From an uncultured Akkermansia sp. (GTDB lineage: Bacteria > Verrucomicrobiota > Verrucomicrobiia > Verrucomicrobiales > Akkermansiaceae), in the NCBI GenBank assembly GCA_947629715.1, contig CANRET010000024.1:1-32134 (forward strand): a DNA stretch of 32,134 bases, written 5' to 3'. Numbering within the stretch: position 1 is the stretch's first letter; the number at the start of each line of letters is the position of its first letter. The translations under genes were made by a program, and so were the position numbers. Under the pieces are notes generated by a model, which was not told the origin of the DNA, did no database searches, and saw only the letters and a program-made list of their open reading frames with translations. This document shows positions 1 to 32,134 of the stretch, piece by piece.

Positions 1-338
1 CGTCACTATTTTACCCCTCTCTTCTCATGACCTCAACTCTTTCTGTCATATGTTGCTTTTGTTCTTGCAATTCACAAATCCGCTTTTGTTTACGATTTGA
101 TCTCTCTGAGAGTCGCGTCAAGCGCAGCAATCCGCCGTTGGACGAGTCAAAAAGAACCAGAGGGTGCGTTCCGCATGCTGAGGAGCTTGTCAAAGGAGAA
201 GCGAGAGGCAAATGAAATCAATTTTCGGGATGATGAGCTGAAAAGTTTTGCGATGAAGGCAATTACTTTTTGATCAGTCCCGGGAAATGAATTTTTAGCG
301 GAGCAAGGAATGCGTTTTTCAATGCAGCTGCAAAGGAG
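1..338. other. Left-edge stretch without a convincing gene
   Basis: No recognisable gene. On the plus strand one frame is open from 31 to a TGA at 271-273, about 80 codons. It has no ATG before position 174 and only a TTG at 97. Its C-terminal part is hydrophilic and could be a small protein or a gene relic, but I recognise no family. The other short frames here have no recognisable content. Confidence 0.4.
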
Positions 339-1274
339 TCAGGTGAGACCGAGGGACCAGCGCAAGTACTTGAGAGACTCTTCCCATACCTTGGCGTTAG
401 TGCTGCCGAGTACCACGACAATGGCAGAGCATCCGCGTATAGAGCCGCAGGATATAAGACACTTTCCGGCGGCGTTGGTATAGCCTGTTTTCATGCCTTG
501 CACCCAAGAGTACCGTTGAAGCAATTTATTAGTGGACTTAATGGTGCGCAGTGTGCCGTCCGCCATGCGGAACTTGTACTCCGGGATATTGATACAGCGA
601 CGGATGTTGGGGTTATTGTAGGCGTAGCACGCCGCAAGAGCCATGTCATAGGCGGTGGAATATTGCTGAGCGGGCAGGCCGTTCGGGTTGGCAAAGTGAG
701 TGTTGTACATGCGCATGCGGCGCGCACGCGCATTCATGCGGTTCACGAAGGCATCCACACTTCCGGCTGTATCGCGCGCGAGCGTTAAAGCAACGTCATT
801 GTAACTGCCGGTGAGCATGACACGCAGGAGATCTCCTCGTCGGTAGCTTGTTCCGGGTTTTAAGCTGAGTTTAATTGGCGGCACTGCTTCATCCTGCTGT
901 TTTATCGTGACCATTTTATTGAGATTCCCGGCATCAAGTACACAGAGAGCGGTCACAATTTTTTGAGTGCTGGCTACTTGGCGGCGCGCGTGGGCATTAT
1001 GTTGGTACAGCACGTGTCCGGTGCGAGGATCAATGACGCAGACGGCTGCGCAATTTGGAACAGGCGCCGGCGTGGCAGGTTTCGCAAGTGGTCTGGCCTG
1101 CCTGAGGGATGTCCCGTTTATACCGACCGATGTTCGTGGTTGTTGAATGGCACGTTGCCCCGGCGTTTGTTGAGATGGGCGATTTCCGTACGCATACCCC
1201 GCGCCCGGTTGCGTCTGACAAGCATTTGTCAGGACAATCGCTGCAATTGCCATGACCAGAAAACCCTTGCGCAT
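339..1274 (-). CDS. D-alanyl-D-alanine carboxypeptidase-like serine peptidase (S11 / PBP5-type)
   Basis: This is a penicillin-binding-protein-type serine peptidase, expected to trim the terminal D-Ala from peptidoglycan stem peptides in the periplasm. All three active-site motifs are visible, numbered from the ATG at 1274: SxxK as Ser102-Thr-Gln-Lys105, SxN as Ser157-Tyr-Asn159, and Lys262-Thr-Gly. The N-terminus is a hydrophobic signal segment (residues 4-18) ending in Asn-Ala-Cys19. That is only an imperfect lipobox, so secreted or lipid-anchored are both possible. Residues 20-75 are a Pro/Gln-rich linker. At 311 residues the protein stops soon after the catalytic domain and lacks the usual PBP5 C-terminal beta domain and amphipathic anchor. 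A longer frame reaches a TTG at 1310, but that codon lies in the promoter -35 box, so I chose the ATG at 1274. The family call is firm; the exact substrate is inferred. Confidence 0.88.
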   Translation of the reverse strand: MRKGFLVMAIAAIVLTNACQTQPGAGYAYGNRPSQQTPGQRAIQQPRTSVGINGTSLRQARPLAKPATPAPVPNCAAVCVIDPRTGHVLYQHNAHARRQVASTQKIVTALCVLDAGNLNKMVTIKQQDEAVPPIKLSLKPGTSYRRGDLLRVMLTGSYNDVALTLARDTAGSVDAFVNRMNARARRMRMYNTHFANPNGLPAQQYSTAYDMALAACYAYNNPNIRRCINIPEYKFRMADGTLRTIKSTNKLLQRYSWVQGMKTGYTNAAGKCLISCGSIRGCSAIVVVLGSTNAKVWEESLKYLRWSLGLT

Positions 1275-1281
1275 GGGCGGG

Positions 1282-1310
1282 AGCATACACTCATGATCAG
1301 CTCTTGTCAA
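1282..1310 (-). promoter_or_regulatory. Promoter of the carboxypeptidase gene, apparently leaderless
   Basis: On the minus strand TTGACA (1310-1305) is followed by exactly 17 bp and TATGCT (1287-1282). Only 7 nt separate the -10 box from the ATG at 1274. Initiation at the usual 6-8 nt would fall on or next to the A of ATG, giving a leaderless message. No Shine-Dalgarno sequence is visible. Confidence 0.6.
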
Positions 1311-1529
1311 GCATAGGCAATTGCATCGGAACGCGAGTATCCGTTATGTCACAAACGGAAGCAACGAGTGGCATCTTGTGTTGGGAGAGCAGCACATTTC
1401 GTTCAGATGCGCTCGCGTTCCTTTTTGAATTAACTTGTGACAGGGTTCCGCTACTCGCTATCTTGGGGCGCACGATGAACACCGCTTTCGCGAGGACGCC
1501 ATCCCGAACATGAGCAGGGAGATATTGCC

Positions 1530-3239
1530 CTATGCGCGACCCGCCTCCCGGGAAAGATGACGCAACCAACGACTTTGGGGAAGAGCTGCGGCTTGTGCGG
1601 CGGTGAAGGACATGCGCGGACGCCAATTGATGCCGCCTTGGACGCCTGGCAGGTTAAGACGCATCGGCACGTCGAAGAGTTCTGTCCACATAAGGGTTGC
1701 GTAGTTGGCGCGGCTCATGAGCAAAGCGCGGTAGAGGGCCGTTTTGATTTGGGCGCTCCAGGGAGTCATGCTCTGTTTTTTATTGAGACCGGCGTAATCG
1801 CCCAAGCGGCAGAGAGTTTCCCCGCAATCGCGGGCAATGCGCAGAGTTTCTCGCAAGGCGTCATCCATGGGGAGCGAGGCATTTGCTGCCGCTCGGCGAC
1901 CGTCTTCTACGCGTGAGTACCATTCGCTCCAATCATTGCACAGAGGCGGGAAATCGTGCGTAGCGAAGGTTGCAAACGAGCAGGGATTGTACGTATCGCC
2001 TTTGATGATTCGACCGAGCGGGTCGCATTCCCAGTGAGGAATTTTAAAGCCGGCAATGCGCAGACGCGAGAGATCCGGGCGCACGTAGTCCGGAACGCAT
2101 CCTAAGTCTTCGCCAATGACGATGGGGCCCGGTGTAGCGCGAAGAATTGTGCGCAGCAGGGTATCGCCTTGCATAAGGTTAGCGCGGCGTTGTTCAGGAG
2201 TGTCGTCGGGATGCGGTCGGAAGCCGGGACGTCGTCCCTGGCACTTGGCTGCCGCTTCATCCGGGGAGAGAGGGAGAAACTCTGCATTGTGAGTCGGCAT
2301 CCAGGGAAAAGCGTAGATGCGGTAGAAGCCCAAGATATGATCAATACGGTACATGCTGAACACCTCCGTTAATTTACGGATGCGCTGTACCCACCATGCC
2401 ATGCCGTCATTGAGCATCACGTCCCAGCGGTAGAGAGGGATGCCCCAATTTTGTCCCCACTTAGCAGTAAAAGGATCTTCTGCAAAGTTGCCTTCTGCCG
2501 GTGCGCCGCCGCTCCAGTCCATGTCGAAAAGGTGGCGATTAAAAAAAACATCCGCGCTTGCTACAGAAAGCCCGATGGGCACATCCCCCATGAGCAGCAC
2601 ACCTTTCTCATCGGCATGTTTTCGCACCATGCTCCACTCGCGTGCGCAAAGCCACTGCAGCCACTGGCGATATTGTTTTTGGCGCATGGCCTGCGGATCA
2701 TGCAACACAAAGTCGCGCGCCACATCGGTATCTTGCACTGGCCAAGTCCACCACGCCGTGGAGTTGAAAGCGATACTCAGGACGCGAAAGTTCGCGTAAT
2801 CCTCAAGCCACGCACGCTCTCGCTCCACCCAAGCGGCAAAATCAACACGGAGCGACTCGTATTGTTCCTCGCGACAAAAATTTCCCCATGCTTCACGGAG
2901 GAGCGCACGCTTGTAAGATCGTACGCGCGGGTAATCCACCAGGTCTCGAGCTGCAGGAAATTGCAGGGGAGGCAAACCCACAGGAGAGGGGGGCAACGGA
3001 TGAGGGATGCCTGGTACACGTTCCAAACTCAGATAAAGGGGTTCAAATGCTACAGAACTGACGGAAGAATAGGGCGAAGGGGCGTCCTCATCTCCCAGTT
3101 CGTTCACGGGTAAGAGTTGCAAAAAGCCCACTCCATGATCAGCCGCCCAGTCAATCCATTCCTCCAGCGCCATCAGATCTCCGAGCCCCGCGTCCGGATC
3201 CCGTCGCAGTGAGAAAAGCGGGAGCAACACGCCTGTCAT
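1530..3239 (-). CDS. malQ: 4-alpha-glucanotransferase (GH77, amylomaltase / disproportionating enzyme)
   Basis: This enzyme transfers alpha-1,4-glucan segments between maltodextrins and glucose, in cytoplasmic maltodextrin or glycogen metabolism. From the ATG at 3239 (569 residues) the family landmarks appear in order. The N-terminus carries the Gly-Val-Leu-Leu-Pro and Phe-Ser-Leu-Arg motifs. Asp-Val-Pro-Ile-Gly is near 219, and the Trp-Gly-Gln-Asn-Trp-Gly substrate loop is near 261. The nucleophile Asp300 lies in Arg-Ile-Asp-His, the acid/base Glu377 in Gly-Glu-Asp-Leu-Gly, and Asp429 in Ala-Thr-His-Asp. The length suits the short bacterial amylomaltase type without long N-terminal insertions. 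A second ATG at 3254 would add five residues; I prefer 3239 because family homology begins there. The gene starts about 43 bp after the SDR-like gene on the same strand, so the two are probably cotranscribed. Confidence 0.93.
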   Translation of the reverse strand: MTGVLLPLFSLRRDPDAGLGDLMALEEWIDWAADHGVGFLQLLPVNELGDEDAPSPYSSVSSVAFEPLYLSLERVPGIPHPLPPSPVGLPPLQFPAARDLVDYPRVRSYKRALLREAWGNFCREEQYESLRVDFAAWVERERAWLEDYANFRVLSIAFNSTAWWTWPVQDTDVARDFVLHDPQAMRQKQYRQWLQWLCAREWSMVRKHADEKGVLLMGDVPIGLSVASADVFFNRHLFDMDWSGGAPAEGNFAEDPFTAKWGQNWGIPLYRWDVMLNDGMAWWVQRIRKLTEVFSMYRIDHILGFYRIYAFPWMPTHNAEFLPLSPDEAAAKCQGRRPGFRPHPDDTPEQRRANLMQGDTLLRTILRATPGPIVIGEDLGCVPDYVRPDLSRLRIAGFKIPHWECDPLGRIIKGDTYNPCSFATFATHDFPPLCNDWSEWYSRVEDGRRAAANASLPMDDALRETLRIARDCGETLCRLGDYAGLNKKQSMTPWSAQIKTALYRALLMSRANYATLMWTELFDVPMRLNLPGVQGGINWRPRMSFTAAQAAALPQSRWLRHLSREAGRA

Positions 3240-3282
3240 GCGTCGCCTTTGCATCGCGGCCTATTCCAGCAGATTGAGAGAA

Positions 3283-4083
3283 TTATGTACACACCGATTG
3301 AAAGAAGAAGAGGAGAAGTTCCAGCTGATCTTCACGTGTGACCAAGTATCCGTCTTTTGGGTCAAGCCATTGAAACGAATGAATCGAAGTGCGGTTGGAT
3401 CCCTTGGGTTGGTCAGGCTCATAATCAAGCAGACGATCCTCCAGTTCCGGCCGCAGGGCTTGAACGATTTCTTGGGTTGTGAGCGGCGGCATAGCCGGAA
3501 TGATGGAGTGGATGCCCAAGGGAATACAGCGTTCTACGTCTCCGAGGATACGGCGCGAAAAATAAAGCTGGCGCTTTTCAAAGGGAGCAAAGGGCAGCCT
3601 CCCCTTGCCTTTCGGCGGGGTGATCATGGCATCCATCAGGTCATTAAAACCGGAACTTTCATGCGATACAATTTCAGGCAGATGCACGTTGAGTACGCGA
3701 CCGTATTGCCGATTCACCTCTCGGTACAGAGTAATGCGTCGCTGCACAAAGGGATCGTTGCTTTTTTCGAACGGTGGCGTGTTTTCATCTGCATCCTCCG
3801 GAAGCATATCGCAAGTGGTCACATACACGGTAAACTCCGGCTTAATATCTGCCAGATGGGTGAGTAGCTGATACGTTTGCAGCTCATCCATGTCAGGCGT
3901 TCTGCGCATGCGCGCCGGGCCATCAGCCACAGCGGGGTCCAGACACACGAGCATGCGAAAGCTATGACCAAGGGTACGCTGAAAATCCTCCTTGTCAATC
4001 AAGTAATCAAAGTGACGTCGATTCGTCCAATATTTTCCCAGCAGAGTGCTGGCTCCTAGAAACGCTGTGGCCGGGGATGACAT
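3283..4083 (-). CDS. SDR / NAD-dependent epimerase-like protein, function unknown
   Basis: A 266-residue protein resembling a degenerate extended short-chain dehydrogenase. It starts with a compressed glycine-rich motif, Gly-Ala-Ser-Thr-Leu-Leu-Gly at residues 9-15, where NAD-dependent epimerases have their dinucleotide-binding turn. A hydrophobic strand follows near 90-97 (Phe-Thr-Val-Tyr-Val-Thr-Thr), then a helix with Tyr-Gly-Arg leading into a strand (Val-Leu-Asn-Val-His-Leu-Pro). A late region reads like the epimerase 'Thr-xx-Glu-Ile' substrate-domain segment. The classical YxxxK catalytic pair is not obvious, so activity is doubtful. It sits directly upstream of malQ, which suggests carbohydrate metabolism, but that is context only. 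The start ATG at 4083 has a purine stretch (AGGAAG) about 11 nt upstream. The gene is likely real; the fold assignment is tentative. Confidence 0.6.
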   Translation of the reverse strand: MSSPATAFLGASTLLGKYWTNRRHFDYLIDKEDFQRTLGHSFRMLVCLDPAVADGPARMRRTPDMDELQTYQLLTHLADIKPEFTVYVTTCDMLPEDADENTPPFEKSNDPFVQRRITLYREVNRQYGRVLNVHLPEIVSHESSGFNDLMDAMITPPKGKGRLPFAPFEKRQLYFSRRILGDVERCIPLGIHSIIPAMPPLTTQEIVQALRPELEDRLLDYEPDQPKGSNRTSIHSFQWLDPKDGYLVTREDQLELLLFFFQSVCT

Positions 4084-4106
4084 GGATGAAGACTTCCTAC
4101 GGGTTC

Positions 4107-4135
4107 ACTCTACCACAGGAGTGTAATTTTTGCAA
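4107..4135 (-). promoter_or_regulatory. Possible promoter of the SDR-like / malQ pair
   Basis: On the minus strand TTGCAA (4135-4130), 17 bp and TAGAGT (4112-4107) match four of six positions at each box. The predicted message would have a leader of roughly 17 nt before the ATG at 4083. It is weaker than the other promoters in the window. Confidence 0.33.
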
Positions 4136-4255
4136 ACCAAAACCCTTGGACATAGGGCAAAACGCATTCAGCATTTCTAAATCTTCAGGGAAAGGAAAAC
4201 GGGAAAACAACAGGGCTTTATTCAAGATTTTTTTGCAGATGCGAATAATTTTGCA

Positions 4256-4274
4256 GTGCGCATAGTATGCGCGC
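4256..4274. terminator. Short perfect hairpin downstream of the hexosaminidase gene
   Basis: GTGCGCAT and ATGCGCGC form an 8-bp stem, including one G-T pair, around a 3-nt loop. It lies about 60 bp past the end of the GH20 gene. There is no clean T tract directly after it on either strand, so termination or transcript stabilisation is only a guess. The rest of 4136-4333 holds nothing I can assign. Confidence 0.3.
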
Positions 4275-4333
4275 TCGTTGTAGTCGGATTTTTTTACTGC
4301 AAACAGGTAATCACAGCAGGTTTCTCCCGTTGA

Positions 4334-6598
4334 TTATTGGATTTGAAGCGAAAAGATTTTGCCGTGGAATGACGGGGCGAGTGTTTGAAGGGGAAGCACG
4401 AAAGAAGAAATGAGTTCCCTGGTACGTGGGCGGAAGTTTTCATCGACGCAGAGCGCAGAGTTAAGACGCATGCGCGAGATAAGTTCGCCATCCAGCAGAA
4501 GCTTGGTATGGTTGGGGGTGCCGATGAGTTCCAGCTTCACGCGTTTGCCGACAGGCAATTTGGCCTCATAGGCGAATTCAGTGCCATTCGCGCGGCGAAA
4601 GCCGATGCAACCGTCTTTCATCACGCCGATGAGCTGCCCTGTCGGGGAGGAGAGCAGTATCTGCTCTTCGCCTTCCGGAGCTGCTTGCAGCTCCAGCTCC
4701 ATGGTGAGATGGTAGTCAGGACCGCAGTCGGGGAGGTCAAGGGGAGAGTGGAGCCGTTCGGGAGAGATGGTGATCGGCTGCGTATTTTTACGCGTATGAA
4801 GGGGGTTGCATCCGGGGACTTGGCCGATGGATTGTGCTAAAGCGCGATGTTGCTCGTAAGAGTCGGGAGGGGCAGAGAGTCCCCACATTTTTTGGCTAAG
4901 CGTGTCCAACGAGGAGGAGATGATGGGCCAGATGTCATACATGCCATAGCCGTTGTGGAGGAGATCGGTAGAGTCGTTCCACAGAGCGAAGGCGGCTCCG
5001 AGGAGCTGAGGATGACCGGCCGGCAATTTTTCCCGGTACATGATGTGGGGCTGCCAATGACCGTAGAGCCATGCGAGATTTTTATCCGCTCGGTAGTAAT
5101 TGGCGAAGGGGACGATGTAAAGGTAGGCGTCGCTGGTGTTGATGACGTCGAAGCCGAGTTCCACAGCTTCGCGCGCTTTCATCCATGTAGAGTTCCACAG
5201 ATTGAGCTGAACGCCCTTAGCGAGAACAGGAGTTTTGCCTGGCTTGGAACTTAAGCTGCCCCAGATGCGTGGGGTATGATGGCGGCTTTGCACGTAGCGC
5301 AGCAATCCATCCGCGTACCTGCGATAGTCTTCGGCATCTCCGAAGAACTCGTCTGCACCCACATGGATGACGTCGCAGCCTGCGAGAACGGCCGACTTGC
5401 CTGGCGCCGGAGGCACCAAGTACTCATCCAGCAAATTCTCCACGAAAGTGAGAGTTTCGGGGTCGGCGGCGTCCAACATTTCGCAGCGGCGTTTTTCATG
5501 GTAACGCATGGCGCCCTTATAGATGAGATCGGGGCGCAAACGAGTGAAAGCGAGGGCATGACCAGGGGTGTCGAACTCCGGCACGATGCGTACGCCGCGC
5601 TTCCGGGCGTAGGTCACGAGTTCTTTGAATTCTTCCTTGGTGTATGAGACGTCTGAAGAAGTGAGAGGGGAACCATCCGGACCTTTCTGTGAAGACTCGA
5701 GGCGGAAGGCGGCATAGCTTTCCTTGAAGGGATCTCGCTTGGCGTCCACATATTTTTCGTGGAAGATGAAGTTATTGTTGATGACGAGGTGCAGGTCGTT
5801 CATCTTGTACCAGGACATGGCATTGATGACATCCCGGAGTTCGCTGAGGGTGTAGGGCAGGCGCGCAGCGTCCAAGACAAAGCCGCGCACGGGATAGCGA
5901 GGAAAGTCGATGATTTCCCCGCAGGGGACGCCTCCGTCGTGTGTGCGCATAATTTGTTGCACGGTACGGAGAGCCCACACAGCGCCTTGGTCGGAATAAG
6001 CTGTGATATGGAGGTGTTTCGGGGAAATGACGATACGGTATCCCTCTTCGCCGTAGATGGGGTCCTTGGTGAATTCAATACTGATGTCGTATTGAGGATC
6101 ATCGTAGGCCTCACGCACAGGCAAACCGGAAACGGCGTGCAGGGTTTCTTTCACAAAATCGTAAAGGCCGCGTGAACCAACGCGAATCTCACCTTGCGGC
6201 TTCCACATGCCTTCCGCTCCTTTCCACTGGAGGATGGCAGGAATGACGGCCGGCTTGGGATTGGAGCCCGCAGGCACGTCAGTTTTCCAATTTGCAGGCA
6301 CATTGACGGTGAAATCGGGGCTGTCTGCGTGCTTGCCGTCTTTGGTGACGCGTAGGAATACGGAGACAGGAGTGTCGGAAATGACGTCCTGTGACACCGA
6401 GCCATCAGGACCGATGATCTGTTCATAATCTACGCCGCCCAGCTCGACTTGCGCCCCCTCCACTTGAGGCAGCACAAGGCGCTTACCCGTCGCGTCCAGA
6501 GTGGGCGCCGACAGGGCGTCCGCAATTTCTTGCGGCGACTGTGCGGACAGGGGCAGGGCGGCAATCATCATTATGATCAGTTGTTGGAATGCTTTCAT
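4334..6598 (-). CDS. Secreted GH20 beta-N-acetylhexosaminidase with C-terminal beta-sandwich-like region
   Basis: An exo-enzyme that should release terminal beta-linked GlcNAc or GalNAc from glycans such as mucin or chitin oligosaccharides by substrate-assisted catalysis. From the ATG at 6598 (754 residues) there is a signal peptide at 1-19 ending Leu-Ser-Ala. An N-terminal region follows, then a GH20b-like domain around 140-230. The catalytic barrel runs from about 235 (Asp-Phe-Pro-Arg-Tyr-Pro, Arg-Gly-Phe) and includes Pro-Glu-Phe-Asp-x-Pro-Gly-His near 340-347. The catalytic pair Asp416-Glu417 lies in His-Val-Gly-Ala-Asp-Glu-Phe. The last 130 or so residues look like a concanavalin/LamG-type beta-sandwich, possibly for carbohydrate binding. 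A longer frame to 6703 would put 35 extra residues before an obvious signal peptide, so it is rejected. No Shine-Dalgarno is seen. Export and chemistry are firm; the natural substrate is inferred. Confidence 0.92.
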   Translation of the reverse strand: MKAFQQLIIMMIAALPLSAQSPQEIADALSAPTLDATGKRLVLPQVEGAQVELGGVDYEQIIGPDGSVSQDVISDTPVSVFLRVTKDGKHADSPDFTVNVPANWKTDVPAGSNPKPAVIPAILQWKGAEGMWKPQGEIRVGSRGLYDFVKETLHAVSGLPVREAYDDPQYDISIEFTKDPIYGEEGYRIVISPKHLHITAYSDQGAVWALRTVQQIMRTHDGGVPCGEIIDFPRYPVRGFVLDAARLPYTLSELRDVINAMSWYKMNDLHLVINNNFIFHEKYVDAKRDPFKESYAAFRLESSQKGPDGSPLTSSDVSYTKEEFKELVTYARKRGVRIVPEFDTPGHALAFTRLRPDLIYKGAMRYHEKRRCEMLDAADPETLTFVENLLDEYLVPPAPGKSAVLAGCDVIHVGADEFFGDAEDYRRYADGLLRYVQSRHHTPRIWGSLSSKPGKTPVLAKGVQLNLWNSTWMKAREAVELGFDVINTSDAYLYIVPFANYYRADKNLAWLYGHWQPHIMYREKLPAGHPQLLGAAFALWNDSTDLLHNGYGMYDIWPIISSSLDTLSQKMWGLSAPPDSYEQHRALAQSIGQVPGCNPLHTRKNTQPITISPERLHSPLDLPDCGPDYHLTMELELQAAPEGEEQILLSSPTGQLIGVMKDGCIGFRRANGTEFAYEAKLPVGKRVKLELIGTPNHTKLLLDGELISRMRLNSALCVDENFRPRTRELISSFVLPLQTLAPSFHGKIFSLQIQ

Positions 6599-6764
6599 CG
6601 GAAAAGACGTCACAATAAGAATACGCGTCCAGCTGCAGTTGGCTTTCAAAAAAAGAAAAGGAAAATTCACGCCCTTGCGCGAAAGTTCGAGGGGAAGAAC
6701 CAACCCGGAGACACCGATGCCGCATGCCGGTTAACGGTCCTTGCCATCCGCAATGCGAGTGTTC

Positions 6765-7463
6765 TCAACAGCACGGTGGCCGTGTTGGTAACCCGTAACT
6801 TGAATCGGATTGACCTTTCATTTGTCGAATGGCTTCGGCCATGTCGGGCGCGCGAAAAGTTGAGCTGCCGGCCACCAGACAATCGGCGCCTGCATCGCGG
6901 CAGAGAGGCGCTTGCTTTGGGCTGATGCCGCCGTCCATCTGAATCAGAAAATGCAGGCGCTGCCGGGAGCGCTCATCGCGCAGGAAGCGGACTTTGTCGA
7001 GGACCTCGGGCATGAAGCTCTGACCACCAAAGCCGGGAACAACACTCATGACAAGCATCAGATCCACCTCTTTCAGATAGTTCAAAGCAGCTTCAGCGGG
7101 AGTGGCCGGGTTGATAACTAAACCGGCCTTGACGCCGGCATTGCGGATGGCAGCGAGAGTGGCATGCAGGTCCACCGCCCCTTCGTGCTCTACGTGGATA
7201 CTGATAAGATTCATACCGGCCGCAAGGAAGCGAGGCAGGTAGTGGTCTGGCGCGTTGATCATGAGGTGCGCATCCAAAAAGGCGTCATCCGGGACGCTGC
7301 GGCGGATGGCGGCGCAGACGTCCGGACCGAACGATATGTTGTCCACAAAGGCTCCATCCATTACATCTAGGTGCAGCCAGTCAGCCCCGGCTTCCAGCGC
7401 CCGGTGGGCTTCGTGTCCAATCTGTCGAAAGTCGCAGGCCAGCATGGAAGGGGCGATGAGCAT
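6765..7463 (-). CDS. rpe: Ribulose-phosphate 3-epimerase
   Basis: Interconverts ribulose 5-phosphate and xylulose 5-phosphate in the cytoplasmic pentose phosphate pathway. The protein is 232 residues from the ATG at 7463, the normal family size, and covers the complete TIM barrel. The metal and catalytic residues are all in place: Ser6, His31, Asp33, Met35, His66 (in Asp-Ala-His-Leu-Met) and Asp177 (in Met-Asp-Gly-Gly). The phosphate-site motif Val-Val-Pro-Gly-Phe-Gly-Gly-Gln is at 141-148. The frame stays open to 7613, but the extra 50 residues have no family similarity and run through the promoter, so they are not translated. The gene is divergent from efp and has its own promoter. The last dozen or so residues are Ser/Pro/Cys-rich and look like a lineage-specific tail. 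Confidence 0.95.
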   Translation of the reverse strand: MLIAPSMLACDFRQIGHEAHRALEAGADWLHLDVMDGAFVDNISFGPDVCAAIRRSVPDDAFLDAHLMINAPDHYLPRFLAAGMNLISIHVEHEGAVDLHATLAAIRNAGVKAGLVINPATPAEAALNYLKEVDLMLVMSVVPGFGGQSFMPEVLDKVRFLRDERSRQRLHFLIQMDGGISPKQAPLCRDAGADCLVAGSSTFRAPDMAEAIRQMKGQSDSSYGLPTRPPCC

Positions 7464-7469
7464 GTCACG

Positions 7470-7498
7470 AGCATAACTGCTGCTGTAGAATATGTCAA
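7470..7498 (-). promoter_or_regulatory. Promoter of rpe, apparently leaderless
   Basis: On the minus strand TTGACA (7498-7493), exactly 17 bp and TATGCT (7475-7470) leave 6 nt before the ATG at 7463. The predicted transcription start falls at the start codon itself. The hexamers are identical to those of the carboxypeptidase promoter. Confidence 0.68.
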
Positions 7499-7528
7499 TA
7501 CGATTCACATTGAGCAAAACAATTGGAC

Positions 7529-7557
7529 TTGACATTGCCGTGGGGGGATGGTAGGCT
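7529..7557 (+). promoter_or_regulatory. Promoter of efp, nearly leaderless
   Basis: TTGACA at 7529-7534 and 17 bp of spacer lead to a weak -10 box, TAGGCT, at 7552-7557. It ends 9 nt before the ATG at 7567, so the leader would be about 0-3 nt. It diverges from the rpe promoter; the two -35 boxes are 30 bp apart. Confidence 0.5.
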
Positions 7558-7566
7558 CCCCCGCAT

Positions 7567-8136
7567 ATGGCAAAAGTACCCGTAATACAGCTTCGCAAAG
7601 GGCATGCAGTCAACTACAATGGAGATATCTGCATCGTGCGCGAAAGTCAGCTCAAAACGCCGCCGCGCATGGCTTCCTACGTTCAAATGACCATTCGCAG
7701 CATTGCCACAAAAAAGGATTACAACCTGCGACTTACGTCAAATGATTTTCTGGAAGGGGTGATGCTTACGCGTGAGGAGATGGAGTTCTCGTACGTGGAT
7801 GGGATGGGGTACCACTTCTTGAACACGGAAACCTACGAGGATACCTGCGTGAGCGAGGACATTGTGGAGCCGGTGAAGGATTACCTGATTGAGGGAAATT
7901 CGTACGTGTTGCTCTTTACGGATGATACGGCGTGTTCTATCGAGCTTCCTGCGGCAATCACCATGGAGGTGGCTGAGGCTCCGGAGGGAGTGAAGGGGAA
8001 TTCGGCCAACAATGTGTACAAGAGTGCGACAATGACGACCGGGCTGGTGGTGCAGGTGCCGCTTTTCATATCAGCCGGGCAGAAAATTTCCGTCAAAACG
8101 GAAGACGGAACGTACCTCGGCCGCGTGAACAGCTGA
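7567..8136 (+). CDS. efp: Elongation factor P with an arginine-tipped loop
   Basis: EF-P binds between the ribosomal P and E sites and relieves stalling at polyproline stretches. The protein has 189 residues, the normal length. Domain I is about 1-65 (Leu-Arg-Lys-Gly near the start), domain II about 70-125 and domain III about 130-189, which ends with the Gln-Val-Pro-Leu-Phe-Ile and Gly-Thr-Tyr-Leu-Gly-Arg-Val motifs. The loop that carries the modified residue reads Lys30-Thr-Pro-Pro-Arg34-Met-Ala-Ser. Arg34 therefore sits where most bacteria have Lys34 in Pro-Gly-Lys-Gly, and aligns with the Arg32 that EarP rhamnosylates in Pseudomonas. No modification-enzyme gene is visible nearby. The MBL-fold gene follows after 71 bp on the same strand and may be cotranscribed. 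Confidence 0.93.
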   Translation: MAKVPVIQLRKGHAVNYNGDICIVRESQLKTPPRMASYVQMTIRSIATKKDYNLRLTSNDFLEGVMLTREEMEFSYVDGMGYHFLNTETYEDTCVSEDIVEPVKDYLIEGNSYVLLFTDDTACSIELPAAITMEVAEAPEGVKGNSANNVYKSATMTTGLVVQVPLFISAGQKISVKTEDGTYLGRVNS

Positions 8137-8207
8137 AAAGCAGCTTGGTGGTAACCCACGGTGGAGGACTGTATTCCGGAACGGCATGTGATTCCCGCTC
8201 GCAGACC

Positions 8208-8975
8208 ATGAAGATTTCAGTGCTGGCCAGCAGCAGTCGTGGGAATGCATCGGTTATCAGTGCTGGAGAAACCGCCATTCTGGTGGATGCGGGCATATCT
8301 GCGCGACGTATTAAACTTGGGCTGGAGGCATGCGGACTGGCGCCGGGCGATCTAACCGGGATATGCATCACGCATGAACACACGGATCACATCAGCGGTC
8401 TGGCAGTACTCAGCGGCAAAGTAACAGCGCCGGTGTACTGCTCGCGCTATTTGCGGGATGATCTGCGCTTTTTGGCTCCCAAGGCAGACTTTACCTACGT
8501 TGAACCCGGAGTCAAAGTGCAGATTGGCGACTTCACCGTGTTGCCTGTCAGTGTGAGTCACGATGCTATTGACCCGCTTGGGTACATTTTTGAAGCGCAG
8601 GGGGTTCGTCTCGGCTATATCACTGATACCGGGGATATTGCTCCCAAGATGCTGTCTGCTTTGCGTGGGCTGAATGCAATCTACCTGGAATCCAACTATG
8701 ATCCCGAGATGCTGCAAAACTCGGGGCGTCCGTTGGATTTGATCGGACGAATAGAGGGACAGTGGGGGCACCTCTCCAATGCACAGGCTTGTGAACTTGT
8801 TTCTCAAATAGCTCACCCGGATTTGCGGCATGTCATCTTGGCGCACCTCTCTCCGGAGTGCAATACGCCTGCCTGCGCCGGCAAAGCCATGCAGGAGGTG
8901 TTGAATAAACTGGAGTGTGCCCCGAAGTTGCACATAGCCAAACAGGCGGAGCAACTCGCCTGGATTGAAGTGTGA
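8208..8975 (+). CDS. YycJ/WalJ-type metallo-beta-lactamase-fold hydrolase
   Basis: A 255-residue single-domain MBL-fold protein. The metal-binding motif Thr-His56-Glu-His58-Thr-Asp60-His61 is intact. Later ligands are plausible in Ser-His-Asp, Tyr-Ile-Thr-Asp-Thr-Gly-Asp, Leu-Glu-Ser-Asn-Tyr-Asp, and Trp-Gly-His-Leu-Ser-Asn with a later Leu-Ala-His-Leu-Ser. The Glu-Ser-Asn-Tyr-Asp and Gly-His-Leu-Ser-Asn motifs are typical of the YycJ (WalJ/VicX) group, putative cytoplasmic nucleases linked to cell-wall signalling or DNA repair in Firmicutes. In this lineage the role is unknown. The ATG at 8208 is chosen because a Met-Lys-Ile-Ser-Val-Leu-Ala-Ser strand starts the fold; the frame extends to a GTG at 8145 without family similarity. 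No strong own promoter was found, so it may depend on the efp promoter. Confidence 0.85.
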   Translation: MKISVLASSSRGNASVISAGETAILVDAGISARRIKLGLEACGLAPGDLTGICITHEHTDHISGLAVLSGKVTAPVYCSRYLRDDLRFLAPKADFTYVEPGVKVQIGDFTVLPVSVSHDAIDPLGYIFEAQGVRLGYITDTGDIAPKMLSALRGLNAIYLESNYDPEMLQNSGRPLDLIGRIEGQWGHLSNAQACELVSQIAHPDLRHVILAHLSPECNTPACAGKAMQEVLNKLECAPKLHIAKQAEQLAWIEV

Positions 8976-9130
8976 CGGATTGGGAAGTTGCAACGCCCAA
9001 CCGCAAGCCAAAGCGGATGCCATCGTTCCTCGCTCACCGAAAGCGCCGGGGAAAATGGTGGGGAAAATGTGATTCCTGCTTGTGAATTGCAAGAACAAAT
9101 GAAGAAACAGCATCATGTTCATTCCCTGCT

Positions 9131-9292
9131 ATGAAAAGAAACGGCACCTGCTTACGAGTATCAGCTTCAGTGGCGACGCTGACTTTCACGCCTGAGTATG
9201 ATGCCGACGGTCACCAGACGCTTATCAACACTGTGGTAGGACAGAGCCAAAAAATATCGCCAAACCGTGAGATGTCACATCTTCAGGCGTGA
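9131..9292 (+). pseudogene. RHS / YD-repeat protein relic
   Basis: A 53-codon frame from the ATG at 9131 to the TGA at 9290-9292. Its centre reads Thr-Phe-Thr-Pro-Glu-Tyr-Asp-Ala-Asp-Gly-His-Gln-Thr-Leu, which resembles one repeat of RHS proteins (the Tyr-Asp-Ala-Asp-Gly-Asn core). After it the usual continuation of the repeat is lost. RHS proteins are large polymorphic toxins or surface proteins carrying many such repeats. A single repeat with no flanking domains is best read as debris of a deleted RHS gene, and its place beside an insertion sequence fits. The match is from memory of the motif only. Confidence 0.45.
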
Positions 9293-9360
9293 GGCCCCTG
9301 GGCGAGCAAGAAAAATGGCGCTTCTTTGCTCACGGGGACGCTTTATTTCAAACATCAGAT

Positions 9361-9379
9361 TTTTCTTGGGACGGATGTG
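9361..9379. repeat. Orphan copy of the IS right-end terminal repeat
   Basis: TTTTCTTGGGACGGATGTG at 9361-9379 is identical to the right end of the insertion sequence at 10831-10849. It lies outside the element, 8 bp from its left end. Together with that end it forms a perfect 19-bp stem with an 8-nt loop. The sequence to its left does not match the inside of the IS. Confidence 0.85.
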
Positions 9380-9387
9380 GTGAAATT
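9379..9387. repeat. Left target-site duplication of the IS
   Basis: GGTGAAATT immediately left of the element is repeated exactly at 10850-10858 immediately right of it. A 9-bp direct repeat is compatible with DDE transposition. The leftmost G is shared with the orphan terminal repeat. Confidence 0.75.
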
Positions 9388-9406
9388 CACATCCGTCCCA
9401 AGAAAA
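9388..9406. repeat. Left terminal inverted repeat of the IS
   Basis: CACATCCGTCCCAAGAAAA, an exact reverse complement of 10831-10849. It marks the left boundary of the element. Confidence 0.9.
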
Positions 9407-9444
9407 TTTTGAGAGAGGGTAAGAGAAGACAAAAAAAAGGAAGG

Positions 9445-9474
9445 TTGATTTGTTTCCTCAGAAAAGAGTATTCT
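9445..9474 (+). promoter_or_regulatory. Possible transposase promoter
   Basis: TTGATT (9445-9450), 18 bp and TATTCT (9469-9474) match four of six positions each. It lies inside the left end of the element, with the transposase ATG 26 nt downstream. A purine-rich AAGGGGG follows the -10 box but is far from the start for a ribosome binding site. Confidence 0.35.
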
Positions 9475-9500
9475 AAGGGGGCAACAACAAAAAACCTTCC

Positions 9501-10763
9501 ATGCCCAGGATAACCATTTTAGCCCAAATTGCAAGAGAAATTCCCCGAGAATTGGTGGAAAGCATTGCAAAGCGCTATCAGGCCGATAAGTACTCAAAAG
9601 GATTGAATACATGGGTGCATTTGCTCACCCTGCTCTTTATGCAGCTTTCTCAAACGTACTCCTTACGAGACGCGTGTAATGCGTTGAAGAGTATGCAGGG
9701 TCAGATGAAATACCTGGGTGTAGACTATACCCCGACACGCAATGCATTGAGTCATCAGAATCAAATAAGGGACTGGAGGGTGTTTCGAGATATCTTTTAT
9801 GCATTGATGAAATACATGGGACAGCAGATTCCCGTAGTAAGAGGGTATGAGACACTCAAAGAGGAAACTGTTCTACTCCTGGATTCTTCCACGGTAACGC
9901 TGTGTCTTAACTTGTTTCCCTGGGCTAGCTATCAGCAAGAAAAGGGAGCGATAAAAATACATACCGTATTCAACGCCAAGACACACTTGCCGCTGGATAT
10001 AGCAGTAACCAACGGCACAGTGGCGGATAATACGGGGGCCTACAGAGTGTTTCCTGCGAAGCGAAGTGTCATTGTGGCAGACAGGGGATATGACGATACG
10101 GAGTTATGGAATGATTGGGACAGCAACGGTCATACGTTTGTCGTCAGGTTTAAGGGTAACATACAATATAAAAGAGTTGCACAACGAGATCAACCCGATG
10201 AAGGGGAGCAGAATATCCTCATAGATGAGATCATTCAACTGACAGGGGAGAAGACAAGTGAGAACTATGGAAAGCCATTACGCAGAATCGCAGTGTACCG
10301 TCCGTACGAAGAAGCACAAAGGAGTCAACGCAAGAATAAGCGAAACAACACGGCAGCAGAAGGAGGAGAAAACGGGCAAGAGGGACAAGAGGCAGGTAAA
10401 CATGGGACTCAGGTGATTGAATTGATAACGAATAATATGGAATGGAGTGCGGGGGAAGTAGCCGAGCTGTATCGCAGGCGTTGGGATATCGAAAGTTTTT
10501 TCAAAATACTCAAGCAACACCTCAATATTAAGAGCTTCGTAGGGACATGCGAGCAGGCTGTGAGATCACAGATATGGGTAGCCATGATTGCCTATTTACT
10601 CGTGAAAGTGCTCAAGCGACGCGCTTCGCATCGGTGGTCGCTGGGAGGATTGGTTCACTACCTACGAATATCACTACTGAGCACGCAGAACCTATTTTCG
10701 TGGCTAAACCAACCGTATGACATGGCTGGGAGGGAAGAGGTTTTAGTGCTCAATAGCACGTAA
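9501..10763 (+). CDS. IS4-family DDE transposase
   Basis: A 420-residue cut-and-paste transposase. The DDE catalytic triad is visible as Asp128 (Leu-Leu-Leu-Asp-Ser-Ser), Asp194 (Val-Ala-Asp-Arg-Gly-Tyr) and Glu331. Glu331 lies in the exact IS4 signature Y-(2)-R-(3)-E-(6)-K at Tyr324, Arg327, Glu331 and Lys338. The helical DNA-binding N-terminus is present (about 1-110). A hydrophilic insertion rich in Gly, Gln, Asn and Glu spans about 272-303, between the second Asp and the Glu, where IS4 enzymes carry a beta-strand insertion domain. No frameshift or stop is seen, so the enzyme looks functional. The start ATG at 9501 follows the terminal repeat by 94 bp. Codon use is more AT-rich than that of neighbouring genes. 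Confidence 0.95.
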   Translation: MPRITILAQIAREIPRELVESIAKRYQADKYSKGLNTWVHLLTLLFMQLSQTYSLRDACNALKSMQGQMKYLGVDYTPTRNALSHQNQIRDWRVFRDIFYALMKYMGQQIPVVRGYETLKEETVLLLDSSTVTLCLNLFPWASYQQEKGAIKIHTVFNAKTHLPLDIAVTNGTVADNTGAYRVFPAKRSVIVADRGYDDTELWNDWDSNGHTFVVRFKGNIQYKRVAQRDQPDEGEQNILIDEIIQLTGEKTSENYGKPLRRIAVYRPYEEAQRSQRKNKRNNTAAEGGENGQEGQEAGKHGTQVIELITNNMEWSAGEVAELYRRRWDIESFFKILKQHLNIKSFVGTCEQAVRSQIWVAMIAYLLVKVLKRRASHRWSLGGLVHYLRISLLSTQNLFSWLNQPYDMAGREEVLVLNST

Positions 10764-10830
10764 AGTTTTATGGAATTGTCCAAAAATCGCCAACTCCTGC
10801 CATCATCATGCTTCCCTCCCATGAATTACA

Positions 10831-10849
10831 TTTTCTTGGGACGGATGTG
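10831..10849. repeat. Right terminal inverted repeat of the IS
   Basis: TTTTCTTGGGACGGATGTG, the exact reverse complement of the left end. The duplicated target GGTGAAATT follows at 10850-10858. Confidence 0.9.
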
Positions 10850-10858
10850 GGTGAAATT
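10850..10858. repeat. Right target-site duplication of the IS
   Basis: GGTGAAATT, identical to 9379-9387 on the other side of the element. Confidence 0.75.
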
Positions 10859-10882
10859 CTGAGGGTTGGTGAGAATTGAGTC

Positions 10883-10911
10883 TTGACACAGAGGGCCGGG
10901 AAAGATACAAT
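10883..10911 (+). promoter_or_regulatory. Strong promoter of the nusA operon
   Basis: A perfect TTGACA at 10883-10888, 17 bp and TACAAT at 10906-10911 give a near-consensus sigma-70-type promoter. Transcription should start near 10918, about 95 nt upstream of the nusA ATG. The right boundary of the IS duplication is only 24 bp upstream, so the promoter was narrowly spared by the insertion. Confidence 0.8.
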
Positions 10912-10944
10912 GGACGCCGCACGAGTTCCGGTCTTATAAAGATT

Positions 10945-10973
10945 GGGGCGGGTTAAGGGCCCGCTCTTTTTTT
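10945..10973 (+). terminator. Attenuator-like intrinsic terminator in the nusA leader
   Basis: A GC stem is built on GCGGG (10948-10952) pairing with CCCGC (10960-10964), extended by three pairs including G-T pairs, with a 7-nt loop. An uninterrupted run of seven T follows (10967-10973). It lies after the predicted transcription start and 40 bp before nusA, so it would act on the operon's own transcript. NusA enhances pausing and termination, so autogenous attenuation is a natural inference. Confidence 0.65.
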
Positions 10974-11013
10974 ATGGATGATCGGGAAATGAACATGCAA
11001 CGACATCAAAACT

Positions 11014-12303
11014 ATGGCCACCACCGACATTACCGCCCTGATCGATTTTTATGTGCGCGAAAAAGATCTGACGCGCGCGAGCGTGCTGCAGGCTCTTGAA
11101 GCTTCATTTCTGACAGCGTACGCGAAGATGGTGCCCGGAGCGGATAAGATTCGCAATCTGAAGGCCGTGGTGAACGCGCAGCGCGGAACGGTCAAGATCA
11201 AAGCGGATATGACGGTGGTGGAGGATGATTGCATGAAGGACCCGTTCAACGAGTTGAAATATTCTACGGCGCTGAGCATGTGTGCTCCGAAGGGCAAAGA
11301 GGTGAAGCCGGGCGATACGCTGAGCGTGAATGTCACTCCACGCGACTTTGGTCGCATTGCAGTGCAGACGGCGAGGCAGACAATGCAGCAGCGAATTCGC
11401 CGCGCCGAGCAGGAAATGTTGGCGGAGGCGTTCAAGGATCGCGTGGGCGAGGTGGTGACCGGCACAGTAAAACGCTACGACAAGGGGGATGTGATTGTAG
11501 AGGTGGAAAAGTTTGAGGGCATTTTGCCGTCGCGTCAGCGGATTCCCGGGGAGGAGTACAACACGGGCGATAAGCTGAGGTTTTATGTCGTGGAGGTGAA
11601 GGACGGCGCGCGCGGACATGAGCTGGTGCTTTCGCGCAGTCATCCGAACTTGGTGAGGAGGTTGTTTGAGAGCGAGGTGATAGAAATAGCGGAGCGCTCG
11701 GTAGAGATTGTGATGGTTGTGCGAGAGGCGGGCTATCGAAGCAAGTTGGTTGTGCGCAGCAATGATGCAAACGTGGATCCGATAGGAGCTTGCGTGGGGA
11801 TACGCGGGTCGCGCGTGAAAAACGTAGTGAATGAACTGAATCACGAGAAGGTGGATATACTGGAATATTCGGATGACAAGAGGGTGATGGTGCAGGAATC
11901 GCTGGCGCCGATAGACCCGTTGAGTGTTGAGGTGGACGAAGATGCTCGAGTGGTGACGGTGTATGTGGAGGATGACAAGGCGGCTGCGAAAGCGAAGGGT
12001 CGCAAGGGACAAAATGTGCGTTTGACGGCGCGGTTGATTTCTGAAAACAATGAGCGCTGGGATGTGCGTGTGGAGGCTCGCGGGGGAGAGACAGGGGTGC
12101 ACGAACAGATGCAGGAGGCAGCCTCTGAGCTTGCGCGTGCGCTGGGTATCAGTGAGGATTTGGGGAAGGCTATGGTGGAGGCCGGTTTCACGCGGGTGCA
12201 GGACATTGTGACATGGGACGTCCAACGGGAGGACTTGATGGAGACGTTGGGTATAACGGAACAGCAGGCGGATCAGATACTCAATGCTGCGAAGAACGCG
12301 TAA
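11014..12303 (+). CDS. nusA: Transcription termination/antitermination factor NusA
   Basis: NusA binds RNA polymerase and nascent RNA and modulates pausing, termination and antitermination. The 429-residue protein has the RNAP-binding N-terminal domain (about 1-125) and an S1 domain (about 145-208, from Gly-Glu-Val-Val-Thr-Gly-Thr-Val). KH1 contains Gly-Ala-Cys-Val-Gly-Ile-Arg-Gly-Ser-Arg-Val at 257-267, and KH2 contains Gly-Arg-Lys-Gly-Gln-Asn-Val-Arg near 328-335. One acidic helix-hairpin-helix repeat closes the protein (about 375-429), so it is intermediate between the short Gram-positive form and the two-repeat E. coli form. It is the first gene of nusA-infB-rbfA. No strong Shine-Dalgarno precedes the ATG at 11014. 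The rimP gene that precedes nusA in many bacteria is absent here. Confidence 0.97.
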   Translation: MATTDITALIDFYVREKDLTRASVLQALEASFLTAYAKMVPGADKIRNLKAVVNAQRGTVKIKADMTVVEDDCMKDPFNELKYSTALSMCAPKGKEVKPGDTLSVNVTPRDFGRIAVQTARQTMQQRIRRAEQEMLAEAFKDRVGEVVTGTVKRYDKGDVIVEVEKFEGILPSRQRIPGEEYNTGDKLRFYVVEVKDGARGHELVLSRSHPNLVRRLFESEVIEIAERSVEIVMVVREAGYRSKLVVRSNDANVDPIGACVGIRGSRVKNVVNELNHEKVDILEYSDDKRVMVQESLAPIDPLSVEVDEDARVVTVYVEDDKAAAKAKGRKGQNVRLTARLISENNERWDVRVEARGGETGVHEQMQEAASELARALGISEDLGKAMVEAGFTRVQDIVTWDVQREDLMETLGITEQQADQILNAAKNA

Positions 12304-12325
12304 CTTGAACCCCTGAAAGAGAAGT

Positions 12326-14386
12326 ATGCCGGGAGATATACCAAAGAAAGAAGCACTGGACTTGCTGGGAGGAAAAAAGAAAAAGGTCGCGACAGAGCAG
12401 CGTCCCCCTGTCCGACCCGAGCCGAAAAAAACGGCGCTGGATTTACTCACTCCGCAGCGTAAAAAGGCGAGCAAACCGGTAGTAACGCCTCCTCGAGAGG
12501 AAGCGCCGACGCCACAGCCACAGCCGTCGGCTCCGGCTCCGGTTCCCCTGCCTGTCTCTGCGTCTGCTTCAGCGGCGGCGCCGACACCTCCCCCCATCGG
12601 CGGCGCCATCAATGTGAAAGCTCCCGTATCGGTGGCGGATCTTTCGGCGCTCATGGGAATGAAGCCTCATAAGTTGATTGCTGAGTTAGTGCGCATGGGC
12701 GTTTTTGCCAATACCGACACCCTTTTGGATAGCGACCAAGTGGCGGCCCTGTGTGAAAAACATGGCTTTACTTACGAGCGAGTGAAGCGAGAGAAGGGCG
12801 CTGGCGTGAAGGCTCCGGTGGAGGTTGTGAAGGAACCTGAAGCCGTGGCGCCCGAAGAAGAGCCGGAAGACATGCTCAAGGTGCGCACTCCCATTATCAC
12901 CGTGATGGGTCATGTGGACCACGGGAAGACATCCTTGCTCGACTACATACGACGCACTAAAGTAGTGGCGGGAGAGGCCGGTGGCATCACACAGCACATA
13001 GGTGCGTACACGGTGAAGCACGGTGAAAATACCATTACATTCATCGATACGCCCGGGCACGCCATATTCACTGAGATGCGTGCGCGAGGCGCAGACGTGA
13101 CAGACATTGTCGTATTGGTGGTGGCGGCGAATGACGGAATTATGCCGCAGACGAAAGAAGCAATCATGCATGCCAAGGCGGCCGGCAAGACGATTATTGT
13201 GGCGGTCAATAAGTGCGATCTGCCGACGGCGGATCCGGTGAGGGTGCGCACGCAGTTGATGGAAGAGGGCTTGGTGCCTACTGACTTTGGTGGGGACGTG
13301 GAGTGCGTGAATGTATCAGCCATGACGGGGGATGGGATTGATGACCTGCTGGAGCTGCTTTGTTTGCAGGCTGAGGTGTTGGAGCTGCGGGCCAATCCCC
13401 GTGCTAATTGCCGCGCTTCCATCATTGAAGCGCGTATGGAGCAGGGTAAGGGAAGTTCGGCCACCGTGATTGTGCAGAGCGGTACGCTCAAGGTGGGCAT
13501 GCCATTCATCTGCGGCCCATATGCCGGCAAAGTAAAAACGCTGATGAACGATCGGGGAGAGAGCATCAAGCGCGTGCTGCCGGGTATGCCTGCAGAGGTG
13601 TCGGGCTTTTTGGAGACTCCCAACGTGGGCGATGAATTGGTGGAGATGGACAACGAACGCGCGGCGCGCAGACTTTCGGAGGAACGTTTGGAGGAATTGC
13701 GTCGCGAACGTCTGGCTGCACCAAGACGCTCACGTATGGAGGATGTTCTGGCGATGATCGGCGAGGGTAGCCATAAGGCCGTGCTTAAGCTCTTCCTGAA
13801 GGGAGATGTTCAGGGGTCGGTGGAGGCTATCAAGAAGGCGATTCTGGACATCAAGAGCGAGAAGGTGGAGTGCCAGTTCATCGGGGCGGCAGCCGGGCCT
13901 ATCTCGGAGAATGATGTGCTGCTGGCATCTTCCTCAGATGCGGTGATACTCGGTTTCAATGTGAAGGTGGAGACCAATGCGGTGAAGGCCGTGAAGCGCG
14001 AGGGAGTGCAGGTGAAGATCTACTCGATTGTGTATGAGCTTATTGATCAAGTGAAAGATGCCATGTTGGGCATGCTTGAGCCGGAGACGCGTGAGACCGT
14101 GATGGGTCATGCTGAAATCAGGCAGATCTATAAATTGAACAAAGGAAAGGCAGCGGGGTCATATGTAACAGACGGCAAGATGTCGCGCACGGCGGAGGCT
14201 CGCGTGCTGAGGGACGGACAAGTGGTCTTTGACGGCCGCATGTCAACCTTGCGCCGCTTCAAGGATGAAGTGGAAGAGGTGAAGAGTGGGTTGGAGTGCG
14301 GCATACGCTTGGCGGACTACGATGATTACGAAGAGGGAGACGTGATCGAATGCTACACTCTGGAAAAAATTAAGCAGACTCTGTGA
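12326..14386 (+). CDS. infB: Translation initiation factor IF-2
   Basis: A GTPase that delivers initiator fMet-tRNA to the 30S subunit and promotes 70S joining. In the 686-residue protein the G motifs are intact: Gly195-His-Val-Asp-His-Gly-Lys-Thr202, Asp241-Thr-Pro-Gly-His, Asn295-Lys-Cys-Asp and Ser-Ala-Met-Thr-Gly. Domains II, III and IV follow to the C-terminus. One IF2-N domain spans about 101-152. The N-terminal extension is short compared with E. coli IF-2 (about 890 residues) and is Pro/Ala/Lys-rich. It holds two copies of a Lys-Lys-x-Ala-Leu-Asp-Leu-Leu motif, at about 7-14 and 34-41. The gene starts 22 bp after nusA behind an AGAGAAG purine stretch and is cotranscribed with it. Confidence 0.97.
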   Translation: MPGDIPKKEALDLLGGKKKKVATEQRPPVRPEPKKTALDLLTPQRKKASKPVVTPPREEAPTPQPQPSAPAPVPLPVSASASAAAPTPPPIGGAINVKAPVSVADLSALMGMKPHKLIAELVRMGVFANTDTLLDSDQVAALCEKHGFTYERVKREKGAGVKAPVEVVKEPEAVAPEEEPEDMLKVRTPIITVMGHVDHGKTSLLDYIRRTKVVAGEAGGITQHIGAYTVKHGENTITFIDTPGHAIFTEMRARGADVTDIVVLVVAANDGIMPQTKEAIMHAKAAGKTIIVAVNKCDLPTADPVRVRTQLMEEGLVPTDFGGDVECVNVSAMTGDGIDDLLELLCLQAEVLELRANPRANCRASIIEARMEQGKGSSATVIVQSGTLKVGMPFICGPYAGKVKTLMNDRGESIKRVLPGMPAEVSGFLETPNVGDELVEMDNERAARRLSEERLEELRRERLAAPRRSRMEDVLAMIGEGSHKAVLKLFLKGDVQGSVEAIKKAILDIKSEKVECQFIGAAAGPISENDVLLASSSDAVILGFNVKVETNAVKAVKREGVQVKIYSIVYELIDQVKDAMLGMLEPETRETVMGHAEIRQIYKLNKGKAAGSYVTDGKMSRTAEARVLRDGQVVFDGRMSTLRRFKDEVEEVKSGLECGIRLADYDDYEEGDVIECYTLEKIKQTL

Positions 14387-14392
14387 GGAAAC

Positions 14393-14779
14393 ATGGCGAC
14401 GCACCGCCTAGATAAGGTGAATGAACTGCTCAAACGGGAGATAGGCACGTGTGTGCAGCGCGAATTTGAGTGGCCCGGGACCATTGTATCCATTTTGGAT
14501 GTGGAGGTGACGGAAGATTTGCGTGAAGCGCGAGTTTGGGTGGGAGTCGTTGGAAAGATGGATGCGACAGCGGTGGTGGAAAAGCTGACGCGTGCGCGCG
14601 GGAGCATCCAGGGAACAGTGAGTCGTCGGGTGACGCTGCGCAATACGCCACGCTTGAGTTTCAGGCATGATGATTCTGCTCGGCGTGGAGTGGATATGGT
14701 CAACCTTTTGGACGATATTGAGAAGAACTTGCCGAAGGCGCCGAGGCTACCGGAGGGAGAGGAGGATCCCGAGTTATGA
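14393..14779 (+). CDS. rbfA: 30S ribosome-binding factor A
   Basis: RbfA binds the maturing 30S subunit, assists 16S rRNA 5'-end processing and supports growth in the cold. The 128-residue protein has the expected size and a KH-like fold. It opens with Met-Ala-Thr-His-Arg-Leu-Asp-Lys-Val-Asn-Glu-Leu-Leu-Lys, carries the Val-Glu-Val-Thr-Glu-Asp-Leu motif near 40, and has Arg-Asn-Thr-Pro-Arg-Leu-Ser-Phe near 83-90. The C-terminal tail is acidic. The ATG lies 6 bp after the infB stop, behind a clear GAGGAA ribosome binding site, so translation is tightly coupled. The position after infB is the standard arrangement. Confidence 0.95.
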   Translation: MATHRLDKVNELLKREIGTCVQREFEWPGTIVSILDVEVTEDLREARVWVGVVGKMDATAVVEKLTRARGSIQGTVSRRVTLRNTPRLSFRHDDSARRGVDMVNLLDDIEKNLPKAPRLPEGEEDPEL

Positions 14780-14800
14780 TTCCCTGAGAACTCACACAAT

Positions 14801-17800
14801 ATGGCGGGAAAGATTAACATACGTCGAGTGGGATCTGTGCTGCCGACGGTCTGCTTGCTGATCTTTCTGGCTTTGTGTGTGGGAGTGGCCTGGCTGAGCA
14901 GCATCGGTCTGCCCGAGGGTGCGCTGCGGTACGTAGAAAGGAAAGTGGCTGAGCAGGGGATTTACCTCAGCCTTGAGAAAGTACGCTTGGATCCCATGCG
15001 GGGGGTGGCTGTGCGAACGGATGATGTGCGATTCTATACGGATGCTGATAAGCGACAAGAACTCGGGAGAGTGCAGAGTGCGGCGGCGGGGTTAAGTTTG
15101 GCCGGGTTGATGTCGGGGGAATTGAGACCTTCTTTTCTGCAGGTGTTGGGGGGAGATTTAGGAATACCTGTGACAGAACCCGCAGGGGAGAGTTTGAGCG
15201 TAAGGCTCGAGCGGATGGAGATTCGGGGTGAGAGAAATGGAATGATGCATGTGGTCGATGGTAAGCTGAGCGTGCAAGGGATGGCAATTTCACTGGCAGG
15301 GAGCGTAGATCCGGCAGTGCTGCCGAAGGGAAAGGGTGAGGGCAAGGGTAAAGATAAGGGGAACGAGAAAGGGAACGGGGCAAAATTGGACCTGGCGGCA
15401 GCGCTGAAGAGCAATCAGGATATCATCAACCGTGTGTACAATGAAGTGCATAACCAGATGTGGAAGTCCGATGAATACCCGACATTAGACCTGCGGTTGG
15501 ATATACGCGAGGATCTGCAGGTGGTGTTGCGTATGACTGTTCCTCGTTACGATGCGGGACAGTTCCATTTTCGGGATGCGACGGCGGATTTGTTGTACAA
15601 CAAACGTAGCATCATCATCAACTCCCTGAGCGTCCGGACAACGGAGCCGGATGCCGTTGCCAGTTTGCAAGGATCTTATGATTTGGACGACAGACATCTG
15701 ATTTTTAATATGAGTAGCACGGTGGCGTTGATGCGTATGATTCGCCACGTAAGTCATCCGAGAATACGCTTTTTCTTGGAAAAGTTTCGCCATCCGGATG
15801 CAAATCCTCCCAGCATCGAACTGAGCGGGGATGTTGAGTTTGAGGAGGACTACACTCTGCAGAGCGCACGTGTGCGCGGGCGGTTGACGCAGGAAAACAT
15901 GATGGTTGGCAGCACGAAGGTGGATGAGTTGGAACTCTCGTTTTTCTACGACAACGGTGATTTCAATATTGACAAGCTTGCGCTGCGCTTTCCTGATGGT
16001 TCGTTGCAAGCGTTGGCGAGCGCGAAAGATCGGGAAGGACAGGCGCAGCTGGTTGCTGATTTGCCAATCCAAAAAGTGCTCACGTTGGTGAACGAGCTTT
16101 CATCGAGCCCGGTGGAGTTGCCGGAAGGTTTGAGATCAGGGGAACGTGTGAACTTGCTGTTGCACGCCCACTTGGATGCCCCTTCGTTCAAACCCGGCCA
16201 GGATACGTGGCAGGACTTTGTGCCTACATTCCACATGCTCGGTGCGCGGTTGTCCACGGACAAAGTGACGTGGAACGGCTACCACTTGGAAAAGCCATGC
16301 CTGGAGGTCAAGCTTGCCGAGATTCAGCAAAAAGAGGATTATTTGCCGGAAGAGGTGGAGCGCGTGCAGTTAACGCTTGAGGCCGCTGAGGCAGAACTCC
16401 CAACAGGTGATGCAAAGCAGCCCGTGCACGTCGCCTCTCCGCATATTAATGCTGACATCCGTGCGCTTTCTTTCGGGGATGACGGTTTACCCAACGAAGC
16501 GGCGAGCGTGACGCTCTCTACGATGGCGGAGTCTGTGACACATGAAACCGCCGGAGCGGCGAGTGCGACGCAGGGTACAGCGCCTGCCGCTGAAACTGAC
16601 ACGCAACGGAACCGCGAAAGCTTTTCCGTTCGCACGCCGCAATTGGAGCTGATTGCCAAGCAAGTGCGGGTCAATTCACGCGGCGCTCCGGAGACTTCGA
16701 GTGTCCGGGAGGCACAGGTAAAGCTGAAATTGGGCGATATGCAGGTGCGAAATGTGCGGGCAGGCAGTGGAGAGCTGGCTCTGGATGAGCTTCGGCAGAT
16801 CAGGCTGCCGGGAGGGTCGGGACGCTTGGTTTCCTCCGGGCGTGCGCAGGCGATTTTTGATGGGCTGAAGTATGGAAATCGTGATGTGGGTAAAGTAACG
16901 CTGAACGCAGAGCTGGGAGAGTATGCGAGCGGTTGCGTTGTTTTGCAGGTTGATGGCGTTGAGGAGGGAGAGACATGTATGGTGAGCGCCAAGCCGAATT
17001 GGAGTGATCCGCAGCAACTTCTCCTCGAAGATGTGCAGCTGAATATGCCGGCGAAATGTTTTGAAATGTTGTTGGATATCGCAGATGTCCGAGTGGATGA
17101 AATTGAGGCGCCTGAGCTGGTGCGTCTGAGCGGGAACATGAGACTCACTCCGGAAATGCAGGTGCAAGATGCCGCGTTGCACGTGGAAATCCCGAAACTG
17201 GTGCGCACACCGCAGCGCGTGAGGGCATTTCGCGGGAAACGCATACCTGTGGGACTTGAAGCGGATGTGACATTGAGAAAGGCGCCTGGTGCGGAAGAGC
17301 TGAATTATGCCGTGCAATTGGGGGCTGCCCATGAGACCGGCAGATTCACCGGGCGCATCACCGGCTCCACTGCCGGTGATCTGCGCGTGACAGGTCACAA
17401 CACCATTCGCCCCGATGTGGTGGATCAGCTTATTGACAACACGCGCGCTCATTCTATCATCCGCGATTTTCGTTTTAATAAAAATAGCAAGGCAACAATT
17501 TCCGACATTGTTGTGCAGGTGGATTGCTCTAGTGGGGTGCAGGTGGATTCTTTCTGTCGCGTGGAGTTGCTGAATGCGGAATACCAGATGGGCGTGCTGC
17601 TGGACAATGAGAATGGCACGGAACGGGTGCGTACCGACATCGGACAGGATCCCTACACGCTGGTTAACCGAGCTACTTGCGGCGTGACGTCTCATGTGCG
17701 TCTTGATTGTAAGACCTCGGACGGTGAACCCATTCCGGATGAGGTTGTGGTGACCATTACCGATCCTACCCTTTTCTACAACAACGCACCCTGGCTCCGT

Positions 17801-18964
17801 CGCAACAAATGGAAAAGTGGTGCGCGAGAGACGAAGCTGAGCGGGGAGGCTGTGATTATTGATGTGGAGCACAGCTTTGTGGAGTTGCGCAAAGTCAGCG
17901 GTACTGTGTATCCGGCTTACTCATTGGGTATGTTCTACCCGGAGTTGTATGGGTTTTTAGAGGATATCGTATTGCCGAACCCGGCGCTGGTGCAGACCGA
18001 GCTGAGCTTGTTTCCAATTTACGATGACTGCAAGCGCCCAATGAGCGGGACGATTCGTGTGGAAGCGCGGAACGGCGCCGGATTTCGTTTTATCGGAACT
18101 ACCATACCGCTGGAGAATTTCTCCGGTTTTATCAGTCTGGCCGATAAGTACGTGCTGTTGGATCGCATGAATGCGAAGAGCTGGGAAGGCGTGCTGGATG
18201 CAGCCGTGCGCATTGGGTTTGCCGGAAAGAACACAGATTTCGATGGGGTGGTGAAGGCCAAATGCATGAATTTGCAGAAGATAGCCGCTTCCTACGGCAG
18301 TAAGCTGTCTCCGGCTTTGTGCAGCGGCGAGATTCGCTTTCGCTCGCCGAACACCGAACTCCGATCAATTACGGCGTACGGGCGCGTGGACATAGAGGAT
18401 GGCGACTTGCTTCAGTTAAGCCTATTTCGTCCGGTGAGCGAAATGATTTCTGATTTGCCTGAGCATCTGAAGCATGTGGAAAAGAAAGCCAGGGGCGATA
18501 ACGTGTCAGATGGAAGTCCCGGATTCTTTATGCGTGTTTTCTCGAGTGTTTTCCGAGGCCTTGGTCGCTGGGTGGGACGCACCGGCGGCAGAATCACCAA
18601 TACTGCCAGCAGCATACCGGGAATGAACCACCTCATTGCTTACGATCTGAAGGAAGCTCACGCAGATTTTCAAATCGCCAATGGCTACATTTTCACTAAC
18701 AACATGAAGGCGATCGGCAGCAACTTAAACGTTCAGCTTAATGTCGGCATCAACTTGGACACGCTTGCCTTACGCGGCAACCTGTGGCCCAAAATATCGA
18801 GCCTGCCCACCATTCTGCTTGCACCGGTCACGGCGTTGTCGGATTTCATGATGGATATTGTGCTTTATGGGACAGTGTCGGATGTCAAATGGCGTATTAC
18901 ATGGGATAAGTTGATCGGGAAAAGGTCGCATCGGACTAAGGAAAAAGAACACGCGGCCGAGTGA
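14801..18964 (+). CDS. Giant AsmA-like / TamB-superfamily envelope protein
   Basis: A 1387-residue protein with one N-terminal membrane anchor (about 13-33) and a very long periplasmic part rich in beta strands. The C-terminal 200 or so residues resemble AsmA-like C-terminal regions: Gly-Asp-Leu-Leu-Gln-Leu, a Lys/Arg-rich segment, Tyr-Ile-Phe-Thr-Asn-Asn, and repeated Leu-Asn-Val strands near the end. AsmA/TamB/YhdP-type proteins form hydrophobic grooves thought to carry phospholipids between inner and outer membrane; that role is inferred here. A low-complexity Lys/Gly/Glu patch sits near residues 176-194, and an Ala/Thr-rich linker near 570-605. The gene begins 21 bp after rbfA and probably shares the nusA operon transcript. 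The start ATG at 14801 is directly before the anchor. Confidence 0.8.
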   Translation: MAGKINIRRVGSVLPTVCLLIFLALCVGVAWLSSIGLPEGALRYVERKVAEQGIYLSLEKVRLDPMRGVAVRTDDVRFYTDADKRQELGRVQSAAAGLSLAGLMSGELRPSFLQVLGGDLGIPVTEPAGESLSVRLERMEIRGERNGMMHVVDGKLSVQGMAISLAGSVDPAVLPKGKGEGKGKDKGNEKGNGAKLDLAAALKSNQDIINRVYNEVHNQMWKSDEYPTLDLRLDIREDLQVVLRMTVPRYDAGQFHFRDATADLLYNKRSIIINSLSVRTTEPDAVASLQGSYDLDDRHLIFNMSSTVALMRMIRHVSHPRIRFFLEKFRHPDANPPSIELSGDVEFEEDYTLQSARVRGRLTQENMMVGSTKVDELELSFFYDNGDFNIDKLALRFPDGSLQALASAKDREGQAQLVADLPIQKVLTLVNELSSSPVELPEGLRSGERVNLLLHAHLDAPSFKPGQDTWQDFVPTFHMLGARLSTDKVTWNGYHLEKPCLEVKLAEIQQKEDYLPEEVERVQLTLEAAEAELPTGDAKQPVHVASPHINADIRALSFGDDGLPNEAASVTLSTMAESVTHETAGAASATQGTAPAAETDTQRNRESFSVRTPQLELIAKQVRVNSRGAPETSSVREAQVKLKLGDMQVRNVRAGSGELALDELRQIRLPGGSGRLVSSGRAQAIFDGLKYGNRDVGKVTLNAELGEYASGCVVLQVDGVEEGETCMVSAKPNWSDPQQLLLEDVQLNMPAKCFEMLLDIADVRVDEIEAPELVRLSGNMRLTPEMQVQDAALHVEIPKLVRTPQRVRAFRGKRIPVGLEADVTLRKAPGAEELNYAVQLGAAHETGRFTGRITGSTAGDLRVTGHNTIRPDVVDQLIDNTRAHSIIRDFRFNKNSKATISDIVVQVDCSSGVQVDSFCRVELLNAEYQMGVLLDNENGTERVRTDIGQDPYTLVNRATCGVTSHVRLDCKTSDGEPIPDEVVVTITDPTLFYNNAPWLRRNKWKSGARETKLSGEAVIIDVEHSFVELRKVSGTVYPAYSLGMFYPELYGFLEDIVLPNPALVQTELSLFPIYDDCKRPMSGTIRVEARNGAGFRFIGTTIPLENFSGFISLADKYVLLDRMNAKSWEGVLDAAVRIGFAGKNTDFDGVVKAKCMNLQKIAASYGSKLSPALCSGEIRFRSPNTELRSITAYGRVDIEDGDLLQLSLFRPVSEMISDLPEHLKHVEKKARGDNVSDGSPGFFMRVFSSVFRGLGRWVGRTGGRITNTASSIPGMNHLIAYDLKEAHADFQIANGYIFTNNMKAIGSNLNVQLNVGINLDTLALRGNLWPKISSLPTILLAPVTALSDFMMDIVLYGTVSDVKWRITWDKLIGKRSHRTKEKEHAAE

Positions 18965-18968
18965 AGAG

Positions 18969-18989
18969 CGCTTCTTGGGAATAGAAGCG
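18969..18989. terminator. Hairpin between convergent genes
   Basis: CGCTTCT and AGAAGCG form a perfect 7-bp stem around a 7-nt loop just after the AsmA-like stop codon. The MATE gene ends 38 bp further on from the other side. There is no T tract, so it is at best a weak or Rho-assisted bidirectional terminator. Confidence 0.4.
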
Positions 18990-19027
18990 TGGTAGAGCGT
19001 TTGCCGATGGGAAAAAGGGGGCAAGGC

Positions 19028-20518
19028 TCATACTTTGCGCCTGGCCCATTTGAGGTCATGAAGCATGAACTCCAAGATGACGTATTCGACAAAGAGGTCG
19101 GCGACGATGAGATACCAGATGCCGGTGAGAGTGAGTGATTCGGGATGAAAGTGATTCCAGATCATGAGACAGACAACGCGGATGACGCCCATGCAGACGT
19201 AGGACACATACATGACGCGTCGTGTATCGCCGGCGCCACGCAGACACATCTTAATCATCAGCATGCCGGCGTAAAAGGGCTCTGCAAAAAGGAAAACCTG
19301 CACCACCGGTACTGCTACGGCCATGAGCCCGGGGGAGTCTGAGGCAAAAATGCGTACAAAAAACTCCGGGAACAGGTAGAAAATGACGCCCATGGATCCG
19401 GTGAAAAGAACACTGTAGATGACGCACTTGCGAATGGTGGCCAGGGCGAGGCGTACACTGCCGCTGCCAAGATATTGTCCCACGAGGGAGGCTCCGGCTA
19501 CGCCGATGGCAAAGCTGGGCAAGAAGCTGAGCGATTCAATGCGAATGGCGATTGTGTGTGCGCCGACGGCGGCGTCTCCCAAGCGAGAGATGACGTGCAG
19601 AACATAGATTTGGATGAGCCAAATGCCTCCCACCTCCATAGCTTGAGGAAGACCTATTTTGAGGATTCGGGCCATCATGCCCCAATCCGGCGGCATAGAA
19701 TGCAGATCAAGGAAGAGAGGAGGTACAAAGGAGGGGCCTCGCGAGGCAGCGTACGCATCCAAAGGAGAGTTTTGGAGAAAGCGGTGCATTTGCAGTGTGC
19801 GCCGCGCCAGTATAAAGATAAGAATGACGGCAGCTATTGCCATGCCCGCTACCATGCCCAGCGCGAGCCCCTCCACAAACATGCCGCACACGTACACTAA
19901 AAATATGCTCAGCACGACATTGAGCCCATCCACTGCCAGCATGATGAAGAAGGGAGTCCTGGTGTCTCCCGCTCCTCGAAGAGCCGCATTCACCGAAAAT
20001 ACCACGCCGGAAAAAACAGCTACCCAGCAGCCGATGTTCATGAAACGCAGGGCGACTTCCTGGGCAAACCCCGACAGGTCGAGTACACGCGTCACCAGAA
20101 ACTCAGCCGTAACGTACATGAGCACTGAGGAAAGCGAACCTGCGAGGAACCCGAGCGTGGCCGCTTGGTTCGATGAATAATTAGCTTCTCCAAAGCGGTG
20201 CGCACCGGTCATGCGACTCACGATGGCTGTGGCGCCCATGCCCACGGCCCCCTGCATGAGAAACCCGAGCCACATGACATAGGAGGTCACTCCGATACCG
20301 GAAGCGAGCTGTTCCTTGACCACGCCGTCATCGCTCATGCCGGTGGCGAGGATGAGAGAAGTGGAGGAACAAATAAAGCTCATCACCTGCTCGAGCAGTG
20401 GCCACAGAGCGATGGTGACAATTTGGCGTGGAAGACTCAGCCCGGAAAGCTTTCCGCCGAGCTGGCCCTTAGCTAGTGCAGCTCGTATTTTGCCTTCTCG
20501 TCCGTCTCCGATGCTCAT
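19028..20518 (-). CDS. MATE-family efflux transporter
   Basis: A 496-residue polytopic inner-membrane protein with about 12 hydrophobic segments in two similar halves, as expected for MATE (NorM/DinF) transporters. These expel cationic drugs or metabolites in exchange for Na+ or H+. Family-like segments include Pro-Leu-Leu-Glu-Gln near 40. Also seen are Gly-Ala-Thr-Ala-Ile-Val-Ser-Arg, Asn-Ala-Ala-Leu-Arg-Gly-Ala-Gly-Asp-Thr-Arg-Thr-Pro in the first half, and Gly-Leu-Pro-Gln-Ala and Cys-Leu-Arg-Gly-Ala-Gly-Asp-Thr-Arg in the second. The repeated Leu-Arg-Gly-Ala-Gly-Asp-Thr-Arg shows the internal duplication. The gene is convergent with the AsmA-like gene and divergent from ssb. A weak promoter (TGTTCA, 17 bp, TTTAAT, the latter ending 9 nt before the ATG) is possible. 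The substrate cannot be told. Confidence 0.93.
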   Translation of the reverse strand: MSIGDGREGKIRAALAKGQLGGKLSGLSLPRQIVTIALWPLLEQVMSFICSSTSLILATGMSDDGVVKEQLASGIGVTSYVMWLGFLMQGAVGMGATAIVSRMTGAHRFGEANYSSNQAATLGFLAGSLSSVLMYVTAEFLVTRVLDLSGFAQEVALRFMNIGCWVAVFSGVVFSVNAALRGAGDTRTPFFIMLAVDGLNVVLSIFLVYVCGMFVEGLALGMVAGMAIAAVILIFILARRTLQMHRFLQNSPLDAYAASRGPSFVPPLFLDLHSMPPDWGMMARILKIGLPQAMEVGGIWLIQIYVLHVISRLGDAAVGAHTIAIRIESLSFLPSFAIGVAGASLVGQYLGSGSVRLALATIRKCVIYSVLFTGSMGVIFYLFPEFFVRIFASDSPGLMAVAVPVVQVFLFAEPFYAGMLMIKMCLRGAGDTRRVMYVSYVCMGVIRVVCLMIWNHFHPESLTLTGIWYLIVADLFVEYVILEFMLHDLKWARRKV

Positions 20519-20674
20519 CGCTCGCCTATTAAATCACATTTCTTCCGCGTTGAACAGTCCCGAAAATAGAAAAGCCCGCAACAAAAGCAGTTCGGAGAAA
20601 TAAAGCGATCTCAATAAAGTTTCCGCACGGGGAGGGGAACATCCGCGATTTGCCCTTTTCTGCGTCTTTTTTTC

Positions 20675-20703
20675 TTGCCATACGGAACTGCGGAGCGTAC
20701 AAT
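20675..20703 (+). promoter_or_regulatory. Promoter of ssb
   Basis: TTGCCA (20675-20680), 17 bp and TACAAT (20698-20703) each match five of six consensus positions. The predicted start near 20710 gives a leader of about 33 nt before the ATG at 20743, in contrast to the leaderless promoters elsewhere in the window. Confidence 0.65.
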
Positions 20704-20742
20704 GCCCCCATACTCAGCATTTGTTACTAACTTTGCACAACT

Positions 20743-21231
20743 ATGGCTAATCTGAATAAAGTGATGCTTATCGGTAACCTCACGGCGGATCCTGAGGTGC
20801 GTACTACTCCGCGTGGCACATCCCTCACTGAGCTGCGACTCGCAGTCAATCGCGTGACCGGGGGCCCCAACGATGCGGATCGTCGCGAGGAAACAACCTT
20901 TCTCGATGTGACTTGTTGGGGAAGGATCGGGGAAATTGCGGCGCAGTACCTTTCCAAGGGACGTCCGGTGTTTATTGAAGGACGCCTGCAGATGGACACT
21001 TGGGAGGATAAGCAGAGCGGGCAGAAGAGGAGCCGCATCCGTATCATTGCCGAAAATTTGCAACTGCTCTCCTCCGGAGGTCGGGAGGGTGCGCCGATGT
21101 CTCAGCCGCGCAGTGTCAATCCTTCTGGCGGATATCGCCAGGGGGGCGGTACGTCTGTGGGCGGGACTCAGGCTCCATCGCAGGGGCAGGCTCCCATGCC
21201 CTTGGACGATGATGATGACATCCCATTCTGA
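20743..21231 (+). CDS. ssb: Single-stranded DNA-binding protein
   Basis: SSB coats single-stranded DNA during replication, recombination and repair and recruits partner proteins. The 162-residue protein has the N-terminal OB fold (about 1-110), opening Met-Ala-Asn-Leu-Asn-Lys-Val-Met-Leu-Ile-Gly-Asn-Leu and containing Glu-Gly-Arg-Leu-Gln near 85. A Gly/Gln/Ser/Pro-rich linker follows, and the protein ends with the acidic tip Asp-Asp-Asp-Asp-Asp-Ile-Pro-Phe that binds partner proteins. The length is typical. It stands alone with its own promoter, divergent from the MATE gene. The adaptor gene begins 118 bp downstream on the same strand; that gap holds nothing I can identify. Confidence 0.97.
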   Translation: MANLNKVMLIGNLTADPEVRTTPRGTSLTELRLAVNRVTGGPNDADRREETTFLDVTCWGRIGEIAAQYLSKGRPVFIEGRLQMDTWEDKQSGQKRSRIRIIAENLQLLSSGGREGAPMSQPRSVNPSGGYRQGGGTSVGGTQAPSQGQAPMPLDDDDDIPF

Positions 21232-21349
21232 GATGAGGAGCACTCATTTTTCGGAAGATGTGTAGAAAATCCGCTTGCAAGTGCGTCCCCAACAGGAGAT
21301 GGGAGACGGCGCGGCTGGGAGTGTCTTCTTTCAAGGTTGATAAAAGAGC

Positions 21350-22768
21350 ATGATAAAAAGACTAATCAAGATCATCATCATTTTGGCGGTGGCGGCGTTC
21401 GCGATAAGCGCGTGGATGTACTATAGCTCCAATCATCGAGTAGATAAGGTTCGGTTTGCAACGACGACCGTGACTCGAGGCGATTTTGTAAACAAAGTAC
21501 AGGCTACAGGCACGCTGGAACCTCAGGAGTTGGTGGATGTGGGCGCTCAAGTGACGGGCGAAATCAAAGAGTTCGGCACGGATTTGGAAGGCAAACGAGT
21601 GGACTATGGGAGCGAAGTGAAGGCAGGACAACTGTTGGCTCGCATAGACGATACGCTGGTAGAGTTGGATATCAAGCGCGCGGAGGCCCAGGTGGCGCAG
21701 GCGGAGGCCCAGATACTGTCCGCTGCAGCGGCAGTGGCGCAGGCGGAGGCGGCGGTAGCCCAGGCACAGGCCAACAAAAACAAGGCGGATCGTGATATGC
21801 AGCGTGCGGAAAAGTTGGGTGTGGGTGACGCGCTTTCCCAGATGGAGTACGACCAGTTTGTGAATGCAGCGGAGAGTACTGCGGCCGCCATGCAGAGTGC
21901 GCGCGCGCAGCAGCAGACAAGCCGTGCGCAGCAAGCGAATGCAGAGGCCCAGCTGCAGAGCGCGCAGGCCCAGTTGACCCGCGAGCTTCGCAATCGCGAC
22001 TACACGCGCATTACCACGCCGGTAGACGGCACGATCGTGGTGCGTCAGGTGAATGTGGGGCAGACGGTGGTGAGCAGCATGAATGCGACCACTCTGTTCT
22101 TAGTGGCGCGGGATTTGTCACGTATGCAGATATGGGCGAGTGTGAATGAGGCAGACATAGCCAAAGTGCATCCCGGACAAGAGGTGCGCTATACCGTGGA
22201 TGCCTTACCTAACGAGACGTTCACCGGGAAGGTCAACAAGGTACGTCCGAATGCCACGATGTCTTCCAACGTGGTGACTTATATCGTGGAGGTGGATGTG
22301 GAGAATCCTGAACGTAAGCTGTTGCCTTACATGAGCGCAAATGTGAACTTCATTGTGGAGGAGTTCAAAGATTGCCTGATGGTGGCAGATGCTGCCTTTG
22401 AATTTCGTCCGTCGCCGGAGGCTATTGCGCCCGGGGTGCAACTCGTGTCGCCGGAGGAAATGGGCGAAAAGGAAACCTTGCTATGGAGGAAGCAGGGCGA
22501 CCATGTGACGCCGGTGAGGGTGCTGCGAGGTCACGATGACGGCACGCGCAGCGTGGTAACGCCGGTGGAGGGAGAAGAACTGGCGCCCGGAGAGGAATTG
22601 GCGACTGGTGTGTTGCTCGGTGCGAGTGAGCAGGCAGCTCTCAAAGAGGGAGAAAACAATCTATTCGGTATGAACAGGCCCAAACGCCGCGAACGTTCGA
22701 CCGGAGGCGCCGAACCTAAGCCAGGGCAGAGTACGAAGGGAGGTCGTCCCGGACCTCCGCCCATGTAA
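21350..22768 (+). CDS. MacA-like periplasmic adaptor (membrane fusion protein)
   Basis: A 472-residue adaptor that should bridge the inner-membrane ABC pump encoded next and the outer-membrane channel at 24883. It has an N-terminal membrane anchor (about 7-26) and a first lipoyl half with Gln-Ala-Thr-Gly-Thr-Leu-Glu-Pro. A long Ala/Gln-rich coiled-coil hairpin follows at about 105-215. The second lipoyl half contains Thr-Thr-Pro-Val-Asp-Gly-Thr-Ile-Val, and a beta-barrel with Gly-Gln-Glu-Val comes after it. The last 40 residues are a Pro/Gly/Arg-rich tail not needed for the fold. The underlying DNA of the coiled coil is internally repetitive. The two ABC genes follow within 20 bp, so this is the first gene of a four-gene efflux operon. 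The exported substrate is unknown. Confidence 0.9.
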   Translation: MIKRLIKIIIILAVAAFAISAWMYYSSNHRVDKVRFATTTVTRGDFVNKVQATGTLEPQELVDVGAQVTGEIKEFGTDLEGKRVDYGSEVKAGQLLARIDDTLVELDIKRAEAQVAQAEAQILSAAAAVAQAEAAVAQAQANKNKADRDMQRAEKLGVGDALSQMEYDQFVNAAESTAAAMQSARAQQQTSRAQQANAEAQLQSAQAQLTRELRNRDYTRITTPVDGTIVVRQVNVGQTVVSSMNATTLFLVARDLSRMQIWASVNEADIAKVHPGQEVRYTVDALPNETFTGKVNKVRPNATMSSNVVTYIVEVDVENPERKLLPYMSANVNFIVEEFKDCLMVADAAFEFRPSPEAIAPGVQLVSPEEMGEKETLLWRKQGDHVTPVRVLRGHDDGTRSVVTPVEGEELAPGEELATGVLLGASEQAALKEGENNLFGMNRPKRRERSTGGAEPKPGQSTKGGRPGPPPM

Positions 22769-22787
22769 CGCTCGCCAAGTAACCGTC

Positions 22788-23495
22788 GTGATTGAGCTGC
22801 GCAACATTACCAAGGTTTACCACCTGGGAGAGATTGATTTGCCTGTGCTTAAGGGTATATCGCTGAGCATCGGGGATGGGGAGTTCGTTTCGCTCACGGG
22901 AGCCTCGGGAAGCGGGAAGTCCACGCTTATGAACATTTTGGGCTGCTTGGATCACCCGAGCGGTGGGGAGTATTACCTGGACGGTAAGGATGTGGCGGGC
23001 TTGAATGCGGATGAGCGGGCTCGACTGCGCAATGCGCGTATTGGTTTTGTCTTTCAGAATTTCAACCTGCTGCCACGCACGTCAGCTATCGAGAATGTAA
23101 TGATGCCGGCGTATTATCATCACCCTGTGCAGAAGACGGTGCAGATCCGCGCACGCGCGCTGGAGCTCATTCGTCTGGTTGGACTGGAAGATCGCATGCA
23201 TCACACGCCTGCACAGCTTTCCGGCGGTCAGCAGCAACGTGTGGCTATTGCACGGTCGCTTATCAATTCCCCCGGAATCTTGCTGGCGGATGAACCTACG
23301 GGGAACCTGGATTCTTCCACTTCGGTGGAGGTGATGAACATGTTTCGCGACTTGAACCGGCAGCAGGGCATTACCGTCATTATCGTCACGCATGATCCCA
23401 AGACGGCTGCTTTTACCGACCGAGCCATCAATATGAGCGATGGCCTCATCATGGAAGGTGTGTCTGATGAACTGAACGCCACCTTGCACAAATGA
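22788..23495 (+). CDS. ABC transporter ATP-binding protein (MacB/LolD type)
   Basis: The 235-residue ATPase subunit of the efflux pump. Walker A is Gly38-Ala-Ser-Gly-Ser-Gly-Lys-Ser-Thr46, the Q loop is in Val-Phe-Gln-Asn-Phe-Asn near 88-93, and the ABC signature Leu-Ser-Gly-Gly-Gln-Gln-Gln is at 144-150. Walker B ends Leu-Leu-Ala-Asp-Glu at 165-169, followed by Pro-Thr-Gly-Asn-Leu-Asp, and the switch His is at 202. Start is GTG at 22788, 19 bp after the adaptor stop. The end overlaps the permease gene by 4 bp (ATGA), which indicates translational coupling. In classical MacB this ATPase is fused to the permease; here the two are separate proteins, as in LolD/LolC or Gram-positive-type pumps. 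Confidence 0.94.
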   Translation: MIELRNITKVYHLGEIDLPVLKGISLSIGDGEFVSLTGASGSGKSTLMNILGCLDHPSGGEYYLDGKDVAGLNADERARLRNARIGFVFQNFNLLPRTSAIENVMMPAYYHHPVQKTVQIRARALELIRLVGLEDRMHHTPAQLSGGQQQRVAIARSLINSPGILLADEPTGNLDSSTSVEVMNMFRDLNRQQGITVIIVTHDPKTAAFTDRAINMSDGLIMEGVSDELNATLHK

Positions 23496-24862
23496 AGTTC
23501 ACCACGCTACTCTTGACATGTCTGCGCGGGTTGGTGCGCAACCCGATGCGAGCGGCGCTCACCGTGCTGGGGATCGTGATCGGCATCGCGGCAGTGGTTG
23601 CGATTATGGAAATCGGCGAGGGCTCCAAGCAGCAGATAGCTGATAAGTTTTCCAACTTGGGCGCTGATGTGGTGAATATCTTTGGCGCATCGGTCAGCAC
23701 CGGAGGCGTGAACAGCGGCATGGGTGGTCGAGCCTCTCTTTTCCCATCGGATGCGGACGCTATCATGGAGGAGTGCCCTGCCACGGTGGTGTCTGCTTCT
23801 CCCTTCGTGCGCGCTTCTGGACAGGTGATCGTAGGCAACACGAACTGGAGTCCCAATTCTATCAAAGGTGGCAATGAGCATTATTTGGGTATCGAGGGGT
23901 GGGAGGTGGAGCGTGGCAGCGCGTTCACTAAAAAGCAGGTTGATGAGGCCGCGCGCGTGTGCCTCATCGGTAAGACAATCGCCGATAAGCTCTATCCCGG
24001 GCAGGATCCCATCGGTCAGGACATTCGCATCAAGGATGTCGCCTTCTCCGTCATTGGTGTGCTGGCAGCCAAGGGTGCAGACGGTATGGGCAATGATCAG
24101 GACGACTGCCTCATTCTGCCGTGGACCAGCATACGCATGCGCCTCATGGGCGCCTCTGGCACAGCCACGATATCCAAAGGCGGCGCAGCCAACAATGTCA
24201 ACAAAGCCTCTTCCACGTCCACCTATTCAACAACGGGGGTGAACTTTTACCCCGGGTGCGACTTGCAGCCTTATTCGAACTCGCCGCACCCGCTGCGTAC
24301 ACGCACGGTGGATGCCATTCTTGTAAAAATTAAGAGCAAAGAAAGCGCTACGCCTGCCATGGACGAGATGACGCCCGTTTTGCGTCGCCAACATAAGCTG
24401 GAACCGGGAGTGCTGGATGATTTTGAGTTGCGCGATCGCTCGCAGTTCATCAAGATGGTGACGGGGACGAGCGAGACGATGAGCAAGCTGCTGATAGCCG
24501 TGGCGATGATATCGCTGGTAGTGGGCGGAGTGGGCATCATGAACATCATGATGGTCTCCGTGACGGAGAGAACGCGCGAGATTGGTTTGCGCATGGCGGT
24601 GGGAGCGAGACCTCGTGACATCATGCAACAATTTTTGCTGGAGGCTGTGCTGCTATGCTTGGCGGGTGGTATCATTGGGATCATTGCGGGACGCATTGCT
24701 TCAGAGCTGGTGAGTAAGCACAATGGGTGGCCTGTCGCCACATCGCCGCTGGCCATGGTTCTGGCAGTGAGTGTGGCGGCCGTCATCGGCATAATCTTCG
24801 GCTGGTACCCGGCTTTTAAGGCCTCGCGATTAGATCCCATCGATGCCTTGCACCACGAATAA
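23492..24862 (+). CDS. MacB-like ABC transporter permease (FtsX superfamily)
   Basis: The 456-residue membrane subunit of the efflux pump. It has one transmembrane helix near the N-terminus (about 18-40), preceded by Arg-Asn-Pro-Met-Arg-Ala. A large periplasmic MacB-type core domain spans about 45-325. Three C-terminal helices follow, with the FtsX-type loop Thr-Glu-Arg-Thr-Arg-Glu-Ile-Gly-Leu-Arg near 360-369. This is the 1+3 helix topology of mechanotransmitting ABC proteins such as MacB and LolC/E. The periplasmic domain includes a Ser/Thr/Asn-rich segment near 230-250. The gene overlaps the ATPase gene by four bases. It is expected to work with the adaptor and outer-membrane factor of the same operon. 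Confidence 0.93.
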   Translation: MKFTTLLLTCLRGLVRNPMRAALTVLGIVIGIAAVVAIMEIGEGSKQQIADKFSNLGADVVNIFGASVSTGGVNSGMGGRASLFPSDADAIMEECPATVVSASPFVRASGQVIVGNTNWSPNSIKGGNEHYLGIEGWEVERGSAFTKKQVDEAARVCLIGKTIADKLYPGQDPIGQDIRIKDVAFSVIGVLAAKGADGMGNDQDDCLILPWTSIRMRLMGASGTATISKGGAANNVNKASSTSTYSTTGVNFYPGCDLQPYSNSPHPLRTRTVDAILVKIKSKESATPAMDEMTPVLRRQHKLEPGVLDDFELRDRSQFIKMVTGTSETMSKLLIAVAMISLVVGGVGIMNIMMVSVTERTREIGLRMAVGARPRDIMQQFLLEAVLLCLAGGIIGIIAGRIASELVSKHNGWPVATSPLAMVLAVSVAAVIGIIFGWYPAFKASRLDPIDALHHE

Positions 24863-24882
24863 CCCCCTTCTCAAACGAGCTT

Positions 24883-26280
24883 ATGAAGCACACAACCCCG
24901 CTGATACTCGCAATGCCTCTGATACTGGGCGGCTGCCTGTTCGGACCGAATTTTCACGGCGCACCGGATATGGAGCTGCCCGCCACTTGGGTAAATCACA
25001 TGCCTCCCGCCGCAGATGAGGGCGTCGGCAGTGCGTGGTGGGGACATTTCGGGGATGCTCAGCTCACCGCACTGATTGAACAGGGGCTCGCGGCTAACCC
25101 TGATGTCATCACCGCCGCATTGGCCATTGCTCGTGCAGAGACTCAGTTGCGCAGTACTCGTGCAGACTTGTTTCCGAGCGTGAGCGGTAGTTTCGGCGGA
25201 GGAAATGGGGGCGGGTTCAACAGCTCGACCTCGCATGGTCAGTGGAATGGCGGTTTGTCGCTTGCATGGTCGCCGGATATATGGGGCGGCACGCGGCGTG
25301 AGGTGGAAGCTGCCGTGGCCAATGTCGGTTCGGCTCGCGCCGCATCTGCCGCCACCAATATCGCGCTTGCATCCTCTATTGCTACCACCTATTTCGAATG
25401 GATTTCTGCAATGGAGAGCCTGCGCTCGGCACGCGAACAGCTCGTCTATCAGCAGCGCACCTTTGATATTGTCGAAAAGCGCGTTGCTACCGGCTTCCAG
25501 AATCGCTTGGATTTGGAGCAGGCGCGCGTCACGATCGCTAATACCCGTGCGCAGATTCCCGCATATGAAGCGAATATCCAAACGTGCCGCACCACGCTGG
25601 CTACCCTGCTGGGCGTCACTCCTGATCGCGTGCAGCTGCGCATGCCCGCTCCGACTGTATTTAACCGCATCCCACGCGTACCGACGGGGTTGCCATCGGA
25701 TCTGCTGCGCCGCAGGCCGGACATTGTGGCGGCGGAGTGTAATCTGCATCGAGCTGCGGCAACCATCGGCGTGCAGGTTGCCAATCTCTTCCCTCGTCTT
25801 TCGCTTACGGGAAGTGCCTCAGCCGCAGCTTCGTCGGACTTCGCCGATTTCTTCCGAAGCGCGGGATGGAATCTGTCATCCTCCGTTTCGCAAACGCTTT
25901 TCAACCGTGTGCAGCTGCGCTCGAATGTGAAGTTGGCCCGCATTGCAGAGATGGAGAGTGCGCAGGCGTACCGCAAGACGGTATTGGCCGCCTTTGCCGA
26001 GGTGGAGGAGTGCCTCATCGACTATGCACGCCTTACCAACCAACTCCCGCAGCATGAGCAGGCTGCCCGTTCCAGCAAGGAGGCGGCCGAGCTCGCTCTG
26101 CGCCTCTACAACAGCGGCTATTCTGACTACTTGAATGTGGCAACGGCGGAGCGCTCGTGGTTGAACGCGCGGCTCAATGTCATTGCTGCTCGTCAGCAGA
26201 TTCGCATGACCTTGGCGCGTCTTGTCACGGCTCTTGGCGGAAGTTACGAGACGGACACACGCGACCTTTCCAAATCGTAA
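24883..26280 (+). CDS. TolC/NodT-family outer-membrane efflux lipoprotein
   Basis: The 465-residue outer-membrane channel of the tripartite pump. The N-terminus has a lipoprotein signal with a good lipobox, Leu-Gly-Gly-Cys, near residue 18, and then the characteristic Gly-Pro-Asn-Phe motif. Two repeats of the outer-membrane efflux domain follow. The first has helices with Ala-Leu-Ala-Ile-Ala-Arg-Ala-Glu-Thr-Gln-Leu. The second has Gly-Leu-Pro-Ser-Asp-Leu-Leu-Arg-Arg-Arg-Pro-Asp-Ile, diagnostic of the NodT/OprM group. The C-terminal Ala-Leu-Arg-Leu-Tyr-Asn-Ser-Gly-Tyr-Ser-Asp-Tyr-Leu-Asn-Val motif is also typical. The gene begins 20 bp after the permease gene and is the last of the operon. OprM-type channels more often serve RND pumps; the pairing with an ABC pump here follows from operon context. 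Confidence 0.93.
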   Translation: MKHTTPLILAMPLILGGCLFGPNFHGAPDMELPATWVNHMPPAADEGVGSAWWGHFGDAQLTALIEQGLAANPDVITAALAIARAETQLRSTRADLFPSVSGSFGGGNGGGFNSSTSHGQWNGGLSLAWSPDIWGGTRREVEAAVANVGSARAASAATNIALASSIATTYFEWISAMESLRSAREQLVYQQRTFDIVEKRVATGFQNRLDLEQARVTIANTRAQIPAYEANIQTCRTTLATLLGVTPDRVQLRMPAPTVFNRIPRVPTGLPSDLLRRRPDIVAAECNLHRAAATIGVQVANLFPRLSLTGSASAAASSDFADFFRSAGWNLSSSVSQTLFNRVQLRSNVKLARIAEMESAQAYRKTVLAAFAEVEECLIDYARLTNQLPQHEQAARSSKEAAELALRLYNSGYSDYLNVATAERSWLNARLNVIAARQQIRMTLARLVTALGGSYETDTRDLSKS

Positions 26281-26358
26281 TTCGCACTTGTCATCTGTTT
26301 CGCTGCTGCCCGTCTCACTCGGCGCGAATCTTTCCGACTTTATCCCAACGCGGGCTCC

Positions 26359-26520
26359 TTAGGCGAGAGGATGCGTGTAACTGTCGCTCCCATAATTTAC
26401 CGTGCGTCTCAGCGAAGCGTCGTTCGTGTCGATGGTGACGAGCAGGGTGTTGCTCCAGCGGGCGTTCTTCGCCTGGCTCCATGCGCTCACGTAGTGGCTG
26501 TCCAAATCATAGTCAGTCAT
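26359..26520 (-). CDS. Possible small hypothetical protein (53 residues)
   Basis: A 53-codon frame starting with ATG at 26520. The peptide is polar and aromatic-rich, with Tyr-Asp-Leu-Asp-Ser-His-Tyr near the start and Ser-Tyr-Thr-His-Pro-Leu-Ala at the end. It has no signal peptide or membrane segment and I recognise no family. The frame stays open upstream to 26673, but the start with a promoter-like arrangement 7 nt before the ATG is the one at 26520. It could equally be the tail of a decayed gene or chance. Confidence 0.28.
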   Translation of the reverse strand: MTDYDLDSHYVSAWSQAKNARWSNTLLVTIDTNDASLRRTVNYGSDSYTHPLA

Positions 26521-26733
26521 TTTCAATATCTTAGGTTTGCTCGGATGCATATTCCAAATGCGCGCCTTTCGGGGAGGGAAAAGAAATGAGAGGGGATGAG
26601 AAATCGCCTTTTCTGAATGAAAAGCCATTCCCGCACCTCGTGGCGCGTTGTGCTGGTTCGTTTCCTCGGACATAGACGCAAACCACTGAGCGGGACAATT
26701 TCTGGTTCACTGTCTCATAGACCGTAAATAATC

Positions 26734-26762
26734 TTGACGCCCATTCCTTATTAGAATAGATT
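26734..26762 (+). promoter_or_regulatory. Promoter of the LpxR-like gene, apparently leaderless
   Basis: TTGACG (26734-26739), exactly 17 bp and TAGATT (26757-26762) leave 6 nt before the ATG at 26769, the same geometry as the rpe promoter. The predicted start of transcription is at the start codon. Confidence 0.58.
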
Positions 26763-26768
26763 AGGGAC

Positions 26769-27734
26769 ATGGGATTACTACCGGTCGTTGTCTATGCAGC
26801 TGTGGCGGGTGTGGCAGGATATACCAATCCGATACCGCAACTTGGGGATCCGGGTTACACCGATGCTCCGAAAAATCATTTGCATGGGGTCTTTCAGAAT
26901 GATTCCATATCGGGCGAGGACTGCAACTTCTCGCACGGTACGCGTTTTGATTTCACGCGCGAAATTTCCGAAAAACACGCTTGGGCAGTCACCCTTACGC
27001 AAAACATGTACACCCCGGAAGCTCACAGCTACGGTAATATCCTCGGCCAGCACCCGTACTGCGGCTATCTGGCGCTCGGGGGCGGGTACTTGTACCGTGG
27101 GGAAAAGTTCGGCTGCGGTACAGAGTTGCAGGTTGGAACGACGGGCAAAGCCTCTCTCGCTGGTAAGACGCAAAATGCGGTGCATGAGCTGTTGGATATG
27201 GAGAAATGGCGCGGCTGGAGCGATCAGGTCCCCTCGGAGATGACCGTACAGCTCGCGTCGCGCCAAGAGTGGTTGGCCCGAGTGCGGATGTTGCGTCGTG
27301 GGTGGGAGAGTGAGACGCGCATGTACGTGCGTGAGTCGTTGGGTACCTTCAATATCTCCGGTGGCGTAGGTGTTCTCTACCGCATCGGACGTAATCTCCC
27401 GCCCAGCATGACGACGAATGACATCGAAACGGGCAACTTTGGCATCAGTCTGTTGAGCAAGCCAAACTACGACCGCCGTAAGATTTCCTATTTCATGCTT
27501 GCCGGAGTGTATGGTGAATACGTGGCGCGAGATATGACGATTGATGGAGGCGTATTCCATCATTTCGACCGCACGTGTGGTCGCACTCCCTGGCAGGTGC
27601 AGGGACAGTTGGGTGCAGGCGTGGCCTACAAGGGGATTGATTACTACGCCGGGGTATTGGTGCACAGTCGTACTTACCGCACGCAGGATAAAAACTCGCT
27701 TATGGGCGTGTTTTCTCTAACGTGGAATTGGTGA
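26769..27734 (+). CDS. lpxR: LpxR-family lipid A 3'-O-deacylase-like outer-membrane protein
   Basis: LpxR removes the 3'-linked acyloxyacyl chain of lipid A at the outer-membrane surface. This 321-residue protein carries the family's ordered motifs. Asn44-Asp45 lies in Phe-Gln-Asn-Asp-Ser, and Phe-Ser-His-Gly stands where relatives usually have Tyr-Thr-Asn-Gly. Gln-Asn-Met-Tyr-Thr-Pro is at 78-83 and Pro-Tyr-Cys-Gly-Tyr-Leu near 96-101. His139 is followed six residues later by Glu145, and then by Gly-Trp-x-x-Gln. Asn-Asp and His-(5)-Glu match the active-site pattern I recall from Salmonella LpxR (Asn9, Asp10, His122, Glu128). The end is a beta-barrel-like alternation finishing in Leu-Thr-Trp-Asn-Trp. 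The N-terminal 17 residues form a short, weak signal sequence without the usual basic residue. It heads an apparent operon with the two cytochrome c maturation genes. Confidence 0.78.
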   Translation: MGLLPVVVYAAVAGVAGYTNPIPQLGDPGYTDAPKNHLHGVFQNDSISGEDCNFSHGTRFDFTREISEKHAWAVTLTQNMYTPEAHSYGNILGQHPYCGYLALGGGYLYRGEKFGCGTELQVGTTGKASLAGKTQNAVHELLDMEKWRGWSDQVPSEMTVQLASRQEWLARVRMLRRGWESETRMYVRESLGTFNISGGVGVLYRIGRNLPPSMTTNDIETGNFGISLLSKPNYDRRKISYFMLAGVYGEYVARDMTIDGGVFHHFDRTCGRTPWQVQGQLGAGVAYKGIDYYAGVLVHSRTYRTQDKNSLMGVFSLTWNW

Positions 27735-27739
27735 GAGAT

Positions 27740-28795
27740 ATGGGACTTAAGCAATCCACGTCGCTTCGCATCGTCGTGATGTTGCTTGGAGCATGGTGCG
27801 TGTTGCTGCTGGCAGGAGCTTTACCTTGGGGCGGGGTTGAGGCAGTGTATCGTGGGGGGCTTGTGCGCGTGCTGGGAGGGGGGGCTGGCGTGTTGTGCTT
27901 GTGGGCGGCATGGACAATGTCGGCGGGACACAGGTTGCGCATGGTCTTGGGCATTGTTTTGCTCTTTTTTGCCGTGGCGGGCGTGGGTGTGTTGTTGTGC
28001 TATGGACAGGAATCGCTGCGCTATGCGGATATGGGGGGAGCCATGTGGTTTGGTGCAGTGGGGATGGGATGCCTGGCCATGGTAGGACTGCTTTTCAGTG
28101 TGATTTTCGGCTATTTGGCGCACCTGAGTTTGCGTGTGGATCAGCTATGGCTGGCGGTGGCGCATTTGAGCATTGCTATGGTGGTAGCGGGAGCCTTCGT
28201 CGATGTCTGCGCCGAGCAGCGTTTCTCGGTTGTGCGCTATGTGGGTGAGACACGCCCGACTCAGGGGAAAAAAATGGACAGTCCGATGCCCTTTGAGGTG
28301 GAGGTGAAAAGTCTGCAGGTGGAGCGCCATGAAAGTGCGGGAGTGTACAACTTGCTGGAGCATCGAGTAGGCCGCTGGACGCCGATCGCCGCAGCCGTAA
28401 AGCAGGGGGAGCGCATTCGTTGCGGAAAGGAGGAGTGGAATGTGGCGGATTTGCGCGTTTTGCCCGGTGGACAGGGCCGCTGTTTCATGCTTCCGGGCGA
28501 GCCGGTGCGCGTGCTGGTGCAGCAGTCGGGACCGGTGAAGGAATATCGCGCTGTGTGCCGTTTCGTCCCCGTGAGGAAGCGGGACGAGGAACGGGAAGAG
28601 ACCCTGCGTGTGAATGAACCGGCGACTTGGCGTGATTGGCGGATTTATCTGATGAGCTGCAGTCCCGATGCTCGTCAGGTGCAACTGCTGCTTCGCCGTG
28701 CGCCGGGAAGAATGCTTGTGTTTGCCGGGTTGGTGGGCGTACTGCTCTGTAGTTTTGCCCGGCTTTTCAGGAACGAATTGACAAAAACAGCATGA
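27740..28795 (+). CDS. ResB-like cytochrome c biogenesis protein (CcsB)
   Basis: In system II cytochrome c maturation, ResB/CcsB works with CcsA to deliver haem to apocytochromes in the periplasm. This 351-residue protein has four predicted N-terminal membrane segments. A periplasmic domain follows with the ResB-type Pro-Met-Pro-Phe-Glu-Val-Glu-Val-Lys strand, a conserved Val-Asn-Glu-Pro near 290, and Trp-Arg-Ile-Tyr-Leu-Met. A last helix follows Arg-Ala-Pro-Gly-Arg-Met. It is shorter and more divergent than typical ResB. A GTG at 27722 would overlap the LpxR-like gene by 13 bp. I prefer the ATG at 27740, 5 bp after that stop, with a GGTGAGAG purine stretch before it. It overlaps the downstream ccsA by 4 bp. 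The family call rests on the motifs and on the ccsA neighbour. Confidence 0.75.
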   Translation: MGLKQSTSLRIVVMLLGAWCVLLLAGALPWGGVEAVYRGGLVRVLGGGAGVLCLWAAWTMSAGHRLRMVLGIVLLFFAVAGVGVLLCYGQESLRYADMGGAMWFGAVGMGCLAMVGLLFSVIFGYLAHLSLRVDQLWLAVAHLSIAMVVAGAFVDVCAEQRFSVVRYVGETRPTQGKKMDSPMPFEVEVKSLQVERHESAGVYNLLEHRVGRWTPIAAAVKQGERIRCGKEEWNVADLRVLPGGQGRCFMLPGEPVRVLVQQSGPVKEYRAVCRFVPVRKRDEEREETLRVNEPATWRDWRIYLMSCSPDARQVQLLLRRAPGRMLVFAGLVGVLLCSFARLFRNELTKTA

Positions 28796-29547
28796 ACGCC
28801 TTGCTTATTATATTCACGGCATTGTCCGTGCTCCTTTTTGCCGTTTCGTGGATGCTGCTGCTTACAAGCAGGGGCAACGCGTGGGGAGTGCGGGCTCTTA
28901 GCACAGGTATGGCGAGTTGTGTTCTGCTGTTTGCAGCCAATGCATGGGCAGCGCAAGCTCCGCCGTTCGGCAACATGCGCCATGTGCTCTGTGCGCTCCC
29001 CTTGCTTCTTTACCCGGTGTGGACATATCTGAGGCGCAGGGGAGTTCAGGCAACGGCGGGCATAGCGGGAGTGGCGACTGTGGCGCTCATCGGTGCGTTG
29101 TGCATGCCGTTGCAGGCGGGGTGGCGTCAGGCGCCGGCTCTGCAATCGGCGTGGTTTGTGCCGCACGTTGCAAGTTACGTAGCGGCGTACGCGATGCTGA
29201 CTCTCTCTGCTGTCTATGCGGTCGGGGCTTGGGGTGCGCGGCAGGCAGCCCGGCTCACGTCGGCGCATATGCTGGCGCGCCTGGCTTTCCCTTTTCTGAC
29301 CTTCGGACTGTGCAGCGGAGCGCTGTGGGCGGATGCTGCGTGGGGCCGCTACTGGGCATGGGACATCAAGGAGGCATGGTCGCTCATCACTTGGCTGATC
29401 TATCTCATTTATTTCCACATGGAGGTCTCTGATCCCTCCGCGCGTCGCATCATGCTTTTGCTTGGCTTTGCTGCGGTGCTGACCACCTTCCTCATCGTGA
29501 ATGTGGCGCCGAGGGCGGCAGGTTCACTGCACACCTACGCGCAGTAG
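28792..29547 (+). CDS. ccsA: Cytochrome c haem-handling protein CcsA
   Basis: CcsA is the haem-handling membrane subunit of system II cytochrome c maturation. The 251-residue protein has about eight hydrophobic segments. It carries the tryptophan-rich WWD motif Trp184-Gly-Arg-Tyr-Trp-Ala-Trp-Asp191 and the expected histidines: His125 (Phe-Val-Pro-His-Val), His209 (Tyr-Phe-His-Met) and His247 (Ser-Leu-His-Thr-Tyr-Ala). The conserved Pro after the WWD Asp is Ile here, giving Asp-Ile-Lys-Glu-Ala in place of Asp-Pro-Lys-Glu-Thr/Ala. The start overlaps the ResB-like stop (ATGA), so the pair is translationally coupled. This is the last gene of the lpxR-resB-ccsA set, and dnaN converges from the other side. 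Confidence 0.92.
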   Translation: MNALLIIFTALSVLLFAVSWMLLLTSRGNAWGVRALSTGMASCVLLFAANAWAAQAPPFGNMRHVLCALPLLLYPVWTYLRRRGVQATAGIAGVATVALIGALCMPLQAGWRQAPALQSAWFVPHVASYVAAYAMLTLSAVYAVGAWGARQAARLTSAHMLARLAFPFLTFGLCSGALWADAAWGRYWAWDIKEAWSLITWLIYLIYFHMEVSDPSARRIMLLLGFAAVLTTFLIVNVAPRAAGSLHTYAQ

Positions 29548-29624
29548 CCCGCACACGACAGGTAACGCAGGGCATCTGCGAAGCGAAGCAACTTCCGTCC
29601 CGCACTTGCGTGAAAAGTCGCAAA

Positions 29625-30713
29625 TTACGAGTGCATCGGCATGAGCACGTACAGGAACTCGTCGGCCACGCGCATGACGCCTGGGCTGGAAGCATCAATG
29701 AGATCGATGCTCACCTCGTTCTCGCCCACTGCCTTGAGCGGGGCAAGCACGTAATCCGCGTTGAAGGTGATGGAGAACTCGCGCCCCTCGTACTCGATGG
29801 GGACCTCTTCGTTCGCCTCGCCTACTTCCGCCGAGCCGGACTGCACCTCCATCACGCCGGGAGTGATGTGGAAGAGTACGGTATTCTTCTTCTCAGCGGC
29901 GAGCAAGGAGACGCGGCGCACCGCTTCGTTGAGTTCTTGAGCCGGCAGGGCGATGCGCTCGTTGTAGTGGCTTGGAATAACCTGTCGGTAGTTCGGGTAA
30001 TTGCCCGGGATGAGTTTGGTGACGAGCAGGGTGTCTCCCAAATCAAAAGCAACTTGGTCGGCTGACACGCGCACCTGCACATTGCCAGTGTCTCCGAGAA
30101 GACGATGCAGCTCTGGCACTGCGCGGCTGCGCAGAATCAGGCAGACCTGCTGAGATTCCGGGAACTCAAGCTCGTTTTCAAAGAGGGCCAGACGGCGACC
30201 GTCTGTGGCCACCAGCGTGAGCTTGCCATCCTGGAAGCAGGTGTAGATGCCGTTGAGCACATAGCGCATGTCATCGTTGGCAATGGCGAACTCTGTGTAG
30301 CGCAACCCTTTGTTGAGCATACCCTGCGGCACCTCAAACTCGCGGGCCTCCTTGAAAGCAGGCATCTGCGGGAATTCCTCGGCTACCAGTCCGTACAGTT
30401 TGAAGTGAGCGCGATTGCAGCGCACTGTCACCGCATTGCCTTTCAGCTCCACACTCACCTCTCCGTCCTTCATCTCGCGCACAATGCTCTGCAGTGTCTT
30501 GGCCGGCAGGGTGAAAGCTCCGGGCGTTTCTACCATCGCCGGTATCTTTGCCTGGATGGTCAGCTCCATTGTCGTGGTCGTCAGTTTCAACTCCCCGTCG
30601 GCAGCCTCAATGAGTACATTGGACAGAATCGGCATGCTCGGGCGCGCGGACACTACGCCCACGACCTTGTTCAATCCATCCAGCAACACTTGTTTCGCGA
30701 GTGAGAATTTCAT
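29625..30713 (-). CDS. dnaN: DNA polymerase III beta subunit (sliding clamp)
   Basis: The dimeric clamp that tethers DNA polymerase III and other partners to DNA. From the ATG at 30713 the protein has 362 residues and the usual three clamp domains. It starts Met-Lys-Phe-Ser-Leu-Ala-Lys, has Ala-Arg-Pro-Ser-Met-Pro-Ile-Leu-Ser-Asn near 22-31, Ala-Thr-Asp-Gly-Arg-Arg-Leu-Ala in domain II, and Asn-Tyr-Pro-Asn-Tyr-Arg. It ends with the canonical Tyr-Val-Leu-Met-Pro-Met partner-binding C-terminus. The frame stays open to 30791, but that stretch contains the promoter, so the longer start is rejected. An AGAGGA purine stretch precedes the ATG closely. dnaA and recF are not next to it, so the usual dnaA-dnaN-recF order is not kept here. 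Confidence 0.97.
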   Translation of the reverse strand: MKFSLAKQVLLDGLNKVVGVVSARPSMPILSNVLIEAADGELKLTTTTMELTIQAKIPAMVETPGAFTLPAKTLQSIVREMKDGEVSVELKGNAVTVRCNRAHFKLYGLVAEEFPQMPAFKEAREFEVPQGMLNKGLRYTEFAIANDDMRYVLNGIYTCFQDGKLTLVATDGRRLALFENELEFPESQQVCLILRSRAVPELHRLLGDTGNVQVRVSADQVAFDLGDTLLVTKLIPGNYPNYRQVIPSHYNERIALPAQELNEAVRRVSLLAAEKKNTVLFHITPGVMEVQSGSAEVGEANEEVPIEYEGREFSITFNADYVLAPLKAVGENEVSIDLIDASSPGVMRVADEFLYVLMPMHS

Positions 30714-30740
30714 GGTCCTCTGTAGGTTCTTGCTTTCCGT

Positions 30741-30769
30741 ATTATACCAATCGACTTCACTCTTGACAA
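30741..30769 (-). promoter_or_regulatory. Promoter of dnaN
   Basis: On the minus strand TTGTCA (30769-30764), 17 bp and a perfect TATAAT (30746-30741) form the best -10 box in the window. The predicted start near 30734 gives a leader of about 20 nt that includes the AGAGGA ribosome-binding-like stretch. Confidence 0.75.
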
Positions 30770-30903
30770 GCTTTATCTCCGGCTTTTTCAAGATTTTCTA
30801 TACTTGCTCGGAAATAGGCGCAACATATAGTATTTCGTAGATATTTTAATCAAACGCTCCACTTCTTGTTGGGCTTCTGGAAGCACAAAGAGTGAGAAAA
30901 ACG

Positions 30904-32001
30904 TCACATGAGGGTGCTGAGGATGGCGTCTCCCATGCCCGCCGTGCTGACTATTGTTTCGCTCGGTGAGCCGGAGGCGATGTCACGCGTACGGAAGCCG
31001 TTTGAAATGGCGGTGCGCACGGCTTTGTCCACGGCGTCGGCAGCCTGCGCTAATCCGAAGGAATGGCGCAGCATCATGCTCATGGAGAGAATTTGCGCGA
31101 TCGGGTTGGCGATGCCTTGCCCTGCGATGTCCGGGGCTGAGCCGCCGGAGGGTTCATACAGACCGAAGGTTTTGTTGCCTCGCATGCAGAGGGATGCGCT
31201 GGGCAGCATGCCGAGCGAGCCGCAAATCATGGCCATCTCGTCCGTCAGGATGTCGCCGAATGTGTTTTCCGTGACAATGACGTCAAACTGCCCCGGGTTG
31301 CGTACGAGTTGCATGGCGGCGTTGTCCACGTACATGTGGCTGAGTTGCACGTCCGGATACTGCGCGGACAGCTCGGTCATCACGTCTCGCCAGAGTACGG
31401 AGGCGCTCAGCACATTCGCCTTGTCCACGCTGCAAAGACGGTGATTGCGTCCTTGCGCTGCGCGGAATGCCAGATGCCCGATGCGCTCCACTTCGTGGCG
31501 GTGGTAAATCATGGTGTCGAGGCCGATCAGCTCTCCCCCGCGCTCGCCGTAAAACTTGGGCTGGCCAAAATACATGCCGCCCGTCAGCTCGCGTACGCAC
31601 AATATGTCGAATCCTCCCTCGATCAAACTGTCCTTGAGCGGAGAGGCCGCCGTGAGTTCCGGCAGACACACGCCCGGCCGCAAATTCGCGTACAATCCGA
31701 AATGGGCTCGCAGCGGCAGCAGCGCTCCTCGCTCCGGACGCTCATCCGGCGGCAGATTTTCCCACTTCGGCCCTCCTACGGAACCGAACAGAATCGCATC
31801 AGCCGCCTCGCATTCTGCCAGAGTATCTTCCGGCAGAGCCTTGCCGGAGGCATCTATCCCGGCGCCACCTACCGGCTTTTCCACGCGTTGTGTGTTGAAT
31901 CCGTACTTTTGTTCCGCTGCGCTCAGCACGCGCAAAGCCTCGTGCATCACCTCCGGTCCTATGCCATCTCCCGCTAAAACAGCTACTCGATACGTGCTCA
32001 T
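30904..32001 (-). CDS. leuB: 3-isopropylmalate dehydrogenase
   Basis: Catalyses NAD-dependent oxidative decarboxylation of 3-isopropylmalate in cytoplasmic leucine synthesis. The 365-residue protein has the normal length and full motif set. These are Gly-Asp-Gly-Ile-Gly-Pro-Glu-Val near the start, Phe-Gly-Ser-Val-Gly-Gly-Pro-Lys-Trp, Arg-Glu-Leu-Thr-Gly-Gly-Met-Tyr-Phe-Gly, Asp-Asn-Ala-Ala-Met-Gln-Leu, and Thr-Glu-Asn-Thr-Phe-Gly-Asp-Ile-Leu-(Thr)-Asp-Glu. The NAD-site Glu-Pro-Ser-Gly-Gly-Ser-Ala-Pro-Asp-Ile-Ala-Gly is also present. The Arg-Glu-Leu-Thr-Gly motif separates LeuB from isocitrate dehydrogenase. The ATG at 32001 is chosen; a frame extension to 32088 reads through the promoter. No other leu genes are in view, so it is either alone or the end of a cluster beyond the window. 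Confidence 0.96.
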   Translation of the reverse strand: MSTYRVAVLAGDGIGPEVMHEALRVLSAAEQKYGFNTQRVEKPVGGAGIDASGKALPEDTLAECEAADAILFGSVGGPKWENLPPDERPERGALLPLRAHFGLYANLRPGVCLPELTAASPLKDSLIEGGFDILCVRELTGGMYFGQPKFYGERGGELIGLDTMIYHRHEVERIGHLAFRAAQGRNHRLCSVDKANVLSASVLWRDVMTELSAQYPDVQLSHMYVDNAAMQLVRNPGQFDVIVTENTFGDILTDEMAMICGSLGMLPSASLCMRGNKTFGLYEPSGGSAPDIAGQGIANPIAQILSMSMMLRHSFGLAQAADAVDKAVRTAISNGFRTRDIASGSPSETIVSTAGMGDAILSTLM

Positions 32002-32010
32002 ACGCGCGTC

Positions 32011-32039
32011 ATGATATGACCCGCACTGCTGTTCGTCAA
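32011..32039 (-). promoter_or_regulatory. Promoter of leuB, nearly leaderless
   Basis: On the minus strand TTGACG (32039-32034), 17 bp and TATCAT (32016-32011) each match five of six positions. The -10 box ends 9 nt before the ATG at 32001, so the leader would be about 0-3 nt with no ribosome binding site. Confidence 0.62.
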
Positions 32040-32134
32040 GCCTCATATCCGCGCAAGCAGGGCAAACGCATTTGAAAACTGGATTCATTTTAAGGAAAGA
32101 GACAAGAGGTTCACTTATGGTCTAACTCGTTGCC

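What the first reader, a model, noticed from the sequence alone, without database searches (positions are those of the whole stretch)
10883..11013. Terminator hairpin inside the nusA leader suggests autogenous attenuation
A near-consensus promoter is followed about 27 nt after the predicted start by an 8-bp stem and seven T, then 40 bp to nusA. A terminator placed between an operon's promoter and its first gene normally acts as an attenuator. Because NusA stimulates intrinsic termination, it could lower its own synthesis together with IF-2 and RbfA. The hairpin would also stop transcription arriving from the IS.
Basis: partly seen in the sequence, partly recalled or inferred. Interest (0 to 1): 0.5.

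Follow-up and report, generated by a model that had tools for sequence, protein, structure and literature searches.

The report
Conserved terminator guarding the nusA operon
The short RNA made just before the nusA gene folds into a transcription stop signal that Akkermansia and many of its relatives have kept, most likely so that the termination factor NusA can limit its own production, as is reported for Bacillus.

Summary
In detail: promoter 10883-10911, hairpin 10945-10967, seven T, then 40 nt to nusA at 11014. The window is Akkermansia.

All 70 distinct Akkermansia nusA leaders examined keep the hairpin. In 58 of them the core arms are practically invariant, while nusA third codon positions are 48% identical and DNA above the promoter 26%. 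A strict hairpin-plus-U rule is met by 133 of 143 leaders sampled across the phylum, against 3 of 715 shuffles. Upstream genes differ in kind and direction, so it is not simply another gene's end.

This is the kind of attenuator described as the 'rimP-leader'; in B. subtilis, NusA-stimulated termination in its own leader autoregulates NusA (review passage). Two differences: no RimP was found in 69 Verrucomicrobiota genomes, so the element sits on nusA itself, which favours NusA over RimP as regulator; and 58 of 70 Akkermansia leaders carry an invariant hairpin abutting the terminator. The Rfam rimP model does not match. An antiterminator role for that hairpin is possible but little above shuffled controls. 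Regulation by NusA is inferred, not shown.

The parts
10883..10911 (+). sigma-70-type promoter of the nusA operon (TTGACA, 17 nt, TACAAT); predicted start about 10918
   Evidence: a best-scoring site of at least 9 of 12 letters with 15-17 nt spacing stands at the same place in 57 of 58 main-group leaders, but in only 4 of 12 muciniphila/glycaniphila-type leaders (the rest score 8); no chance control was run for that scan
10928..10946 (+). hairpin 1 (CCGGUCUU-AUA-AAGAUUGG), abutting the terminator
   Evidence: minimum-energy fold; GUUC[CU]GGUC present in 58 of 58 main-group leaders and GAUUGG in 57 of 58; but the RNAalifold consensus of all 70 leaders shows only the terminator
10925..10949 (+). 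longer form of hairpin 1 (GUUCCGGUCUU / AAGAUUGGGGC) that would take up the 5' base of the terminator stem; candidate antiterminator
   Evidence: predicted in the RNA cut before the terminator 3' arm, -15.2 kcal/mol; only weakly above shuffled controls
10945..10967 (+). intrinsic-terminator hairpin GGGGCGGG..CCCGCUCU
   Evidence: conserved
10967..10973 (+). U tract, seven T
   Evidence: longest T run 6-8 in 69 of 70 Akkermansia leaders, 3 in one
10974..11013 (+). 40-nt spacer to nusA, no promoter-like site, no Shine-Dalgarno-like tetramer
11014..12303 (+). nusA, first gene of the operon
   Evidence: TIGR01953, 313.9 bits over a cut-off of 253.4
12326..14386 (+). infB (IF-2), same operon (inferred from 22-nt gap)
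   Evidence: TIGR00487
14393..14779 (+). rbfA, same operon (inferred from 6-nt gap)
   Evidence: TIGR00082
9388..10849 (+). IS4-family insertion sequence upstream of the promoter, flanked by a repeat GGTGAAATT(C) (9379-9388 and 10850-10859); not part of the attenuator

Best explanation
A leader attenuator of the nusA-infB-rbfA operon. RNA polymerase starts near 10918, copies about 50 nt of leader that forms hairpin 1 and then a GC-rich hairpin followed by seven U, and either stops there or reads on into nusA. Because no promoter-like site lies between the hairpin and nusA, the read-through fraction sets the output of this promoter. The most likely control is autogenous: NusA, which stimulates intrinsic termination, raises termination when abundant and lets transcription through when scarce, so keeping NusA (and with it IF-2 and RbfA) at a set level. 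Shown: sequence, conservation, position, absence of RimP from the genomes searched. Inferred: the start site, actual termination, partial read-through, and the effect of NusA.
For: Hairpin in 70 of 70 distinct Akkermansia leaders, 36 of 40 leaders of other genera of the order and 27 of 33 of other orders by one strict rule, 3 of 715 shuffles. In 58 main-group leaders the stem arms are practically invariant while nusA third positions are 48% identical and the 60 nt above the promoter 26% (57 leaders). The core pattern occurs once per genome in 55 of 76 genus genomes, each time at the nusA leader, with no hit of the reversed control pattern (places compared). Upstream neighbours vary in family and direction. 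A review passage states that in B. [quoted passage not shown] Premature-terminator analysis found the same placement and G-rich/C-rich stem before rimP-nusA-infB in many bacteria and names NusA the best candidate regulator (passages). RimP_N was found in 0 of 20 relatives and 0 of 69 phylum genomes, 10 of 14 controls positive.
Against: No transcript data: no start site, 3' end or NusA response was seen. 10 of 143 leaders fail the rule; by eye 5 of them hold a similar hairpin with a bulge, long loop or short T run (G163, G104, G080, G083, G220) and 5 show none (G196, G212, G179, G185, G190). The muciniphila-type leaders have weaker promoter matches. The terminator looks strong, which would need considerable read-through for an essential operon.
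Confidence: 0.72

Rival explanations
1. Attenuator controlled by something other than NusA: hairpin 1 in its longer form is an antiterminator that withholds the 5' base of the terminator, and a protein, ribosome state or small molecule acting on the invariant GUUCCGGUC..GAUUGG box decides which form wins.
For: GUUC[CU]GGUC in 58 of 58 main-group leaders, including bases that are unpaired in the two-hairpin fold but paired in the longer hairpin. Folding of RNA cut before the terminator 3' arm gives the longer hairpin in the window and in several of 14 leaders folded.
Against: Pairing of the terminator 5' arm with upstream RNA is 0.85 against 0.70 in shuffles for the 58, 0.78 against 0.63 for the other 12, and no better than shuffles in family f4. 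The near-invariant sequence gives almost no covariation. RNAalifold on all 70 leaders predicts only the terminator. The published rimP-leader shows no visible antiterminator outside some Gammaproteobacteria (passage).
Confidence: 0.2
2. Unregulated partial terminator that only sets a fixed level of operon transcription or protects the operon from read-through.
For: A constant terminator after the promoter lowers output and also damps transcription arriving from upstream; 4 of the 10 upstream neighbours examined run toward nusA, and here a co-directional IS4 element does.
Against: A plain terminator need not keep its letters: the stem arms are far more conserved than silent sites, and 6 of the 10 neighbours examined point away.
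Confidence: 0.15
3. Terminator of the gene upstream of nusA.
For: Intergenic position.
Against: It lies downstream of the promoter, stays with nusA in leaders whose upstream genes are of different families and either direction, and remains here after an IS insertion.
Confidence: 0.02
4. The 3' arm CGCUCUUU is a boxA, so NusB/S10 rather than termination is the key.
For: CCCGCTC is invariant in the 58 main-group leaders and resembles boxA (gammaproteobacterial consensus GYTCTTTAANA, passage).
Against: The rRNA leaders examined in three Akkermansia genomes (one copy each) hold no GCTCTTT in about 600 nt above 16S, although one other genus of the family has AAGCTCTTTGACAGT. In relatives the same place reads CCCACTCTTT.
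Confidence: 0.03
5. Promoter and terminator define a roughly 55-nt small RNA acting elsewhere, with nusA expressed by read-through.
For: Promoter, two hairpins and a terminator in 60 nt.
Against: The loop of hairpin 1 varies in length (4-9 nt) and the 14 nt before the hairpin share 54% identity, so an exposed conserved pairing stretch is not evident.
Confidence: 0.05

Closest known systems
rimP-leader attenuator (Naville and Gautheret 2010, PMC2965389; passages seen)
   Same: Terminator between promoter and first gene of the rimP-nusA-infB operon; stem G-rich on the 5' arm and C-rich on the 3' arm followed by a T stretch; spacing to the gene within the published 4-130 nt; mostly no clear antiterminator.
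   Different: Here the first gene is nusA, RimP was not found in the phylum genomes searched; in Akkermansia the pair inside GGG..CCC is mostly U-A or U-G, not the reported c-g; 58 of 70 Akkermansia leaders have an added invariant hairpin. The word Verrucomicrobi does not occur in that paper's text (term count).
NusA autoregulation in Bacillus subtilis (Mondal 2016, known here only through the review PMC12288461, passages)
   Same: Intrinsic terminator in the 5' leader of the operon that encodes NusA; read-through controls nusA.
   Different: Tested there; only inferred here. The original paper was not held, so its leader sequence was not compared.
Rfam RF01770, Gammaproteobacteria rimP leader
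   Same: Ends in a GGG..CCC hairpin with seven U, 17 nt before rimP in E. coli K-12.
   Different: No match at the window leader, and none of the sub-threshold matches in 20 relatives lies at a nusA leader.
BoxA-dependent control of Nus factor genes such as suhB (PMC5725501, passages)
   Same: Feedback control of a Nus factor through its own leader.
   Different: Works through boxA and Rho; no boxA evidence here.

Membership tests
rimP-leader attenuator (broad sense) | terminator between promoter and first gene of the operon holding nusA and infB | tested here: met
rimP-leader attenuator (broad sense) | G-rich 5' arm, C-rich 3' arm (GGG..CCC) followed by U stretch | tested here: met
   window GGGGCGGG..CCCGCUCUUUUUUU; GGG..CCC then T in 70 of 70 Akkermansia, 36 of 40 other-genus leaders of the order, 21 of 33 of other orders
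rimP-leader attenuator (broad sense) | conserved c-g pair next to GGG..CCC (GGGc..gCCC) | tested here: not met
   main-group Akkermansia leaders mostly read GGGU..ACCC or GGGU..GCCC
rimP-leader attenuator (broad sense) | first gene is rimP | tested here: not met
   first gene is nusA; RimP_N found in 0 of 20 and 0 of 69 genomes
Rfam RF01770 | score at or above the gathering cut-off | tested here: not met
   E. coli control 102 bits
NusA-autoregulated attenuator (B. subtilis type) | intrinsic terminator in the nusA operon leader | tested here: met
   as sequence; termination itself not measured
NusA-autoregulated attenuator (B. subtilis type) | termination stimulated by NusA; nusA expression rises when NusA falls | not testable with these tools
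   needs in vitro transcription or NusA depletion
BoxA element | match to the host's rRNA boxA | tested here: not met
   no GCTCTTT in the rRNA leaders of three Akkermansia genomes examined, one copy each

The most novel reading that the evidence does not exclude
The invariant GUUCCGGUC..GAUUGG hairpin of most Akkermansia leaders is a genus-specific control module: it competes with the base of the terminator and is read by NusA or another factor, turning the ancient nusA attenuator into a two-state switch; and the letter-level conservation of the stem across Verrucomicrobiota without RimP means that the stem is a sequence-specific NusA target.
Probability: 0.25. Interest if true: 0.65.

Novelty: new variant of a known kind. 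Interest (0 to 1): 0.4.

Why it matters
The regulator of the widespread rimP-leader was left open between RimP and NusA in the 2010 description. A phylum in which RimP was not found (0 of 69 genomes) but in which most sampled nusA leaders keep the element (133 of 143) is a natural experiment that points to NusA. It also offers a simple leader of about 60 nt in a well-studied gut commensal for testing how a general termination factor keeps its own level, and a cleanly conserved second hairpin whose role can be tested by single mutations.

Tried and rejected
Upstream-gene terminator: rejected on varied neighbours (10 of 20 contexts were scanned with Pfam, 8 of the 10 gave a family). BoxA: rejected. 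Rfam families: none reached the gathering score in the window; 7 sub-threshold matches near the leader are treated as chance. Antiterminator: tested and left open. Weak RF01770 matches in 14 of 20 relatives lie on other contigs or far from nusA and were dropped. Papers: searches (nusA, rimP, attenuation; Akkermansia transcript maps) showed, in their listings, no description of this leader in Akkermansia or Verrucomicrobiota; the library holds openly licensed papers only and supplements could not be read. Sampling: 70 distinct leaders came from 70 of the 75 genus genomes with nusA plus 50 loci, after merging identical 180-nt stretches (the window's own is one of the 70); 40 of the 90 other-genus genomes and 33 of the 59 other-order genomes were chosen by hand to span families. 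The regex count of the base pair inside GGG..CCC is unreliable for GGGGCGGG stems and is not used.

Full report
Observation. The window is from Akkermansia (genus search; titles of related records). At 10883-10911 stands TTGACA-17-TACAAT, at 10945-10967 a GC-rich stem with a short loop, at 10967-10973 seven T, and nusA begins at 11014. The stem has the most pairs and most G-C pairs of the 14 terminator-like sites in 8000-18000 and folds at -14.8 kcal/mol alone, z = -3.1. nusA is followed by infB and rbfA. The operon is preceded by an IS4-family element (9388-10849) flanked by a short direct repeat; the promoter and hairpin lie outside it.

Conservation in the genus. NusA was found in 75 of 76 genus genomes. 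From 70 of these and from 50 loci of a named collection the 150 nt above nusA plus 30 nt of gene were taken and merged to 70 distinct sequences, the window's own included. All 70 hold a C-rich 3' arm followed by T, 27-60 nt before the ATG, and all 70 pass the strict rule. A best-scoring promoter of at least 9 of 12 letters stands just above the hairpins in 57 of 58 main-group leaders; of the 12 muciniphila/glycaniphila-type leaders only 4 reach 9 letters (no chance control). In the 58, GTTC[CT]GGTC and CCCGCTC are practically invariant; mean pairwise identity is 0.48 at nusA third codon positions, 0.54 in the 14 nt before hairpin 1, 0.40 in nt 9-24 after CCCGCTC, and 0.26 in the 60 nt above the promoter (57 leaders). 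The pattern TTCCGGTC-N(1-14)-GATTGGRGCGGG occurs in 55 of 76 genomes, once each, always at the nusA leader (places compared); the reversed control pattern gives none. The 21 without it are 17 muciniphila/glycaniphila-type genomes, one genome in which nusA was not found, and 3 others; two of these 3 carry slightly different leaders that were read (L092, L113), the third genome (G050) was not fetched.

Conservation in the phylum. Leaders of 40 genomes of other genera of the order and 33 of other orders were read. With one rule (stem of at least 6 pairs, loop 3-8, at least four G-C pairs, U-rich tail, at most -8 kcal/mol) 58 of 58, 12 of 12, 36 of 40 and 27 of 33 pass, in all 133 of 143, against 3 of 715 shuffles. 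Typical forms are GAGUGGG..CCCGCUCUUUU and GAGUGGG..CCCACUCUUUU. Of the 10 failures, 5 hold a similar hairpin by eye (bulge, longer loop or short T run) and 5 show none.

It belongs to nusA. In 20 Akkermansia contexts the nearest long upstream reading frames differ. Of 10 scanned, 8 fall in different Pfam families (ankyrin repeats, NADH dehydrogenase 49 kDa, squalene/phytoene synthase, DNA polymerase III delta, autotransporter, methyltransferase, porphobilinogen deaminase, DsbD) and 2 in none; 4 of the 10 run toward nusA and 6 away. So the cassette moves with nusA and is not the end of one particular gene.

What it resembles. [quoted passage not shown] In E. coli K-12 the same kind of hairpin (GGGCUUUAGGCCCUUUUUUU) ends 17 nt before rimP and is the end of the Rfam model RF01770. 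A 2025 review states that B. subtilis NusA is autoregulated by NusA-stimulated termination in its leader (passages); the primary paper was not held. For E. coli, two terminators before rimP and a role of NusA in controlling its own operon are mentioned (passages). RF01770 itself does not match here (in one search, 14 of 20 relatives have sub-threshold matches, none at a nusA leader, none over the cut-off). RimP_N was found in 0 of 20 relatives and 0 of 69 phylum genomes, with 10 of 14 control genomes positive. A leader element kept on nusA where RimP was not found fits NusA, not RimP, as the regulator; this is an inference from comparison.

Second hairpin. The window leader folds into two abutting hairpins. 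RNA cut before the terminator's 3' arm folds into a longer first hairpin that takes up the 5' base of the terminator. This suggests an antiterminator, and the invariance of GUU, unpaired in the two-hairpin fold, would fit. Against it: pairing of the terminator arm with upstream RNA is only 0.85 against 0.70 in shuffles for the 58 leaders (0.78 against 0.63 for the other 12; 0.69/0.63, 0.60/0.55, 0.63/0.58 and 0.51/0.62 in other groups of the order; 0.74/0.61 in other orders); RNAalifold of all 70 leaders predicts the terminator alone; and invariance leaves little covariation. It stays open.

Other tests. A boxA reading of CGCUCUUU fails: the rRNA leaders examined in three Akkermansia genomes (one copy each) hold no GCTCTTT, and relatives have CCCACTC at that place. 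No Shine-Dalgarno-like tetramer was found before nusA in 0-of-70 Akkermansia leaders, against 6 of 40 and 24 of 33 leaders of the wider samples that have one, so the hairpin is unlikely to act by hiding a ribosome site in Akkermansia.

Verdict. It is a variant of a known kind. The papers found (listings, with passages where cited) did not describe it in this phylum.

Noticed in passing
phylum sample: RimP (PF02576) was found in none of 69 Verrucomicrobiota genomes although 10 of 14 control genomes ring; only the N-terminal domain model was used.
   Followed up: partly
window 9355-9412: The left end of the IS4 element directly meets another copy of the same IS end in opposite orientation, so the element seems to have landed at the edge of an older IS remnant.
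   Followed up: no
own genome G000, 25 places: Pieces of this IS stand at many contig ends in the assembly, suggesting a recently expanded IS that breaks the assembly.
   Followed up: no
Akkermansia nusA starts (70 leaders): None has a Shine-Dalgarno-like tetramer in the 18 nt scanned before nusA, while 24 of 33 leaders of other orders do.
   Followed up: partly
L221, L222, L224 against L223: No GCTCTTT boxA was seen above 16S in three Akkermansia genomes (one copy each); another genus of the family has AAGCTCTTTGACAGT.
   Followed up: partly
window 17433-17460: An 11-of-12 promoter-like match lies inside the long frame 14801-18964; probably chance.
   Followed up: no
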